A stretch of 64,000 nt of DNA from positions 1 through 64,000 of the forward strand of contig JAFDVU010000004.1 in the NCBI GenBank assembly GCA_018268835.1, read 5' to 3'. Under the pieces are notes generated by a model. It worked only from the letters and a program-made list of their open reading frames with translations. It did no database searches and was not told the origin of the DNA. Below are positions 1 through 64,000 of the stretch, piece after piece. The position numbers were made by a program, and so were the translations under genes. The stretch is from Acidobacteriota bacterium (lineage in GTDB: Bacteria; Acidobacteriota; Terriglobia; Bryobacterales; Bryobacteraceae). Numbering within the stretch: the stretch's first letter is position 1; each line of letters starts with the position of its first letter.

Positions 1-1413
1 GACACCCCGCTGGCCGGCGTCGGCAGCTTCCAGATGTCGTTCGGCGGGGACAAGGCGCTCTATCGTCAGGGCGAGAACTGGATCATCGCGGCACTGCGGC
101 CGATGGCCACCGGGCCGGGTGGAACAGCACCTCCCGCGACACCGCCCGCCACCGCGGGCCAGGGCGCGCTGAAGACCGCCGGCATTGAAGTGCGCGTCGA
201 TCCAGTCCAGGAATGGAGCCAAATGTACCGCGAGGCGTGGCGGGTCGAACGGGACTGGTTCTACGACCGCAACCTCCACGGCCTGGACCTCAAGGCGGTC
301 GAGAAGCAATACGAGCCCTACCTGCGCAACGTGGCATCCCGCAACGACCTCACCTATCTGTTCCAGGAGATGTTGGGAAATATCACGGTCAGCCATATGG
401 GAACCGGTGGCGGCGATACGCCGGAAGTGAAGCGCGTCCAAACCGGCCTGTTGGGCGCCGATTACGAGGTTGCGGGCGGCCGGTACCGTTTCTCCAAGGT
501 CTACAGCGGCGAGAACTGGAACCCGCAGCTTCGCGCGCCGCTCACGCAGCCGGGAGTGAACGTGAAAGCGGGCGAGTATCTGCTCGCGGTCAACGGCCGC
601 GAGGTTCGTCCTCCGGAAAACGTGTATAGCTTCTTCGAAGGTCTCGCCGGGAAATCGGTGCTGCTGCGAGTAGGGCCGGACGCGAGCGGGGCCGGGTCGC
701 GCGAAGTAACGGTGGTCCCGGTGGCGGACGAGAGCCGCTTACGAAACCTCTACTGGATTGAGGAAAACCGGCGCAAAGTCGATCAGATGACGGGCGGTAA
801 AGTGGCCTACATCTACATGCCTGATACGGCCAACGGCGGATTGACCGCGTTCAATCGCTATTTCTACGCCCAGATCGGAAAGCAGGCGGCCATCGTGGAC
901 GAACGTTTCAATGGTGGCGGCCTGCTGGCAACCGACATCGCCGAGATTCTCAATCGTAAGCCGCTCAGCGCCGCAGCCAATCGGGTGGGAACCGACCTGG
1001 TGCAACCGCAGGGCATTTTCGGGCCGAAGGTGATGATTATCAACGAGCGCGCCGGATCGGGCGGCGATGCCATGCCCTGGTACTTCAGGCGCGCCGGCGT
1101 GGGCAAACTGATCGGAACCCGCACGTGGGGCGGCTTGGTAGGGATGGCTGGAGGCCCGCCGCTCATGGATGGAGGTTTCGTGGGAGCGCCCAGTTCCGGC
1201 ATCTACAACCCGCTCACAGGAGAGTGGGAAGTGGAAAACGTCGGCGTGCCTCCGGATATCGAGGTGGAGCAGGACCCGGCACTGGTTCGGAAGGGTCGTG
1301 ACCCACAACTGGAGAGGGCGGTTGAAGTGATCCTGGAAGAACTCAGGAAGAATCCGCCTCCCGTACTCCGGCGGCCGGCGTTTCCGACCTACAACCGCCC
1401 CGCCGCGCATTAG
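1..1413 (+). CDS. Tricorn-type S41 peptidase, C-terminal part (5' end outside window)
   Basis: The frame is open to the first base, so only the C-terminal ~470 residues are present. Visible are a linker, a helical C1-like region, a PDZ-like segment (about bases 440-720) and the S41 protease core. The likely nucleophile Ser is the TCG codon at 1057-1059 in an ERAGSGGD motif, followed by GTRTWGG, a typical tricorn/CtpA-family signature. Tricorn homologues are large proteins with N-terminal beta-propellers that degrade peptides. The missing upstream part probably holds the propellers. The end (stop at 1411) is certain. Substrate and location cannot be told from this fragment. Confidence 0.85.
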   Translation, partial: DTPLAGVGSFQMSFGGDKALYRQGENWIIAALRPMATGPGGTAPPATPPATAGQGALKTAGIEVRVDPVQEWSQMYREAWRVERDWFYDRNLHGLDLKAVEKQYEPYLRNVASRNDLTYLFQEMLGNITVSHMGTGGGDTPEVKRVQTGLLGADYEVAGGRYRFSKVYSGENWNPQLRAPLTQPGVNVKAGEYLLAVNGREVRPPENVYSFFEGLAGKSVLLRVGPDASGAGSREVTVVPVADESRLRNLYWIEENRRKVDQMTGGKVAYIYMPDTANGGLTAFNRYFYAQIGKQAAIVDERFNGGGLLATDIAEILNRKPLSAAANRVGTDLVQPQGIFGPKVMIINERAGSGGDAMPWYFRRAGVGKLIGTRTWGGLVGMAGGPPLMDGGFVGAPSSGIYNPLTGEWEVENVGVPPDIEVEQDPALVRKGRDPQLERAVEVILEELRKNPPPVLRRPAFPTYNRPAAH

Positions 1414-1524
1414 ATCAGGATTCCTTGCGAAGCCGAACCTGATCTTGTCGTTGCTCCAGTCGCTGTATTATTATCCGAATCTGGCCGAACGGGTTTGTCT
1501 GCGGCCATGATTGGGGGCATCGAA

Positions 1525-3855
1525 ATGATGACAGGGAGGGGACCTGCACGAGGAAGATCAGCAAGGCGGTCGTTGCGTGCGGCCCTCTCGATAGGTTGCC
1601 TGTCGTTGGCCCTTCGCGCGCCAGACCTGCTGGCGCAGACGACGCATTCGGCTGTGATTCAATCGATAACGGTCTGTAGCCCCACGGGCAGAGCAGGCCG
1701 GGGAAGCTGCCCGAGCGGCACTTTCGACACGCATCAGATTGTGCTTGCGCCAGACGGCAGCGGCAATGCGATCAACCGCTACGAAGCTCCGTTCGCATCC
1801 GACGAGCATTCGTCGGTATTTGCGCCAGGGACGCTCAACGGCAACAGCGACTACCTCTTTTTCCTTGCTTCGGGAACCAATTTAAGCGGCGGCATCGGCA
1901 CCGTGGTGCTGTCGGGCGGATCCGGACCGGACAAGAACGGCCAGTGGACGTTCTCGATTCCCAAGGCGGACGGCTACGGAGCTTATTCCGGGGGATTCGG
2001 ACAGGTCTTCCGGCAGCCCTTTCCGGAAGCGAAGTGTCCTGTGGTGGCGGACGGCAACCCCGCGCACCAGGACACAACTTTCGACCTGGACTACGCCGCC
2101 CCCGGGTCCGTTGTGAAGGATCCCACCGGCCCCCCTGGCAGCATGATCATGATCTATGAAGGCGCCAACGATTGCCCGGGTAATGTGGGCGGCGACAAAA
2201 CCGGCGACGGCGCCTATATTTCCTTCGGGATCGCCACCTCGCTCGACTACGGGAAGACCTGGCCGACGTACCGCGCCACGCCGACTTTCTCTTTCGTCCC
2301 CATGCCGGACTCGAACAGGACCCAAGCACCCAACGCACCATCGGGTGCGATGGGGACGAACGTGTGTATAGGAAACGATTGCGCCACGACGCCCCCGGCT
2401 GCTTACGGCCGCTATCAGGTGATTGCTCCGCCGAATTCCATCGCCAGTGTGATGGCGACGGGGAAACCGCTCCAGAGCAGCTACGGAATGCAGAATCTGT
2501 CCGGATTTCTCGACGACGTTCGTTCGGATCCGGCGCCCTACTTTTATATCGTTTACAACGCCAGCAAGGACCTGGCCATCGCCCGGGCGCAGTTTGGCGG
2601 GTCCGCGCCGCTGACTTTCAAGAAATGGGACGGCAGATCCTTCGCCGCGCCCGGCATAGGCGGAGTCGAGGCGCAACTGCTCCCGAGCGGCGCTCGTCAG
2701 AATTGCGGCGGCTCCTTGCAGAACCGCACCAACGGTTCGATCGATTACCTCGACGCGACACAGCAGTACATTCTGTTCTTCACCTGCACTTCGAATGGGG
2801 ATCCTGCCGGCTCCTCGAACACCGGCAACGCCGGAGCCGCATGGTTCTACTCCACCAGTTTCGATCTGACTGACCCCACGCAGTGGACCGTACCGCAGGA
2901 AATCACGGGCTCCTGGGTCGAGTTTAATAACTCCGGGGCATGCAACTCCTTCCCGGGCTGGTACCACACGTGGATGTCGCTCGGCTCCAAACCGGGCCAT
3001 ATTTCCTCCGAGGGCCACGTACTCTACCTTTGGGGATGTGAAAACAACACGCCCACTGCGCCGCTGCGCCAGCTTTCTTCGCGTGCGTTTACCATCACCG
3101 TTGGCCCGCCCGCGCCCACGTTGACTCCTGGTTCGCTCGCCAACGGCGCCACCTACGTCGCCGGTGGCATGGTTCCTGGCTCCTGGGCGCAGGTGAAGGG
3201 GACGCAGCTTAGTCCTGTGACGCGCACTTGGAACAGTTCCGACTTTGCCGGGCTCGGCAACAATTTGCCGACGAAACTGAGTGGTGTGGAGGTGAAGGTG
3301 AATGGCGCATCCGCGGCCGTGTACTACGTCGACCCGGGACAGGTGAGTTTCCAGGTGCCGGAGGGCATTTCGGGGACCGCTACAGTGCAGGCGATCAACA
3401 ACGGACAGGCCAGCAACACCGTGACCGCCGCGGCAGCGGCGAATGCTCCGGGCATCTTTCCCGTCATTGTGAATGGTACGAACTATCCAGCCGCCGTCTT
3501 TCTCGATGGCAAGTATGCGGGAGATCCTTCCATTAATCCCGCATTCCGCAAGGCCAGGCCCGGAGATACCATCCAGCTCTTCGCTACCGGATTGGTCCCA
3601 TCCCCCGCCGGAGTTCTGTCGAACCTTCAGGCTGTAAGCGGGGTGACCGTTACCGTCGGCGCGATCACGGTTGCCGCCGATTTTGCCGGACTTGTAGCGG
3701 TGGGAGAATTCCAGATCAACTTCAAAGTGCCGCAACAGTTCGCAACCCTGGCGGAAGGCAACTACCCGATCTCGATTCAAGTGAACGGAGCCTCCTCGCC
3801 AGTGACAATCAACTCCAGCCCGCCGGGGCAACTTGTCCTTCCCATTCAACACTGA
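1525..3855 (+). CDS. Exported protein with Solibacter-type C-terminal domain (TIGR03437)
   Basis: An Arg-rich n-region, a hydrophobic stretch and an Ala-Gln site (LLAQ) suggest export. The large N-terminal part (~500 residues) has many Gly/Ser/Asn and Trp residues and resembles a secreted beta-structured protein, but I do not recognise its family. The last ~240 residues start at SLANGATYVAGG and contain AAVYYVDPGQVSFQVP and FATGLVP. This is the signature of TIGR03437, which is expanded in Solibacter. The ATG at 1525 follows a GGGGG tract by about 7 bases. TTG 1495 or ATG 1507 are in-frame alternatives. Function is unknown; an extracellular or surface role is likely. Confidence 0.75.
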   Translation: MMTGRGPARGRSARRSLRAALSIGCLSLALRAPDLLAQTTHSAVIQSITVCSPTGRAGRGSCPSGTFDTHQIVLAPDGSGNAINRYEAPFASDEHSSVFAPGTLNGNSDYLFFLASGTNLSGGIGTVVLSGGSGPDKNGQWTFSIPKADGYGAYSGGFGQVFRQPFPEAKCPVVADGNPAHQDTTFDLDYAAPGSVVKDPTGPPGSMIMIYEGANDCPGNVGGDKTGDGAYISFGIATSLDYGKTWPTYRATPTFSFVPMPDSNRTQAPNAPSGAMGTNVCIGNDCATTPPAAYGRYQVIAPPNSIASVMATGKPLQSSYGMQNLSGFLDDVRSDPAPYFYIVYNASKDLAIARAQFGGSAPLTFKKWDGRSFAAPGIGGVEAQLLPSGARQNCGGSLQNRTNGSIDYLDATQQYILFFTCTSNGDPAGSSNTGNAGAAWFYSTSFDLTDPTQWTVPQEITGSWVEFNNSGACNSFPGWYHTWMSLGSKPGHISSEGHVLYLWGCENNTPTAPLRQLSSRAFTITVGPPAPTLTPGSLANGATYVAGGMVPGSWAQVKGTQLSPVTRTWNSSDFAGLGNNLPTKLSGVEVKVNGASAAVYYVDPGQVSFQVPEGISGTATVQAINNGQASNTVTAAAAANAPGIFPVIVNGTNYPAAVFLDGKYAGDPSINPAFRKARPGDTIQLFATGLVPSPAGVLSNLQAVSGVTVTVGAITVAADFAGLVAVGEFQINFKVPQQFATLAEGNYPISIQVNGASSPVTINSSPPGQLVLPIQH

Positions 3856-3997
3856 CTTGCCGGAACCGAAGGTCGCGGGCAAGTTGTGGGCTCTGCCAAG
3901 ACGCCAACGGCTCCACCCAGCGACATGGTTTTCCCGCGCTTCCAGGCGCTTTCTGAAGGCCAGGCGCATCTGCCCCCACAAAGCTCGTGCCGCCGCC

Positions 3998-4006
3998 TGC
4001 TATTGT
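3998..4006 (+). promoter_or_regulatory. Extended -10 element before nagB-like gene
   Basis: TGCTATTGT fits an extended -10 (TG-N-TATTGT). It ends 8 bases before the ATG at 4015, and there is no Shine-Dalgarno sequence, so the transcript may be leaderless. No convincing -35. Confidence 0.35.
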
Positions 4007-4014
4007 GTTAGTCG

Positions 4015-4773
4015 ATGCTGATCCGCCGCCTGCAATGCGAACAACTGGAAGTCGCCGTGTACGAGACTCGCGCCGATGCCGGCGCCGCCAGCGCCGCGCG
4101 CTTCGCCGACCGGGTGAACCGCGTCCTTCGCGAGCACGGCCAAGCGTCCGTGGTTTTCGCCTCCGCGCCATCACAGAACGAAATCACCGCCGCGCTGCGG
4201 AATGTCGATATCGACTGGCCGCGCGTGACCGCGTTCCACCTCGATGAGTACGTCGGCCTGCCCGCCGACCACCCCGCCAGCTTCCGCCGGTACATCCGCG
4301 AGCACCTGCTGGACCACGTCCCCGTGGGCGCTTTCCACGGGCTGCGCGGCGAAGCTCCGGACCCCGAAGCTGAAGCCGCCCGCTACGCCGCGCTGCTCGC
4401 CGAAGCCCGCCCTTCCGTGGTGGTTCTCGGCATCGGGGAGAACGGGCACCTCGCTTTTATCGATCCGCCCGCGGATTTCCAGGAACCACGCGACGTGAAG
4501 GTCGTCGATCTCGACCCGGTTTGCCGCATGCAGCAGGTGCACGACGGCTGCTTCGCGTCGATCGACCTCGTGCCCACCCGCGCGCTCTCGCTCACGGTGC
4601 CCTTTTTCATGCGCACGCCGCACGTGGTCATCACGGTGCCCGGTCCCACCAAGCGCGCGGCCATGCGCGCCGCGATTCAAGGGCCCGTCACGGAACAGTG
4701 CCCCGCGTCGATCCTGCGCCGCCACCCCGACGCGGCTCTCGCCTGCGATCAGGAGGCCGCCCAATGGATCTGA
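4015..4773 (+). CDS. nagB: Glucosamine-6-phosphate deaminase / 6-phosphogluconolactonase family protein
   Basis: This 252-residue protein has the NagB/RpiA/CoA-transferase-like fold of glucosamine-6-phosphate deaminases. The motifs FHLDEYVGL (residues ~76-84) and VLGIGENGHLAFIDPP are the deaminase active-site blocks, and the VPGPTKRAAM segment is also typical. It would convert glucosamine-6-phosphate to fructose-6-phosphate plus ammonia in the cytoplasm. The NagB paralogues common in this phylum can differ in substrate, so the exact reaction is inferred. Its last 10 bases overlap the next gene, whose AGGAGG ribosome binding site lies inside this one, implying translational coupling. Confidence 0.8.
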   Translation: MLIRRLQCEQLEVAVYETRADAGAASAARFADRVNRVLREHGQASVVFASAPSQNEITAALRNVDIDWPRVTAFHLDEYVGLPADHPASFRRYIREHLLDHVPVGAFHGLRGEAPDPEAEAARYAALLAEARPSVVVLGIGENGHLAFIDPPADFQEPRDVKVVDLDPVCRMQQVHDGCFASIDLVPTRALSLTVPFFMRTPHVVITVPGPTKRAAMRAAIQGPVTEQCPASILRRHPDAALACDQEAAQWI

Positions 4774-5486
4774 TTCTCAGCGCCGCGCAGCACCTGGTCG
4801 ACGCGCGCCGCGCGCACCGCCGCGGACCGCGCATCCCGGAAGCCTGCCGGCCGCGCGACATCGCCACCGCTCTGGCAATCCAGCGGCGCGTCACCGAACT
4901 GCTCGGCGAACCCGTCGGTGGATGGAAAGCCTCCGCGCCGACCCCGGAGAAGACGCTGCTCGCGCCGATCTACGCCCCGGCGATCCACCGCGGTCCGCGC
5001 TGCCCGGTCATGCCTCGGGACGGCATGGCACCGATCGAACCGGAGATCGCCTTCGTGCTCGCGCGCGACCTGCGTCCGGGCGCGTCCGAAGAAGAGATGC
5101 TGGACGCAATCGGAGAGGTGCGGCTGGTGCTGGAGTTGATCGGCAGCCGCTATGAAGCGCCGCGTGAGGCGACATTTCCCGAGATGCTGGCCGACGGATT
5201 GAACGACCAGGGCCTGCTGGCCGGGCCAGTGTCCGCGCACCCGATCGGTGACTGGATGCGCGCGTTCCCGATCAGCATCCCCGGCATCTTCGAAGGCGAA
5301 GGGCGGCACCCCGACGGCCACCCGCTCATGCCCTTCAAGTGGCTCGCTTCGATGGTTCCGCTCGCCGCGGGGCAAATCGTCACGACCGGTTCCTACGCAG
5401 GAGTGATCGATGTTCCGCTCGACCTACCGCTGCGGGTGATCTTCGGCACCGCCGGCGAAATCGCCGTCACGTTTTACAGCGAGTAG
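4764..5486 (+). CDS. 2-keto-4-pentenoate hydratase / fumarylacetoacetate hydrolase-family protein
   Basis: This 240-residue protein belongs to the MhpD/HpcG-like branch of the fumarylacetoacetase superfamily. Visible blocks are GGWKASAPTPEK near residue 53, IEPEIAFVLARDL with the metal-binding acidic residues, and LVLELIGSRY. Such enzymes hydrate 2-oxo-4-enoates or decarboxylate related 2-oxo acids with Mg or Mn. A strong AGGAGG at 4751 sets the ATG at 4764, overlapping the nagB-like gene by 10 bases. The pairing with a sugar-phosphate deaminase is unusual, and its physiological substrate is not evident. Confidence 0.75.
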   Translation: MDLILSAAQHLVDARRAHRRGPRIPEACRPRDIATALAIQRRVTELLGEPVGGWKASAPTPEKTLLAPIYAPAIHRGPRCPVMPRDGMAPIEPEIAFVLARDLRPGASEEEMLDAIGEVRLVLELIGSRYEAPREATFPEMLADGLNDQGLLAGPVSAHPIGDWMRAFPISIPGIFEGEGRHPDGHPLMPFKWLASMVPLAAGQIVTTGSYAGVIDVPLDLPLRVIFGTAGEIAVTFYSE

Positions 5487-5512
5487 GGCGGGCTCCGGGC
5501 CGCACTCCCGCG

Positions 5513-6607
5513 CTACGCCTTCTTATCCGGATTCGGCAGCATGATGTCGCGGATCATGGCGCACAGGTCTGCCACCGCGGCGCTGAACTGCCTCAGGGTG
5601 CGCACCGTGCACGGGTAGCTGTCGAACTCGTCCACCGTCAGACCGTCCTGATCGTACGCGCGCCGGAAGTCCGCGAACTTGCGGTACAACTCGGCGACGA
5701 TCCTGTCGTCCACCGGCGTATCGATGCGGTTCACCACCGCGACATCGCTGGCGTTATACCGCTTCTGCCACGAGCACGGCGGCGAGATGACCACGTCCCC
5801 GCCGATGAATTCGCTCCAGTGCATGTGATTGCGGAACGCCGCCGAAAGCAGTCGCAGCCGGTACCCGCGCTCGCGGAACAGCGCGTAGGTCTTCTTGAAG
5901 ACGGCGACGCCGGCCCACTCCAGGTAGCCCGGATCGAGCGTGATGACGTCCCTCTCCGCCTGCACCTTCAGCCAGTCGTCGAGGCGCCCCACCATGAGGG
6001 TGCATACCGGGCCCATGTGCGAAATGTCCTTGCCCTCCGCCTCGCGGCGCTTCAACCCGCGCTCCACGGCCTCGGCGACCGCCACCGCCTGCGGCAGCGT
6101 GAACGAGACTGTCGCGTTGACGCTGACCCCGCGATACGTGGCCTCCTCGAACGCCGGAATTCCCGCGCGCGTCACCGGAATCTTCACGATCATGTTCGGG
6201 GCCAGGGAGTGGAAGTGCATCACCTGGTCGAGAATCCCCTGCGTGCTGCGGTACAGGCGCGGATCCGTCTGGATCGAAAGCCGCCCGTTCTTTCCCTGGT
6301 GCGCTTCGAAGATCGGCTCCAGCAACTTCGCGCCCTTGATCGAAATCTCCTCCACCACGCGCCACGCGATCTGATCTTCGGTCGCTTCCGGCATTTCGCG
6401 GATCAGTTCGTGAATGCGGTCCTTCCACGCCGCCAACTCTTTCTGCAGCACCCCGACCACGATCACCGGGTTGCACGTCGCGCCCACCGCGCCGTGCGAG
6501 ATCGAATACTCCAACTCCGAAATACTCGCCGAATCGTTCCACAAACACGTCGGCGTGGTCTGCGTCATCTGATGCAGCGGGCTTTTGTAAGATTGCGCCA
6601 TAGCCAT
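5513..6607 (-). CDS. tal: Transaldolase family protein in inositol operon
   Basis: This 364-residue protein has the TalB/TalC-type (beta/alpha)8 fold. TCNPVIV near residue 44, the Schiff-base Lys block NMIVKIPVTRAGIPAF (Lys about 142) and GVSVNATVSFTL are canonical transaldolase motifs. Length is nearer the ~370-residue actinobacterial type than the ~215-residue TalC. The ATG at 6607 lies 2 bases after the mmsA stop and about 10 bases after GAGGA; ATG 6628 would overlap mmsA. As last gene of iolB-iolD-mmsA it may act on 2-deoxy-5-keto-gluconate (see findings). An ordinary pentose-phosphate role is the alternative. Confidence 0.85.
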   Translation of the reverse strand: MAMAQSYKSPLHQMTQTTPTCLWNDSASISELEYSISHGAVGATCNPVIVVGVLQKELAAWKDRIHELIREMPEATEDQIAWRVVEEISIKGAKLLEPIFEAHQGKNGRLSIQTDPRLYRSTQGILDQVMHFHSLAPNMIVKIPVTRAGIPAFEEATYRGVSVNATVSFTLPQAVAVAEAVERGLKRREAEGKDISHMGPVCTLMVGRLDDWLKVQAERDVITLDPGYLEWAGVAVFKKTYALFRERGYRLRLLSAAFRNHMHWSEFIGGDVVISPPCSWQKRYNASDVAVVNRIDTPVDDRIVAELYRKFADFRRAYDQDGLTVDEFDSYPCTVRTLRQFSAAVADLCAMIRDIMLPNPDKKA

Positions 6608-6609
6608 TT

Positions 6610-8064
6610 CTAAAATTTCCTCGACCATTCCCTGGGCCAGCGTTCGATAACCACCTTCTTGTCCGTGTAAAACTCGACTCCGTCCCTGCCCTGTCCGTGC
6701 AGCACGCCGAGGAAGCTATCCTTCCAGCCGCTGAACGGGAAGTATGCCATGGGCGCCGCGATCCCGATGTTCACCCCAATGTTTCCGGCGGGCGCTTCGT
6801 AGCGGAACTTGCGCGCCGTTGCGCCGCTCGCCGTGAAGATCGACGCCGCGTTGCCGTAGGCGCTGCCGGACAGGATGTCGATCGCCTCGTCCACGCTCTC
6901 TGCGTGCACCAGGCTCAGCACGGGGCCGAAAATCTCGGTCTCGGAAAGCGCGCTCTTCGGGTCCACGCCGTCCAGGACCGTCGGGCTCACGAAATATCCG
7001 CCGCCGCCGGCCGCGCCGCCGGCGATCACTTTGGCGCCTTCGCGCGCGCCTTTCGCGATCAACCCCTCGATCCGTTCCTGGCTCTGGCGGCTGATCACCG
7101 GACCCATCTGCACGCCTTCCTGCAAGCCCGGCCCCACTTTGAGGGACGCCGCCGCGCCGGCCAGCGCATCGCGGAACTGCGTACGCGCGTCACCCACGGT
7201 CACCGCCACCGATACCGCGAGGCAGCGCTGTCCGGCGCAACCGAACGCGCTGTCGGTCACGATGCGGGTGGTGGTCTCCAGGTCGGCGTCGGGCATGATG
7301 ACCGCGTGATTCTTCGCGCCGCCCTGGCACTGCACGCGTTTTCCGTTGGCCGACCCGCGCGAGTAGATGTAGCGGGCGACCGGCGTGGATCCCACGAAGC
7401 TGATCGCGCGCACCGCGGGATGATCCAGCAGCGCGTCCACCGCCGCCTTCCCGCCATTCACCATGTTGACCACGCCTTTGGGAATTCCCGTCTGCCCGAT
7501 CAACTCGCAGATCATCCGCATCGCCATCGGCACGCGCTCGGAAGGCTTCAGGACGAACGTGTTCCCGCAGGCAATCGCGTAGGGCAGGAACCACATCGGC
7601 ACCATGGCCGGAAAGTTGAACGGGGTGATGGCCGCGACCACACCGAGCGGCTGGCGGATCATGATCTCATCGATACCGCGCGCCACGTCCTCCAGGTTGT
7701 AGCCCTGCATGAGGGTGGGGATGCCGCAGGCGACCTCGACGTTCTCCACCGCGCGCTGCAACTCCGCGCGCGCTTCGGCGAAGGTCTTGCCGTTTTCGCG
7801 CGTGATGCAGCGCGCGATGTCGTCGTAGTGCTCCTCCATCAGGCGCTTCAGCCGGAAGAGGTACTGGATGCGGTCCTGCGGAGGGGTTCTCCGCCACTCC
7901 GGAAACGCCGCCGCGGCGGCGTCCACCGCCGCGGCCACTTCCGCCGCGCCGCCCATCGGGGTCTCGGCGAAGGTCTCGCCCGTCGCCGGATCGATCACCG
8001 CGGCGGCTTCGCCTGCGTTGGCCGTGCGCCACTCGCCGGCAATGTAGTCTGGAATCCGATTCAC
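6610..8064 (-). CDS. mmsA: (Methyl)malonate-semialdehyde dehydrogenase, CoA-acylating
   Basis: This 484-residue aldehyde dehydrogenase is of the MmsA/IolA type. The catalytic Cys is C281 in [25 protein letters not shown] has Asn where ordinary aldehyde dehydrogenases carry the general-base Glu, a hallmark of the CoA-dependent branch. [14 protein letters not shown] and [10 protein letters not shown] complete the NAD-binding signature. It oxidises malonate semialdehyde to acetyl-CoA, CO2 and NADH in inositol catabolism, or methylmalonate semialdehyde in valine catabolism. It lies 13 bases downstream of iolD and 2 bases upstream of the transaldolase, so the inositol role (IolA) is preferred. Confidence 0.92.
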
Positions 8065-8077
8065 GTTGCCTCCGCTC

Positions 8078-9940
8078 TTAAAGGAACAGCCGTTCGGCTT
8101 TCACGGCCTTCTCGTATTTCTCGCGCGCCGCCCGCACCGAATCCATCTCGGATACCTCGGCGACGGGCACGTCCCACCAGGATTCGTACCCTGGCACACG
8201 GATCTCTTTGGCCACTTCGGTTACGATCACCGTGGTGCGGTTCTCGCCCTTCGCCCGCGCCAGGGCCGCTTCCAGTTCCTTGCGGTTGCGGACGCGGACT
8301 GTGACCGCGCCGAAACTCGCCGCGTTCTTTTCGAAGTCCACGGGCACGTACTCGCCGCTGAGTTCGCCGTTGGCGCCGCGCACCTTGTAGTCCGTGCCGA
8401 AGCCCTGGCAGCCGACCGCTTGCGAAAGCCCGCCGATGCTGCTGAACCCGTGATTATCCAGCACCACGATGTTGAGCTTGAGCCCTTCCTGAATCGAGGT
8501 CGCGATCTCCGAACTCATCATCTGGTAGGATCCGTCGCCCACCATCACGTACACCTCGCGCGACGGATCCGCCATCTTCACGCCCAGCCCGCCGGCGATT
8601 TCGTAGCCCATCGTGGAGTAGCCGTACTCCATGTGATAGCCCTTGGGATCCCGAGTCCGCCACATCTTGTGGATGTCGCCGGGCAGGCTGCCGGCCGCGT
8701 TCAGGATCACGTCCTTCGGACCCATGGCGCGCTCCATCACGCCCACCACTTCGCTCTGCACCATGCTGCCGTCGCAAGAGAGCGCGTGCAACCGGTCCAC
8801 TTCGGCTTCCCAGCGCGCGCGGTGCGCGGCCACGCAGGTGGCGTACTCCGGCGGCACATGATAATCGCCCACCGCGGCGGCGAGTTCCTCCAGGCCCACG
8901 CGCGCGTCGCCGGTCAGCGGGATGCCCGAGTGCTTGTAGGCATCCATCTCGAACACGTTCAGGTTGATGAAGCGCACGTTGGGATTCTGGAACGCGGTCT
9001 TCGACGCGGTGGTGAAGTCGCTGTACCGCGTGCCCACGCCGATGACCAGGTCCGCCTCGCGCGCCATGAGGTTGGCGCCCGGGGTGCCGGTCACTCCCAT
9101 GGCGCCCAACTGCTGGGGATGATCGTACGGCAGCGATCCCTTGCCCGCCTGCGTCTCGGTCACGGCGATGCCGGTCTGCGCGGCGAACCGTGCCAGCGCC
9201 TGGTACGCTTCCGAATACTGCACGCCTCCGCCGGCAATGATCAAGGGCGTCTTGGCCGAGCGGATCCACCCGGCCGCCCGCTGGAGCAGCGCGCGGTCCG
9301 CGAGCGTGCGCGGAATGGTCCACACGCGCTTTTCGAACAGGGCCGCGGGATACTCGCAGGCTTCCGTCTGCACGTCCTGCGGCATGGCCAGCGTCACGCA
9401 CCCGGTGTTGGCGGGCGACGTGAGCACGCGCATCGCCTCCACGAGCGAATGCGGCAACTGGTCCGCGCGGTTGATCCGGTCCCAGTAGCGGGACACCGGC
9501 TTGAACACGTCGTTCACCGCGATGTCCTGCGTGTGCTCGCTTTCCAGTTGCTGCAGCACGGGCGCCACGTTGCGCCGCGCGAATATGTCGCCCGGCATCA
9601 ACAGGAGCGGGATGCGGTTGATGGTGGCGCACGCGGCGCCGGTCACCATGTTGGTGGCGCCGGGCCCGATGGAGGTCGTGCACACCAGCGTCTGCAACCG
9701 GTTCTTCATCTTGCCGTAGGCGATCGCGGTGTGCGTCATCGCCTGTTCGTTGCGGCACAGGTAGTAGCGCAGGCCGCTCTGCTGGCGTAGCGCCTGCCCG
9801 ATCCCGGCTACATTGCCGTGACCGAAAATTCCCCACACGCCGGCGAAGAACTGCGTCTCCTGCCCGTCACGTTCCACAAATTGATTCTTCAAGAAGGCCA
9901 CGGCGGCCTGCGACATGGTAAGCCGGATTGTTTTGGACAT
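8078..9940 (-). CDS. iolD: 3D-(3,5/4)-trihydroxycyclohexane-1,2-dione hydrolase
   Basis: This 620-residue ThDP enzyme opens the ring of trihydroxycyclohexane-1,2-dione to 5-deoxy-glucuronate. The start [17 protein letters not shown], then [21 protein letters not shown], matches the IolD N-terminal pyrimidine-binding domain. The ThDP/Mg motif is [11 protein letters not shown] through [11 protein letters not shown] near residue 500. The ATG at 9940 was chosen because homologues begin with this segment; an upstream extension would run into iolB. Only 4 bases separate it from the iolB stop, indicating co-transcription. Confidence 0.94.
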
Positions 9941-9944
9941 AAAA

Positions 9945-10757
9945 TTACGATGCGCGCACCACGGGAACACGGGGATCCTGCTCGCGCCATTCCGCGCGCA
10001 CCCACGCGTAATCGGGATCGTCGCTGGCCGCCATGGAGCGCGCACTTCCGGCCAGCGCGTTTAAGTAGTATACGTTGTATCCGTGCGCCGCCACCACCGG
10101 GTGGTAGCCTTCCGGGATCAGCACCACCTGGTTATCGCGCACCGTCAAAGTCTCATCCAGACCGCGGTCGTGCGTATACACACGTTGAATGGCGTATCCC
10201 TCGGGCTTATCGATCTTGTAGTAGTAGATCTCTTCCAGATCCACCTCGGCCGGCGGGCGGTGCTGATCGTGCTTGTGTGGCGGATAGCTGCTCCAGTTGC
10301 CGCTAGGCGTGTACACTTCCACCAGCAGCAGGCGGTGCGCGGGAAACGCCGGCATCACCAGGTGGTTGATCTGCCGCGTGGCGTTGCCCCCGCCGCGGAT
10401 TTCGATGTGCACCTCTTCGGGCGTCACCAGTCGCGCGGCGTGCTTCTCCTCCGCGCGGCAGTAGCACAGCGCCACGTCGCACCCGCTCTCCGCGGTCAAG
10501 GTGAACTCCGTCGCGACCGGCAGGTAGAGCGTGTAGGCCACGCCGTCGAACACATTTTTCCGCCGTCCGATCGCGTCCCAGTTACCGGCGCTCGACCGCA
10601 CCGAGCACACCCCGCCCAGTACCACGATCCCCAACTCGCGCGCGCCGGTGGCGGCTTCGATCCGTTCTCCCGGTTTTAGCTGTCTCGCGTCGATTCCCAG
10701 ATACTCAAACCCCGCTTCGGCGGGCTCAAATGAAGGCTTGCGAATCAGATTGTTCAA
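9945..10757 (-). CDS. iolB: 5-deoxy-glucuronate isomerase
   Basis: This ~270-residue cupin-type isomerase converts 5-deoxy-D-glucuronate to 2-deoxy-5-keto-D-gluconate. Diagnostic blocks are NWSSYPPHKHD with metal-binding His, DLEEIYYYKIDKPEGYAIQRVYT and VLIPEGYHPVVAAHGYNVYYLN. The protein should start NNLIRKPSF, so I place a TTG start at 10757, about 8 bases after AGGTGA. The open frame extends to TTG 10796, but that codon forms part of a TTGACA box. First gene of the iolB-iolD-mmsA-tal operon. Confidence 0.92.
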   Translation of the reverse strand: MNNLIRKPSFEPAEAGFEYLGIDARQLKPGERIEAATGARELGIVVLGGVCSVRSSAGNWDAIGRRKNVFDGVAYTLYLPVATEFTLTAESGCDVALCYCRAEEKHAARLVTPEEVHIEIRGGGNATRQINHLVMPAFPAHRLLLVEVYTPSGNWSSYPPHKHDQHRPPAEVDLEEIYYYKIDKPEGYAIQRVYTHDRGLDETLTVRDNQVVLIPEGYHPVVAAHGYNVYYLNALAGSARSMAASDDPDYAWVRAEWREQDPRVPVVRAS

Positions 10758-10767
10758 GATGTTTTCA

Positions 10768-10796
10768 CCTGTACACCCCGGCTCCCCGACTGTCAA
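10768..10796 (-). promoter_or_regulatory. Promoter candidate for the inositol operon
   Basis: A perfect TTGACA (10796-10791) is followed after 17 bases by TACAGG (10773-10768), a weak -10. Transcription would begin very close to the TTG at 10757. It overlaps the divergent GH53 promoter. Confidence 0.4.
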
Positions 10797-10818
10797 GCCG
10801 GCGTCCGTCTGCTACACT
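10790..10818 (+). promoter_or_regulatory. Promoter candidate for GH53 gene
   Basis: CTGTCA, 17 bases, then an extended -10 TGC-TACACT (hexamer 10813-10818). It lies 35 bases upstream of the ATG at 10854. Confidence 0.45.
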
Positions 10819-10853
10819 TGCGCTCTTCTATTGTCGACCCTCGAACTGCCACC

Positions 10854-11882
10854 ATGCGTCTCGCAACGTACTTTGCCGCTCTCCTTCTCAGCGCCGGCTC
10901 GCTCCGCGCCGCCGGTTACGCCATCGGCGCGGACCTCTCCTTTTTAAAACAGGCCGAGGACTCCGGGACCGCCTTCAAGGACCACGGACAGCCACGCCCC
11001 GGGCTGCAGATCTTCAAGGACCACGGCTACAACTGGATCCGCCTGCGCCTGTTTCACACTCCCGCACAACTCCCCAACAACCTGGACTACACCATCGCGC
11101 TGGCGAAATCCGCCAAGGCACTGGGCTACAAATTCCTGCTCGATTACCACTACTCCGATACCTGGGCCGACCCGGGCAAACAGTTCATCCCCAAAGCGTG
11201 GGAGGGCATGACCCACGAGCAGATGGTCGAAGCGCTGTTCACCTACACCCGCGACACTATCGCCCGCTTCCGCGAAGCCGGCGTGCTCCCGGATATGGTG
11301 CAGATCGGCAACGAGATCACCAACGGCATGCTCTGGCCCGACGCCCGGCTGCCCGCGCAGTGGGACCACTTTGCCGATTTCATCCGCGCGGGAATCGCCG
11401 GGGTCGAAGCCGGCAAGGATCGTGCGCCGCGTCCCCGCATCATGATCCACATCGATAAGGGCGGCGACGCCCGCGCCACGAAGGCGTTTTTCGACAAGCT
11501 CAACACCTACCACGTCAACTACGACGTCATCGGCCAGTCGTATTACCCGTGGTGGCACGGCACTCTGCTCGACCTGCGCGAGAACCTGGCTTTCATGGCC
11601 CGGGAGTACCGCAAGGAGATCATCGTGGTCGAAGCGGCCTACAACTACCGTCCGGCTGAGTACCGCGACAAGCCCGCGCCCTTTCCGGAAACACCCGAAG
11701 GCCAGCGCGACTTCTGGGATGAACTCAACCGGGTGGTGATGGCCACGCCGGACGGTCTCGGCGCCGGACTCTTCTGGTGGGAGCCGGCGGTGGCGGGGGG
11801 CCGGGGATCGCGGGTCTTCTTCGACCAGGATTCGAACGCGCTTCCGGTGCTCACCGTCTTCGATCGCTGGACGCGCCGCTAA
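10854..11882 (+). CDS. Exported arabinogalactan endo-beta-1,4-galactanase (GH53)
   Basis: This 342-residue protein has a signal peptide of about 20 residues (hydrophobic core AALLLSAG, ending LRAA). The GH53 core starts at GADLSFLKQAEDSG and continues with WIRLRLFHTP and FLLDYHYSDTWADPGKQ. The acid/base Glu is E154 in IGNEITNG and the nucleophile is E260 in VVEAAYNY. The family cleaves beta-1,4-galactan side chains of plant pectin and arabinogalactan. The ATG at 10854 is chosen because it begins the signal peptide; an upstream in-frame start at 10818 would add 12 polar residues. The divergent neighbour is the inositol operon. Confidence 0.9.
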   Translation: MRLATYFAALLLSAGSLRAAGYAIGADLSFLKQAEDSGTAFKDHGQPRPGLQIFKDHGYNWIRLRLFHTPAQLPNNLDYTIALAKSAKALGYKFLLDYHYSDTWADPGKQFIPKAWEGMTHEQMVEALFTYTRDTIARFREAGVLPDMVQIGNEITNGMLWPDARLPAQWDHFADFIRAGIAGVEAGKDRAPRPRIMIHIDKGGDARATKAFFDKLNTYHVNYDVIGQSYYPWWHGTLLDLRENLAFMAREYRKEIIVVEAAYNYRPAEYRDKPAPFPETPEGQRDFWDELNRVVMATPDGLGAGLFWWEPAVAGGRGSRVFFDQDSNALPVLTVFDRWTRR

Positions 11883-11903
11883 GCGGCAGCCCGATACCGG
11901 GAA

Positions 11904-13250
11904 CTAATCCGCCGATGCCGCGCGGAGAATCGCGGCGGCGCTGCGCTCCACGTCCTCCTCGCGGGTAGCCCACGAGGACACGCTGATCCGCATGGCCGCC
12001 CGGCCCTGCCATTCCGTGGGTCCGCACCAGCAGGTTCCGTCGCGCTGCACGCGCTCGATGACGCGGGCGTTGCGCGCCGCGCCGCCGAAGGAAACCAGCA
12101 CCTGGTTGAGCACGACCTCGTTAAGGATTTCGCAGCCGCCGTCGCGCAGAACCTCCGCGAAGCGGCGGGCGAAGCGGCAGTTGCGCTCGATCAGACCGGC
12201 GAGTCCGGCGCGGCCGAGCGACTTCAGGGCCGCCCAGATCTCCACCCCGCGGGCGCGGCGGGAGAGTTCGGGCGTGTATTGCGAAGGCTCGCGGTGTCCG
12301 CCCTGCGGAAGATACGCGGCGGTGAGGGACATCGCGCCCTTCAGCGCCGCCGCGTCGCGCACGAAGGCGAGGCCGCTGTCGTAGGGGACGTTGAGCCACT
12401 TGTGCGCGTCGGTGGCCCAGGAATCGGCCGCGGCCACGCCTTCCACCAGGTGGGCGTGCAGAGGGCTGGCCGCCGCCCAGAGCCCGAACGCGCCGTCGAC
12501 GTGCACCCAGGCGCCGGCGGCGTGCGCCCGCGCGCAGATTTCGGCCGCCGGATCGAACGCGCCGGTGTTGACGTTGCCCGCCTGGAGGCAGACGATCGCG
12601 GGCCAGGTGATGCTCGGCAGTCGCGCGGCGATCATGCGGCCCTGCCCGTCCACCGGCACGCGAACAACGCGCGAGCGGCCGAGGCCGAGCATGCCCAGCG
12701 CCTTGATGAGCGAAGGGTGTGCTTCGTCACCGATGACCACCGTGATGGGCGGCGCGCCGAACAACCCGTCTGCCTCGACGTCCCAGCCCTCGCGCGCCAG
12801 GACGGCGTGGCGCGCCGCGGCGAGCGCCGTGAAGTTGGCCACGGTCGCGCCGGTCACGAACGCTCCGCCGCAGCCGGCGGGCAGTTTCAGTACGTCCAAC
12901 AGCCAGGCGAGCGAGACCTCTTCGAGCACGGTGCCGATCGGGGACGCGACGAACAACCCGGGGTTCTGATCCCACGCGCCGGCCAGCCAGTTGGCGGCCA
13001 GCGCCGCCGGCAGCGAGCCGCCGATCACGAACCCGAAGTAGCGGCGTCCGGCCATCGCCACCGTCGCCGGAGAACCGATGCGGTCGAGCGTCTCCAGAAC
13101 GCGTGCCGGATCCGCCGGGCCCTCGGGCATTGGCTCGTCGAGTTCCGCGAGGCGCGCCACGGCCTCGTCCGAAGGCGCGACGCCGCGCCGGTCGATCTCT
13201 TCGAGGTAGCGCGCCGCGATGTCCGCGGCTTGCTGCAGCAGGGCACGCAT
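11904..13250 (-). CDS. PLP-dependent decarboxylase (group II, aromatic amino acid/glutamate type)
   Basis: This 448-residue fold-type I PLP enzyme has the PLP Lys in SWATDAHKWLNVPYDSG, with WVHVDGAFGLWA supplying the Asp that pairs with the pyridine nitrogen. GGAFVTGATVANFTALAAAR is the phosphate-binding block. The family decarboxylates aromatic L-amino acids, glutamate or diaminobutyrate. The sequence alone does not settle the substrate, and some relatives are aldehyde synthases. It stands alone between GH53 and an exported protein, so context gives no pathway. Confidence 0.85.
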   Translation of the reverse strand: MRALLQQAADIAARYLEEIDRRGVAPSDEAVARLAELDEPMPEGPADPARVLETLDRIGSPATVAMAGRRYFGFVIGGSLPAALAANWLAGAWDQNPGLFVASPIGTVLEEVSLAWLLDVLKLPAGCGGAFVTGATVANFTALAAARHAVLAREGWDVEADGLFGAPPITVVIGDEAHPSLIKALGMLGLGRSRVVRVPVDGQGRMIAARLPSITWPAIVCLQAGNVNTGAFDPAAEICARAHAAGAWVHVDGAFGLWAAASPLHAHLVEGVAAADSWATDAHKWLNVPYDSGLAFVRDAAALKGAMSLTAAYLPQGGHREPSQYTPELSRRARGVEIWAALKSLGRAGLAGLIERNCRFARRFAEVLRDGGCEILNEVVLNQVLVSFGGAARNARVIERVQRDGTCWCGPTEWQGRAAMRISVSSWATREEDVERSAAAILRAASAD

Positions 13251-13308
13251 CCTTCGATGGTAGCGTGACCGGCGTGGCCGACCCGTGAGGTGAAAGGGGG
13301 CCGCCGGG

Positions 13309-14241
13309 CTAGTGATCCTGCGGTACGTTCTGTCGCGCGCCGGCGGCCGCCGGGTTGAACTCCTTCATCAGGTCGGCGAACGGCGCGGGCTGGTAATCGG
13401 ACGGCACCTGGAACGCCGCCGCCGGGACGGAGCCGGTGGTGTAGTTGTCCATCTCCATCGTGGTCGCCATGAGCGGACCGTCGCCGACGGTGATGCCTTG
13501 CGCGGCCAGCATCTGCCCCATGGACGGCATGAAGACGCGGTTTTCGCTCTTCAGCATGAGACCGGTGGAGTCTTTCATCACGCCCTGCATGGCTTCCCGC
13601 ATCTTTTCGGCGAAGGGACCCTGGCCAAACGCCGAAGAAGACATCTCGGCCGGGGACAGACCGGCGATGGAGGTCCACTTCTTCGTGTTCCACTGCTTCA
13701 ATTCGGGAAATCGTTCGACTGCCTCCGCGGTGGCCATCCAGTTGTGAACTTCGATCTTCATCTGCATGGTGGTTCCGGCCGGATTCGGCACATCCACGGT
13801 CAAGGTCAGCAGGAACTCCTCGACGGGGACGTTGTGGACCATCGCCGTCTTCCCGGACTTCGCGGCGGTGACATCCATCTTCATCTGCTGCATCATCGCC
13901 CGCGCCTGCTCCGGGATCAACGCCTCGACCTGCTTGCCAAAGTCGGCCGCCGGCAAGGAGGCGTAGCGTTTGCTCGCCGGATGCAGCAGGATGACCTGCT
14001 GCTTGCCGTAGTCGATGAGATAGGTAAGTTTGCCGAACTCGGAGGCCACCTGATCGCCGTGGATGCGGACGGTGCTCTCGGCCGGCATGGCGCCGGCCAT
14101 CTGGCGTTTCATGGCGTCAGCCATTTGCGGCGGCAGGCCGGAGGAGAACTCGAAGGTCGATTTGTAGTGAATGGTGAGATCGGCGCGCGCGGCGGGCGTC
14201 AGAAGCAAGGCTGCGAGGCAAACAAAATGGCGCAACTGCAT
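13309..14241 (-). CDS. Exported protein of unknown function, DUF4412-like
   Basis: This 310-residue protein has a signal peptide (MQLRHFVCLAALLLTPAARA). The mature part begins DLTIHYKSTFEF and contains VRIHGDQVASEFG and YLIDYGKQQVILLHPASKRY. This pattern of short beta strands reporting a basal lipoprotein-like fold resembles DUF4412 proteins. The middle is unusually Met-rich (several MMQQMKM-type stretches). No catalytic motif is seen. Its stop is 58 bases from the decarboxylase start, so it may precede that gene on the same transcript, with no functional link evident. Confidence 0.6.
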   Translation of the reverse strand: MQLRHFVCLAALLLTPAARADLTIHYKSTFEFSSGLPPQMADAMKRQMAGAMPAESTVRIHGDQVASEFGKLTYLIDYGKQQVILLHPASKRYASLPAADFGKQVEALIPEQARAMMQQMKMDVTAAKSGKTAMVHNVPVEEFLLTLTVDVPNPAGTTMQMKIEVHNWMATAEAVERFPELKQWNTKKWTSIAGLSPAEMSSSAFGQGPFAEKMREAMQGVMKDSTGLMLKSENRVFMPSMGQMLAAQGITVGDGPLMATTMEMDNYTTGSVPAAAFQVPSDYQPAPFADLMKEFNPAAAGARQNVPQDH

Positions 14242-14256
14242 GCCTAAGAGTAGCAG

Positions 14257-15219
14257 TTACGAAGCGCCGGAGAGTACCTCGGCGAAAAGCGCGCGATCCA
14301 CGTTGCCGCCGGTGACTATTGCGGCCACGCGGCGGCCAAGGTTGCGCTCCTTTTCCTGGAGAATTGCCGCCACGCCCGCCGCGCCGGCACCCTCGGCCAC
14401 GTTGTGGGTGTCGTCGTAGACGGCGCGCATGGCTTCGGCCACTTCGGCGTCCGTGACCATGACGACGCGGGAGGCGTGCTCCCAGATGACGGCCAGGGCG
14501 TCGCGGTCGGGAGCCGGCACGGCCATGCCGTCGGCGATGCGCGTGCTCGAAGGGGAGGCGACGTACTCGCGCCGCTGGAAGGCATCGTACTGCGCGCGGG
14601 CGTGCGCGCTGCACACGCCGACGATTTCGGTCTTCACCCCGAGCGCCGCGCGCGCGGCCGCCGCGCCGCAGATGCCGCTGCCCATCCCGATGGGCACGTA
14701 GAGCACGTCGAGCGGGGGCGCGGAAGTGAACAGTTCCCAGTAGAGGGTGGCGGTCCCTTCCACCAGCCAGGGATGATAGGAGCCCGCGGCGTGGTGACCG
14801 CCGGCCCGCGCCCAGCGCATGGCCTCCTGCCGCGCCTCTTCGAAATTGTCGCCGTGCTCGACCAGGGTCGCGCCGAGCGAGCGCATCGCGCGATTTTTGG
14901 AGGGGCTGTTTCCGTGCGGCACGTAGATGACCGGTTCGATGCCTTCGCGGCGCGCGGCGAAGGCCACCGCCTGCCCGTAGTTGCCGCGCGTGGCGGCGAC
15001 GGCGCATTTGGGCGACGCTCCGCTTTCGCGCAGGCGCCGAAAGTAGGTCAGGGCGCTACGGATCTTGAACGCGCCCAGCGGCGTGTGGTTCTCGTGCTTG
15101 AGCCAGACCTCGGCGCCGGCGCGTTCGCAGAGCAGAGGCCAACGGTACTGCGGGGTGGGCGGCATGGCCTCGTAAACGGCGTCCGAGGCCCGCCGGATCA
15201 GGTCGGCTGAGGGCAGCAT
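14257..15219 (-). CDS. Threonine/serine dehydratase-like PLP enzyme
   Basis: This 320-residue fold-type II PLP enzyme has Lys52 in KHENHTPLGAFKIRSAL as the Schiff-base residue. GNYGQAVAFAARREG is the substrate/cofactor loop, and the phosphate-binding glycine loop reads PIGMGSGICGAAAA. The family covers threonine dehydratases and the EutB-type dehydratases of hydroxyectoine utilisation, which share the KxENxTPxGAFK form. No ACT regulatory domain is present, so it would be catabolic rather than the isoleucine-biosynthetic form. Head-to-head with the M16 protease gene. Confidence 0.82.
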   Translation of the reverse strand: MLPSADLIRRASDAVYEAMPPTPQYRWPLLCERAGAEVWLKHENHTPLGAFKIRSALTYFRRLRESGASPKCAVAATRGNYGQAVAFAARREGIEPVIYVPHGNSPSKNRAMRSLGATLVEHGDNFEEARQEAMRWARAGGHHAAGSYHPWLVEGTATLYWELFTSAPPLDVLYVPIGMGSGICGAAAARAALGVKTEIVGVCSAHARAQYDAFQRREYVASPSSTRIADGMAVPAPDRDALAVIWEHASRVVMVTDAEVAEAMRAVYDDTHNVAEGAGAAGVAAILQEKERNLGRRVAAIVTGGNVDRALFAEVLSGAS

Positions 15220-15235
15220 TCCCTTAATGTAGCGC

Positions 15236-15262
15236 TTGGACGATACCTTGCCCTGTTAGAAT
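15236..15262 (+). promoter_or_regulatory. Promoter candidate for M16 protease gene
   Basis: TTGGAC at 15236-15241 and an extended -10 TGT-TAGAAT (hexamer 15257-15262), spacer 15. The predicted start of transcription falls near an ATG at 15268 that opens a 7-codon ORF (stop ending 15291) overlapping the true ATG at 15281. Confidence 0.45.
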
Positions 15263-15280
15263 CGTCCATGAGTATCAGAT

Positions 15281-18019
15281 ATGACGTGTAAACTCGGGTT
15301 CGCCCTGCTTTCTCTCCTCGTTTGGAGCGCCGCCGCGCCCGCACAGGCACTGCCGCCCGGCGTCCAGAAGGTCACCAACGTGGAAGGCATCACGGAGTAT
15401 GCCCTCCCCAACGGCTTGAAGGTCCTGCTCTTCCCGGACCCGTCCAATGCGAAGGTGACGGTCAACGTGACGTACATGGTGGGATCGCGCTTCGAAGGCT
15501 ATGGCGAGACCGGCATGGCCCACCTGCTGGAACATATCATGTTCCTCAAGACCGCCACGCGGGATAACGTGAAGAAGGAACTGACGGACCACGGCGCCGA
15601 ATACAACGGCAGCACCTCGTGGGATCGCACGAACTACTTCGAGACGATGACGGCGAGCGACGAAAACCTCAAGTTCGGCATCGAACTGGAGGCCGACCGC
15701 ATGACTCACGCGCGCGTGGAAAAGCAATTGCTGGATACGGAAATGACGGTAGTGCGCAGCGAGTTCGAAATGCGCGAGAACTCGCCGCAGGGCATCCTGC
15801 TGCAGCGCGTGCTCGAAGCCGGCTACTCGTGGCATAACTACGGGCACATGCCGATCGGTGACCGCAGCGACATCGAGCACGTGCCGATCGATCACCTTGC
15901 GGCCTTTTACCGCAAGTTCTACCAGCCGGATAACGCGATGCTCACCGTCGCGGGCAAGTTCGACGAAGAGAAGGCGCTGAAATTGATCACGGACAACTTC
16001 GGGAAGATTCCGAAGCCCACGCGCGTGATCCAGCCGGAGTGGACGGTGGAACCGACGCAGGACGGCGAACGCACGGTCACCCTTCGCCGCGTGGGCGACA
16101 ACCCGGCGGCGATGGTGATGTACCACGTGCCGGCGGGGGCGCATCCCGATGCCGCGGCGCTCGAAGTGCTCACCGGCGTGCTGGGCGACTCTCCCTCGGG
16201 ACGCCTCTACAAGGCGCTGGTGGATAACAAGAAGGCCGTGCGCGCGAACATGGGGGTCGAGGAGCTGCACGATCCCGGCTTCATGATCGCCTCGGTCAGT
16301 CTGCAAGGGGACCAGAACCTGCAGGAAGCCACGCAGTTGATGCTCAAGACGATCGACAACGCGATCACGGAGCCGCCCAGCAAGGAAGAGGTGGACCGGG
16401 TGAAGACGAGGCTGCTGAAGCAGATCGATCTCGAATTCACCGATTCCCAGGCGGTGGCGGTGGACCTGAGCGAGTGGGCGTCGCAGGGCGACTGGCGGCT
16501 GTTCTTCCTGATGCGCGACCGCATCAAGGCGGTGACCCCGGCCGACGTTCTGCGGGTCGCCAAGGCGTACATCAAGGAATCCAACCGTACCGTGGGCACA
16601 TTCGTTCCCACCCCGCATCCGGACCGCGCCGAGATCCCGGCGACGCCCGATGTCGCCGCCGAAGTGAAGAACTACAAAGGCAACGCGACTATCTCGGAGG
16701 GCGAAACCTTCGTGCCCACGCCGGAGAACATCGAGAAGCGTGTGGTTGCCGGTGTGCTTCCGGGTGGCATCAAGTACGCGCTGCTGCCCAAGAAGACGCG
16801 CGGCGGAACGGTAGTGGCGAACCTCACGATCCGCTTCGGCACGGAGAAGACGCTGTTCGGCAAGGGCGTTGCCGCGGGCATCGCCGGTTCCATGTTGATG
16901 CGCGGATCGAAACAGTACACGCGGCAGCAGATCCAGGACGAAATGGACAAGCTGAAGGCGCAGATCAACGTGAGCGGAAGCGCGACCAGCGCCACCGCGA
17001 CGATCGAGACGGTGGAAGCGAACCTGCCCGCCGCGCTGAAGTTCGTGGTGGAACTGCTGCGCGAGCCGTCCTTCCCGGAGAACGATTTCGAGACCGTGCG
17101 GGCGCAGCGCATCGCCGGCGCCGAAGCCGGCCGCAGTGATCCGCAGGCGCTCGCCTTCACCGAACTCCAGCGGCACCTCAGCCCGTATCCGCGCGGCGAC
17201 GTGCGCTACGTCTCCACGCCGGACGAGGCCATTGAGGACCTGAAGAAGGCCACGCTCGCCGACGTCAAGAAGTTCCACGACGAGTTCTACGGCGCCAGCG
17301 TGGGCGAGTTCACGGTCAGCGGGCAGTTCAACCCGGACGAGATCAAGAAGGTCGCCGGCGACCTGGTCGGGAACTGGAAGAGTCCCGGGCCGTATGCGCG
17401 GGTGATCAGCCCCTACCAGAAGATCGTGCCCGAGGATAAGAAGATCGAGACGCCGGATAAGCAGAACGCGTTCTTCATCGCGGCCGAGCCGGTGAAAATC
17501 ACCGACGAGAATCCCGATTACCCGGCCATCATCATGGCCAACTACATCTTCGGCGGCAGCAGCACCGGGTCGCGCCTGTTCGCGCGCATCCGCGATAAAG
17601 AGGGGCTGAGCTACGGTGTGCAGTCCGTTTTCAACGCGGGCATCAAGAACGACGACGGCGGCAGTTTCCTGGCGGTAGCGTTCAGCAATCCGCAGAATAC
17701 GCCGAAGGTGGAGGCCGCTTTCCGCGACGAGCTCGCCAAGACGCTGAAGGATGGTTTTACCGCCGCAGAGGTGGACACCGCAAAGAAGGCGTGGCTGCAG
17801 GAACGGCTGGTGGGGCGCGCGCAGGATGGCGCCATGGTCGGACTGCTCGCGCTGCGCATCCGCTTCGACCGCACGATGGAGTGGGATAAGACGATGGAGA
17901 CCAAGGTCGCGGCCCTCACGCCGGCACAACTCGTGGAGGCGATGCGCAAGTTCGTGGATCCGGCCCAACTCACCTACGTCAAGGCGGGCGATTTCAAGAA
18001 GGCAGGTGTTCTGCAGTAG
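15281..18019 (+). CDS. Exported M16 (pitrilysin/insulinase) zinc peptidase, two-domain form
   Basis: This 912-residue protein has a signal peptide ending near APAQA (residue ~23). The inverted zinc motif is H81-LL-E84-H85 in GMAHLLEHIMFLK, with the third ligand expected in the TEMTVVRSEFEM block. Two halves are visible: an active N-terminal half to about residue 450 and an inactive-type C-terminal half starting near VLPGGIKYALLPKKT, ending with the IRDKEGLSYGVQSVF block typical of domain 4. Such periplasmic enzymes degrade peptides in a clamshell chamber. A long opposite-strand open frame across this gene is a codon-bias shadow. Confidence 0.92.
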   Translation: MTCKLGFALLSLLVWSAAAPAQALPPGVQKVTNVEGITEYALPNGLKVLLFPDPSNAKVTVNVTYMVGSRFEGYGETGMAHLLEHIMFLKTATRDNVKKELTDHGAEYNGSTSWDRTNYFETMTASDENLKFGIELEADRMTHARVEKQLLDTEMTVVRSEFEMRENSPQGILLQRVLEAGYSWHNYGHMPIGDRSDIEHVPIDHLAAFYRKFYQPDNAMLTVAGKFDEEKALKLITDNFGKIPKPTRVIQPEWTVEPTQDGERTVTLRRVGDNPAAMVMYHVPAGAHPDAAALEVLTGVLGDSPSGRLYKALVDNKKAVRANMGVEELHDPGFMIASVSLQGDQNLQEATQLMLKTIDNAITEPPSKEEVDRVKTRLLKQIDLEFTDSQAVAVDLSEWASQGDWRLFFLMRDRIKAVTPADVLRVAKAYIKESNRTVGTFVPTPHPDRAEIPATPDVAAEVKNYKGNATISEGETFVPTPENIEKRVVAGVLPGGIKYALLPKKTRGGTVVANLTIRFGTEKTLFGKGVAAGIAGSMLMRGSKQYTRQQIQDEMDKLKAQINVSGSATSATATIETVEANLPAALKFVVELLREPSFPENDFETVRAQRIAGAEAGRSDPQALAFTELQRHLSPYPRGDVRYVSTPDEAIEDLKKATLADVKKFHDEFYGASVGEFTVSGQFNPDEIKKVAGDLVGNWKSPGPYARVISPYQKIVPEDKKIETPDKQNAFFIAAEPVKITDENPDYPAIIMANYIFGGSSTGSRLFARIRDKEGLSYGVQSVFNAGIKNDDGGSFLAVAFSNPQNTPKVEAAFRDELAKTLKDGFTAAEVDTAKKAWLQERLVGRAQDGAMVGLLALRIRFDRTMEWDKTMETKVAALTPAQLVEAMRKFVDPAQLTYVKAGDFKKAGVLQ

Positions 18020-18059
18020 CGCGGGGAGCCGAATGCAGGCCGGGAGGCCTGCGCTACTC

Positions 18060-19025
18060 ATGAAACTCGCGATCATCGGGTGGGGCAGCGTGGGGCGCGC
18101 GCTCGGCCGCCTGCTCAAGAGCAAGCGCCGCGAGTACCCGTTCCGCATCACCGGCATTCACACCCTGCGGCACGGTACCGCGGCCGATCCCGAGGGCCTG
18201 CCGTGGAGCCGCGTGGAGGCTGCGGAGTTCGGTCCGCGCGCGGCTTCCATCGAGGCGTTCCTGGATGCGGCGGGGGCGGATTGCGCGGTGGAGTTGACCA
18301 CGCTCAACCCCTCCACCGGCGAACCCGCCATCTCCCATCTGCGCGCCGCCTTCGCGCGCGGCATGCACGCGGTCACCGCCAACAAGGGGCCGATCGCGCA
18401 CGCCTGGGCGGAGCTTTCCGAGGAGGCGCGACGCGCGGGTCGCGGCTTCCGCTACGAATCCACCGTGATGGACGGGGCGCCGGTGTTCAACCTGTGGCGC
18501 CACACCATGCCGGCGGTCAAGGTGCTGGGTTTCGCCGGCGTGCTGAACTCCACCACCAAGATCGTGATCGAGACAATGGAGCAGGGCGGCGGCTTCGAGG
18601 AAGGGCTCGCGGCCGCGCGCGCCATGGGGATCACGGAAGGCGACGGAGCCTACGACGTGGAAGGCTGGGACTCCGCGGCCAAGACCGCCGCGCTGGCCAA
18701 CGTGCTGCTGGATGCGCGCACCACGCCGCAGGCGGTGAGCGTGCGCGGAATCACGCGGCTCACGCCTGAGCGCGTCCGCGAAATCGCGCGGCAGGGGAAG
18801 ACCGTGCGGCTGGTCAGCCGCGGACGCCGCAGCGGCACGGGTGCGAGCCTGCGGGTGCGCGCCGAGGTGCTCGACCGCGCCGACCTGCTCGCCGCCACGC
18901 CGGGCACCAGCAACCTGATCCTGTTCGAGACCGACCTGATGGGCACGTTCGGCACGGTCAGCGTCAACCCCGGGGTGGAGCAAACCGCCTACGGCGTCTT
19001 CAGCGACCTGGTCAGTTTGCTCTGA
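18060..19025 (+). CDS. hom: Homoserine dehydrogenase, short form without ACT domain
   Basis: This 321-residue protein has the NAD(P)-binding motif GWGSVG near the start, HAVTANKGPIA, ESTVMDGAPVF and FAGVLNSTTKIVIETM, followed by GAYDVEGWDSAAKTAALANVLL. These correspond to the canonical TANK, GG(I/V)P, NGTTNYIL and DVEGxDAxxK blocks of homoserine dehydrogenase. The family reduces aspartate semialdehyde to homoserine. The usual C-terminal ACT domain is absent, so feedback control by threonine is not expected. Several canonical residues differ (NSTTK for NGTTN, EGDG for EADP), so a related substrate is possible. thrB lies about 18 kb away. Confidence 0.75.
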   Translation: MKLAIIGWGSVGRALGRLLKSKRREYPFRITGIHTLRHGTAADPEGLPWSRVEAAEFGPRAASIEAFLDAAGADCAVELTTLNPSTGEPAISHLRAAFARGMHAVTANKGPIAHAWAELSEEARRAGRGFRYESTVMDGAPVFNLWRHTMPAVKVLGFAGVLNSTTKIVIETMEQGGGFEEGLAAARAMGITEGDGAYDVEGWDSAAKTAALANVLLDARTTPQAVSVRGITRLTPERVREIARQGKTVRLVSRGRRSGTGASLRVRAEVLDRADLLAATPGTSNLILFETDLMGTFGTVSVNPGVEQTAYGVFSDLVSLL

Positions 19026-19783
19026 ACCGGCACGCCTTCCACCCGCACCAGCGAGAACGGGTAGACGCCGTTGCGCCGCGGATTGTCGGGGTCGTAGATC
19101 ACGCACACCACCGAGCCTTCACCGGGAATGGAGCGCGAGTTCGTGTTGGAGCGGCCGCGCTGCGTGGCGCCGCTCAACACGCGGAATTCATAGTTCAACA
19201 CGGTCTGCTTATCCCGCCGCCGCACTTTGACGACTACGCCCGGCGCGGGACGTCCCTCCGACAACAGCAGCCACTGCCGCCGGATCAGCAGGAAGAACAG
19301 CCCGGATATACCCAGGAAAATCGCCGGCACCAGGATGGCTACCCACGCCGGGGTGACGCCCATGCGCCAGCCGGCAGGGTGGTTGATCCCGGGATCGCCG
19401 GGCAGGTAGCGGACCGGCATCGTATCCCCCACGTGCAGCGTCCGCCAGATTCGTGTTGGCACCTTGCCGGAGCCGATCCGGGAAAGACCGCCCACCTGGA
19501 ACTCGTAGCGCACGTATCGCGTATCGTCCTTGCCGCCGTCACGCCACAGCCGTTCAATCGTGCCGTTGGTGACCGCTCCCTCACGTTCCAACCGGTCGCG
19601 GCGCGCGGTCTCGCGATCCGACTTGTTGCGCAGCACCGGCGCCAGCACCAGGCTGCCCAGCACAAACACCGCCGCCATGACGGCCAGCGCGTAGCCGGCG
19701 CCCGCCAGTCGCACGGGACGCAGGCTCGAGTAGCCGAGCCCGTCCGGAGGAACCCAATTTGCAGGAATCTCTTCGAGCTTCAT
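18989..19783 (-). CDS. DUF3592-type membrane protein
   Basis: This 264-residue protein has a transmembrane segment at about residues 28-52 (ALAVMAAVFVLGSLVLAPVL) and another near 145-165 (ILVPAIFLGISGLFFLLI). Between and after them are two beta-rich repeats of the DUF3592 type (GTIERLWRDGG, RYEFQVGG, VRYLPGDPGINH; then PGVVVKVRRRDK and VVCVIYDPDNPRRNGVYPF). Function is unknown. It starts in an ATGA overlap with the ribbon-helix-helix gene, so it is the last gene of that operon. Its 3' end overlaps that of the homoserine dehydrogenase gene by 37 bases, tail to tail. Confidence 0.75.
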   Translation of the reverse strand: MKLEEIPANWVPPDGLGYSSLRPVRLAGAGYALAVMAAVFVLGSLVLAPVLRNKSDRETARRDRLEREGAVTNGTIERLWRDGGKDDTRYVRYEFQVGGLSRIGSGKVPTRIWRTLHVGDTMPVRYLPGDPGINHPAGWRMGVTPAWVAILVPAIFLGISGLFFLLIRRQWLLLSEGRPAPGVVVKVRRRDKQTVLNYEFRVLSGATQRGRSNTNSRSIPGEGSVVCVIYDPDNPRRNGVYPFSLVRVEGVPVQSKLTRSLKTP

Positions 19784-19962
19784 GACTCACTGTCCTCGAT
19801 GGATTTCTCCTCCGCCGGACGCATGCGGCCCGAATCGATCAGCGCGCGGCGCAGCAGAAACTCGATCTGCGCGTTCAGACTGCGCATCTCGGTGTCCGCC
19901 CAGCGCTGCAGGGCTTCGTGCGTCGCCGGGTCCAACCGGAGGAGAAATGGTTTGCGCGCCAT
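19780..19962 (-). CDS. Small Arc/MetJ-type ribbon-helix-helix DNA-binding protein
   Basis: This 60-residue protein has an N-terminal strand KPFLLRLDPATHEALQRWA followed by a helix containing LNAQIEFLLRRAL. This is the ribbon-helix-helix pattern of Arc-like and HicB-type regulators. The acidic tail (AEEKSIEDSES) is unstructured. Such dimers bind direct or inverted repeats with 10-12 bp spacing. The three 11-bp boxes upstream of the SPFH gene are a fitting operator, so autoregulation is proposed. It sits 15 bases after the SPFH gene and overlaps the DUF3592 gene by 4 bases. No toxin-like partner is adjacent. Confidence 0.75.
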   Translation of the reverse strand: MARKPFLLRLDPATHEALQRWADTEMRSLNAQIEFLLRRALIDSGRMRPAEEKSIEDSES

Positions 19963-19977
19963 CGCTTCCGCCCCGCT

Positions 19978-20850
19978 CTAACCCTGGTACAAGGTTCCCG
20001 TGTTGACGATGGGTTGCGCGTCGCGGTCGCTGCACAGGACTACGAGCAGGTTGCTCACCATGCTCGCCTTGCGTTCTTCATCGAGGTCCACCACGTGCTT
20101 CTGGCTCAACTGGTCCAGCGCCATCTGCACCATCCCGACCGCGCCTTCCACGATCTTCTGCCGCGCGGCGATGACGGCGCTCGCCTGCTGGCGCCGCAGC
20201 ATCGCGCCGGCGATCTCCGGGGCGTAAGCCAGGTGCGTGATGCGCGCTTCGATCACTTCCACGCCGGCTTTGGTCAGCCGCTCCTGAATCTCATCGCGCA
20301 GCCGGTGTGTGATCTCCACCACTCCGGTCCTCAACGACAACTGCCCTTCGGTATGGGCGTCGTACGGGTAGGTCGTGGCCAGCGTGCGCACCGCGCTCTC
20401 GCTCTGCACGTGCACGAAGTGTTCGTAGTCGTCCACGTGGAAGACCGCTTCGGCGGTCTCCACCACCTTCCACACCACCACCGCCGCGATTTCGATCGGA
20501 TTGCCGTCCTGATCGTTCACTTTCAGCTTGGCGCTCTCGAAGTTGCGCACCCGGAGCGACACCCGCCGCCGGCGCGTCAGCGGGTTGAGCCACCAAAAAC
20601 CCGGCTCTTTCACCGTGCCCTTGTAGGTGCCGAACAGGACCACCACTTTGGCTTCGTTCGGGTTGACTACCGTTAAGCCGCCCAGGCACACCGCCGACAC
20701 GGCGACCAGTGTCAGGGCAAGTACCGCCGCTTCCGCCTGTCCTTCGCGCGCGGAGTTGACGAACATCGCGCTGAACAACAGGATCAACGCCACCAGGACC
20801 ACCAGCATGAGCCAGCCCGAGAGCCCCTTGATTACCTTCTCCTGTATCAT
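19978..20850 (-). CDS. SPFH/Band 7 (stomatin-prohibitin-like) membrane protein
   Basis: This 290-residue protein has two N-terminal membrane segments (residues ~13-32 and ~42-60) followed by an SPFH domain: [40 protein letters not shown], then [15 protein letters not shown]. The C-terminal part contains the coiled region [24 protein letters not shown] proteins oligomerise into membrane cages or microdomains, often controlling proteases or membrane protein quality. The Shine-Dalgarno AAGGAG at 20865-20860 supports the ATG at 20850 and overlaps the first operator-like box. Confidence 0.88.
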
Positions 20851-20864
20851 TTGCGATAGCTCCT

Positions 20865-20894
20865 TGATGTCAATATGATATCACTTTGATACCA
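20865..20894. promoter_or_regulatory. Three tandem operator-like boxes, 11-bp period
   Basis: Read on the plus strand the boxes are TGATGTCA (20865-20872), TGATATCA (20876-20883, a perfect palindrome) and TGATACCA (20887-20894), each 11 bases from the next. The first box covers the SPFH ribosome binding site edge. The arrangement suits a ribbon-helix-helix repressor such as the one encoded in the same operon. Confidence 0.6.
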
Positions 20895-20952
20895 ACTGTC
20901 CATCGGGAGAATACCGGATTAGCGGCATCAAAGCGGTCCGAATCCGGCCGCA

Positions 20953-20961
20953 TGGTAAACT
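20953..20961 (+). promoter_or_regulatory. Extended -10 promoter of typA
   Basis: TGG-TAAACT lies about 55 bases before the typA ATG at 21016. The same TGNTAAACT form occurs before rplM and the PpiC gene. Confidence 0.45.
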
Positions 20962-21015
20962 CAATATTTGGCGCGCGTACCGGCGCCGTCCCGTCTCGCC
21001 AACTCCAACAACTAC

Positions 21016-22812
21016 ATGCCTACCAGCAACTCCGACATCCGCAACATCGCCATCATCGCCCACGTCGATCACGGCAAGACCACACTTGTGGACGCCATGC
21101 TCAACCAGAGCGGCATTTTCGGCGCGCACGAAGAACACGTGGACCGCGTCATGGATTCGAACGATCTTGAGCGCGAGCGCGGCATCACGATTCTCGCCAA
21201 AATCACCGGTGTGCGTTACCGCGGCACGAAGATCAACATCGTGGACACGCCCGGCCACTCCGATTTCGGCGGCGAAGTCGAGCGCGCGCTCAAGATTGTG
21301 GACGGCGTGATGCTGCTGGTGGATGCCAGCGAAGGTCCGCTGCCGCAGACACGCTACGTGCTCATGAAGGCGCTGGAGGCGAAGCTGACCCCGATCGTGG
21401 TCATCAACAAGATCGACCGGCCGGACGCGCGCGCGGCGGAAGTGCTCAACGAGGTCTACGATCTCTTCATCGATCTGGACGCCACCGAGGACCAGCTGGA
21501 TTTTCCGGTGCTGTACACCATCGCCAAGACGGGTGTAGCGAAGAAGTCGCTCGACGATCCTTCGACGGACCTGCGCCCGCTGTTCGATGCGATTATCGAG
21601 ACCATCCCGGGGCCGGTGGGCGACTCCGACGGCACGTTGCAGATGCTGATTGCCAACCTGGACTACAGCGAGTATCTGGGGCGGCTGGGCATCGGCCGCG
21701 TCTTCAACGGCACGCTGCGCTACGGCGACACGGTGGCGATCGCCAAGCGCGACGGCTCGATGCACAACACGAAGATCACCAAGCTGTACTCCTTCGAAGG
21801 GCTGAAGCGTGTGGATGAGACCATCGGACGGCCGGGCGATATCCTGGCCATCGCCGGGGTCGAGGGCATCACGATCGGCGAGACCGTGACCAGCGCGGAG
21901 ACGCCCGATCCCTTGCCGCGGATCCAGATCGACGAGCCGACCATCGCGATGACCTTCACGATCAACACCTCGCCTTTCGCGGGCAAGGAAGGTCAGTGGG
22001 TCACGTCGCGAAACCTGCGCGACCGTCTGGACAGGGAACTGCTCACGAACGTTTCGATCCGGGTGGAGGAACTCGGTCCCGACACGTTCAAGGTGATGGG
22101 CCGCGGCGAGCTGCAACTGGCGATCCTGATCGAGATGATGCGCCGGGAAGGCTATGAGTTGATGGTGGGTAAGCCGGAGATCCTCACCCGCACGATCGAC
22201 CACAAGCTGCAGGAGCCGCTCGAACTGCTGGTGATCGATTGTCCCGAATCCTTCCTCGGGGTGGTTATCGAGAAACTGGGTAGCCGCAAGGGCAAGATGA
22301 CCAAGATGGTGAACCACGGCTCCGGCCGCGTGCGCCTGGAATTCCACGTGCCTTCGCGCGGGCTGATCGGCCTGCGCAGCGAGATCCTCACCGATACCCG
22401 TGGCACGGCGATCATGAACTCGCTCTTTTACGGGTACATCGACTGGCAGGGCGACATTCCCACGCGGCCCACGGGCAGCCTGGTGGCCGACCGCGCCGGC
22501 AAGTCCACCGGCTACGCGATTTTCAACCTGCAGGAGCGGGGAGAGATCTTCGTGACGCCGGGCGCGGAAATCTACGAAGGCATGATCGTGGGCGAGAATG
22601 CGCGCGAGAACGATCTTGACGTGAACATCGTCAAGGAAAAGAAACTCACCAACATGCGCGCTTCCACCGCCGACGAAGCCATCCGCCTGGTTCCGCCGCG
22701 CATCCTCAACCTGGAGCAGGCGATCGAGTTCATCCGCGACGATGAGTACGTGGAGGTCACGCCGCTGAGCATCCGGCTGCGCAAGAAGATCCTCAAGGCC
22801 AACCAGCGCTGA
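21016..22812 (+). CDS. typA: Ribosome-associated GTPase TypA/BipA
   Basis: This 598-residue translational GTPase has G1 AHVDHGKTT near the N-terminus, the switch I block [27 protein letters not shown] (G3) and NKIDRPDAR (G4). The C-terminal half has the TypA-specific sequence [20 protein letters not shown] and the RGLIGLRSE loop. TypA binds 70S ribosomes and acts in 50S assembly at low temperature and under stress. The ATG at 21016 is chosen because family members begin just before [12 protein letters not shown]; an upstream start at 20968 lacks support. It is divergent from the SPFH operon. Confidence 0.96.
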
Positions 22813-22824
22813 CGGCGGCGGGCG

Positions 22825-23511
22825 TTACATCCGCCCGGCGGCCCACAGAATCGCGTTGCGCACGAGCTTGCGGTACGCCGGGTTTTCGTGCGCTTCGCGG
22901 CCGTGTCCCAACTGAATCGCGACGACGCGCGATTTCGGCCACGGGGCGATCCAGGCGACGGCTTTTGGGCCTTCCGGCTTGTCGGCTTCCAGCAGGACGC
23001 GGCTCCTGGGCGAGACCCACATGTAGTTGTAGACCTCGTCCACGATGGCGAACTCGCCGATCCCTTCCGTGACCGGGTGCTTTTCCACCGGCCGCACCCG
23101 CATCGCGACATCGTGCTGGTAGGTGGATGCGCGCTGTCCGTCCTCGGGCTTCAGCAGGTAACGGCCGCCCACGACGTCCTCGTACCACCAGGGCCAGTGC
23201 TGGTTATCGATCACCGCGTGATGCAGCACCACCATCCCCTTGCCGGCATCGAGAAACTCGCGCAGGTGTTGGCGCTCGCGTTCGCCGTCCATATCGGCCA
23301 TGTCGTAGAGCACGAGCACATCCACGTCCTTGCGGAAGTCCGACTGGAACGCGCTGGGATGCGGATTCACGTTGATGGTGAAATCCCTGTCGCCCTCGAA
23401 GACGCCGTAGAAGGAGATGTCGTGCGGATGGCCGCCGGTGACCAGTTGCACGCGGACGTTCGGGTCCGCGCCCCAGAGTGCCGCCGCCAGCAGGAATAGT
23501 GCGATGCGCAT
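22825..23511 (-). CDS. Exported ThuA-domain protein
   Basis: This 228-residue protein has a short signal peptide (MRIALFLLAAALWGA). The ThuA fold is shown by VLVLYDMADMDGE, LREFLDAGKGMVVLHHAVID with a GATase-like turn, and YEDVVGGRYLL. The C-terminal QLGHGREAHENPAYRKLVRNAILWAAG is highly typical of the family. ThuA proteins occur in trehalose and other sugar utilisation loci, often with 3-ketoglycoside pathways; the biochemical role is unclear. Convergent with typA, 12 bases apart, and followed on the opposite side by the zinc-ribbon gene 3 bases away. Confidence 0.85.
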   Translation of the reverse strand: MRIALFLLAAALWGADPNVRVQLVTGGHPHDISFYGVFEGDRDFTINVNPHPSAFQSDFRKDVDVLVLYDMADMDGERERQHLREFLDAGKGMVVLHHAVIDNQHWPWWYEDVVGGRYLLKPEDGQRASTYQHDVAMRVRPVEKHPVTEGIGEFAIVDEVYNYMWVSPRSRVLLEADKPEGPKAVAWIAPWPKSRVVAIQLGHGREAHENPAYRKLVRNAILWAAGRM

Positions 23512-23514
23512 CGG

Positions 23515-23715
23515 CTAGCGTCCTTTCATCCGCTCGGCGCGCCGGATGCGGCACGCCAGGCACAGATCGATGGTCACGGTTCCGTCCTCATTCGGCAGCG
23601 CCTCCGAGCCGTAGTCGCGCGCCTCGTCCGCGGTCACTCTCTCCTGCGCCAGTTTTGCGTTCGGCGGCAGCTTTTGCCAGCAACTGTCGCAATAGCGCCC
23701 ATCTTCGCGTTGCAT
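23515..23715 (-). CDS. Small zinc-ribbon-like protein
   Basis: This 66-residue protein has two CxxC pairs, C9-C12 (RYCDSCWQ) and C52-C55 (DLCLACRI), spaced as in a treble-clef or zinc ribbon. The centre is acidic (VTADEARDYG, PNEDGTVTID). No enzyme motif is visible, and a DNA, RNA or protein-binding role is possible. It lies between the ABC permease gene (10 bases upstream on the same strand) and the ThuA gene (3 bases downstream), so it may be co-transcribed with both. Confidence 0.6.
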   Translation of the reverse strand: MQREDGRYCDSCWQKLPPNAKLAQERVTADEARDYGSEALPNEDGTVTIDLCLACRIRRAERMKGR

Positions 23716-23725
23716 GCCTTTCAGC

Positions 23726-26164
23726 TTACTCCTCGTGGATCACGTCCACGGGGCGCAGGGCGGCGGCGACGCGCGCCGGATACAGGCCCGCCAGCACGGT
23801 GACGCACCATACCAGCCCCATCGCGCCGGCGAGCAGCGCCACCGGAGGATGGAACTGAATGGTCCAGCCGAAGCTCTGCCGGTTGACGACGAAGATCAGC
23901 ACCAACGAGAGCGCGAAGCCGAGCGCAAGCCCGAGCAGCATCGCCAGCAGCCCGAGGAAGGCGGCTTCGGTGAGGATCATGCCGCGCACCTGGGCGGCGG
24001 ATGCGCCCAGGTAGCGGAGCAGGCCGAGTTCACGGCGGCGGTCCAGCACCAGGGCGAGCAGGGAGTTGGCCGCGCCCAGCATGGCCACCACGATGGCCAC
24101 CGCTTCCAGCGCCCAGGTGATGGCGAAGGTGCGGTCGAAGATCTCGATCGCGGTCCGGCGCAGGGTGCGATTTGGCGCGACGGTCACGCCGTAGCCCGCG
24201 GTGCGCAGTTCGAGTTCGCGCGCGGTGCGTTGGGCATCCGCGCCGCGCGACAGGTAGATGGCGGCGTTGGTCGCGGGCTGGTCCGGCAGGTAGCGCAGCA
24301 GGGTGGCGCGGTCCATGACAAGGTAGCCCTGGCTGCTGGAGTAGTCGTAATAGATGCCGGCGATGGTGACGGAGACGTTGCGCGCGCCGATGGGGACAAC
24401 GATGCGGTCACCGGCGCGCAGGTGGTGGCGGTTGGCGAAAGGCTCGCTCGCGATCACGCGGTCGGCGCCGGGCAGGCTGCGCAGGATCGCGTCGCGGTTC
24501 TCGCCGGGGAGGAAGCGCAGGCGTCCGTAGCGGCGCACGATCTCGATCCGGCCTCCGCCCAGGGTGGCGCGCTCGCCGTGGTAATGGAACGGGACGCCGT
24601 GGAACAGGTCCACCGCCTCCACTCCGGGCACGGATTCGAGCACGCTCTCAATGCCGCGCGGCAGCGGGGGGTACTCGCCCGCCGCGGAAGGCGCCGCCGG
24701 GCGCACGTAGAGATCGGCGCGCAACTGGGAATCCAGCCACACAGTGACGGTTTCGCGGAAACTGCCGACCATGATGCCGACGCTGGCCATCATGGCGATG
24801 GCGGTAGCCAGCGCCGCGACCACCACGCTGGACCGGGCGAGCGACGCGGTAAGGCTGCGTCCGGCGAGCAGGGATTCGGCGCGGCGGCGGGTCGCCACAC
24901 GGGTCGCGCGATTCACTGCCAGAACGAGCGTGGGGGCGGCCAGTGCCGACGCGCCGATCGCGAACAGCGCCGCGGCGTAGCCGCCGACCGGATACCCGCC
25001 GAGGGGATCGACTTGCGCCGCGGCCCACGCCATTCCCGCGAGCACGAAGGCGCCGGCCAGTCCGCGCTTCCAGCGCAGTGACGCGTGGTGCTCGCGCGCG
25101 CCACGGCTCATGGCTTCGGTGGGCGCCACCCGCATGGCTTCGCGCGCCGGCGCGAAGGCGCTGCCCAGCGACACCAGCGCGCCGGTCAGGATGCCGCCCA
25201 TGGCTTCAGTAGAGCCCAGCGCGATGGCGGCCGGGCGGCTGGTGGTGTAGAGCGCGTTCACCGTGCCGGCGATGAGTCCGACGGTGGCTTCGGCGAGCAC
25301 GCGTCCCAGCGCGACACCGAGCGCGCCGCCCACCACACCCAGGAGCGCCGCCTCCGCCAGGAACAGCGCGAGCACGGTGAGCCGCGCCGCTCCCACGGCG
25401 CGCAGGATGCCGATCTCCGCGCGCCGCCGCACCACACTGATCGAGATCGTGTTGTAGATCAGGAACGCGCCCACCACCAGCGAAATGTAGCTCAGCACCC
25501 GCAGGTTCCAACGGAAGGCGCGCAGCATGCGCTGGTTTTCTTCGCTGCGCGTGCCGGGACGGTTCAGCAGGTAGCCCGCGGGCAGGACGGCGCGCACCGC
25601 GCGGTCGACTTTGGCGAAATCCTCGCCTGGGGAGACGGTGACATCGATGCGGTCGAGTTTGCCGAAGCGGCCCAGCGCGCGCTGCGCCTCGGCGATGTCG
25701 AGCACCAGAAAATCGCCGGTGCCGTCCACCTTTGGGCCGGCCGTATAGCTGACGCCGCGGCCATTGAGGTTGAAGGAGATGCGATTGCCACGCACCCGTT
25801 CCGCCAGCGGTTTCGAGAGCAGGATGCGGGACTCGCCCAGCAGGTCCGCGCCGTAGAGCGGCACCGCGCCCACGCCCGGGATCACGGCCTGCGCTTCGAG
25901 AATGGGCGCGAACTTCGCATCCACCGGCAGGCCGGTGAGCGTGCCCATGACGCGCTCATCGACGCCGCCGTTGGCGACGATTTCGAGGTCGGTCCTACCC
26001 ACCAGGGTCTGCATCGAGGAGCGGAAGCTGCCGGTGGCCGCGTCGCCGGCGAGATCGATCGCCACCACCACCGCGACGCCGAGCGCCACCGAGAGCACGG
26101 TCAGGGCGGTGCGCAGCAGGTCGCGGCGCAGGGGGCGCAGGATCAGGGTGCGCAGCAGTTTCAT
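23726..26164 (-). CDS. ABC transporter permease with two FtsX-type modules
   Basis: This 812-residue membrane protein has an N-terminal helix (TALTVLSVALGVAVVVAIDLA), a periplasmic MacB-like domain, then a three-helix FtsX module (RVLSYISLVVGAFLIYNTIS... RRRAEIGILRAVGA). The same order repeats in the second half, ending in RRRELGLLRYLGASAAQVRGMI. Eight membrane segments in total match the LolCE/AttG-like duplicated permeases that extract lipids or lipoproteins or drive mechanotransmission rather than classical transport. Its start overlaps the ATPase stop by 4 bases (ATGA). Confidence 0.88.
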   Translation of the reverse strand: MKLLRTLILRPLRRDLLRTALTVLSVALGVAVVVAIDLAGDAATGSFRSSMQTLVGRTDLEIVANGGVDERVMGTLTGLPVDAKFAPILEAQAVIPGVGAVPLYGADLLGESRILLSKPLAERVRGNRISFNLNGRGVSYTAGPKVDGTGDFLVLDIAEAQRALGRFGKLDRIDVTVSPGEDFAKVDRAVRAVLPAGYLLNRPGTRSEENQRMLRAFRWNLRVLSYISLVVGAFLIYNTISISVVRRRAEIGILRAVGAARLTVLALFLAEAALLGVVGGALGVALGRVLAEATVGLIAGTVNALYTTSRPAAIALGSTEAMGGILTGALVSLGSAFAPAREAMRVAPTEAMSRGAREHHASLRWKRGLAGAFVLAGMAWAAAQVDPLGGYPVGGYAAALFAIGASALAAPTLVLAVNRATRVATRRRAESLLAGRSLTASLARSSVVVAALATAIAMMASVGIMVGSFRETVTVWLDSQLRADLYVRPAAPSAAGEYPPLPRGIESVLESVPGVEAVDLFHGVPFHYHGERATLGGGRIEIVRRYGRLRFLPGENRDAILRSLPGADRVIASEPFANRHHLRAGDRIVVPIGARNVSVTIAGIYYDYSSSQGYLVMDRATLLRYLPDQPATNAAIYLSRGADAQRTARELELRTAGYGVTVAPNRTLRRTAIEIFDRTFAITWALEAVAIVVAMLGAANSLLALVLDRRRELGLLRYLGASAAQVRGMILTEAAFLGLLAMLLGLALGFALSLVLIFVVNRQSFGWTIQFHPPVALLAGAMGLVWCVTVLAGLYPARVAAALRPVDVIHEE

Positions 26165-26844
26165 CGGCGCTCGAGGCTCTGGATGCGCCCGTCGCGGAGG
26201 GAGACGCGCACGTCCGCGATGGCGGCGGCTTCGGCCGAGTGGGTTGCCATCAGGATGGTCGCGCCGAAGCGGGTTGCGGCGTCGCGCAGTAGCGCCAGCA
26301 CCTGGTCGCCGCCGGCGGTATCGAGGTTGCCGGTAGGTTCGTCGGCGATCAGCAGATCGGGCGAGTGTACCAGCGCGCGCGCGATCGCGACGCGCTGCTG
26401 CTGGCCGCCGGAGAGTTGGTAGGGCAGGCCGGACGCCTTCTCTTCCAGTCCGACCCAGCGCAGCCGGTCGCGGGCCGTTGCCGCGGAATTGCGCGCGCCT
26501 GCGAGCAACAGGGGCAGTTCCACGTTCTCCAGCACGGTGAGGGTCGGCAGGAGTTGGAAGAATTGGAACACGAAGCCGATGCGGGTGCGGCGCAGCGCGG
26601 TCAGTTCGGCATCGGAGAGAGCTGCGGTGGCGCGCCCGTCGATGAGCACTTCGCCCTCGCTCGGGAAATCCATCGCTCCGGCCAGGTTGAGCAGCGTGGT
26701 CTTGCCGCAGCCGCTACGCCCGAGCAGCGCGGTGATGGTTCCGGCCTCGGCCGCCAGCGAGATGCCGTGCAGCACTTCGACCGGCTGCGCGCCGTCGCTA
26801 TAGCTTTTGGAAACGCGGCGCAGTTCGAGGCGGGGCTGAGGCAT
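26161..26844 (-). CDS. ABC transporter ATP-binding protein, LolD/MacB type
   Basis: This 227-residue ATPase has Walker A LLGRSGCGKTTLL near residue 37, Q-loop in FVFQFFQLLPTLTV, signature LSGGQQQRVAIARAL and Walker B LLIADEPTGNLD. This is the LolD/MacB/FtsE class. It pairs with the downstream FtsX-type permease through a 4-base overlap. No periplasmic partner (LolA, MacA or AttH-like) is encoded next to them, so whether the pair handles lipoproteins, lipids or peptides is open. Confidence 0.93.
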   Translation of the reverse strand: MPQPRLELRRVSKSYSDGAQPVEVLHGISLAAEAGTITALLGRSGCGKTTLLNLAGAMDFPSEGEVLIDGRATAALSDAELTALRRTRIGFVFQFFQLLPTLTVLENVELPLLLAGARNSAATARDRLRWVGLEEKASGLPYQLSGGQQQRVAIARALVHSPDLLIADEPTGNLDTAGGDQVLALLRDAATRFGATILMATHSAEAAAIADVRVSLRDGRIQSLERR

Positions 26845-26898
26845 GGGGCTTCCTCATTATCGGATGCCGGCGCCGCGCCCGCGGGTGGAAAACAACCG

Positions 26899-28755
26899 CT
26901 ACCGAATCTCCGCGCCGGTCCCGTCCACCGGCTTCAGCACCTCCACGGTGCGCGGGGCGACGGCGCGGATCAGGTCGGCGATGTCGTAGTGCCGCAGTAC
27001 GCCGGGGATCATGGATTCGGCCGCGTTGCGGTGCAGCGGTTCGGTGGCAATGGCGCGGAACGACGGGATGGCGTGGTCCACCACCACGCGACGGATGCGC
27101 GAGTCCAGCGCCGCCGCGTGGAGCAGCGCAATCGCGCTCGGCCCCGAGGCGTAGGCGGCGATGTTCCGCTGATCCACGTCCGGGCGGGCGGCCAGGAAAT
27201 CCACCGCGCGGATGATATCGTCGGCGCGCATCCCCACCAGGGTCAGGCCGGTGAGTTGCGCGCGCAGGGAGAGCAGGTAGAACGCGCCCTGCATGGGCGA
27301 CTTCGCGGCCTCGGTCCCCCGCGGCCAGGGGCGCGGATGGATCACCAGGACGAGACGCCCGCGCGGAATCGCAGACAGTTCCGCGGGCGGTTCGCCGGAC
27401 ACGACCAGCACCGCGGGATACGGCGCGGCCGCCGGCGCGTCGGGCAGGAAGAGTTGGCCCGGCATCTCGCCAGGCGCCTCGCCCGGCCGCGCCTGGATGC
27501 CGGCCACCGCGCGGAAGTCCGCCGGACCGCCCGCCGGCCGCAGGCTCTCCGCGCGCTTGCGGACGATCTCTCCGATGGTGGTGCCATGCACCTGCCCTTC
27601 GGCGGTGGCGAACAGGTCCGCGGGCTTGTCCGGCGCGATCCGCGTGTAAGTGGGTTCGGCGGCCGAGTTCTTCAGGTGCTTCAAGAAGAACGCCAGGATC
27701 TTCGGATGCACCGGGACGAGCGCGCCGTGCCCGCCCGGACCGGTGATCCACTCGATGCGGTCCGCCGCGCCGTAGAGGCCCCAGAAGCGTTTCGCCTCCT
27801 CAAACGTGCGGCGCGCGCCCTCGATGGGGAACATGTCTTCGGTGGTGGAGACAATGGCATAGGGGCGAGGCGCGGCCAGTTCCACCCAATCGGCGAAATC
27901 CAGGCCGGCCGCGATAAAGCCCGGGATGCTCTGCTCGGCCTCCTGGACGCCGGTGCGCGAGGGCAGCAGTTCGGCGAACGCGGTGATATAGCAGGCGCTG
28001 GCCGCGGCTTTCACGCGGTCATCGAGCGCGGCGAGGTACGCGGTCACGGTGCCGCCGCCGGAACACCCGAAGGCGCCGATGCGCTGAGGATCAATCTCGC
28101 GGCGCGTGGAGAGGTAATCGATGGCGCGCATCGCGTCCCATACGAAGTAGCGCGAGATGTGCTCGCCGAGCGCCTCGCTTTGCAGCGCCGCCTGCGCGTG
28201 TTCGGCGGTGGGACCGCCGAGGCGCGACTTGCCGGTGGCGGGGTCGAAGTATTGGAGGCGCTCGCCCTGGCCCATGACGTCGTAGGCCAGGGCGGCGATG
28301 CCGTTGCGCGCGAAATTGGCCGCCAGCACGTATTCGCCGGCCTTGCCGCTGGCGCCGTGGCCGGGCGTCATGACCACTGCAGGAACGCGGCCCGTGCCGG
28401 AAGGCGGCAGGTAGAGGTCGGCGGTGACGACGAAGCCGGGCAGGCTTTCGAACGTGACCTTTTCGATGCGGAAGCCGTCGCGCTCCAGCGTGCCCGTGGT
28501 CTTCGCGTTGAGCGGCCCGCGCAGGTCCGGCAGGCCGTTCATCGCGCGCAGGACCTTGCGGCGGACTTCGGCGCGGCGCTTGTCGGCGGCTTCGCGGGTC
28601 TGTATGGCGGCGAGGGTGCCGGCGCGCGCTTCCAGCATGGCAAAGGCGCGCTCGTTCAACTGCCGGATCAACTGTTCGCGTGCGTCCAGGTCCACCGCCG
28701 GAAGGCTGCCGGCGAAGGCGAGCGCCAGCCCGCACCACCACCATCGGGGCTTCAT
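26899..28755 (-). CDS. Exported alpha/beta-hydrolase (acetyl xylan esterase-like)
   Basis: This 618-residue protein has a signal peptide beginning MKPRWWWCGLALAFAG. The N-terminal half is a complete alpha/beta hydrolase: oxyanion block AVVMTPGHGASG, nucleophile Ser in IGAFGCSGGGTVTAYLA, and an acid/His end in GGHGALVPVHPKILAFF. A second, shorter hydrolase-like half follows residue ~430 (AVLVVSGEPPAEL, AYASGPSAIALLHAAA) and may be a degenerate repeat. The family includes acetyl xylan esterases and large exported hydrolases of Acidobacteria and Planctomycetes. The ATG at 28755 is preferred; the frame runs on upstream into the divergent gene. Confidence 0.75.
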   Translation of the reverse strand: MKPRWWWCGLALAFAGSLPAVDLDAREQLIRQLNERAFAMLEARAGTLAAIQTREAADKRRAEVRRKVLRAMNGLPDLRGPLNAKTTGTLERDGFRIEKVTFESLPGFVVTADLYLPPSGTGRVPAVVMTPGHGASGKAGEYVLAANFARNGIAALAYDVMGQGERLQYFDPATGKSRLGGPTAEHAQAALQSEALGEHISRYFVWDAMRAIDYLSTRREIDPQRIGAFGCSGGGTVTAYLAALDDRVKAAASACYITAFAELLPSRTGVQEAEQSIPGFIAAGLDFADWVELAAPRPYAIVSTTEDMFPIEGARRTFEEAKRFWGLYGAADRIEWITGPGGHGALVPVHPKILAFFLKHLKNSAAEPTYTRIAPDKPADLFATAEGQVHGTTIGEIVRKRAESLRPAGGPADFRAVAGIQARPGEAPGEMPGQLFLPDAPAAAPYPAVLVVSGEPPAELSAIPRGRLVLVIHPRPWPRGTEAAKSPMQGAFYLLSLRAQLTGLTLVGMRADDIIRAVDFLAARPDVDQRNIAAYASGPSAIALLHAAALDSRIRRVVVDHAIPSFRAIATEPLHRNAAESMIPGVLRHYDIADLIRAVAPRTVEVLKPVDGTGAEIR

Positions 28756-28834
28756 GTCACCCGCATCATATCGCGCGGCGGCGGGGTGTATGCTGTACCT
28801 GTAGGCGGCGCGTCCCCGCCGCGCCGTTACGCCG

Positions 28835-31315
28835 ATGCGCCGCGCTCCTCTCCCCACTCTTCGGGCGATTTGTCTGCTGATGTCCGCCTGTGCCGCGGTG
28901 TACGCGCAGGTGGCCATCACCGGCCGCGTGGTGGATGAAAACGGCGCTGCCGTGCCGGGAGCGCGCATCGAGTTTCGCACCGCGGCGGGCGTGGCCGCCG
29001 TCGCGGCATCCGATACCGCGGGCAACTTCCGGGCGGCGCTTTCAGCCGCCGGGGACTACGCGGTGCGCGTCGAGCGGCTCGGCTTCTTCCTGTACAACGG
29101 CCCGCACCAGGAGTTCGAAGACGGCCCCAACCAACTCACCGTGCGGATGAATCACCTGCAGGAGTTCGCCGACAAGGTGGACGTGGTTTACTCGCCGCCG
29201 GCGATCGATCCCGAACAGCCCTCCGGCCACAAGGAACTCACCGGCACCGAAATCGAAGGCGTGCCCTACCCGGCGCCGCAGGATTACCGCAGCGCGCTGC
29301 CGCTGTTCAACGGCGTGGTGCAGGACAACCTCGGCCGCCCCCACTTCAACGGCGGCGACACCAACCAGGCCAACTACACGCTGGACGGCTTCAACATCTC
29401 CGACCCTTTCACGGGGCGCCTGGAAACCCGGCTCAACATCGAGACCATCCAGACGATGGACCTGGAAAGCAGCCGCTTCTCAGCCGAGAACGGGCGCGGA
29501 TCCACCGGCGTGCTCGATCTCAAGACCAAGATGGGCGACGACCGCTACCGCTTCACCGGCACGAACTTCATTCCCGGCGTGGCCAGCGACAACGGCATCT
29601 ATATCAACAAGTGGACTCCGCGGCTGGAATTTTCCGGCCCTATCTCCAAGGGCAAGGCCTGGTTCCACAACGGCTTCGACGCCTTCTACAACGCGGATAC
29701 CGTCACGGGCCTCCCGCAGGGGCAGAACCGTACCAGCGGGCTGACCACCAGCAACCTGACCCGCCTGCAATACAACGTGACGCCGGGCAACATCCTCACC
29801 GGCAGCTTCCTCTACAACCTGGATTACACGCGCCGCTTCGGGCTGAGCATCCTCAACCCGATCGAGACCACCACCAGTCCGCGGCGCCAGTTGTTCATGG
29901 GCACGCTGCGCGACCAGCACTACTTCAGCGGCGCGTTGCTCGACGTGGGTTATGCCGATTCGCGCGGCGTGGTGCGCAATCCGCCGCAGGGAACCGCGAT
30001 CTACGAGATCACGCCGTTCGGCAATCGCGGCAACTACTTCAGCTCCGTGGACCGCCACTACTACCGCCAGCAGGGCATCGCCAACCTGTTTCTGCCGGTG
30101 CTGCACTGGCGCGGCACGCACCGCCTGAAGTTCGGCGCGGACATCGAGCGCGAGAGCTTCCACCAGATCACGTACCGGCACCCCTACGAGGTCCTGCGCG
30201 ACGATGGCTCGGTGGCGCGCTACGTGACGTTCACGGGCAGCCCCTTTCAGGCGCGCAAGAACCTGGAGGCCGCGCAGTACCTGCAGGATCACTGGGCGCC
30301 GCGCGAAGGGTTGAACGTCGAAGCCGGCATCCGCACCGAATGGAACGAGATCGTGCGCGAGATGGAGGTCGCGCCGCGATTGAGCGTGGCGTGGGCGCCG
30401 CACCGCCTGGCCAACACCAAGATCAGCGCCGGATGGGGCATCTATCACGACTCGATCAGCCTGGCGACGCTGGCTCGCCAGCAGGACCAGGACAGCCTCT
30501 CCACGTTCTACCTGCCGGACGGCACGGTGCGCGGCCCCGTGATCACCTCGTTTCTGGTGAACGACAGCACGCTGCGGACGCCCTCGTATCAATCGGCCAG
30601 TGTCGAGATCGAACGCAAACTGCCTTTCGATTTTTACGGCAAGGCGGGGTACACGTGGCGGATGGGAGACCGCGGGTTTGTGTTCGAAACGCCCACTCCG
30701 GTGAGCGGCCCCCAGTTTTACAGCGGCGCCGTGTTCGTGCTGCGCAACAGCCGGCGCGACCGTTACGACGCCATCGATTTCACTCTCCGCCGCACCTTCG
30801 CCGGGCAGTTCGAGTGGTTCCTCGGGTACACGCACTCCAGTACGCGCACCAACGCGGCCATCGATTACAGCCTGGAGAATCCGATCTTCGCCCCGCAGAT
30901 GCCCGGTCCGTATTCCTGGGACACGCCGGACCGGGTCCACATGTGGGGATGGGCGCCGCTGCCCAAGCGCGTGCTGCCCTCCATGCTGCGCTTCCTGTTC
31001 ACGGAAACCACCGCGGCATACCTGGTGGAATACCGCACCGGCTTCCCTTTCAACGTGGTAGACGAGGAGGGTTTTCTGGTTGGCCGTCCCGGCGCCATGC
31101 GCTACCCCTACTACTTCAACATCAATCTGCACCTTGAGCGGCGGTTCCGCTTCATGCACTATCTGTGGGCGTGGCGGTTCGGCTACAACAACATCACGGC
31201 GAATCTGAATCCCAACGTGGTGAACAACGTTACCGGATCGCCCGGATTTTTGACTTACGGGGCGGGGCAGGCGCGGGCGTTCAGCGTGCGGCTCCGCCTG
31301 CTGGGAAGGAAGTAG
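28835..31315 (+). CDS. TonB-dependent receptor with carboxypeptidase-regulatory N-terminal domain (Oar-like)
   Basis: This 826-residue outer-membrane protein has a signal peptide ending AAVYAQ at ~25. Next comes a CarboxypepD_reg-like beta-sandwich (ITGRVVDENGAAVPGARIEFRT) to about residue 105, then a plug domain (GVPYPAPQDYRSALPLFNGVV, NYTLDGFNISDP) and a 22-strand-type barrel to the end. Barrel strands show alternating aromatic patterns (FGYNNITANLNPN). Such proteins import large substrates such as glycans or peptides, powered by TonB/ExbBD. It is divergent from the esterase gene, suggesting shared use of one polymer. Confidence 0.88.
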   Translation: MRRAPLPTLRAICLLMSACAAVYAQVAITGRVVDENGAAVPGARIEFRTAAGVAAVAASDTAGNFRAALSAAGDYAVRVERLGFFLYNGPHQEFEDGPNQLTVRMNHLQEFADKVDVVYSPPAIDPEQPSGHKELTGTEIEGVPYPAPQDYRSALPLFNGVVQDNLGRPHFNGGDTNQANYTLDGFNISDPFTGRLETRLNIETIQTMDLESSRFSAENGRGSTGVLDLKTKMGDDRYRFTGTNFIPGVASDNGIYINKWTPRLEFSGPISKGKAWFHNGFDAFYNADTVTGLPQGQNRTSGLTTSNLTRLQYNVTPGNILTGSFLYNLDYTRRFGLSILNPIETTTSPRRQLFMGTLRDQHYFSGALLDVGYADSRGVVRNPPQGTAIYEITPFGNRGNYFSSVDRHYYRQQGIANLFLPVLHWRGTHRLKFGADIERESFHQITYRHPYEVLRDDGSVARYVTFTGSPFQARKNLEAAQYLQDHWAPREGLNVEAGIRTEWNEIVREMEVAPRLSVAWAPHRLANTKISAGWGIYHDSISLATLARQQDQDSLSTFYLPDGTVRGPVITSFLVNDSTLRTPSYQSASVEIERKLPFDFYGKAGYTWRMGDRGFVFETPTPVSGPQFYSGAVFVLRNSRRDRYDAIDFTLRRTFAGQFEWFLGYTHSSTRTNAAIDYSLENPIFAPQMPGPYSWDTPDRVHMWGWAPLPKRVLPSMLRFLFTETTAAYLVEYRTGFPFNVVDEEGFLVGRPGAMRYPYYFNINLHLERRFRFMHYLWAWRFGYNNITANLNPNVVNNVTGSPGFLTYGAGQARAFSVRLRLLGRK

Positions 31316-31324
31316 GGCCCGTGG

Positions 31325-31810
31325 TTACAGCCGGCCCAGCGCGGACCGCATCATCCGCTCCGCGGCCGGCGCTACCGCGGCCGCATCGCCGAAACCGAGG
31401 ACGCTCACCATCACGTAGTCGTTGCCGTGGATGAGGTGGAGTTGCGTACCGCCGCCGGGGACGTCCAGGAAGAAGGCGGTCGCGCCGAATCCGGGGGCCG
31501 GGCGCGAGGACGAACCCTCGATCTCGCGCTGGAGTGCCGCGATCTCCGAGGGCAGATTCACCTCGCCTGCCAGCCGGGTCAGTGTAACCGTGACCAGCGC
31601 GTGATCCGCGGAGTAGTCGCAGGTGGAGGTGCGGGCGGCGTTAGATTCTTCCGGCGGGTTCAGCTTGCGGCCGAGCGCGCTCTCGACATCGGCGCGCGGC
31701 AGCGCCATGCAGGCGGAGAGCGCCTTGGGGAGGGGGGCGGAGGCCCGCGGAGCGGTCGAGTACGTGGGGACCGAGAAGGCCAAAAGCAGGAAGGGGATCA
31801 TCAATCCCAT
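31325..31810 (-). CDS. Probable exported/membrane-anchored protein, DUF3558-like
   Basis: About 161 residues from the ATG at 31810: a hydrophobic start MGLMIPFLLLAFSVP suggests export or anchoring. The mature part holds CMALPRADVESALGRKLNP and a second Cys in TSTCDYSADHALVTVTL, a spacing like DUF3558 proteins, in which two cysteines frame a small alpha/beta domain. The C-terminus (YVMVSVLGFGDAAAVAPAAERMMRSAL) fits that fold. The frame stays open upstream to 32380, but that part is antisense to the antiporter. Start uncertain, family resemblance weak. Confidence 0.5.
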   Translation of the reverse strand: MGLMIPFLLLAFSVPTYSTAPRASAPLPKALSACMALPRADVESALGRKLNPPEESNAARTSTCDYSADHALVTVTLTRLAGEVNLPSEIAALQREIEGSSSRPAPGFGATAFFLDVPGGGTQLHLIHGNDYVMVSVLGFGDAAAVAPAAERMMRSALGRL

Positions 31811-31960
31811 TGAAACGGCGAACGCTGCGGCGGCCAATCCCCCGGCTGTACTGGAGCGTAATTCAGTACCTGGTGCCGCATCGTACGGTCCTTTGTTTGC
31901 ATCGGCCTCGAATCCGGTTGCGCGTCGCGGCCGGACTAATGCTACCTTGGGCAGAACCGC

Positions 31961-33223
31961 ATGCATACGGCGCTGGTGATTGCCTTCATCGGATCCCTGG
32001 TGTTCGGCGCCCATCTGTTCGTCGCGCTGTTTGCCCGGACGCGCGTGCCCGACGTCCTGCTGCTGATCGTCATCGGGCTTGTGCTCGGTCCGGTCACGCA
32101 CCTGGTGAGCCCGGACCAACTGGGAAGCGTCGGCCCGGTCTTCACGACGGTGACGCTGGTGCTGATCCTGTTTGAGAGCGGCATCGGACTGCAGATCGAG
32201 ACCTTGCGCAAGGCTCTGCGCGGAACCTTGATTCTGGCGACGCTGAATTTTTTCGCGACCGGGTTGGTGGTGGCCGCAGCCGCATGGAAGATGACGGAAC
32301 TGGGGCCGATGCGGTCGCTGATGCTGGGCGCGGTCCTGGGCGGGACGTCTCCGGCGGTGGTCATTCCCATGGCGGCGCAACTCGGGATGGGGCGCGAGGC
32401 TTCGGCACTGCTGTTTCTCGAATCCGCGGTCAGCGACGTCCTCTCCATCGTGATTGCCCTCGCCCTGTTGGACGGGCGTAGATTCGGCGTCGCGTGGGGC
32501 CCGGTCGCGGGTTCCATCATGGCGTCGTTCCTATTTGCCAGTATCCTCGGCGGAGTGGGCGCCATTGTGTGGTCCAGCCTCCTCAGCCGTGTGCGAAACC
32601 TTCAGAACGGCATGTTCACCACGGCAGCGTTCGTATTCCTGGTGTACGGCGTGACTGAGATCCTGGGCTATAGCGGCGCCATCGCCTCGCTGGTGTTTGG
32701 CATCGGCCTGGGCAATACTGAGTGGCTCCGGGTGCACCTTTCCAGGCGAACGCCTTCGCTGGCGCCGGTGGAACTGAACGAACATGAGAAGGCGTTCTTC
32801 GCGGAAATCGTCTTTCTGCTGAAGACCTTCTTCTTCGTTTATATCGGGCTGTCCGTTCAGTTTCAGAATCAGCGGTGGATCACGTTCGGGCTGGTCGTCA
32901 CCCTGATGATCTTCGCCGCGCGCATCCCGATCGTGCGGATCGGGGTGAATAAAGCGCTGCCGCGCGGCGATGCCAGTCGGATGGCGGCGATGGCGCCCAA
33001 GGGGTTGGCAGCGGCGGTGCTGGCATCTCTGGCATTGCAGCAAGGCGTTCCCGGAGGCGATTTGATCCAAAACAGTACGTATGCGGTGGTGTTGTTCAGC
33101 ATCGTGCTGACGTCGGTGCTGATCTTCTTGCAGGACAAGACTTTCGTCGGCGGTGCGTATCGCCGGATCTTCAAGGGTTTCGGCGCCGCCGGGGCTCCAG
33201 GAAGCGGTAATGAGATGGTTTGA
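31961..33223 (+). CDS. Cation:proton antiporter (CPA family)
   Basis: This 420-residue protein has about 12 membrane segments from the first residues (ALVIAFIGSLVFGAHLFVAL) to the end. VLGGTSPAVVIPMAAQLG and LFLESAVSDVLSIVIALALL match the ion-binding helices of Na+/H+ and K+/H+ antiporters, with the acidic ESAVSD pair in the transport helix. PKGLAAAVLASLALQQGVPGG is the conserved late helix. No C-terminal TrkA or CBS domain is present. Ion specificity cannot be told. Divergent from the DUF3558-like gene. Confidence 0.88.
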   Translation: MHTALVIAFIGSLVFGAHLFVALFARTRVPDVLLLIVIGLVLGPVTHLVSPDQLGSVGPVFTTVTLVLILFESGIGLQIETLRKALRGTLILATLNFFATGLVVAAAAWKMTELGPMRSLMLGAVLGGTSPAVVIPMAAQLGMGREASALLFLESAVSDVLSIVIALALLDGRRFGVAWGPVAGSIMASFLFASILGGVGAIVWSSLLSRVRNLQNGMFTTAAFVFLVYGVTEILGYSGAIASLVFGIGLGNTEWLRVHLSRRTPSLAPVELNEHEKAFFAEIVFLLKTFFFVYIGLSVQFQNQRWITFGLVVTLMIFAARIPIVRIGVNKALPRGDASRMAAMAPKGLAAAVLASLALQQGVPGGDLIQNSTYAVVLFSIVLTSVLIFLQDKTFVGGAYRRIFKGFGAAGAPGSGNEMV

Positions 33224-33244
33224 ACCTCCTCCTCCGGATAGAGG

Positions 33245-33253
33245 TGCTAAACT
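33245..33253 (+). promoter_or_regulatory. Extended -10 element upstream of rplM
   Basis: TGC-TAAACT, the same form as before typA and the PpiC gene. It is about 180 bases before rplM, so a long leader would result; it may be an upstream promoter of the ribosomal operon. Confidence 0.3.
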
Positions 33254-33365
33254 CATACCAGGCAGTGGAGCGGACGGGGTTTCCCGCAAGTAAGGGCCCG
33301 GGCTCGTGCCTGCGTTTGTTTCTGGCTTCCGGTGGAGGTCCGGGGAACGTCCATGTCACCTGGAT

Positions 33366-33394
33366 TTGACATTATTCTCCGCACACCGTAAGCT
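33366..33394 (+). promoter_or_regulatory. Promoter candidate of rplM-rpsI
   Basis: Perfect TTGACA at 33366-33371, 17-base spacer, weak -10 TAAGCT at 33389-33394. About 38 bases separate it from the start codon, in an AT-rich pocket unlike the surrounding sequence. Confidence 0.5.
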
Positions 33395-33432
33395 AGATAT
33401 TTTGCGAAACAATTAGCTGGAGACGTGTGTCG

Positions 33433-33864
33433 ATGAGTACGGAATTCCCCTCCAAGAACGGCGTTAACCGCGAGTGGCATGTGATCGATGCCCAGAACGT
33501 AGTCCTGGGCAAGCTGGCCAGCAAGGCCGCCATGCTGCTGATGGGCAAGCATAAGCCCACGTTCACTCCGTTCCTGGACGCCGGCGATCATGTGATCGTC
33601 ATCAACGCGGACAAGGTGAAGGTTACCGGCCGCAAGGAAGAAGACAAGTTGTACCGCCATTTCACCGGGTATCCGGGCGGGCTGGTGGAAAAGAGCTTGA
33701 AGCAGGTCCGGGCCGAAAAGCCGGTCCGGCTGGTGGAAGACGCGATTTTCGGCATGCTCCCCAAGACCAAGCTCGGCAAGCAGATGTACCGCAAACTGAA
33801 GGTCTACGCGGGTGACCGCCATCCGCACGCGGCGCAGCAACCGGCCGCGTTGACTGTGAAATAG
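33433..33864 (+). CDS. rplM: Large subunit ribosomal protein L13
   Basis: This 143-residue protein carries [32 protein letters not shown]-type L13 sequence, followed by [13 protein letters not shown]-like and [11 protein letters not shown] blocks and the terminal [21 protein letters not shown]13 is an early assembly protein of the 50S subunit. GGAG at 33419 lies 10 bases before ATG 33433 and 4 bases before an in-frame GTG 33427; I prefer the ATG. It forms the usual pair with rpsI, 16 bases downstream. Confidence 0.97.
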
Positions 33865-33880
33865 GAATCTGGAGAGTTGA

Positions 33881-34279
33881 GTGGCAGCGACGATGGTTCA
33901 GTATTTGGGTACGGGCCGCCGCAAGACGTCGGTGGCTCGGGTGTTTCTGCGTCCCGGTAAGGGCGAGATCAAGGTGAATAATCGTCCGTTTGAGAAGTAC
34001 TTTCAGACGGAGAGTTCGCGTGCTACGGTGCGGCAGGCCCTGGCGGCCACCGAGACCGTGGACAAGTTCGATCTCCTGATCCTTGCCAGCGGCGGCGGCG
34101 TCTCCGGTCAGGCAGGCGCGGCGCGGTTGGGGATTTCCCGGGCGCTGGTGGAGTTCAACGCGGAATTGCGCGCGCGTCTCAAGAAGCTCGGCTACCTGAC
34201 GCGCGACCCGCGTGCGCACGAACGAAAGAAGTACGGTCAGAAGGGCGCCCGCAAGCGGTTCCAGTTCTCCAAACGTTAG
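33881..34279 (+). CDS. rpsI: Small subunit ribosomal protein S9
   Basis: This 132-residue protein has the S9 signature [20 protein letters not shown], then [19 protein letters not shown] and the basic tail ending [17 protein letters not shown], whose last residues reach the P-site tRNA. GGAG at 33871 sits 6 bases before the GTG at 33881, supporting that start; ATG 33893 is an alternative. Second gene of the rplM-rpsI operon and followed by a terminator hairpin. Confidence 0.97.
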
Positions 34280-34289
34280 TCCCTGCGAA

Positions 34290-34319
34290 CCCGGAAGGCG
34301 GCGTCCGCCGCTTTCCGGG
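34290..34319 (+). terminator. Hairpin after rplM-rpsI
   Basis: Arms 34290-34303 and 34306-34319 are complementary over 14 bases with one G-U pair. They are followed by CTTTGCGATGTTTT, a weak U tract. Likely an intrinsic terminator separating the two ribosomal operons. Confidence 0.6.
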
Positions 34320-34426
34320 CTTTGCGATGTTTTAACCCTATTAACCAACCAGGCTGCAGGGGCGGCGCGCAAATCTCGCTTTGGACCGCGCGCCGTGTGC
34401 TTGCGGCAGTCAATTCAGGAGGCAGT

Positions 34427-35338
34427 TTGCCCGCTATTTCAATGAAGGAATTGCTCGAAGCCGGCGTTCACTTCGGGCACCAGACCAAGCGCTGGAATCC
34501 GAAGATGAAGGAATACATTTTCGGCGAACGTAACGGAATCTACATCATCGACCTTCAGAAGACTCTGAAGATGTTCAAGGACGCCGCTCGCTTCGTCGGC
34601 GAGATGGCCGCTCAGGGTAAGAACGTACTCTTCGTCGGCACCAAACGTCAGGCGCAGGAAGCCATCGCCGAAGAAGCCACCCGCTGCCAGATGTTCTACG
34701 TCAACCAGCGCTGGCTCGGCGGTCTGCTGACCAACATGGCCACGGTGCAGAAGTCCATCAAGCGGCTGAAGGACCTGGAAGCCATGGCGTCGGTCGAGAA
34801 CGGCTACGCGGGACGCCCGAAGAAGGAAATCATCCGGCTCGAGCGCGAACGCAAGCACCTGTTGCAGAACCTGGCCGGCATCAAGGATATGCCCGGTTTG
34901 CCGGACGTGCTCTTCGTCATCGATTCGAACAAAGAAGCCATCGCGGTTAAGGAAGCCCGGCGGCTCGGTATCCCGGTGGTCGCCATTGTGGATACGAACT
35001 GCGATCCCGACGAAGTCGATTCCGTGATTCCCGGCAACGATGACGCGCTGCGCGCCATCCGGCTGTTCGCCAGTAAGATTGCCGACGCGGTGATCGAGGG
35101 CCGCGCGCTGGCCACCGAGCAGGACTTCACCGCAGACAAGATCGTCTCGGAAGAAGCAACCAGCGAAGTCGGCATGATGGAATACACCGAATACGTGGAT
35201 CCCAAGTACGCCGAGAAGATCATGGCCGAAAGCCTGCACATCGAAGAACCGCAGCAGGTTTCGCCGCGTAAGGGCCCGGCGTCCGAGACGGCCGAACCGG
35301 CCGCTGAAACGGTTGTTACCGACGCGGGGCAGGCATAA
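34427..35338 (+). CDS. rpsB: Small subunit ribosomal protein S2
   Basis: About 303 residues: [20 protein letters not shown] at the N-terminus, [26 protein letters not shown] and [14 protein letters not shown] are all S2 blocks. An acidic C-terminal tail of about 60 residues ([11 protein letters not shown] to TDAGQA) extends beyond the core. I place the start at TTG 34427, 4 bases after a perfect AGGAGG, giving the usual start Met-Pro-x-Ile; ATG 34442 is too far from that site. Leads rpsB-tsf-pyrH-frr-thrB. Confidence 0.96.
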
Positions 35339-35374
35339 AGCCCGCCCCCGACCAATTTTTCATAGAGAAGGGTT

Positions 35375-36004
35375 ATGGCGGAAATCACCGCGTCACTTGT
35401 TAAAGACCTCCGCGAACGCACCGGTGCGGGGATGATGGAATGTAAGAGTGCCCTGGTGGAAGCCAAGGGCGATCTCGCCGAAGCGGAAGTGGTCCTGCGC
35501 AAGCGCGGCATCGCGTCGGCCGGAAAGAAGGCCTCGCGCGCCACCCGTCAGGGGCTGATCGGGACCTATATTCACCATGGCGGCCAACTCGGCGTGCTGG
35601 TGGAAGTCAACTGCGAGAGCGATTTCGTCGCGCGCACCGACGATTTCCAGGAACTGGTGCACGATGTCGCGATGCACATCGCGGCGGCCGATCCGCGTTT
35701 CGTCCGCAAGGAAGACGTCACCGAGGATGTGCTGGCCAAGGAGCGCGAGATCCAGAAGGCGCGCGTGATCGCCGAGGGCAAGCCCGAGAAGATCGCCGAC
35801 AAGGTGGTGGAAGGGCGCCTGCAGAAGTTCTACGAAGAGGTGTGCCTGCTCGAACAGCCGTTCGTAAAGGAAGCCACTCTCACCGTGGGGCAACTGGTCA
35901 AGACCAAGATCGCCAAGTTGGGCGAGAACATCTCGGTGGCCCGCTTCGTCCGCTTCAAGGTGGGCGACTCCGCCGCGGCCGACGCCGCTCCGGAAGCGCA
36001 GTAG
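35375..36004 (+). CDS. tsf: Elongation factor Ts
   Basis: This 209-residue protein begins with the UBA-like domain ([20 protein letters not shown]) that carries the TDFVA-equivalent contact block, here [14 protein letters not shown] near residue 78. The C-terminal coiled segment follows. It is shorter than the ~283-residue E. coli protein and nearer the Thermus size, with a reduced core. It exchanges GDP for GTP on EF-Tu. Preceded by GAAGGG near 35368 and followed by pyrH 19 bases later. Confidence 0.96.
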
Positions 36005-36023
36005 TCCGCCGCGGCCGGCTCTT

Positions 36024-36731
36024 ATGCCCGCTTACAAACGCATCCTGCTGAAGTTGAGCGGCGAGGCTCTCGCCGGCGCCGCCAGCTTCGGAATCGATGC
36101 CGAACGCGTCCGCTCCCTGGCGCGCGAAGTCGCCGACGTCACCGCCAAGGGAGTTCAGGTCGGACTGGTGGTGGGCGGCGGCAACATTTTCCGCGGTATC
36201 GCCGCCGCCGCCAATAACATGGACCGCGTCACCGGCGATCACATGGGCATGCTCGCCACCGTGATCAACGCGCTGGCGTTCAGCGATGCCCTGGAGCAGA
36301 TGGGCATCCCGACCCGCGTGATGAGCGCGATCGAGATGCACCAGGTGGCCGAACCCTACATCCGGCGCCGCGCCATCCGGCACCTGGAGAAGGGGCGCGT
36401 GGTCATCTTCGCGGCCGGCACCAGCAATCCCTATTTTTCCACCGATACGGCGGCCACCCTGCGAGCCCTGGAAATCAAGGCTCAGGTAATCGCCAAGGCC
36501 ACCCGCGTGGATGGCGTCTACGACAAGGACCCGCTGCAGTATCCCGACGCCGTGCGCTATGCGGACATCACCTACCTGGAAGTGCTCGCCAAGGGGCTCA
36601 AGGTGATGGACGCCACCTCGATCGCCATGTGCCGGGACAACCGCCTGCCCATCCTGGTTTTCAATTTGAATACGAGTGGAAATATAATGCGTATGTCGAT
36701 GGGCGAACCTGTCGGTACCGTGATTCACTGA
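36024..36731 (+). CDS. pyrH: UMP kinase
   Basis: This 235-residue amino-acid-kinase-family enzyme has [13 protein letters not shown] (phosphate-binding Lys), [24 protein letters not shown] and [17 protein letters not shown] in order. It phosphorylates UMP to UDP as a hexamer, usually inhibited by UTP and activated by GTP. The gene order tsf-pyrH-frr is conserved in most bacteria. No clear Shine-Dalgarno precedes the ATG, which is 19 bases after tsf, so coupling to upstream translation is likely. Confidence 0.96.
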
Positions 36732-36760
36732 ACGAGTCTGACCTTTTCGGAGAACTTCTT

Positions 36761-37366
36761 ATGAAGACTGAAGCGCACACAGCGCAAACCGCTACCCCCT
36801 TCAACTCCGTGAAAGAAGTCGAAGCGAACATCAAGAGCCGCATGGATAAGGCTCTCGGGGATCTGCAGCACGAACTGGCGTCCATCCGCACCGGGCGCGC
36901 GTCGCTCGGCATTCTGGATCACATCCGGGTGGACTACTACGGGACGCCGACTCCGCTGAACCAGGTGGCCAATCTGCACGTGCCCGAGCCGAGCATGATC
37001 ACCATCCAGCCCTGGGACGTCTCGCAGATCGGGCCTATCGAAAAGGCCATCCGCGCCAGCGATCTCGGCCTCAACCCCTCCAACGACGGGAAGATGATCC
37101 GCCTGCCGATTCCGCCGCTCACCGAGGAGCGCCGCAAGGATCTGGTCAAAAAACTCCACGGCGGCGCCGAACACCATCGGGTGAGCGTGCGCAACATCCG
37201 TCGCGACGGTAACGAAGCCGTCAAGAAACTTCTCAAGGACAAGAAGATCACCGAGGACGAGGAGAAGCGGGCGCACGAAGGAATCCAGAAGACGACTGAC
37301 GTCTACATGGAGAAGATCGACGCCGCGGTCAAGGCCAAAGAGAAAGACATCCTGGAAATCAAGTAG
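36761..37366 (+). CDS. frr: Ribosome recycling factor
   Basis: This 201-residue protein has RMDKALGDLQHELASIRTGRAS, DYYGTPTPLNQVANLHVPEP and the C-terminal LPIPPLTEERRKDLVKKLH, all RRF signatures, with the terminal three-helix bundle after that. About 15 residues extend the N-terminus beyond the usual ~185. GGAGAA at 36749 is 6-8 bases before the ATG at 36761. With EF-G it splits post-termination ribosomes. Its TAG stop is directly followed by the thrB ATG. Confidence 0.96.
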   Translation: MKTEAHTAQTATPFNSVKEVEANIKSRMDKALGDLQHELASIRTGRASLGILDHIRVDYYGTPTPLNQVANLHVPEPSMITIQPWDVSQIGPIEKAIRASDLGLNPSNDGKMIRLPIPPLTEERRKDLVKKLHGGAEHHRVSVRNIRRDGNEAVKKLLKDKKITEDEEKRAHEGIQKTTDVYMEKIDAAVKAKEKDILEIK

Positions 37367-38263
37367 ATGTTCACGCTGCGCGTCCCGGCCTCCAGCGCCA
37401 ACCTGGGACCGGGATTCGACGCGCTTGGTCTGGCGCTGGGGGTGTACCTGACCTGCCGCTTCCGGCGGAGCCAGACGCTTTCCATCACCGCTTCCGGACG
37501 CGACGCGGAGAGCATTTCCACCGGCAGCGACAACCTCATCTGGCAGACCGCCCTGACGGTGGCGCGCGATCACCAGATGAAGATGCCGCCCATCGAACTC
37601 CACATCCAGAATGAAATTCCGCTGGGCAAGGGGATGGGGTCGAGCGCCGCGGCGCTCACCGCCGGGGTGGTAATCGCAGACGAACTGCTGGGCCTGGGTT
37701 GGAAGCCGCTGCGCATTCTGGATGAAGCGGCCCGCCTGGAGGGCCACCCGGACAACGTCGCGCCCTGCACGCTGGGCTCGATCGTAGCCAGCGCCATCGA
37801 TTCGGGCGGGGTTACGCGCGCCATCCGGATGGAGTTGCCCAAGAGCTTCGACCTGGCGGTGGTGGTCCCGGACTTCGACCTGCCCACCGTGAAGGCCCGC
37901 GCGGTGCTGCCCTCGGGCTACAGCCGCGAAGACGCGGTGTTCAATGTGCAGCGTGCCAGCCTGCTGATCGCCGCGCTGGCGACGGGCACCACCAGCGCGT
38001 TTCCCGCGGCGCTGGAGGACCGGTTCCACCAGCCGTACCGCGAAACGCTGGTCCCCGGGTTGCACGAGATCCTGCGGATGCGCGCGCCGGGACTGCTCGG
38101 TTGCGTGCTGAGCGGCGCCGGGCCGAGCATCCTGGTGTTCTTCGAGCGCGGCTACGATACGGTCTGCGAACTGGTGCGGCAGATTTTCCGGCTGCACGGC
38201 CACGCTTCGGAAGTGCTGCACTGCCAGATCCCGGAACGCGGCTTCGAATTGACCCGCGACTAG
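37367..38263 (+). CDS. thrB: Homoserine kinase
   Basis: This 298-residue GHMP kinase starts with FTLRVPASSANLGPGFDALGLAL, contains the ATP loop PLGKGMGSSAAALTAGVV near residue 87, and ends with the GCVLSGAGPSILVFFE motif. It phosphorylates homoserine for threonine synthesis. It begins with no gap after frr, so threonine synthesis is tied to the ribosome-recycling operon here, an unusual neighbour. The short homoserine dehydrogenase at 18060 would supply the substrate; thrC is not in the window. Confidence 0.93.
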   Translation: MFTLRVPASSANLGPGFDALGLALGVYLTCRFRRSQTLSITASGRDAESISTGSDNLIWQTALTVARDHQMKMPPIELHIQNEIPLGKGMGSSAAALTAGVVIADELLGLGWKPLRILDEAARLEGHPDNVAPCTLGSIVASAIDSGGVTRAIRMELPKSFDLAVVVPDFDLPTVKARAVLPSGYSREDAVFNVQRASLLIAALATGTTSAFPAALEDRFHQPYRETLVPGLHEILRMRAPGLLGCVLSGAGPSILVFFERGYDTVCELVRQIFRLHGHASEVLHCQIPERGFELTRD

Positions 38264-38436
38264 GTACCTGGTTTCGGAATTACGCTCTCGTATCGGATTA
38301 CGGCTTGCTGACGCGCGCGGCTCTGGTCGGAGCCGCGACCGTAAGGGAGCGTCCAGCCTCAAATACTGACCGAACTGGTGAAGCGTGCGACTAAGCCGTC
38401 CCGTGCCTGAGGTATCATCCTGGATAGGAGACGCGC

Positions 38437-38973
38437 GTGCCCGCGACCACCGAACTGATGACCGTCGAAGAATTCCGCCGCCTGCCGGAAACCGGTCCGT
38501 TCTACTACGAACTGCGTCACGGAGAGCTCGTTCAAGTGACAAGACCGAAGCTGAAGCATACTTTGATTCAGAGCAGACTGCTGGACGGGCTGAAGCAACA
38601 TACCGGCTCCGCCTTTTGGGCGTCGATCGAAGTGCCCTTCCGGCCGCTGCCGGAACATGAACTGCGTACGGCCGACGTAGCTGTGGTCGCCGCGTCCCGG
38701 ATCGAACACACCGACTCGGACGACTTCCTCCAGGGCGCGCCCGAGCTCGTGGTCGAAGTGCTTTCGCCCTCCAACACGGTGGAGGAGATCTCCGACAAAG
38801 AGCGCCTGTGCCTGGAAAACGGGTGCCGGGAATTCTGGGTAGTGGATCCCAAGCTTCGCCAGGTGAAAGTCGCGACGCCAGACGGCGTCACCCGCACCTA
38901 CAAGGACCATCAGGAAGTCCCGCTCACGCTGCTCGGCGCGGCGCCGCTCCCGGTGGCCGCGATCTTCGATTAG
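38437..38973 (+). CDS. Uma2-family PD-(D/E)XK endonuclease-like protein
   Basis: This 178-residue DUF820/Uma2 protein has the N-terminal MTVEEFRRLPE and ELRHGELVQV blocks. The nuclease core reads D80 (RTADVAVV), E107 (ELVVEVLSPS) and D120-K121, then EFWVVDPKLRQV. TAGGAG 6 bases before GTG 38437 sets the start. The family is a restriction-endonuclease-like fold of mostly unknown role, expanded in cyanobacteria and Acidobacteria. Its stop is 3 bases from that of csm5, tail to tail, so it is not in the csm operon. A link to the Csm system is only positional. Confidence 0.82.
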   Translation: MPATTELMTVEEFRRLPETGPFYYELRHGELVQVTRPKLKHTLIQSRLLDGLKQHTGSAFWASIEVPFRPLPEHELRTADVAVVAASRIEHTDSDDFLQGAPELVVEVLSPSNTVEEISDKERLCLENGCREFWVVDPKLRQVKVATPDGVTRTYKDHQEVPLTLLGAAPLPVAAIFD

Positions 38974-38976
38974 CGG

Positions 38977-40125
38977 CTACTCTTCGATGGAAAGCTCGGC
39001 CCATCCGGGCAGAGTCGCCGGACGGTTGTTCAGGAACACGATCCGGCGCGTCTTGGGGAAGGGCAGGTTGGTGGCCAGCGCGCGGTTGTAGATCTGGAAC
39101 GCCTGCAGGATCTGCCGGTAGTCGGGGTTGGTGGTGTCGAGCCACGCGCTCTTGGCCGGCAGTCCGCCGCCCCAGCCCAGCGAGAGGATGCAAGTGCCGT
39201 TTTCGCGAGCCTGCGCCAGACGCTGCTCGAGCTGTTCCAGGCTCTGGTCCAGGAGCCCCATCCCGGCCATGGACGCGTATTGCCGCTGCAGCGCCAGAAG
39301 GCCCTGAGCATATACGTTGGCGGCTTCGAAGATCTTCTGCCGGCCGAAGGCTTCGGGCCAGCGCACGCTCCGGCGCACTTCCGGCTGGAGGAAGAACTGT
39401 TTTTCGTCCCACCCGCCGCTGAAGACCGTGCCCGGCGCCGCCATCTCGGCGAACACTGGAGTGCTCTCCTCGGGACGCCCGCCATCGACGGCGCCGCGCG
39501 GGCTCTGCTTCCAGCCCAGGGCGTAGCCGCCGCCGCGCGGTTGCAGCGTGGAGGTACGCAGCAGGTAGACCTTGAAGGAATCGTTGCCGACCACGCCGGA
39601 ATCGCCCGCGCTGACGAAGCGCATCCGGGTGCTGCCCGCCGGACCGAGCGCCTGCTCTTCCACCGATTCCGCCGGACGCCTCGGGAAGCGCTCACCCTCG
39701 ACGCGCTTGCGCACGTCCTGGAGCATGCCGTCGCGCCAGTGGGCGAAGAGCATGCCTGTGCGCAGCGCGCCCTTGATCGCCGCCGCCGGCAGATAGGGAC
39801 CGCTCGCCCCCGCCGCGAATGTGGGGATGTGCAGGCTCTCGCCCATCGCGCGGTTCCAGTAGGTCGCGCTGGCCGGATTCTCGAAGGGGATGCGCCGCCC
39901 GGCGAAGTTCTGCGCGAATCCGCCCCAACTGGCGAAGTCCAGCTTGTCGGCCTTCTTCAATTGTGCCAGGTACCCATCCAACCGCGGCCCCTTGGCCAGC
40001 AGGCGGAAGATTCGCCACTGGTCGAGCACGTTTACGTGGTCCTTCCAGACCATGTAGTCGATCGGACTGAGCTTGCGTCCGTCACCGACGAGCAGCGGGG
40101 TCAGGCATGTGAGGCGGTAGCGCAT
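38977..40125 (-). CDS. csm5: CRISPR type III-A RAMP protein Csm5
   Basis: This 382-residue protein starts with YRLTCLTPLLVGDGRKLSPIDYMVWKD, the Csm5 pattern of a first RAMP strand followed by a GDG loop and PxDY. YLPAAAIKGALRTGML (residues 111-125) matches the Csm5 IPGSSIKGALRTA block, with two Ala replacing Gly-Ser. The C-terminal FPKTRRIVFLNNRPATLPGW is typical. Csm5 caps the 3' end of crRNA and promotes its maturation. The start overlaps the csm4 stop by one base (TGATG). Last gene of the operon. Confidence 0.86.
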   Translation of the reverse strand: MRYRLTCLTPLLVGDGRKLSPIDYMVWKDHVNVLDQWRIFRLLAKGPRLDGYLAQLKKADKLDFASWGGFAQNFAGRRIPFENPASATYWNRAMGESLHIPTFAAGASGPYLPAAAIKGALRTGMLFAHWRDGMLQDVRKRVEGERFPRRPAESVEEQALGPAGSTRMRFVSAGDSGVVGNDSFKVYLLRTSTLQPRGGGYALGWKQSPRGAVDGGRPEESTPVFAEMAAPGTVFSGGWDEKQFFLQPEVRRSVRWPEAFGRQKIFEAANVYAQGLLALQRQYASMAGMGLLDQSLEQLEQRLAQARENGTCILSLGWGGGLPAKSAWLDTTNPDYRQILQAFQIYNRALATNLPFPKTRRIVFLNNRPATLPGWAELSIEE

Positions 40126-41552
40126 CAGTTCCCCTCGGGCAGCGGAATGGACAGTGCGAAGCCGGCGCGGAACACCGGATGAGCGAAGCCGTCGGGTGCG
40201 ACGTCGGGCGCGGCGCCGCGCAAGGAGTTACCGGCCACCACGACGCTGCCTTCCGCGATCATCTGAATCTGCTTTTTCAGCCCGCCGCTGCCGGACGGAC
40301 TTTCCACCCGTCCGCCGCGGGCCATCACGGTGTAGCTGCCGCGCGACCAATCCACCGCGTCGGCTTCGGCGGGCACGAAAAGAGAGAGCAGCCAGTGGGC
40401 GTTACCAGCGGCCGGCGCCGGCGATGCGGGGGAGAGGGCGGGGGCAACTTCCGGCACAAGGGGTTCGGGCGCGACAGGCTGTGCGTTCTCGGGATCCGCG
40501 GACGGATGCCCCGCTGCCGCCTCTGGCGGCGGGGGTGTATTGAGTACAGCCTCGGCCTCCACGATGGCGGGCGCGGCCTCGGCTGCTTCCTCCACGGGTG
40601 CCGCCGTTTCGTCCGCGGGCTGCGCGAACTCGGAGGAGTCCGCAGGCACGTCGCCGTCCGCGCGGTCCTGATTCAAAGGCTCGATCGCGGGTGGGGCCGC
40701 CACCTCGGCCACCGCCGAGGGTTCGGCCGCGGGCGTTTCGAGTATGACGTCGGGAGGCGCTTCGGCCGCTTCTTCCGCGGGTCGTTCGGGGGCTTCCACC
40801 GTTAACTGGCCAGCCGGAAGGCCGGCCCCACTTTGGGGACGGGTTTCGCCGAGGATCATCCCGGGCAGTTCGCCTTCGATGAACTCCGGCGCTTCGGAGC
40901 GGCCCCAGCCGCGGGAGCGTTCGCCGCCAAATCCGGTATCGGCAAGCAGGCGGAAGGCCGCTTTGACCGCATCCTGCCAGGCGTCGCGCGCCGCTTCTCC
41001 GGAGAAGCCGGCGACTGCCCACAGCCCGGCACCGGGGCGGAACTCGATGCACGCCATGGAGTGGCGCTCGCTGGTTCCGGTCAGCCGGTCCACCGCCGCG
41101 TTCCAGCGCACCGAGGTGCGGAACGGGCCCGCCTTCCCCACCGGCACCAGGCAGCCGCTCGGACCATCCACGCTCCAGCGGTTCTCATCCATCGCCTCGC
41201 CGGCCAGAATGGCCTGCACCACTTCGAGCGGCACGAAGCGCGCGCTCTTCCACCGCACATGCGCCGCCATCAGCGCAGGCGATGCCGGAGGCCACACCGT
41301 GCGCGGCGGCACCACGAAGCCGATGCCGTCGAGGAACGGGAAGCAGGAACTGAAACAGACCGCGGGTGTCGCGCTGCGCGCGGTCGCATCCAGCCAGCCT
41401 TCCAGGCGGCCGAGCCGCGCCATGGCGCTGGTGACCGCGCTGAACAGCGAGTCGCTGTGGTAGATGACGTCCACGCGGTTGCGCGCGCCCGAGTCGGGGC
41501 CGATGCGCCACGGGCCGGAAGGACGCAGTTTGACGACCAGTCCGGGGTTCAT
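40125..41552 (-). CDS. csm4: CRISPR type III-A RAMP protein Csm4 with large disordered insert
   Basis: This 475-residue protein is well above the usual ~300. Residues 1-236 form the first RAMP half: HSDSLFSAVTSAMARLG, then the glycine loop DTGFGGERSRGWGRSE (206-220). Residues ~237-384 are a Glu/Ala/Pro-rich low-complexity stretch. The second half resumes at HWLLSLFVPAEAD and SYTVMARGGRVES, matching the Csm4 C-terminal domain. Csm4 grips the 5' handle of crRNA beside Cas10. Start ATG 41552 overlaps the csm3 stop by one base (TAATG); a longer upstream frame is an artefact. Confidence 0.86.
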   Translation of the reverse strand: MNPGLVVKLRPSGPWRIGPDSGARNRVDVIYHSDSLFSAVTSAMARLGRLEGWLDATARSATPAVCFSSCFPFLDGIGFVVPPRTVWPPASPALMAAHVRWKSARFVPLEVVQAILAGEAMDENRWSVDGPSGCLVPVGKAGPFRTSVRWNAAVDRLTGTSERHSMACIEFRPGAGLWAVAGFSGEAARDAWQDAVKAAFRLLADTGFGGERSRGWGRSEAPEFIEGELPGMILGETRPQSGAGLPAGQLTVEAPERPAEEAAEAPPDVILETPAAEPSAVAEVAAPPAIEPLNQDRADGDVPADSSEFAQPADETAAPVEEAAEAAPAIVEAEAVLNTPPPPEAAAGHPSADPENAQPVAPEPLVPEVAPALSPASPAPAAGNAHWLLSLFVPAEADAVDWSRGSYTVMARGGRVESPSGSGGLKKQIQMIAEGSVVVAGNSLRGAAPDVAPDGFAHPVFRAGFALSIPLPEGN

Positions 41553-42388
41553 TACTCCTCGTGGATGAACGCGAACGCGGTCTCGCGGACCGCGGCCTGC
41601 ACGGCGGCCAGGTTCGCGCCGGCGCCGATCTCCTTCTCCGCGGCGCCGGCGGCGTAGTAGTTGCGGCCGCGCCACACCAGCTTCAGGTTGCTGAAGCCGA
41701 CCCGGCCGCTGCCGCGCGAGCCGCCGCCGCCCAGCGCGTCGTCCTCAAGCAGGCGCAGACCTTCCAGCACGCGCAGGAACAGCGGCGCGTCCTCCTCGCA
41801 GAGCACGTCCATGACGAAGCGGGTGCGGAACTTCGCGCCCGCCGGCACGCGCTCGAGAGTGCGCGGATTGGCCTGGCTGGTGATGCGGTCGATGGCGTTT
41901 TCGCTCTTCACCTCGGTCAACTCGTCGTCGAGGTTCTCGCGCATCTGCGGGGTGATGGATTCGGGATCGAGTGGCGCGTCGAATACCGCCAGCCGGGCCG
42001 GCGTGGCCTGCGTCGTCTCCAGGGTCTCGCCCTGGACCCGCTCCATGCGTCCGGGATTGCGCCCAAACAGCAGGCAGATCTCGTCGTCGGCTCGGTCGCT
42101 CTGGTGGATGCGCACTTCCTGCCCCTTGCGGCGCGAGAGGTACACCAGTTCGGTGGGAACCGCCAGCCCGCTGGACTGCTCCAGCAGCGAGCGGATTTTG
42201 CCGCGCAGCGAACTGCCGGGCACGTAAGGACGCCCGAACGCGTCTTTCACCACGGGATTATCGCTGCCGCCGATCTCCAGCGAACCCTTGCCGGCGCCCA
42301 CGTGCAGGCCGGTCTCGCACAGCATGTCGCCTTCGAGAATCAGCTTCCCGATGAGTTTCAACTCGGTTTGGGGTGTGTGTGCGCTCAC
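41552..42388 (-). CDS. csm3: CRISPR type III-A backbone RNase Csm3
   Basis: This 278-residue RAMP protein has HVGAGKGSLEIGGSDNPVVKD followed by PYVPGSSLRGKIRSLLE, the best-conserved Csm3 blocks. D43 of GGSDNP aligns with the catalytic Asp that cuts target RNA at 6-nt intervals, so target cleavage should be intact. GGGGSRGSGRVGFSNLKL is the C-terminal glycine loop. I place the start at GTG 42388, 7 bases after GGAGAA, because the upstream ATG 42517 would overlap csm2 and adds non-homologous sequence. Several copies form the backbone. Confidence 0.9.
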   Translation of the reverse strand: MSAHTPQTELKLIGKLILEGDMLCETGLHVGAGKGSLEIGGSDNPVVKDAFGRPYVPGSSLRGKIRSLLEQSSGLAVPTELVYLSRRKGQEVRIHQSDRADDEICLLFGRNPGRMERVQGETLETTQATPARLAVFDAPLDPESITPQMRENLDDELTEVKSENAIDRITSQANPRTLERVPAGAKFRTRFVMDVLCEEDAPLFLRVLEGLRLLEDDALGGGGSRGSGRVGFSNLKLVWRGRNYYAAGAAEKEIGAGANLAAVQAAVRETAFAFIHEE

Positions 42389-42455
42389 GCAATTTCTCCA
42401 ATACTCATTGCCATTCCCTTGCTTTTCCGAAACGGGGCCGCCGCTCCGCCGCGGG

Positions 42456-42968
42456 CTACTCGTTGTAGGCCACAATGGCCTCGAACAGATCCTTGAAACG
42501 CTCGTACCCGCGGGCATCGTTCTTGCGCGTCACCTGCAGGAGCAGTTTTTCGAGCTGATCCAGGCTGCGCAGCCCGTGGCGCGCGATGGTGTACGCCAGG
42601 CGCGCGCGCAACATGACGAACTCGTGCTGCCGTTCGCCCTCCGGGGCGCGCACCGCGCGGCGCACGGCGCTATAGAGGCGCCGCAACTGGCTCTTGGTGC
42701 CGCTGTCCATGTCGCGCATGCGGCTGACGATGGCGTGCGCCTGGTTGTCCAGGTAGAGGCTGTCGCCGATGAGCTTCTCCAGTTCGATTTCCGGCGGTCC
42801 CTCGGGACGGCCGCGGTCGAAGCCGCGCCGTTCTCCGCGCTCGCCGCGCTCGCCACGGTCGCCGCGTTCCCCGCCGCGCTCGCCGCGCCCGGCGCCCTGC
42901 GGACCCCGCCCGCCTCCCTCGCGGGGCGGACGGTTGCCTTCCTTGCGTTGCTGTTGCTCTTCCGCCAT
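42456..42968 (-). CDS. csm2: CRISPR type III-A small subunit Csm2 with Arg/Gly-rich N-terminus
   Basis: This 170-residue protein: residues ~58-170 are the helical small subunit, with SRMRDMDSGTKSQLRRLYSAVR and the typical C-terminal block ERFKDLFEAIVAYNE. Residues 1-58 are low-complexity, with runs of GERG/GDRG and Arg/Gly/Glu, an extension I do not know from ordinary Csm2 (~120-140 residues). Csm2 forms the inner filament against Csm3. The gene lies 3 bases after csm1 and 67 bases before csm3. Confidence 0.87.
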   Translation of the reverse strand: MAEEQQQRKEGNRPPREGGGRGPQGAGRGERGGERGDRGERGERGERRGFDRGRPEGPPEIELEKLIGDSLYLDNQAHAIVSRMRDMDSGTKSQLRRLYSAVRRAVRAPEGERQHEFVMLRARLAYTIARHGLRSLDQLEKLLLQVTRKNDARGYERFKDLFEAIVAYNE

Positions 42969-42971
42969 GTG

Positions 42972-44426
42972 CTAAACCTCAGTCGCCAATCTGGCCCATT
43001 CCAGGGCCACCAGTCCCGCGGGACGCAGCTTTACCTCCGCGGTCTTCCTGCCCACCAGTTCGTTGATCAGATGCGCGCGCAGTTTCTGGAATTCGCGGTC
43101 GCGCGTACCGCTCAGGATGCGGTTGAAGCGGCGGTGGAAGCGCCACGTGCGCTGCGCCACTTCGCCCTCGCCGTAGGCTTCCCTGCGGTAGAAGCTCCGC
43201 AACTGATACAAAAGTTGCTTGGACATGCGGAACTCGTGGATCAGCCGCGTGACCACGTCCTTCAACTCCGATGCGTCGTTGAGATGCCGCCATTCCAGGA
43301 TGCGGCCCAGCAGGTAGATGCAGTCCTTGTCCGAGGATTTGGCCAGGTCCAGGTTGCGTCCGGCTTCCTCGTACACCGCGGCCAGCGGGCTGTAAGTCTC
43401 CGCCGCCAGCGCGATGGCCATCGAAATGGTCTTGCCCTCCGGTCCCGGATACTCCTTCAGGTTCTCCTCGGTGAAGCGGTGGAACAGACGCTGCACCTCG
43501 CGCGCCAGCGCGATCAGCGCGTCCCAGCTTCCGTACACCGCGAAATCGTCGCCGCCCGAATAGAGGATGCTCACCTTGCGCCAGAACTCGGGCAGTGAGC
43601 ACAGCACTTCCAGTTCGCCGGCGAAGAACTGCTTGTACAGCACGCTCAGCGGGACGTGTTCCTCGATCGAATGCACCCTTCGCAGGCGCAGCCCGAAGTG
43701 GTCCACGTCGCCGCGCAGCACGCCCCAGATGGAGCGGCCCTGCGCGCGCCGCGCCAAGGTCTGTACCGGCGCCGACTGCCTGCCGTCGTCGCTCGGCGCG
43801 GCGTGGCGCGCCAGCATGATGCCGTCGCTCGAAAGGTTGGATGTGATCGCCCAGCTATGCTTGCCTTCGCCGGGGGCGATCTTCCCGGGATTTTCGGGAG
43901 ACCAGCCGATCCGGGCGGCTTCGCGAATTCGGACGCCCAGTTCCTTGGCGAAGTACTGTTCGGCCTCCGGATTGGAGGCGGCCACGAAGGGCCGGAAGGC
44001 TTCGGCGCCGGAGTGCTGCAGCGGCGCGTGACGGTAGCTCTCCAGCCGATCGTTCAAACGCCGGCGGATGACGGCCCAATCGCCGAGGTTATCGGTGGCG
44101 GCCCAGACCAGTTGCACCACGCCCGAACTGAGTTGCGCGATCTGCGCCGCGGCGGCGGAGAGGAATTCCTCGGCCGCGGGTTGGGCTTCCCCGGGCAATA
44201 CCAGCAGGAACTGCCCGCCCCCGCTCGAGCCAAGCAGGATGCGCGCCAGCCCAAGTTCGGCCAGCAGAGCACGCGGCAGAACTTCGGAGAGCAGAGTAAT
44301 CCACTGCGATTTTCCGGCAAGCAGGTCTTCGCCGGCCGAACGCACGGAGCGCCCTTCGGCAGTTGCCGCCAGAAGGAATTCTTCCGTGCCCAGAATTTTC
44401 CCCTGCAGCAGGATCTGTTCGGGCAT
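42972..44426 (-). CDS. csm1: CRISPR type III-A Cas10/Csm1, HD-less, GGDD-containing
   Basis: This 484-residue Cas10 is much shorter than ~750-residue Csm1. It opens directly with the first palm domain (LLQGKILGTEEFLL, SSGGGQFLLVLP at 67-78), so the N-terminal HD DNase domain is missing. Palm 2 is intact: RGDVDHFG (238-245), SILYSGGDDFAVYGSWD with GGDD at 291-294, and the SMAIALA and LAKSSDKD blocks. The helical D4 domain follows residue ~375. It should make cyclic oligoadenylate on target binding but not cut DNA. No CxxC zinc ribbon is present. Confidence 0.9.
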   Translation of the reverse strand: MPEQILLQGKILGTEEFLLAATAEGRSVRSAGEDLLAGKSQWITLLSEVLPRALLAELGLARILLGSSGGGQFLLVLPGEAQPAAEEFLSAAAAQIAQLSSGVVQLVWAATDNLGDWAVIRRRLNDRLESYRHAPLQHSGAEAFRPFVAASNPEAEQYFAKELGVRIREAARIGWSPENPGKIAPGEGKHSWAITSNLSSDGIMLARHAAPSDDGRQSAPVQTLARRAQGRSIWGVLRGDVDHFGLRLRRVHSIEEHVPLSVLYKQFFAGELEVLCSLPEFWRKVSILYSGGDDFAVYGSWDALIALAREVQRLFHRFTEENLKEYPGPEGKTISMAIALAAETYSPLAAVYEEAGRNLDLAKSSDKDCIYLLGRILEWRHLNDASELKDVVTRLIHEFRMSKQLLYQLRSFYRREAYGEGEVAQRTWRFHRRFNRILSGTRDREFQKLRAHLINELVGRKTAEVKLRPAGLVALEWARLATEV

Positions 44427-44458
44427 TGAAACTCGATGACAGGCCTTAAGAAATCATC

Positions 44459-44467
44459 ACTGTAGCA
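44459..44467 (-). promoter_or_regulatory. Extended -10 promoter of csm operon
   Basis: On the minus strand TGC-TACAGT, hexamer 44464-44459, 33 bases before the csm1 ATG. A -35 is weak (TTGT-like near 44485). It fits the extended -10 form seen elsewhere in the window. Confidence 0.4.
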
Positions 44468-44510
44468 CAGAATCCTGAGAACAACCGAACAGCCGGGGGA
44501 CTGACTGGAC

Positions 44511-44933
44511 ATGCGAATCGCTTGGACCGTGGCCGCGCTCGTGGTGTGCGTGTCGGTTTGCGCCGCCGCGCCGCAGTCCCAGTCGCGGGCGCACGCGGCC
44601 GCCCCAGCGGCCCGGCCGGCGGCTGCCGGCAAGGCCCGCCCGCACCTTCCCGACCCGCAACTCGAAGCCGCGATCCGCGCCAGGTTCGCCAGGTCCAAGA
44701 GCGCCGCCGGCTTCACCGTGCGCGTCCAAGGAGGCGTGGCGCACATCGACGGCAGAACCGATGTGGTGCAGCACAAGGCGGCCGCCACCCGCATGGCCAA
44801 AACGGCGGGAGCGGCGGCGGTGGACAACCGGGTGCAGATCAGCGAAGCCGCCAGGAAACGCGCCGCCGGGAACCTGGCCGAGGGCAGAAGGCGGGCACAG
44901 GTCAAGCGCGGCGAATCCCGGGACAGCCGCTGA
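44511..44933 (+). CDS. Exported BON-domain-like protein
   Basis: This 140-residue protein has a signal peptide (MRIAWTVAALVVCVSVCAAA). An Ala/Pro-rich linker leads to a single BON-like domain: LEAAIRARFARSK, FTVRVQGGVAHIDGRTDV, then ATRMAKTAGAAAVDNRVQI. BON domains bind phospholipid or other periplasmic ligands and often guard against osmotic stress. The C-terminus is strongly basic. It precedes the PpiC-type chaperone gene by 73 bases and is divergent from the csm operon, to which it has no evident link. Confidence 0.72.
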   Translation: MRIAWTVAALVVCVSVCAAAPQSQSRAHAAAPAARPAAAGKARPHLPDPQLEAAIRARFARSKSAAGFTVRVQGGVAHIDGRTDVVQHKAAATRMAKTAGAAAVDNRVQISEAARKRAAGNLAEGRRRAQVKRGESRDSR

Positions 44934-44976
44934 CCGGCGAACCCGTATCCTCCTCTCTGGGGCCCTTCGGCGGGCG

Positions 44977-44985
44977 TGATAAACT
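44977..44985 (+). promoter_or_regulatory. Extended -10 promoter of PpiC gene
   Basis: TGA-TAAACT, hexamer 44980-44985, 21 bases before the ATG at 45007. Same form as before typA and rplM. Confidence 0.45.
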
Positions 44986-45006
44986 GAAGTTTCTGCGTCT
45001 CCTCCA

Positions 45007-45921
45007 ATGAAATCCATGAAATTCCTGTGTGGCTTAGTGTTTGCCGGCGCCCTGTGGGCTCAGACTGCCCCGGCGCCTTCTCCCGGCCGGCTTCCCGATC
45101 TGGGCGACGACGAAGTGGTCGCGACCTTCAGCGACGGAAGCAAGGTGACGATGGCCGATGTCAAGGCCTTCTACGGGATCCTGTCCGCGGCACAACAGCA
45201 GGCGGTCCTGCGCTCCCCCGGAGAATTTGTGCGCCAGTGGGGCGTGATGCGCCGTCTGGCGCAGATTGCGGTGGAGCGCAAGCTGGATCAGGAGAGCCCC
45301 TACAAGCAGGCTCTGGAGCAGGCGCGCATGAACGTGCTCTACCAGGCCACGATCAACGATACCCTGAACTCCATCACGATCGAGCCGGCCGATATCGAGA
45401 AGTATTACGCGGCGAACCAGTCCAAGTACACCCAGGTCAAGGTGAAGGCGATTTACATCGCTTACGGCGATTCCGGCTCGTCCTCCGCGGCGAAGGGTAA
45501 GAAGGCTCTGACTGACGCCGAAGCCAAGGCCAAGGCGGAGAAACTGCTGGGCGAACTGCGCGGCGGCGCCGATTTCGTCAAACTCGCCAAGGAAAACTCC
45601 GACGACGAGACCTCGCGCGAAAAGGACGGCGATTTTGCCACCCTGCACTTTACCGACAACATCCCTGACGCCTTCCGCAGCGCAATCTTCAAGCTCAAGA
45701 AGGGCGAAATCACCGAACCCTTGAAGCAGCCCAACGGCTACTACCTGTTTCGCGCCGATGAAGTCACCGTCAAGCCGCTCGCAGCGGTTCGCGACGAGAT
45801 CTATAACGAGCTGAAGAATGAGCGTTTCAACGAGTGGATGACGAAGCTCAACCGCGAAACCGTTGTTCAGGTGAACCCGAAGTTCACCGCGCCGACTCCG
45901 GCCACGACTCCGGCCAAGTGA
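45007..45921 (+). CDS. Periplasmic PpiC/SurA-type peptidyl-prolyl isomerase
   Basis: This 304-residue protein has a signal peptide (MKSMKFLCGLVFAGALWAQ). A SurA_N/trigger-factor-like helical part (FYGILSAAQQQAVL, MRRLAQIAVERKLD) is followed by a parvulin domain from about residue 145: ADFVKLAKENSDDETSREKDGDFATL, then FRSAIFKLKKGEITEPLKQPNGYYLFR. The usual charged C-terminal helix and a disordered Pro/Thr tail end it. It should assist outer-membrane or exported protein folding. CXX(lipobox) is absent, so it is soluble rather than a PrsA lipoprotein. Confidence 0.88.
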   Translation: MKSMKFLCGLVFAGALWAQTAPAPSPGRLPDLGDDEVVATFSDGSKVTMADVKAFYGILSAAQQQAVLRSPGEFVRQWGVMRRLAQIAVERKLDQESPYKQALEQARMNVLYQATINDTLNSITIEPADIEKYYAANQSKYTQVKVKAIYIAYGDSGSSSAAKGKKALTDAEAKAKAEKLLGELRGGADFVKLAKENSDDETSREKDGDFATLHFTDNIPDAFRSAIFKLKKGEITEPLKQPNGYYLFRADEVTVKPLAAVRDEIYNELKNERFNEWMTKLNRETVVQVNPKFTAPTPATTPAK

Positions 45922-46055
45922 TGCGGGCCGGCGTCGGCCGGATCGCTCGCAAGACGCCTGCATTTTTGCTGTATTTCACCTGTTTTCAATCGCTTGGGTA
46001 ATTCCCGGGGGAAGACCTCCGCCGCCGCTTCCTAGGCTGTAGGCGAGGAGAACCC

Positions 46056-46526
46056 ATGGAAACACCCGATTTTACGGAAACTACTCTGCAAACCGCGATG
46101 GCCAACACCCTCGCGGCGGTCACCGCCCAGGTGCAGCAGCTCAATCAGCAGCTCAAAAGCGCGTATCTGAACCAGTTCGCCGCGTGGGCGGCGGATGTGC
46201 AGGCGGGGCGCAGCAGCAACAGCAACCCGGCCAAGCCGCCTTTGGCCTACGTGGTCGGCTTCTTCACCGACTCCACCAATCCCCGGGCCCAGTGGGCCTA
46301 CCCGGAAACCGGAACCGACCCGGTGTGCGATATGCCGCCCGTGCCGCAGCCGGCTCCGCCCTATGTCCCGCCGGTGTTGCCCGAGCCGGACACTGTCCGC
46401 AATGTGCCTGCGGGCGACACCCTCCCGGTCGGCTATGTCATGACCGCTCCGGACGGTTCGCGCTGGCAGAAGCACTCCAGCCACACGCCCTTCGGCATCG
46501 CCTACTATTACGTGAGGTTGTCGTGA
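46056..46526 (+). CDS. Small protein of unknown function, phage-like
   Basis: This 156-residue protein has a helical N-terminus with a coiled-coil-like run (TLAAVTAQVQQLNQQLKSAYLNQF), a central Pro-rich stretch (PPVPQPAPPYVPPVLPEP) and a C-terminal beta part (YVMTAPDGSRWQKHSS). No signal peptide. GGAGAA 5 bases before the ATG supports the start. It is followed, with a GTGA overlap, by a small membrane protein, and the pair looks like an accessory or phage-derived module. I cannot name a family. Confidence 0.5.
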   Translation: METPDFTETTLQTAMANTLAAVTAQVQQLNQQLKSAYLNQFAAWAADVQAGRSSNSNPAKPPLAYVVGFFTDSTNPRAQWAYPETGTDPVCDMPPVPQPAPPYVPPVLPEPDTVRNVPAGDTLPVGYVMTAPDGSRWQKHSSHTPFGIAYYYVRLS

Positions 46527-46777
46527 AATTCGGGGCGTGGTTGAAGGGGTTTGCCGCCGCGTTGCTCGGCGGAGTCGTGAACGGAGTGGTGCAGGCAGCC
46601 GCCTCCAACAGCATGCAGCCCTCGCAGCTCAAGGGCGCGGTGATTGCCGGTGCCATCTTGACGGCCGGAGCCTATCTGACCAGGTCGCCGCTGGGCGGCG
46701 CCGCGATCGTGGTTCCGGCAAATACGGCGGCGGCGAACACTGCCGCGCCGGCCGCAATCTCCGAAAACAAAAAGTAA
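46523..46777 (+). CDS. Small two-helix membrane protein, holin-like
   Basis: This 84-residue protein begins at GTG 46523, which overlaps the previous stop (GTGA) and follows GAGG by 5 bases. Two hydrophobic segments, FAAALLGGVVNGVVQAAAS (residues ~9-27) and AVIAGAILTAGAYL (~41-54), are joined by a short polar turn and followed by an Ala/Asn-rich tail. Size and layout resemble phage holins or phage-encoded small membrane proteins, but no lysin gene is nearby. The function is open. Confidence 0.5.
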   Translation: MKFGAWLKGFAAALLGGVVNGVVQAAASNSMQPSQLKGAVIAGAILTAGAYLTRSPLGGAAIVVPANTAAANTAAPAAISENKK

Positions 46778-46781
46778 CGTT

Positions 46782-46817
46782 GCGGCGCCTTCCCGCCGGC
46801 GGGGGCGCCGCTATTTT
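46782..46817. terminator. Intrinsic terminator between convergent genes
   Basis: GCGGCGCC (46782-46789) pairs with GGCGCCGC (46804-46811), and the inner CCCGCC/GGCGGG pairs again. TATTTT follows on the plus strand. The right arm includes the first base of the convergent gene's stop codon. Confidence 0.7.
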
Positions 46818-47584
46818 ACCGAGATCCCGACCTTGAGAATCTGCCCGGTGGGGTAGACCTGTAGTTCGACGTCGCCCGGCTTGGCGCCGCTGCCGGCGGT
46901 TACGTTCAGAGTCGCTTTCTCGCCGGAACCCAGTTCGCTCTTGCTCAATACGGCTTCGATCCCCGGAGGGGTGTGGCTCACGGTGAGTTTCATCGTCCCG
47001 GGAGCGCTATTGGTAAGCGTCACCTCGCCGGTCTTCAGCCGCGGCAGGCTGAGCGAGTCCTTGTCGAGCTTAACCTGCTGGAACAGGAAGTCCGCCGAGG
47101 ACGGAATGGCCGGCATGGCCGGTGCGCCGCCCGTGGCCGATGCCGGTCCCCCCTGCATGTTGCCGAACGGGGTCAGGTTTCTCAACTTCGGATCCACCCA
47201 CCAATACCACTTGCCGTCTTCCAGCTTCCACGTGCTTGGAGTGGGCACTTTGAAGGGCTGCGTGCCGAACCCGATGGCGTTGATGCGCTGCTCGCAGAGC
47301 ACCACCGCTTTGGCGCGCGTGAAATGGTCGGAATACTCGATGTCCCTGATCTCGAAACTCAGGTACCGGGGCTTGTTGTGATCGTAGAAATAGTCCTTGG
47401 TGTCCTCGGCGACCAGTTCCTCGGCCTTGCGGTATTCGCCGGTCACGTGAAACTGGAAGAACTCGGTAATGCGCGCGCGCAGTGCCCGATCCACGTCGGC
47501 GGGCGGACGGTCCAACGGATTGCCGCCCTGCGCCCACGCGGCGGTAGCCAGGACAACCAGCAGTGTGAATCGCGACATCCTCAC
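46811..47584 (-). CDS. Exported protein of unknown function
   Basis: This 257-residue protein has a signal peptide ending ATAAWAQG near residue 20. The first half (FFQFHVTGEYRKAEELVAEDTKDYFYDHNKP) looks like an NTF2- or SnoaL-like domain with aromatic lining; the second half (FLFQQVKLDKDSLSLPRL, VTLTNSAPGTMKLTVSH) looks like an immunoglobulin-type beta sandwich. No catalytic residues are evident. Start either M1 or M3, both consistent with the signal peptide. Stand-alone gene ending at a shared terminator. Confidence 0.6.
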   Translation of the reverse strand: MRMSRFTLLVVLATAAWAQGGNPLDRPPADVDRALRARITEFFQFHVTGEYRKAEELVAEDTKDYFYDHNKPRYLSFEIRDIEYSDHFTRAKAVVLCEQRINAIGFGTQPFKVPTPSTWKLEDGKWYWWVDPKLRNLTPFGNMQGGPASATGGAPAMPAIPSSADFLFQQVKLDKDSLSLPRLKTGEVTLTNSAPGTMKLTVSHTPPGIEAVLSKSELGSGEKATLNVTAGSGAKPGDVELQVYPTGQILKVGISVK

Positions 47585-47630
47585 CTCAGTATAAGAGGAC
47601 GCCGCGGAGGCTCGAAAAGCCGGAGTGCCC

Positions 47631-48560
47631 TCAGAGTTTGGGCACCTGAATGGTGATCTTGCGGTAGCGGATCCCGCCGGTGTGATCCCCCTGAATGTAG
47701 AACGGGCCGGGGGCGGCTTCGTTGGAGTCGAGCGCGCCGCCGGTGGGGCCCGGGATCTCCTGATTATCGATGGTCTTCACGCCGTTGCGCACCACCGTGA
47801 TGCGCCGGCCGACCAGGGTGACGTCGAAGGTCTCCCACTTGCCGGGGGTGCGCGGCAGCATCACCGAGGGCGGCACGAAACTGTAGATCGACCCGATCGA
47901 GTGGTATGGATCGTTGGCATCCACCGCCTGGTATTCGATCTGCAACTCGTAGCGGCCGCGCAGGTAGATGCCGCTGTTGCCGTCATCGGGACAATTCACC
48001 TCGAAGTGCAGCTTGAAATCGTTGAAGGCGCGGGTGGATTTCAAGTTGGCGCCGCCGGTGGTATTCAACAGGTCGCCGTTGTCCGCCTTCCAGTGGTTGT
48101 TGTTGGGTGTCATCGGCGCCCATCCGGTCAGGTCCTTGCCGTTGAACAGCGATTCCGGTTCGCTCCAGGCGGCGGGCGGCTTGCGGTCGAGTTTCGGCGC
48201 CGGGACGCCCGCGATTTCGGCGACCGCCGTGCCGCCGCGCAGGATCGTACCCTTCACGTTACCGCCGGACGCCTCCAGATCCCAGGTAATTTCCGGGTTC
48301 TTCTGATCGGCTTTGGAGAAGACCACGTGCAGGCGCGATCCGGAAAGTTGAAAGTCCGGAATCATCCTGGCGCCCCCGGCGCGAGGCTGGATGCGCAGGG
48401 TGGTTTTGCCGCCGGACTCGGCGAGTTCCATCCAATCCGGGTAAGGGGCGCCGGTCTTGGGCGTAACGGTAAGGTCCCAGCGGCCGGCGAGCGGGCTGGC
48501 GGCGTGCAGCAGCGCGGCAACCGTGCCGGCGAGCAGAGCGAGGCGGAGTCGTTGCGTCAT
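47631..48560 (-). CDS. Exported DUF1080 (3-keto-disaccharide hydrolase-type) protein
   Basis: This 309-residue protein has a signal peptide (LRLALLAGTVAALLHAA). The DUF1080 jelly roll begins at SLFNGKDLTGWAPM, continues with FKLHFEVNCPDDGNSGIYLRG and ends with GGIRYRKITIQV. The preceding ~130 residues form an extra beta domain (WDLTVTPKTGAPYPDW). DUF1080 members hydrolyse 3-keto-glycosides or bind glycans. The gene starts 1 base after the GT-C membrane protein stop, so the two are co-transcribed. Confidence 0.85.
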   Translation of the reverse strand: MTQRLRLALLAGTVAALLHAASPLAGRWDLTVTPKTGAPYPDWMELAESGGKTTLRIQPRAGGARMIPDFQLSGSRLHVVFSKADQKNPEITWDLEASGGNVKGTILRGGTAVAEIAGVPAPKLDRKPPAAWSEPESLFNGKDLTGWAPMTPNNNHWKADNGDLLNTTGGANLKSTRAFNDFKLHFEVNCPDDGNSGIYLRGRYELQIEYQAVDANDPYHSIGSIYSFVPPSVMLPRTPGKWETFDVTLVGRRITVVRNGVKTIDNQEIPGPTGGALDSNEAAPGPFYIQGDHTGGIRYRKITIQVPKL

Positions 48561-48561
48561 C

Positions 48562-50022
48562 TTACTGAGTGTCCCCCAAAAAGGGTGCCCGTGGGGTAGC
48601 CCTTTGGTGGGCTGTTTCAGGTGGTCTCACCGCCACCACCGCATCCGTCGAGGCACCCCGATAGATCACGTGCAGCCCCTGCTCACGGAGGAAGGCTTCG
48701 TCGAAGACGGCGTGCAGGACGTAGACGTCCCGGTCGCCGGGCAGGCGCTGCGGCCCCGCAATCTCCTCGAGCCGCCAGTTGCCGGACGCCACCCGGTAGA
48801 AGTTGAGCGAGGGTGCGTACATCCAGTCGCCGGCCACCCGCGCGACCTCGTGGGCGCGGCTGTACTCGGCCACCACAGCGTAGACCTGGCGCATATCCGC
48901 GTCCCAGTTCCATTCGCGGAACCACGTCAGCCGCAGGCACAGCAGGAAGTAGACCGCCATCGCGTACAAGCCGGCGGTGAGGACGCGGCGCCGCGGGGCC
49001 GCCGCGCCAATCGCGAGTGTCACCAACGGCACGATCCAGATGCCGGTGCGCTGTTTGGGCAGCAGCAGGTGGAACCCTCGGAACGCGGCCCAGTGCAGCG
49101 CGACCGACGCCGCGGCCACCGCCAGCAGCATCCGGAGGAAACCGTTGCCGCGCTCCCGCGCCCACGCCGCGAGGGCGAGCGCGAGCAGGCCCGGGATCAG
49201 GTACGGCGCGACGCGCTCCACCGCGGCCATCACCAGCGGGTTGACGATCTGCGGGTTCGGCTGCCACAGGGAGTCGCGCGCAATCTCGCCGAGCCACTCG
49301 CGCATCGAGTGGGCGCCGTACACGAGTTGCCCCTTTGGCCAGTGGAGCACCGCCGGAGCGCTGACGAACACCGTCACCAGCAGCCCCGGCAGCACCGACG
49401 CGCCCAGCAGGCGGACGCGCGCCCGAAACGCCTGCGTGCGGGCGCAGGCCCAGGCGAAGATGGCGGCCATGGTCACGGCGTCCACGATGGCGAACGGAAA
49501 ATTCGCGGCGACACTGAGCGCGAGACAGGCCGAAGCAATCGCGCAGACGCGTTCCGGCGGCCACCCGCGATCCCGCGCGTAACCGGCCAGCGCGATCGCC
49601 GCCATTAGAAAGCCAAGCGCCAGTGCGTATCCGCGCGCCGCCACCAGGTGATCGAAGATGAACGGGTTGAACACCAGCGCGACGAAGAGCGGCCAGGCCG
49701 CGGCGGAGGCCGGCGCGAGCAGGCGGCACAGCGCCCACGCCATCGCGATGTAGAGCGCGGCGCCGAAGAGCGCGGGCGCGCGCACCGAAAGATGACTCAC
49801 GCCGAAGAGGGCGGTTGTGAACCGCATCATCAGGGAATTCAGAACGTGATTGTTGGACGCCGCTTCCCAATGCGACGGGTAATTCCGCGCCACCCAGACG
49901 AGATAGGTGTCGGCCTCGTCGATCGTGATCGACTGCACCGCGGCGCGCGCGATCGCCCACAGCATGGCAAAGACCGCGGTCGCGGCCAGAATCAGGTCGG
50001 GATGGAAGCGTCTCGAATTCAT
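48562..50022 (-). CDS. Polytopic GT-C-type glycosyltransferase-like membrane protein
   Basis: This 486-residue protein has about ten membrane segments. The N-terminal loop after the first helix carries SITIDEADTYLVW, resembling the acidic DE/EAD catalytic motif of GT-C enzymes (PMT/ArnT family), with a FWEAASNNHVLN-like loop. The C-terminal ~110 residues are soluble. It would transfer a sugar from a lipid-phosphate donor on the periplasmic face; donor and acceptor are unknown. Operon partner: DUF1080 gene 1 base downstream. Divergent from the GH2 gene. Confidence 0.65.
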   Translation of the reverse strand: MNSRRFHPDLILAATAVFAMLWAIARAAVQSITIDEADTYLVWVARNYPSHWEAASNNHVLNSLMMRFTTALFGVSHLSVRAPALFGAALYIAMAWALCRLLAPASAAAWPLFVALVFNPFIFDHLVAARGYALALGFLMAAIALAGYARDRGWPPERVCAIASACLALSVAANFPFAIVDAVTMAAIFAWACARTQAFRARVRLLGASVLPGLLVTVFVSAPAVLHWPKGQLVYGAHSMREWLGEIARDSLWQPNPQIVNPLVMAAVERVAPYLIPGLLALALAAWARERGNGFLRMLLAVAAASVALHWAAFRGFHLLLPKQRTGIWIVPLVTLAIGAAAPRRRVLTAGLYAMAVYFLLCLRLTWFREWNWDADMRQVYAVVAEYSRAHEVARVAGDWMYAPSLNFYRVASGNWRLEEIAGPQRLPGDRDVYVLHAVFDEAFLREQGLHVIYRGASTDAVVAVRPPETAHQRATPRAPFLGDTQ

Positions 50023-50085
50023 GCGGAATTACGGCGGATGATCTGGACGCTTCACCATCAAAGACCCGCGGGGCGCGCTTTCAAC

Positions 50086-50091
50086 TACACT
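50086..50091 (+). promoter_or_regulatory. -10 element (TACACT) of GH2 gene
   Basis: TACACT ends 6 bases before the ATG at 50098, and there is no Shine-Dalgarno, so a leaderless transcript is likely. No convincing -35 or TG extension. Confidence 0.35.
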
Positions 50092-50097
50092 GTCCTC

Positions 50098-52620
50098 ATG
50101 CTGCGCCCGGTAATTCTTCTGGCGCTGGCCGCCGCCGCGCAGGCCGCGCCCGAATCCCGCATCGTGTTGCGCGACGCCTGGACGTTGACTTCGTCCGCGG
50201 GCGGCGCGAGTTACAAGATCTCGGCGCCCTCCACCGTATTCAGCGCGCTGGTCGCGAACGGCGTCTATCCCGATCCCTACTTCGGCATGACTCTGCGCTC
50301 GGCACCCGGTGTGAGCTACGCCATCGGCACCATGTTCGCCAACCAGCCGATGCCCGCCGACAGCCCGTTCCACCGTTCGTGGTGGTACCGCACGGAGTTC
50401 CGGCTGCCCGCGAGTTTCGCCGGTAAGACGGTGCGGCTCGGTTTCGACGGCATCAACTTCCGCGCCAACCTCTGGCTCAACGGCAAGCAGATCGCGACGA
50501 AGACCCAGTTTGCCGGCGCGTGGCGGCTTTTCGATTTCGACGTGAGCGCCGCGGCGAAACCCGGCGGGGCGAACCGGCTCGAGGTCGAGGTCTTCCCGCC
50601 CGAACCGGGGGACCTGGCGATCACGTTCGTCGACTGGAACCCGATGCCGCCGGACAAGATGATGGGAATCTGGCGCGACGTGTGGGTCGAAGCCAGCGGC
50701 CCGGTCGCGCTGCGCTACCCGTTCGTGGCGACGCACCTCGCCGGCGGCGCCGCGGACCTGACGGTGCGTGCGGAACTCGCCAACTACTCCGATCGCGCCA
50801 TCGACGGCGTGTGGAAGGGAACGGTCGGGAGGCAGGCGTTCACGCAGGCGGTGCGGCTGGCGCCCCGCGAGACGCGCGTCGTGCACGCCGTGGTGAAGAT
50901 CGCGAATCCGCGGCTGTGGTGGCCGGCGCAAACCGGACCACAGACGCTGTACCCGCTCGACACCTCGTTTGAAATCGCCGGCCGCGCGAGCGATTCGGCG
51001 CACCTCGATTTCGGCATCCGCGAAGTCACCAGCGAACTCGACGCGCGCGGGCACCGCCTGTTCCACATCAACGGCAGGAACATCCTGATTCGCGGCGCGG
51101 GCTACACGTTCGACCTGATGCTGCGTTCTTCGCCCGAACGCCAGGAGGCCGAACTGCGCTACGTGCGCGACATGAACCTCAACGCCATCCGCTTCGAAGG
51201 CAAACTCGAGGACGAGCACTTCCTTCAACTCTGCGACCGCATGGGCATCCTGGTGCTCGCCGGATGGTGCTGCTGCGATCACTGGGAGAAGTGGAAAGAC
51301 TGGGACGCGGAGGACGAAACCATCGCGGCCGCCTCGCTGCGCGACCAGTTGCGCCGCCTGGCGCGTCATCCTTCCGTCTTCGACTGGATGTACGGCAGCG
51401 ACAACCCGCCTCCGCCGAAAATCGAGCAGATCTACCTGGACGCGATCAAAGAGGTGGAGTGGCCGAACCCCGTGCAGTCATCCGCGACCGCTAAGAAAAC
51501 ACCCGCCGGAGAAACCGGGGTCAAGATGACGGGGCCGTACGAGTACGTGGCGCCGTCCTACTGGCTGACCGATACGACACGCGGCGGCGCGCACGGATTC
51601 AACACGGAGACAGGCCCGGGGCCGGCGCCTCCGCCCATCGAGAGTCTGCGCCGCATGATTCCCGCGGACAAGCTGTGGCCCATCGGGCCGGAGTGGAACT
51701 ATCACGCCGGCGGCGGATCGTTCAAGACGATTCGCATTTTCACCGAGGCGCTGGACCGGCGCTACGGGCCTTCGAACTCCGCCGAGGAGTTCGCGCGCAA
51801 GGCACAGATCATGGCCTACGAAGGGCATCGAGCCATGTTCGAGGCCTACCGGCGGAACAAGTACACTGCCACCGGCGTGGTTCAGTGGATGCTGAACAAC
51901 GCGTGGCCGGGACTCATCTGGCACCTCTACGACTGGTATCTGCGGCCCGGCGGATCTTACTTCGGCGCCAAGAAGGCCAACGAACCGCTGCACGTGGAGT
52001 ACGGCTACGACGACCATTCCATCGCGGTGGTCAACTCCTACTACCGGGAGTTCGCCAACATGAAAGTGGTCGCCAGCGTGTACAACCTCGACATGACGCG
52101 CAAGTGGAATCGCGAGGCAAAGGTGGATGTCGCGCCAGATTCGAGCACGCGCGTGTTCACCATCCCGGATCTGGACGGACTGAGCACAACGTGGTTCGTC
52201 CACCTGCGTCTGGAGGACTCTTCCGACGACCTCGTGAGCGAGAACTTCTACTGGCTCTCCACCGCGCCCGAGACCCTCGAATGGGATAAGTCGACTTACT
52301 ACCACACGCCGACTAAGACGTTCGCCGATTACACCGCGCTTGCTTCGCTGCCGCCGGTGCGATTGCGGGTGAGTTCGTCATCGAAGGCGGGTTCCACGAC
52401 GGTGACGGTGACGAATCCCTCCAGGGCACTGGCCTTCGGGGTACGGCTGAAGGTGGTGCGCGACAGCGACCGCGAAGAGGTCCTGCCGGTACTGTGGGAG
52501 GACAACTACTTCGCGCTGCTGCCCGGGCAGACGCGGGCAATCACCGCGACTTACGCGGCGAAGGACCTGGGGAGGGCCAAACCGGCGGTCGAGGTGGAGG
52601 GCTGGAACGTGAAACCGTAG
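50098..52620 (+). CDS. Exported GH2 exo-beta-D-glucosaminidase-like enzyme
   Basis: This 840-residue protein has a signal peptide (MLRPVILLALAAAAQAA). The GH2 sugar-binding domain (WWYRTEFRLPASFAGKTVRLGFDGINF) is followed by an Ig-like domain and the TIM barrel from about residue 320 (FHINGRNILIRGAGYTFD). D435 in YGSDN and E504 in FNTETGPG match the exo-glucosaminidase (CsxA) branch, in which an Asp replaces the usual acid/base Glu. The C-terminus has two further beta domains. It would release glucosamine from chitosan ends; other GH2 activities remain possible. Confidence 0.82.
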   Translation: MLRPVILLALAAAAQAAPESRIVLRDAWTLTSSAGGASYKISAPSTVFSALVANGVYPDPYFGMTLRSAPGVSYAIGTMFANQPMPADSPFHRSWWYRTEFRLPASFAGKTVRLGFDGINFRANLWLNGKQIATKTQFAGAWRLFDFDVSAAAKPGGANRLEVEVFPPEPGDLAITFVDWNPMPPDKMMGIWRDVWVEASGPVALRYPFVATHLAGGAADLTVRAELANYSDRAIDGVWKGTVGRQAFTQAVRLAPRETRVVHAVVKIANPRLWWPAQTGPQTLYPLDTSFEIAGRASDSAHLDFGIREVTSELDARGHRLFHINGRNILIRGAGYTFDLMLRSSPERQEAELRYVRDMNLNAIRFEGKLEDEHFLQLCDRMGILVLAGWCCCDHWEKWKDWDAEDETIAAASLRDQLRRLARHPSVFDWMYGSDNPPPPKIEQIYLDAIKEVEWPNPVQSSATAKKTPAGETGVKMTGPYEYVAPSYWLTDTTRGGAHGFNTETGPGPAPPPIESLRRMIPADKLWPIGPEWNYHAGGGSFKTIRIFTEALDRRYGPSNSAEEFARKAQIMAYEGHRAMFEAYRRNKYTATGVVQWMLNNAWPGLIWHLYDWYLRPGGSYFGAKKANEPLHVEYGYDDHSIAVVNSYYREFANMKVVASVYNLDMTRKWNREAKVDVAPDSSTRVFTIPDLDGLSTTWFVHLRLEDSSDDLVSENFYWLSTAPETLEWDKSTYYHTPTKTFADYTALASLPPVRLRVSSSSKAGSTTVTVTNPSRALAFGVRLKVVRDSDREEVLPVLWEDNYFALLPGQTRAITATYAAKDLGRAKPAVEVEGWNVKP

Positions 52621-52676
52621 CCGCCGGGGGGACTTCCGCCCGGCGCCGGTGTCCAACGCGGGCGCAAGGAGTTCTC

Positions 52677-52842
52677 ATGCGATTCCTCGTCTGTCTGGTG
52701 ATCACCCACTGGATCGATGATGCAGGGCGACCCGCGGCTGGCGCGTCCTGCGATGGACGCCGTACGGCAGTGGAAGTACCGCCCCACTTTGCTCTACGGC
52801 GTCCCGGTGAAAGTAGAGACGCAGGTCGCGCTCAAATTCTGA
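52677..52842 (+). pseudogene. Remnant of an energy-transducer TonB-type gene
   Basis: AAGGAG followed by ATG 52677 opens a signal-like start (MRFLVCLVI). In a different frame, from ATG 52720 to the stop ending at 52842, 40 residues read GDPRLARPAMDAVRQWKYRPT and end in VKVETQVALKF. This matches the C-terminal domain of TonB-family proteins. Most of the gene is deleted and the two ends are out of frame, so it should be inactive. It is too short for usual gene calling. Confidence 0.6.
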
Positions 52843-52854
52843 AGCGCGCGCTTG

Positions 52855-54303
52855 CTACTGGTGCATGTCGGCGATGCCGAGATCCGTGAGGACCTTTGGC
52901 GACTTTTCGTCCATGGCCAGCAGGTTGTGGCAGGCGCCGCAGTCCTGCGTGATGGTCTTACCGCTCTGCGCCTTGTGCGAATCGTCGTGGCAGCGGAAGC
53001 AGCCGGGGAAATCGGTGTGCCCGATGTTCACCGGGTACTTGCCCCAGGTGACCTTCATATCCGGGAAGATGTTGCGGTCCCAGATGGCCAGCACCTGCTT
53101 GCCGGCGGCGCTGATGTCGGCCTGGCGCGTGTTCCAGATGGCCGGATACGTGTCCTGGTAATACTTGGCGAACGCGGCCGGGATTTTCTGCGCGGCTTCG
53201 TCGCGGCTCAGGTAGTTGGCTTTCAGAATCTCCACTGCCTTCTTTTTGGCGAAGGGCAGGTTGGTGGGGATGAGTCCGTTGGCCATGGCCTTATCCACTC
53301 CGCGCTCGGGCAGGTCGTAGCTGTGGGCGGGGCGGTTGTGGCAGTCCATGCAGTCCATCTCGCGGATGGGAGCGCCGCCCCCGTTGGGCTTGGCGTCGGC
53401 GGCCATGTAGACCGTCTTCTTGCCGTCGGGACCGTTGTACTCCACCCAGGGGATGTTCTGGCGCTGCTCGTCGGTTGCGGCGTAGTTGATGTGGACGCCG
53501 GGTCCGAGGTGCGTGCCGTGGATGCCGATGCCGTGGTTGCCGCCGCCGATCTTCATCAGCAGGACGGTTTTGCTTTCGGTATTCGTCTCATCGTCGGCGA
53601 ATTTGTCGATCACGCGCACGCGATCCTCGCCGTACTTCTGCGGCCAGTGGCAGGTCTCGCACGTCTCGCGCGCGGGACGCAGGTTGTGGACCGGGGTCGG
53701 AATGGGCCGCGGGTAGGTGTTGAACGCCACCGCGAAAACCTGTCCGAGTCCGCTCATTTTGCTCTTCACGAACCAGCCGGCGCCCGGACCGATGTGGCAC
53801 TTCACGCACTCCACGCGCGAGTGCGGCGAGTTCTGGTAGGCGGTGAACTCGGGCTGCATCACGGTGTGGCAGGTCTCCCCGCAGAAGGTCACCGAGTCCA
53901 TGTAGTTCACCGCACCGTAGGACAACTGGCTGGCGATGACGATGTTGACCACAGTGGTGGCGCCGACGAAGTAGATCAGCCGGCGCAACTCCGGGTTTTC
54001 CCAGGTCAGCGGTCCCACCGCGCGCAGGATGCCGCTGCGCCCCTCGCGGCGCTTCTTCATCCAGATGCCGATGGGAATCATCGCCAGGCCGGCGAAAAAC
54101 GGTCCGGGTATGGTGAGAAAGGCGAGGATCCCCAGGTAGGGGTTCTCGACTTCGCCGCGCAGCGTGATGGGCAGCAGAAACAGCCAGAAGATGGTCGCGG
54201 TGGTGACAATTACCACCCCCGCGAGGCTGATCCAGTTATTCGAGAGATGGACAAACGGGGACAGCCACCCCCGGCCCTTCGGGGCTGATAAGTTCGGTGT
54301 CAT
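52855..54303 (-). CDS. NapC/NirT-type membrane-bound hexaheme cytochrome c (ImcH-like)
   Basis: This 482-residue protein has about three N-terminal membrane segments (residues ~23-47, 58-82, 108-128) before the haem region. Haem sites are C141-GET-C-H (CX3CH rather than CX2CH), then CVKCH, CETCH, CMDCH, CFRCH and CGACH. The YxNSPHSRVECVKCH region is typical of NapC/NirT quinol dehydrogenases. It would pass electrons from menaquinol to periplasmic carriers. The membrane-plus-multihaem layout resembles Geobacter ImcH. Last gene of the sigma-54 cytochrome operon, 12 bases after the nine-haem gene. Confidence 0.85.
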   Translation of the reverse strand: MTPNLSAPKGRGWLSPFVHLSNNWISLAGVVIVTTATIFWLFLLPITLRGEVENPYLGILAFLTIPGPFFAGLAMIPIGIWMKKRREGRSGILRAVGPLTWENPELRRLIYFVGATTVVNIVIASQLSYGAVNYMDSVTFCGETCHTVMQPEFTAYQNSPHSRVECVKCHIGPGAGWFVKSKMSGLGQVFAVAFNTYPRPIPTPVHNLRPARETCETCHWPQKYGEDRVRVIDKFADDETNTESKTVLLMKIGGGNHGIGIHGTHLGPGVHINYAATDEQRQNIPWVEYNGPDGKKTVYMAADAKPNGGGAPIREMDCMDCHNRPAHSYDLPERGVDKAMANGLIPTNLPFAKKKAVEILKANYLSRDEAAQKIPAAFAKYYQDTYPAIWNTRQADISAAGKQVLAIWDRNIFPDMKVTWGKYPVNIGHTDFPGCFRCHDDSHKAQSGKTITQDCGACHNLLAMDEKSPKVLTDLGIADMHQ

Positions 54304-54315
54304 GTGTTGTTTCGT

Positions 54316-55998
54316 TTAGTCCCCCGCGGCCTTGACCTGCGAGGGATGCTCCCTTGAGTGCTCTTCTTTTTTGACCGTGCGGCCGTTGAGGAACGCCGTG
54401 TTCAGGGGATAGACGTCGGGGTCGAAGATGATCGAGTAGAAGTGCCAGACCACAATGGCAAGCGTGGCCAGCACGGCTTCGTAGAAGTGAACACTGGTGG
54501 CGACGTCGAGCCAGAGTTTGGGCAGGAAACGCATCGCCAGGTTGTTGGCCCACAAGAGTGCGCCGGTGGCGATCATGACGATGGCTCCCCATACCACGGC
54601 CCAATACTCGGCCTTTTCGATATAGCTGTGCGGCGACCGGTACGGCCGGCGGTCCCCCAGTCCCAGATTGTATGCGAAATTGGAGAGCGCTTCGCGGGGG
54701 TCGTCGACCGTGGGCAGCATTTCCTTCCAGTGCTCGCGTAGTTTGCGGTTGACGATCAGGCTGAGCAGGTGCGTCACCGAGATCCCGATGAAGATACCGG
54801 CGGCGATGCGGTGGATGAGGCCGCGGAGCGGGGTCTTCCCTTCCAGCATCAGCAGCGGGCGGGCCCACCACTGGTCGGGATACTTGAGCGCAAAACCGGT
54901 CCAGACCAGAATGATGAAGCTGATCGCCATGATGGCGTGCTGCACCCGTTCGAAGGGGAGCATGCGAATTTCTTCGTGCGGCGCCGGTTCGGCTATACCG
55001 CGGCGGGCACGGAAGCGCAGCCGGATCAGTTTACGGACCCAGTCGCCGCCGTTGTGCAGCAGCATGAGCCCGATGGTCACCGGAATCACCAGCAGGTAGA
55101 ACTGGCGCACCCAGCGCAACGGCGGGGGTTCGCCGCCGGCTTCCAGCGGAACGTGAACCTGGCTGATCGCAAAGCGCGTGCCGGCGCCCGGGTGACAGTG
55201 CCCGCAGGTGGCAGGCAGATTCTTCGGGTTGATGGTCGATTTCGGATCGCTCGACGGCAGGATGTTATGTACGCCGTGGCAACTGGCGCAGTTGGCCACG
55301 GTCTGCGAACCAGCCTTGGCCGCCAGTCCGTGGAAACTCTCGTCGAAGCTCACCAGGCGGTCGCTGGGCAAGCCGAACTTGCGGGTCAACCGCACGTCAC
55401 CGTGACAACTGCCGCAGGTCTCGCGGATGTTCGCCTTATTGACCGGGCTGGCAGCATTGGTGTGCTTCAGTATCTTGTGCTCGCCGTGGCAATCGGTGCA
55501 CAGGGGCGCCTGCGTGATCCCCTTGGCCAGCGCCTGGCCATGTACGCTGGCGCGGTACTGGTCCACGACATCGGTGTGGCACATGCCGCAGGTGTCCAGC
55601 ACCGAAGTGCGGAAGGCCTGCGACTTCGGTGCCAGCAGTTCGTGCGCGCTGCCGTGGCACATGGCGCAGTCCGGCGCGCCTTCGTTGCCGTTCTTGCGCG
55701 CCAGTCCGTGGACGCTCTGCGCGTAATCGCCCGCCTGGTCGGCGTGACAGTTGACGCATTGCGGCTTCTCCACGCCGGCGGGATGAGGATACTCGTCGTG
55801 CTTCTCGTGGCAGGTGTCGCAGGTAAGCGCGGCGTGGGCGCTCTTGGCGAGTTTCGTGCCCTGATCGTGGCACGAGGCGCACTCGGCCTTCGGCGCGTCC
55901 GCGGCCCTCAGGTTGGCTGCCAGGGATGCCACCAGCAGGCCCAGAAGGAAAGAACCGAGCTTCAGGGCCCAGGATCGATACGCCCGGTTCCTTTTCAT
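54316..55998 (-). CDS. Nine-haem cytochrome c fused to a b-type cytochrome (CbcL-like)
   Basis: This 560-residue protein has a signal peptide from MKRNRAYRSW to LRAADA. Nine CXXCH sites occur between residues 40 and 269, interleaved with SVHG/SFHG distal-His blocks. After PLRWVRQFYLLVIPVTIGLM the C-terminal half is a four-helix di-haem b-type cytochrome of the HydC/FdnI-cytochrome b561 kind (FERVQHAIMAISFIILVWTGFAL, LIHRIAAGIFIGISVTHLL). This fusion matches Geobacter CbcL, an inner-membrane quinol oxidase for low-potential acceptors. The ATG at 55998 is set by the signal peptide. Confidence 0.88.
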   Translation of the reverse strand: MKRNRAYRSWALKLGSFLLGLLVASLAANLRAADAPKAECASCHDQGTKLAKSAHAALTCDTCHEKHDEYPHPAGVEKPQCVNCHADQAGDYAQSVHGLARKNGNEGAPDCAMCHGSAHELLAPKSQAFRTSVLDTCGMCHTDVVDQYRASVHGQALAKGITQAPLCTDCHGEHKILKHTNAASPVNKANIRETCGSCHGDVRLTRKFGLPSDRLVSFDESFHGLAAKAGSQTVANCASCHGVHNILPSSDPKSTINPKNLPATCGHCHPGAGTRFAISQVHVPLEAGGEPPPLRWVRQFYLLVIPVTIGLMLLHNGGDWVRKLIRLRFRARRGIAEPAPHEEIRMLPFERVQHAIMAISFIILVWTGFALKYPDQWWARPLLMLEGKTPLRGLIHRIAAGIFIGISVTHLLSLIVNRKLREHWKEMLPTVDDPREALSNFAYNLGLGDRRPYRSPHSYIEKAEYWAVVWGAIVMIATGALLWANNLAMRFLPKLWLDVATSVHFYEAVLATLAIVVWHFYSIIFDPDVYPLNTAFLNGRTVKKEEHSREHPSQVKAAGD

Positions 55999-56005
55999 GT
56001 CTCTC

Positions 56006-56281
56006 TTACTCCACACTCGGCCGGCCGACGAAGACGGAGTAGATGTACAGCGCCGCCAGGGCCAGTCCAAAGATTAAAGTGATTACCGTGAGAATCTTGC
56101 CCCACTTATCGATGACTTCGAGTTTTGTGGCAATCAGCGCCTGCTCCGGATTTGGCCCGCTCATGACGTGAATGTTGTCGTCTTCCTTGGCCGCCACCAT
56201 CTTGCGCCGGATGAACATGACCAGGACCGCCAGCGCAAATACTACCCAAATCGCGATCAACGGACGAAAGTCGAGATTCAT
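56006..56281 (-). CDS. Small two-helix membrane protein of the cytochrome operon
   Basis: This 91-residue protein starts at ATG 56281 after GGGAGG. It has a first membrane helix (LIAIWVVFALAVLVMFI, residues ~7-23), a polar loop (KMVAAKEDDNIHVMSGPNPEQAL) and a second helix (ILTVITLIFGLALAALYIYS, ~65-84). There is no CXXCH or metal motif. It lies 7 bases upstream of the nine-haem gene, so it may be a small subunit or assembly factor of that complex. I do not recognise its family. Confidence 0.65.
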   Translation of the reverse strand: MNLDFRPLIAIWVVFALAVLVMFIRRKMVAAKEDDNIHVMSGPNPEQALIATKLEVIDKWGKILTVITLIFGLALAALYIYSVFVGRPSVE

Positions 56282-56329
56282 ATTTGTGACCTCCCGGCTC
56301 TGGGGTTTCCGCCCCGGAGTTTGAACCAA

Positions 56330-56345
56330 TGCACGTGAACTGCCC
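56330..56345 (-). promoter_or_regulatory. Second sigma-54 promoter candidate
   Basis: On the minus strand the GG (56344-56343) and GC (56332-56331) are separated by 10 bases in GGGCAG...TGCA. Matches to TGGCAC-N5-TTGCA are partial. It would start transcription near 56318, before the small membrane protein gene. Confidence 0.4.
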
Positions 56346-56363
56346 AACGCAATTCGCGCTAAC

Positions 56364-56810
56364 CTATTGAATTTTGCAACGTCTGGATCCGAATATTCGA
56401 TTATGTGGGGGTATTGGCGCAGGTTCGGGCCCTGTCGTGGGGGAAATCTCGCGTGCGGCGGAGCGGCTGTGCGACTTGTCGACGCGCAGCGCCGCCGCCA
56501 TGATGGCCATCAGCACCGTATCGATGGGATCGCCCTGGCTGACGACGGAAACGATGCCGGCATCCCAAGCCTGTGCCAGTACCTGAGGTTCCTGCGGGCC
56601 GATCAACACGACCCGCTCGGGATTATCGAGGGGGAGGGGTAGCTTCCTGAACGCGGCCCAGTCCAGGACCATCACGCCGTGAAGCGATAGATCCGGTTCC
56701 TCGACCGGTTGGACGTGCCACGCGCAACTATGCACCAGTGCTTCCCGAATCACCGCGCCGTAGACCGGATCGGCGATCGAAAGTTGGACGGTTTGCATCA
56801 TGGCCGGCAC
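56364..56810 (-). CDS. Orphan receiver-like regulatory protein
   Basis: This 148-residue protein folds like a response-regulator receiver: LSIADPVYGAVIREALV at the N-terminus with D14, VMVLDWAAF with D50 at the phosphoacceptor position, and VVLIGPQEPQVLAQAWDAGIVSVVSQGDPIDTVLMAIMAA for beta4 to alpha5. The expected Lys of the last strand is replaced (VSVVSQGD), so phosphorylation may be lost. No output domain; a Pro-rich tail ends it. It lies 13 bases after the monohaem gene in the cytochrome operon. Start could be M4 or M5. Confidence 0.55.
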   Translation of the reverse strand: MPAMMQTVQLSIADPVYGAVIREALVHSCAWHVQPVEEPDLSLHGVMVLDWAAFRKLPLPLDNPERVVLIGPQEPQVLAQAWDAGIVSVVSQGDPIDTVLMAIMAAALRVDKSHSRSAAREISPTTGPEPAPIPPHNRIFGSRRCKIQ

Positions 56811-56823
56811 CCCACCCGCTCCG

Positions 56824-57042
56824 CTACTTCTTTTCCGTGTAGCCGTCCAGGTTCTTGTGCTCCTGGAAGTACTTGCCGGCTTCCTTCAGTTCTTTGGGCT
56901 TCTTCTGCGCATCGACGTGGCAGACAGTGCAGGCCTTCTTGGTCTGCTTGGTGTACTCCGGTTTGCCGAACGAGAGGGGCACGCAAACGAGCATGCCACC
57001 CAGCGCGACGGCCACCGGAACAATTAGCTTAAGACGGGACAT
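56824..57042 (-). CDS. Small exported monohaem c-type cytochrome-like protein
   Basis: This 72-residue protein has a signal peptide (LKLIVPVAVALGGMLVCVPLSFG). The mature ~48 residues contain one CTVCH haem site and a Lys-rich sequence (KKPKELKEAGKYFQEHK). Too small for a class I cytochrome c fold, it resembles small haem-binding electron carriers seen beside multihaem complexes in Acidobacteria. GGAGG at 57046-57050 precedes the ATG. First gene of the operon, directly behind the best sigma-54 promoter. Confidence 0.8.
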   Translation of the reverse strand: MSRLKLIVPVAVALGGMLVCVPLSFGKPEYTKQTKKACTVCHVDAQKKPKELKEAGKYFQEHKNLDGYTEKK

Positions 57043-57062
57043 GATGCCTCCGCTCTCAACAG

Positions 57063-57078
57063 TGCAATTGCAGCGCCA
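57063..57078 (-). promoter_or_regulatory. Sigma-54 (-24/-12) promoter of the cytochrome operon
   Basis: The minus strand reads TGGCGCTGCAATTGCA, with GG (57077-57076) and GC (57065-57064) separated by exactly 10 bases. This fits TGGCAC-N5-TTGCA closely. Transcription would start near 57052, just upstream of the Shine-Dalgarno of the monohaem gene. A sigma-54 activator gene begins about 200 bases away on the opposite strand. Confidence 0.7.
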
Positions 57079-57252
57079 ACCGCTAAGTCGTTATTCGTTG
57101 CCGAGTTGCGAGTGTGGAAACTCCCCTCACTTAGGGGTATTGACCCAAAAGCACCGCCGGGTTGGGCCAATTCACGCAAATCGGCTGCGATTATCCTGAT
57201 TTCCGGAGTGCCGGTCGGCCGGGAACCGGGCGGCGGGACGGTGCTGACGGTT

Positions 57253-57261
57253 TGTTATACT
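57253..57261 (+). promoter_or_regulatory. Extended -10 promoter of the sigma-54 activator gene
   Basis: TGT-TATACT, hexamer 57256-57261, 15 bases before the ATG at 57277. No good -35 is seen and no clear Shine-Dalgarno precedes the start. Confidence 0.5.
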
Positions 57262-57276
57262 CGGGATGGCCTCCGG

Positions 57277-58623
57277 ATGTCGAAGCTGACCCCCAATTGG
57301 CAGAAAACCAGCGTTTTGGAATCGGTGTTTGACCAGCTTTCCGACGCTTTAATTCTCTACGATCCCGATTTCCGCATCACGGGAGTCAATCGCGCCGCAG
57401 AGAAGCTGTTCGGCATGACCAGCGACGCTCTGCTTGGCCGCCACTGCCAGGAAATCTTCAAATGCTCGGTCTGCGAGCCCAACTGCGGCATGCTGGTGGG
57501 GCTCAACCAGCCGCCGGCAACTCCGACCTCCACCGTACGGCTGCACACGGATAACGGTCTGGAGCGCCTGGTCATTATGAAGACCAGCCAGGTGTTCGAC
57601 GATGAGGGGCAGGTGGCGGGTGTAGTGGCCACCATCAAGGACATCACCGAGGAAGCCGCCCCGCAGAAGCGGGAAGTCATCGCCGAATCGCCGCCGATGC
57701 GCGAGGTGATGAACTTCGTCCGCCGGGTTTCGGCCAGCGAGGCGACCACGATTCTGCTGGAAGGCGAGAACGGCACCGGTAAAGACCTGATCGCCAAGAC
57801 CCTGCATTACCAGAGCCACCGGCAGGCGGAGCCGTTCATTGCCATCAACTGCGCCGCCATTCCCGAGACCCTGCTCGAAAGCGAGCTGTTCGGCTACGAA
57901 AAGGGCGCCTTCACCGACGCGCGCGCGCAAAAGCGCGGCATTTTCGAATTGGCCGACAAGGGGACGCTATTCCTGGACGAAATCGGCGAGATTCCGCTGA
58001 TGCTCCAGGCCAAACTTCTGCGCGTGCTGGAAGAACAGAGCTTCCGGCGCCTGGGCGGACTCAAGGACATCAAACTCGACCTGCGAGTGATCGCCGCCAC
58101 CAACAAGAATCTGCGCGAAGCCGTGAAGGAAGGCGCCTTCCGCCAGGACCTGTATTTCCGCCTCAACGTAATTCAGATCCTGATCCCGCCGCTGCGCGAC
58201 CGCGCGGAGGACATCCTGCCGCTAGCGCGTTTCTTTGTGGAGCACTACAACCGCAAATTCAAGCGCAATATCGAAGGGGTCAGCGACGGCGCGGGCAAAC
58301 TCCTGATGCAGCACGACTGGCCCGGCAACGTGCGCGAACTGCGCAATGCCATCGAGCGCGCCATGATCCTGGAAGAGAGTGCGTACATCACCGCGGGGAG
58401 CATGCCGATCTCGATCAGCCGCCCCGACGGCAGCATGACGGCGGCGTCAGCCGCGGCGCCGGCGGAGATGCCCGGCGACGGGTTGTCGCTCGAAGACAAC
58501 GAACGCTTCCTCCTGGTGAAGGCGCTCGAAAAGACAGACGGCAACCAGACACAGGCCGCGCGCCTGCTGCGCATCACGCGCGATACCCTGCGCTATAAGA
58601 TGAAGAAGTTCAACCTGCGGTAA
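57277..58623 (+). CDS. Sigma-54-dependent transcriptional activator with Cys-rich PAS domain
   Basis: This 448-residue protein: residues ~12-120 form a PAS domain with C57, C63, C66 and C70 (HCQEIFKCSVCEPNCGM), a likely redox or metal-sensing cluster. The AAA+ domain follows, with Walker A LLEGENGTGKDL, GAFTDA in place of GAFTGA, Walker B TLFLDEIGE and the R-finger region. The C-terminal Fis-type helix-turn-helix is NQTQAARLLRITRDTLRYKMKK. It lies divergent from the cytochrome operon and should activate its sigma-54 promoters. Start at ATG 57277 fits the PAS onset. Confidence 0.92.
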   Translation: MSKLTPNWQKTSVLESVFDQLSDALILYDPDFRITGVNRAAEKLFGMTSDALLGRHCQEIFKCSVCEPNCGMLVGLNQPPATPTSTVRLHTDNGLERLVIMKTSQVFDDEGQVAGVVATIKDITEEAAPQKREVIAESPPMREVMNFVRRVSASEATTILLEGENGTGKDLIAKTLHYQSHRQAEPFIAINCAAIPETLLESELFGYEKGAFTDARAQKRGIFELADKGTLFLDEIGEIPLMLQAKLLRVLEEQSFRRLGGLKDIKLDLRVIAATNKNLREAVKEGAFRQDLYFRLNVIQILIPPLRDRAEDILPLARFFVEHYNRKFKRNIEGVSDGAGKLLMQHDWPGNVRELRNAIERAMILEESAYITAGSMPISISRPDGSMTAASAAAPAEMPGDGLSLEDNERFLLVKALEKTDGNQTQAARLLRITRDTLRYKMKKFNLR

Positions 58624-58671
58624 GCGGGTACTCAACACGCCTGACTTAGTAGTTTGTAGAGTAATTCCCGA

Positions 58672-58700
58672 TTGACAGTCCCTCCCTGTCCCCTCAGAAT
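58672..58700 (+). promoter_or_regulatory. Promoter candidate for exported protein gene
   Basis: Perfect TTGACA (58672-58677), 17-base spacer, CAGAAT (58695-58700). Transcription would begin at about the GTG start codon 58707, so the mRNA would be leaderless. Confidence 0.5.
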
Positions 58701-58706
58701 GAACTC

Positions 58707-59435
58707 GTGACCGCTCTGAATCGCGTTGCACTGTTCTTTACCGGCGCCGTGCTTGCGTGGGCCGCGCCGAACCTTCAAGTCTCGGCTGTAAGTGCGAACG
58801 GGCGCATAGAGGTACGGCTGGCGAACGTTCATTCGGTTGCCGTCGATGCCTATGTCGTCCTGGCGCGGATCGACGAGGCCGGCCGGCATCAGTGGAAGCT
58901 CAAGGTGCACGACTCGCTGCTGGAACCCGCCGCCAGCCTCGCGCCCGGCGGCGGCGCGGTGCTCGGTTGGGATCTCGAACCGCCGGTAGATGCCTGGACC
59001 CTGCGTGCCGGAGTGCTGCACGCGGATGGCGTTTTCGCCGGCGACCCGGACCTGTCCGCAATGCTCGAGTCAGGGCGGGCGCGCAACCTGTCGGCTATCC
59101 CGGGGATTCAGGAGAGCCTGCGGCAAGCGGCCCGCGACTCCGCGAGCAGCGACGCTTTGCTGAGCGCAATTGCCGGGTGGCAGTCGGCGGCGATGCGAGA
59201 TTCCGTAACCCGTGGAGCGCCGCCGGCCGGGACCCGGATCAGTCCGGCAGCGTTCCGCCAGGGATCCCGGGACTCGGCGATTCGAGGCGCCGGCGAACTC
59301 GCCCTCTACGGATGGCTGCGGGCCGCCGCCACCGCCGCAGCCTTACCGGATCGCAGTCCGCTCGATCTGGCGGAGCATCTCTCGGCGCGCCTGGATACGC
59401 TCGCGGCGGATCTGCGCGTGCGACAGAGGCGCTAA
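58707..59435 (+). CDS. Exported protein of unknown function
   Basis: This 242-residue protein has a signal peptide (NRVALFFTGAVLAWAA). A beta-rich first domain (LQVSAVSANGRIEVRLANVH, WTLRAGVLHADGVF) is followed after residue ~120 by a helical part rich in Ala, Ser and Arg (LRQAARDSASSDALLSAIAG). No catalytic or binding motif is recognisable. The GTG start is supported by the promoter placement and the signal peptide. Its 3' end overlaps the convergent gene by 4 bases. Confidence 0.6.
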   Translation: MTALNRVALFFTGAVLAWAAPNLQVSAVSANGRIEVRLANVHSVAVDAYVVLARIDEAGRHQWKLKVHDSLLEPAASLAPGGGAVLGWDLEPPVDAWTLRAGVLHADGVFAGDPDLSAMLESGRARNLSAIPGIQESLRQAARDSASSDALLSAIAGWQSAAMRDSVTRGAPPAGTRISPAAFRQGSRDSAIRGAGELALYGWLRAAATAAALPDRSPLDLAEHLSARLDTLAADLRVRQRR

Positions 59436-61678
59436 TACCGGATCCGCGCTTCGACCAGGTCCTTGCCGCGCCAGGTGGATTCGGCCGAGAGGCCGCCCTG
59501 CGGGTCGAACACGCGCCAGGTCCAGGTGCCGTCCTTCGCCCAGTTTTTCTCCCACACCTTGCGGCCGGCACGGTTCCACCAGGTCTCCACGCCGACGCGG
59601 CGCCCGGCGGAGAAGGTCGCTTCCCACTGCTTACCGCCGTTGGGATAGTAGAACGTCTGCTTCCCTTCGAGTCGATAGCGTCCGTCGGCCGGCGAGACGC
59701 CGGCGCTCCACTCGGCCGTGCCTTCGCGGTACGACTTCACGTCGCGCACGGCGGTGTCGGACGGGATCTCCGGGCCGCCCTTTTCGAGCCACGCCTCATT
59801 GAGTTCGATTTGTAACTCCGCGGGTACGGTCTTCGAGGTTACGATTTCGATCAGCCCGTTGGGCGCCTGAGTCGCGGTGACGTAGCCGACGGTAGTGACG
59901 CTCGCCGGCAGGTCCCGCATCTTCCAGTTGTCGCCGTCATCGTCGCTCCAGGCGACATACGCGCCGGGGCGGCGCGGACCCGGCTTACTCGCATACTTAT
60001 CGCCGACGAAAAAGAGCCGTCCCGAAGCCAGCCGGATGATACTCGGGCGCTGGCCGCTGTTCAGGGGAGGGAAGGGAGTCTTCGATTTCACCCAGCTGCG
60101 TCCGCCGTCGCGGCTCACTCCCTTGGGCATGAAGCCGTCGATGTTGGTGTTCTTGCCGCCGTAGCCGGCCAGCGCGCCGTCGCGCGCGATCACAAGCGTA
60201 GTGTGCCGCCCGAAGGTGCGTCCGCCGGTGTCGTACCACGTGCGGCCGTCGTCCTTCGACGCGAAGACGGCGCTGGTGCTGCTCTTGCCGTCGGTGGGGA
60301 TATAGATGGTGCCGTCGGCGGCGCGGACCACGCTGTTGATGGGCTGCGAGGTGTAATCGCCCACCTTGCCGGTGAGCGCGGCGGCGTGGATCGGGCTCCA
60401 CGTGGCGCCGTTGTCGGCGGAGGTGAGGAACCAGAAGGGCGGCGAGCCCAGCATGCGCGGCGAGCCGAAGAAGAGCCAGAGTTTGCCGTGCTCGTTCCAG
60501 AAGACGGGCGCGGCGTCGGCGGCATCGGGGAAGTCGGGCCACGGTTCGGGCATGTCCCAATCCTCGGCGCCGTAGCGGAGGCGAGTGACCAGCACGGTCT
60601 GGTCGGGATCGTCTTCGTAGCGTTCGGTGTTGTAGTAAGCGGCCACCAGGTCGCCGTTGTTCAGCACCTGCACGGCGGAGTTGTGATAAGCGATGCCCAT
60701 TCCGGGCGCGATGCCGATGCGCCAGCCCACTTCGCGCATGTCGCGGTCGCCGAGCTTTGGGAAAATTCGGCGCGTGTGATAGTAGGGTCTGGCGGGATCG
60801 GGACCCTGCTTAAGGTCCGGAGCCTGCTGCTTCACCGCGCTTTCGAAGAAGAGGGGTTCAACCGGCGTGGGCGCGGTCGCCGGCATCTCCGCCTGCACCA
60901 CGCGGAACCCGATGTTCCCCTTCGGCGAGGAGAATGCGGGCGCCATCGCCGCGCGATTGGCGGAGCGCTCATAGTACGGTTGTTCGGCGGGCATATGCGC
61001 GCCGGTGCCGCCCGCCTTGGCGCCGCGATCGTCGAAGCCGCCGCCGCGGACCACGCGCGCCCATCCGCTCGCCGCGCCGACGGGATCGGTCTGCGCGCCG
61101 GCCGGATACGGTGCGTACCAGTCCGCGGTCCATTCCGCCACGCCGGAGTGCATGTTCATCACGCCCCACTTGTTCGGCGTCCCCGGCGCGGGCGGCTTGC
61201 CGCCGGAGGAGAACGGAGTCCGCGTGCCGGCGCGCGCCGCATATTCCCATTCGGCTTCGGTGGGCAGGCGGTACGGCTTGCCCTCCTTCTTACTAAGCCA
61301 CTGGCAGAAGGCGGCGGCGTCGTCCCAACTGACGCCCGCGGCGTACGGCGCGTAATACGGATTGCCCTGGTAATCGGGCCGGAACTGGCGGAACTGCTCG
61401 ATGGTCACTTCGGATGCGCCGATCGTGAACGGCCTGGTGATCGTGACTTTATGGACCGGGACCTCGTCGAAATCGCCCTGCCGGGACTGCCGGTCGTAGG
61501 ACGAACCGCTGACCCCCATGATCAGCCACGCATCCAGCGGCGTGGAATCGACTCCCATTTCGAAGGTGCCCGGCTCGATCCGCACCATCGCCATGCCGAT
61601 CGAATTGGCGCCCCCGTCCGCCGCCCAAATCATTGCCGCCGCGACGCACAGCGCACCGGAGGCGATCCATCGTTTCAT
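59432..61678 (-). CDS. Exported fusion: formylglycine-generating-enzyme-like domain, sialidase-like propeller, MORN-like tail
   Basis: This 748-residue protein has a signal peptide (WIASGALCVAAAMIWAA). Residues ~28-265 are an FGE-sulfatase fold (MVRIEPGTFEMG, YRLPTEAEWEYAARAG, RVVRGGGFDDRG, GNIGFRVV) without the catalytic Cys pair, so probably binding only. Residues ~300-640 are a sialidase-like propeller with four Asp boxes (SADNGATW, SKDDGRTW, SRDGGRSW, SDDDGDNW). The tail (GKQTFYYPNGGKQWEATF) has MORN/YwqK-like repeats. Likely a secreted glycan-binding or glycosidase protein. Confidence 0.82.
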   Translation of the reverse strand: MKRWIASGALCVAAAMIWAADGGANSIGMAMVRIEPGTFEMGVDSTPLDAWLIMGVSGSSYDRQSRQGDFDEVPVHKVTITRPFTIGASEVTIEQFRQFRPDYQGNPYYAPYAAGVSWDDAAAFCQWLSKKEGKPYRLPTEAEWEYAARAGTRTPFSSGGKPPAPGTPNKWGVMNMHSGVAEWTADWYAPYPAGAQTDPVGAASGWARVVRGGGFDDRGAKAGGTGAHMPAEQPYYERSANRAAMAPAFSSPKGNIGFRVVQAEMPATAPTPVEPLFFESAVKQQAPDLKQGPDPARPYYHTRRIFPKLGDRDMREVGWRIGIAPGMGIAYHNSAVQVLNNGDLVAAYYNTERYEDDPDQTVLVTRLRYGAEDWDMPEPWPDFPDAADAAPVFWNEHGKLWLFFGSPRMLGSPPFWFLTSADNGATWSPIHAAALTGKVGDYTSQPINSVVRAADGTIYIPTDGKSSTSAVFASKDDGRTWYDTGGRTFGRHTTLVIARDGALAGYGGKNTNIDGFMPKGVSRDGGRSWVKSKTPFPPLNSGQRPSIIRLASGRLFFVGDKYASKPGPRRPGAYVAWSDDDGDNWKMRDLPASVTTVGYVTATQAPNGLIEIVTSKTVPAELQIELNEAWLEKGGPEIPSDTAVRDVKSYREGTAEWSAGVSPADGRYRLEGKQTFYYPNGGKQWEATFSAGRRVGVETWWNRAGRKVWEKNWAKDGTWTWRVFDPQGGLSAESTWRGKDLVEARIRY

Positions 61679-61883
61679 GCCGTACTCCCGTTCCTTCGCC
61701 GTGAAAATACCAGGTTCCTCTGCCGGCGCCGCGCACGTTGACTACCGCGCCGCTCTCGAAGATCAGGATTCCCGTGAAAGCGCGCACACGCGCCTGGCTC
61801 GCGGGAATTGCCTTGCGCGAAACCACACGATAACAGGATTCGATGGCGCCGGCGGCGCTGCAAGCGCGGACACGCCGAGCCGG

Positions 61884-61892
61884 TGATACTAT
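61884..61892 (+). promoter_or_regulatory. Extended -10 before glycosidase-like gene
   Basis: TGA-TACTAT, hexamer 61887-61892, ends 9 bases before the ATG at 61902. The 223-base stretch between the two divergent genes shows nothing else I can support. Confidence 0.35.
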
Positions 61893-61901
61893 GGCGGTGA
61901 C

Positions 61902-63389
61902 ATGATGACCCGCCGCGATATACTCGCCGCCGCCGTCGCCGCGGCCCAGGGTGTCCGCCTGCGCGCGCAGGCCACCGGTCCCCGCACCGTCGAGCGCTGG
62001 GGCGTCTACGACGTGAATCTGAGTGGACCCACCGGCGGCAACCCGTTTGTGGACGTGCGCATCTCGGCCGAGTTCCGCCATGAGCACCGCACGGTGGAAG
62101 TGGATGGCTTCTACGACGGCAACGGCAGCTACAAGGTCCGCTTCTCGCCTGACATGGTAGGCGAGTGGAGTTACACCACGCGCAGCAACCGCCAGGAGTT
62201 GGCCGGGCATACCGGAACGTTCACCTGCTCCGCCGCCGCGAGCGGCAATCACGGACCCGTCTCCGTGCGCGACACCTCCCATTTCGGCTTTGCGGACGGC
62301 ACGCCGTATGCGCCCTTCGGCACCACCTGCTACGCCTGGACGCACCAGCCCCCGGAATTGCAGGACGAGACCCTCCGCACGCTGCGCACCGCGCCTTTCA
62401 ACAAGATGCGCATGTGCATCTTCCCCAAGTGGTACGAGTACAATCGCGACGAACCGCGCCTGCAGCCCATCCTGGACCGCCCCGGCTTCACCCGCTACAA
62501 CCCCGAATACTGGCGCAACCTGGAATTTCGCGTGCTACAGTTGCAGGCGCTCGGTATCGAAGCCGACCTCATCCTGTTCCACCCTTACGACCACTGGGGC
62601 TACGCGCTCATGGGCGCCGAAGCCGACGAGCGCTACCTGCGCTACACGGTGGCGCGGATGGCCGCGTATCGCAACGTGTGGTGGAGCGTGGCCAACGAGT
62701 GGGACCTGGTCAAAGGCAAGATCAGGGCCGAGTGGGACCGCTACTTCGAAATCCTGCAGGAGGCCGACCCCTATAGTCGCCTGCGCAGCATCCATCACAG
62801 TCGTGTGATGTATGATCACGGCCGCTCCTGGGTCACCCATGCCAGCATTCAGGGCGACCAGTTCGAGCGCACGCCGGAGTGGCGCGAAACCTGGCGCAAG
62901 CCGGTGGTCTTCGACGAGTGCAAGTACGAGGGCAACATTCCCAAGCGCTGGGGCGATATCTCCGCGCAGGAAATGGCGCGCCGGTTCTGGCTGGGGACGG
63001 CCTACGGCGGATACGTGGGCCACGGCGAGACCTACCTGGACCCGCATGACATCCTCTGGTGGAGCAAGGGCGGGGTGCTCAAAGGCCAGAGCCCGGCGCG
63101 AATCGCGTTTCTGCGCAAGATCGTCGAAGCCGCGCCCCTGGCCCTGTCGCCGCTGACCAATCCTTATTACCCGGCGGTCGCGAGCGCCGGCGAGTACTAC
63201 CTCTACTACACGGACTACCACCAGCCGGCGGAATTCACTCTGGAGCTGCCGGCGGGTATACAATTCGCCGCTGACATTATTGACCCCTGGGAGATGACGA
63301 TTACTCCGGCGGGCACTTACTCGGGTAAATTCACGATGAAGCTGCCCGGCCGGCCGTACACCGCGGTCCGCTTCCGGAAGACCGCATGA
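61902..63389 (+). CDS. Exported DUF5060/DUF4038-type glycoside hydrolase-like protein
   Basis: This 495-residue protein begins MMTRRDILAAAVAAAQG, a twin-arginine-like start (TRRDIL). The DUF5060 beta domain (VERWGVYDVNLSGPTGGNPF, VDGFYDGNGSYKVRF) is followed by a TIM barrel of the DUF4038 apiosidase-like type: FGTTCYAWTHQ, MRMCIFPKWYEYNRD, ILFHPYDHWGYALMG, WWSVANEWDLVKG (likely catalytic Glu) and FDECKYEG (second Glu). A C-terminal beta domain ends it. The next gene overlaps by 4 bases (ATGA). Confidence 0.82.
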   Translation: MMTRRDILAAAVAAAQGVRLRAQATGPRTVERWGVYDVNLSGPTGGNPFVDVRISAEFRHEHRTVEVDGFYDGNGSYKVRFSPDMVGEWSYTTRSNRQELAGHTGTFTCSAAASGNHGPVSVRDTSHFGFADGTPYAPFGTTCYAWTHQPPELQDETLRTLRTAPFNKMRMCIFPKWYEYNRDEPRLQPILDRPGFTRYNPEYWRNLEFRVLQLQALGIEADLILFHPYDHWGYALMGAEADERYLRYTVARMAAYRNVWWSVANEWDLVKGKIRAEWDRYFEILQEADPYSRLRSIHHSRVMYDHGRSWVTHASIQGDQFERTPEWRETWRKPVVFDECKYEGNIPKRWGDISAQEMARRFWLGTAYGGYVGHGETYLDPHDILWWSKGGVLKGQSPARIAFLRKIVEAAPLALSPLTNPYYPAVASAGEYYLYYTDYHQPAEFTLELPAGIQFAADIIDPWEMTITPAGTYSGKFTMKLPGRPYTAVRFRKTA

Positions 63390-64000
63390 AGCTTACTCTC
63401 GCGCTCGCGGCGCTGGCGTGGGCGGCGTTCTGCCGCGCGCAGGTGCTTGACCCCGAGGCCTTCCACCACTACGAGGGCGAGTTCTACCGCGACGATCCCG
63501 GCCACATCGCCGGTGCTATTCCGGACCGCGAAGCCTGGCAATGGATGAGCGCCAACATCCCGCTGCTCTCCGTACCCGACAAGGAACTGGAGCGCATCTA
63601 CTATTACCGCTGGTGGGCCTACCGCAAGCACATCGAATCCACGCCGGTGGGATACGTGATCACCGAGTTCCTGCTGCCGGTGAAGCACTCCACGGATTAC
63701 AACGCGATCAGTTGCGCGCTCGGTCTGCACATCGCCGAGGGGCGCTGGCTGCGCGATCCGCGCTATCTGAACGATTACATCGCGTTCTGGCTGCGCGGCG
63801 GCGAAAACGGCGGGTTGCAGCGCCACTATCACCAGTTCAGCAACTGGACCGCTTCCGCGCTCTACGACCGCTGGCTGGCCGACGGCGACACGCCGCGCCT
63901 CACCGCGCAACTCGACGCCCTGATCGCCGATTACCGCGCCTGGGATGCCGAGCGCCTCACCCCCTCCGGACTTTACTGGCAGCGCGACGTGAGCGACGGC
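63386..64000 (+). CDS. Exported (alpha/alpha)6-barrel glycosidase-like protein, 3' end outside window
   Basis: The open frame runs from ATG 63386 to the last base, about 205 residues, without a stop. A signal peptide (MKLTLALAALAWAAFCRAQ) leads to RDDPGHIAGAIPDREAWQWM, then ELERIYYYRWWAYRKH and YNAISCALGLHIAEGRWLRD. Aromatic-rich helices of this kind occur in (alpha/alpha)6 glycosidases (trehalase, MGH1-like, GH63). The ATGA overlap with the previous gene suggests one operon for a shared glycan. Exact family and active site lie beyond the window. Confidence 0.65.
   Translation, partial: MKLTLALAALAWAAFCRAQVLDPEAFHHYEGEFYRDDPGHIAGAIPDREAWQWMSANIPLLSVPDKELERIYYYRWWAYRKHIESTPVGYVITEFLLPVKHSTDYNAISCALGLHIAEGRWLRDPRYLNDYIAFWLRGGENGGLQRHYHQFSNWTASALYDRWLADGDTPRLTAQLDALIADYRAWDAERLTPSGLYWQRDVSDG

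Follow-up and report, generated by a model that had tools for sequence, protein, structure and literature searches.

A specialised transaldolase predicted to replace the kinase and aldolase of inositol breakdown in Acidobacteriota

Many soil bacteria, most of them Acidobacteriota, appear from their gene content to use a specialised transaldolase on the last sugar-acid intermediate of inositol breakdown. Inositol is an abundant carbon source in soil, much of it derived from plant phytate, and the Acidobacteriota are among the commonest bacteria of soil. The canonical myo-inositol pathway, known from Bacillus subtilis, consists of IolG-E-D-B-C-J-A. We consider it likely that in the bacterium studied here unphosphorylated 2-deoxy-5-keto-gluconate (DKG) is the substrate of Tal, a transaldolase-family protein whose predicted activity would stand in for both the kinase IolC and the aldolase IolJ. 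It is also fairly probable that this represents an undescribed and widespread variant of inositol catabolism, occurring in the Acidobacteriota and scattered through other phyla, in which Tal proteins, as a new subfamily with a Gln/Met/Ala active site, cleave DKG, by transfer or by release of its dihydroxyacetone unit, and thereby replace IolC and IolJ. The tal gene lies with three others in the window, the whole stretch of 64,000 nucleotides that was analysed:

Positions 9945-10757, minus strand: iolB, 5-deoxy-glucuronate isomerase, the step that yields DKG (TIGR04378, 352.4 bits against a cut-off of 205; TTG start).
Positions 8078-9940, minus strand: iolD, trihydroxycyclohexane-1,2-dione hydrolase (TIGR04377, 901.5 bits against a cut-off of 715).
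Positions 6610-8064, minus strand: mmsA/iolA, CoA-acylating (methyl)malonate-semialdehyde dehydrogenase (TIGR01722, 550.8 bits against a cut-off of 448.5; GTG start).
Positions 5513-6607, minus strand: tal, member of an inositol-associated subfamily of the transaldolase family (PF00923, TAL_FSA, 122.5 bits against a cut-off of 27).

The coordinates and spacing, when rechecked, agreed with the contiguous order iolB-iolD-mmsA-tal of the original prediction, with gaps of 4 bases between iolB and iolD, 13 between iolD and mmsA, and 2 between mmsA and tal. This operon is predicted to encode the lower half of the inositol pathway. Scans for promoters and terminators gave no signal beyond chance, and a search of viral contigs returned no matches. 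The full genome, which is 99.99% complete, also contains iolG (TIGR04380, 467 bits, cut-off 355) and, beside it on contig C52, iolE, for which TIGR04379 was the best match at 181 bits but below its cut-off of 290; both genes are 72-74% identical to the iolG and iolE of other tal clusters. The genome thus shares IolG, IolE, IolD, IolB and IolA with the canonical Bacillus subtilis pathway, IolG, IolD, IolB and MmsA scoring above curated cut-offs, and differs from it in having a transaldolase-family gene in the cluster and no recognised IolC, IolJ or DUF2090 protein. The original prediction had allowed that IolC and IolJ might lie elsewhere in the genome. The whole-genome search gave that reservation no support: the best of 13 PfkB-type matches reached 127.7 bits to the IolC (5-dehydro-2-deoxygluconokinase) model against a cut-off of 300, so that an IolC encoded elsewhere was rejected, and neither an IolJ nor a DUF2090 DKG-phosphate aldolase was found, the sole class II aldolase (PF01116) passing the fructose-bisphosphate (FBP) aldolase equivalog TIGR01521.

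Tal satisfies the criteria of the transaldolase/FSA superfamily in its domain match, its fold and its Schiff-base lysine. Its AlphaFold2 model (pLDDT 92.4) has transaldolases as its nearest PDB folds (TM 0.79-0.82), while its score falls short of the cut-offs that NCBIfam sets for all its transaldolase equivalogs. Among 50 aligned orthologues the Schiff-base Lys and two anion-binding Arg are invariant, and all 50 carry Glu96 to Gln, Phe178 to Met and Ser226 to Ala replacements (transaldolase numbering), the last of these affecting one of three phosphate ligands. Compared with the transaldolases of E. coli (TalB), Neisseria and Corynebacterium, Tal shares the fold (TM 0.69-0.82) and keeps Lys132, Asn35, Asn154, Thr156, Arg181 and Arg228, but differs in the invariant Gln/Met/Ala set, in an identity of only about 20%, and in failing the equivalog cut-offs. 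It consequently has neither the Glu96/Phe178/Ser226 active-site set nor the equivalog score expected of EC 2.2.1.2, and with Gln but Met in place of Tyr it also departs from the FSA signature of Gln59 and Tyr131. Two further, ordinary transaldolases with Glu96, Phe178 and Ser226 are encoded in the same genome, and a role for Tal as the sole or housekeeping transaldolase was rejected. Every tal genome tested likewise held another TAL_FSA protein, and those that were aligned carry the standard Glu96 and Phe178, indicating that tal is not the housekeeping enzyme. Judged by sequence, tal is a paralogue distinct from the ordinary transaldolases of its own genome. These observations bear on one alternative, in which an ordinary transaldolase of the pentose-phosphate pathway would happen to sit in the iol operon and balance the flow of carbon while cells grow on inositol, with an unrecognised PfkB kinase to phosphorylate DKG and the FBP aldolase to cleave the product. 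The transaldolase-family fold of Tal, the PfkB-type matches, and the single class II FBP aldolase, which might act on DKG-phosphate, are consistent with such a role; the two standard copies, which share none of their three active-site residues with tal, argue against it, as do the distributions of tal and IolC described below, and we regard it as improbable.

Orthologues of tal were found in hundreds of genomes, and in several phyla they adjoin iol genes. Comparison of the neighbourhoods of close homologues demonstrated that this clustering is conserved across phyla, with iolB, iolD or iolE near tal in 55 of 85 loci examined; the individual genes occurred at 47 (iolB), 45 (iolD), 43 (iolE), 43 (iolG), 41 (LacI) and 20 (mmsA) of the loci. 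At 33 loci tal lies on the same strand as, and within 250 bp of, iolB, iolD, iolE, iolG or mmsA, and at 27 it is divergent from iolB, iolD, iolE or LacI at a distance of no more than 700 bp. The association of tal with iol genes is far beyond chance, and across the phylum genomes tal also co-occurs with iolB (Fisher p = 2e-7, shared ancestry ignored). Checked IolC sequences, used as reference, revealed no IolC at any of the 85 tal loci, which counts against an ordinary transaldolase working beside a kinase.

The two genes also exclude each other in the phylum sample. Where iolB and iolD occur together in its 247 genomes, five genomes have tal only, three have IolC only and none has both, giving p = 0.018 for exclusion, a value that comes from eight genomes and ignores ancestry. 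Two genomes (G245 and G152) with an IolB match, neither tal nor IolC, and no strong IolD match were set aside from this test, and are probably not inositol degraders of this type; when they are counted in a test within iolB genomes the exclusion is weaker (p = 0.08). In a further 50 genomes, picked for carrying tal, IolC was not above its cut-off in 48, the tal genomes being mostly incomplete metagenome assemblies. The remaining two, Anaeromyxobacter oryzae and one deltaproteobacterial MAG, both of myxobacterial type, have tal together with a complete IolC-DUF2090 fusion system, indicating that tal is not always a replacement. The original prediction that tal replaces IolC and IolJ is thus supported by the gene content of its own genome, by clustering, by exclusion in the phylum sample and by the distinctness of tal from its ordinary paralogues, and does not extend to these two genomes. 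The genomic evidence that tal may replace the kinase and the aldolase is strong, and the reaction itself is predicted.

The two genomes that keep both systems are also consistent with another reading, in which the substrate of Tal is some other ketose, made from a related sugar acid or from isomers of inositol, and the presence of tal beside iol genes reflects a parallel branch. Some members of the same clade (L025, L042 and L092) lie in clusters without iol genes, where they adjoin genes for SDR, zinc dehydrogenase, M24 peptidase-like and aldehyde dehydrogenase proteins, and one genome (G061) has tal although its IolB is not above the cut-off and IolD is absent, suggesting that the clade may possibly have a second substrate. 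We nevertheless find a different ketose very improbable as the substrate, because the clusters examined contain iolB-iolD-iolE sets with no IolC to consume DKG, and tal is their recurrent extra catabolic gene.

For DKG as the substrate, the following route can be postulated. Inositol would be converted to DKG by IolG, IolE, IolD and IolB, as their family membership suggests, and the keto group of DKG would be bound as a Schiff base by the conserved Lys of Tal. Numbered from the CH2OH end, DKG has the C3/C4 configuration of fructose, a point of the original prediction that we derived again from Fischer projections, and the 3S,4R bond is the one that transaldolases form and cleave (PMC3962226). 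Tal would break the C3-C4 bond and free malonate semialdehyde, which MmsA would oxidise to acetyl-CoA, and the enzyme-bound dihydroxyacetone unit would pass to an acceptor, most likely glyceraldehyde-3-phosphate, to give fructose-6-phosphate. Should Tal act on DKG, such a transfer is moderately probable; the whole proposal, in which a dedicated transaldolase replaces IolC and IolJ/DUF2090 and transfers the dihydroxyacetone unit to glyceraldehyde-3-phosphate, is put forward tentatively, as falling just short of probable.

The release of free dihydroxyacetone from DKG would be the main rival to transfer, and a real alternative: given action on DKG it is quite conceivable. Tal would then be an FSA-type lyase yielding malonate semialdehyde and dihydroxyacetone, the latter phosphorylated by a dihydroxyacetone or glycerol kinase, and IolC and IolJ would still be replaced, with the kinase step following cleavage. 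Gln at position 96, shared by all 50 orthologues with E. coli FsaA, is the fructose-6-phosphate aldolase state and would favour lyase activity; engineered proteins in the PDB, TalB E96Q/F178Y and T. acidophilum E60Q/F132Y, are altered at the same two positions, and F178Y alone raised the aldolase activity of TalB 70-fold (PMC3962226). However, the second aldolase residue, Tyr178, is Met in Tal, and both anion-binding Arg are retained, whereas FsaA has Lys at 228 and a length of 220 residues compared to 364. A Dak1 dihydroxyacetone kinase gene is present in the genome studied here, but 17 of 28 tal genomes lack one, which favours transfer, and at only one of the tal loci (L114) does Dak1 lie nearby. 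Taken as a complete account, the lyase reading is possible but on the unlikely side.

Transfer of the dihydroxyacetone unit has a precedent in the sulfofructose transaldolase SqvA, which splits a ketose that bears no phosphate and hands the unit to glyceraldehyde-3-phosphate (PMC9594981). Replacement of IolJ has one too, in the IolC-DUF2090 fusion, which a gap analysis applied to inositol clusters brought to light (Price et al. 2022, PMC9007349); the system described here may be another IolJ replacement, although the fusion variant phosphorylates DKG and the present system lacks both IolC and DUF2090. In a large survey of inositol clusters IolC counted among the four core genes, and Acidobacteria are unmentioned in the searched text of that survey (PMC9430895); clusters free of IolC could therefore have been undercounted or taken as incomplete. 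No paper in the open-access literature searched, beyond which most subscription journals lie, was found to link a transaldolase with inositol catabolism. If the proposal is true, it would add a new enzyme activity, close a gap left in the pathway of hundreds of genomes, and give the transaldolase trick of sulfoquinovose breakdown a counterpart in another pathway. The proposed likeness to the sulfo-transaldolases (SqvA/SftT; PMC9594981; PDB 8bc3) is that of a PF00923 enzyme that would act on an unphosphorylated, acidic-tailed ketose, transfer a unit to glyceraldehyde-3-phosphate, and leave a three-carbon aldehyde for a dehydrogenase. No sulfoglycolysis genes were recognised among the recurrent neighbour clusters of tal, where iol genes recur, and the proposed substrate here bears a carboxylate. 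The sulfofructose transaldolases are also short (218-226 residues), and only weakly similar to Tal (E about 1e-4).

The contiguity of iolB-iolD-mmsA-tal, with gaps of 4, 13 and 2 bases, was confirmed along with the coordinates and the minus strand, and a Solibacter-type C-terminal domain is encoded beside this operon. A second group of inositol genes is found apart from it.

9945-10757, minus strand: iolB, above the curated NCBIfam cut-off
8078-9940, minus strand: iolD, above the curated NCBIfam cut-off
6610-8064, minus strand: mmsA, above the curated NCBIfam cut-off
5513-6607, minus strand: tal, a Pfam TAL_FSA protein under every NCBIfam transaldolase equivalog cut-off
Contig C52 (L153:7122-9061): iolE and iolG, adjacent, with a 1-base overlap

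The genome (367 contigs, 7.46 Mb, 99.99% complete) has a single copy of IolB, that of the window operon. The original prediction, that the IolC and IolJ steps are not encoded here, left room for both genes elsewhere in the genome. In the whole-genome search no IolC reached the cut-off (13 PfkB-type matches, the top one at 127.7 bits vs 300), no match came up for DUF2090, which Price et al. 2022 (PMC9007349) put forward as an aldolase domain, and the sole class II aldolase is above the cut-off of the equivalog for fructose-bisphosphate aldolase. The suggested search for iolG and iolE located both on contig C52, with IolG above its equivalog cut-off and IolE below (181 bits vs 290). This IolE shares 74% identity with those of other tal clusters; L088 supplied the single further IolE from such a cluster to be scanned over its whole length, and it too scores under the curated cut-off. 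As judged from gene content, all steps from inositol to 2-deoxy-5-keto-gluconate (DKG) and the malonate semialdehyde step are encoded, and the two steps between have no recognisable gene except tal.

Transaldolases move a dihydroxyacetone unit across a 3S,4R bond (PMC3962226). Numbered from its CH2OH end, DKG would be a 2-ketose with CH2-COO- beyond C4, and its predicted sharing of the fructose C3/C4 configuration agrees with our derivation from known structures, by which cleavage would leave a dihydroxyacetone unit bound to the enzyme and yield malonate semialdehyde, on which the MmsA encoded by the adjacent gene acts. The proposed parallel with the sulfoquinovose transaldolase pathway holds in its logic, which is established for sulfofructose (PMC9594981), although that transaldolase is a short enzyme only weakly similar to tal. 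We consider it probable that tal acts on unphosphorylated DKG, replacing IolC and IolJ; that it does so by transferring the dihydroxyacetone unit is a narrower proposal, with slightly less than an even chance.

Two other TAL_FSA proteins are encoded in this genome, and at least one in every tal genome tested. At TalB positions 96 and 178, the other transaldolases aligned from tal genomes, these two included, carry Glu and Phe; the iol-linked subfamily has Gln and Met there (each 50/50 sequences). Ser226 is replaced by Ala in 50/50 sequences of this subfamily, and the Schiff-base lysine, Asn35, Ser94, Asn154, Thr156, Arg181 and Arg228 are invariant; the retained arginines could bind the DKG carboxylate and the acceptor phosphate. 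The AlphaFold2 model of tal is confident (pLDDT 92.4, pTM 0.91), and its closest solved folds are the Neisseria and Corynebacterium transaldolases (TM 0.79–0.82).

These residues also bear on whether the dihydroxyacetone unit is transferred or released. In the fructose-6-phosphate aldolase FsaA the residues matching Glu96 and Phe178 are Gln and Tyr, TalB F178Y shows a 70-fold gain of aldolase activity (PMC3962226), and the PDB holds E96Q/F178Y variants of TalB. Because tal has half of this Gln/Tyr state, sharing the Gln but carrying Met, a lyase that frees dihydroxyacetone from DKG is a serious, if rather unlikely, rival to transfer. A dihydroxyacetone kinase is present in this genome; its absence from 17 of 28 tal genomes favours transfer, although glycerol kinase could also serve for free dihydroxyacetone.

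Five more tal orthologues (59–71% identity) were found among 247 genomes of the phylum, and when a single genome from each of 84,980 species was scanned, at least 555 stretches encoding relatives emerged, the best 80 of which were examined. The best relatives are mostly acidobacterial, and together with the Solibacter-type domain beside the operon they point to an acidobacterial origin for the genome studied here. The proposed comparison of neighbourhoods bore the association out. Within the available flanks, which contig ends often cut, iolB, iolD or iolE lies near tal in 55 of 85 loci, and in 25 of the 33 whose flanks extend 7 kb or more on both sides. IolC was found at none of the 85 with checked IolC sequences as queries. 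Genes near tal in the 85 loci were iolB (47), iolD (45), iolE (43), iolG (43), a LacI regulator (41) and mmsA (20); in 33 loci an iol or mmsA gene shares the strand of tal and lies within 250 bp of it, and in 27 iolB/D/E or LacI is divergent from tal within 700 bp. The order mmsA-tal-iolD-iolB occurs on a single strand in three records named Chloroflexi (L088, L096, L104), and in records named Bacteroidia/Bacteroidales tal accompanies iolB/iolD (L100) or mmsA/iolE (L102). One Spirochaetales contig has a second, partial tal copy, located within its sugar ABC transporter region (L072:5284-5673). Convergent to tal in the window (4015-5486, plus strand) are a gene of the glucosamine-6-phosphate isomerase/6-phosphogluconolactonase family and a reading frame resembling 2-keto-4-pentenoate hydratase; neither turned up among the genes that recur around tal in other iol-tal clusters.

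Of the 247 phylum genomes, 10 have IolB above cut-off, 6 a tal orthologue and 4 IolC above cut-off; most tal genomes are incomplete metagenome assemblies. Five of the six tal genomes have iolB (Fisher p = 2e-7, shared ancestry ignored). Genomes with both iolB and iolD carry tal (5) or IolC (3), never both (exclusion p = 0.018 on eight genomes, shared ancestry ignored), and one of the three IolC genomes, G054, has a divergent IolD. The two iolB genomes with neither tal nor IolC also have no strong IolD match; two others, G024 and G050, have a strong IolD match and no IolB, IolC or tal match. Among 50 further tal-carrying genomes, 48 have no IolC above cut-off, and the other two, Anaeromyxobacter oryzae and a deltaproteobacterial MAG, have an iol cluster that is complete and includes an IolC fusion. 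For A. oryzae (L186:1-19901) the fusion partner was confirmed as the DUF2090-type aldolase model (NF047869), and tal lies ~14 kb from the iol cluster, close to a sugar ABC transporter and a pair of iolG-like genes; the IolC-DUF2090 route and that of an iol-linked-clade tal seem to coexist. A survey of 193,757 genomes counted IolC as a core gene, and its searched text does not mention Acidobacteria (PMC9430895). In the open-access literature searched, we found no paper that connects inositol catabolism to a transaldolase. In its design the pathway is a variation on known kinds; the tal activity and enzyme subfamily would be new.

Some clade members lie in clusters without iol genes (L025:5543-10298, L092:5113-11092, L042:8118-11077), beside an SDR and in some cases a zinc dehydrogenase, M24 peptidase-like protein or aldehyde dehydrogenase, and one genome (G061) has tal with no IolD and no IolB above cut-off. 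These contexts make it likely that some of the clade has a second substrate. The tal tree shows iol and non-iol contexts interleaved, with at least 13 changes between them; some of these changes may come from truncated flanks or from iol genes dispersed over the genome, as they are in G175 and the genome studied here. The Gln/Met/Ala combination also occurs in a more distant paralogue group (L029/L030, ~30% identity). The paralogue at L029:3916-10157 (G062, contig C244) is immediately upstream of genes for apparent 2-oxoacid dehydrogenase complex subunits, as judged by sequence starts alone, and possibly belongs to another undescribed transaldolase pathway.
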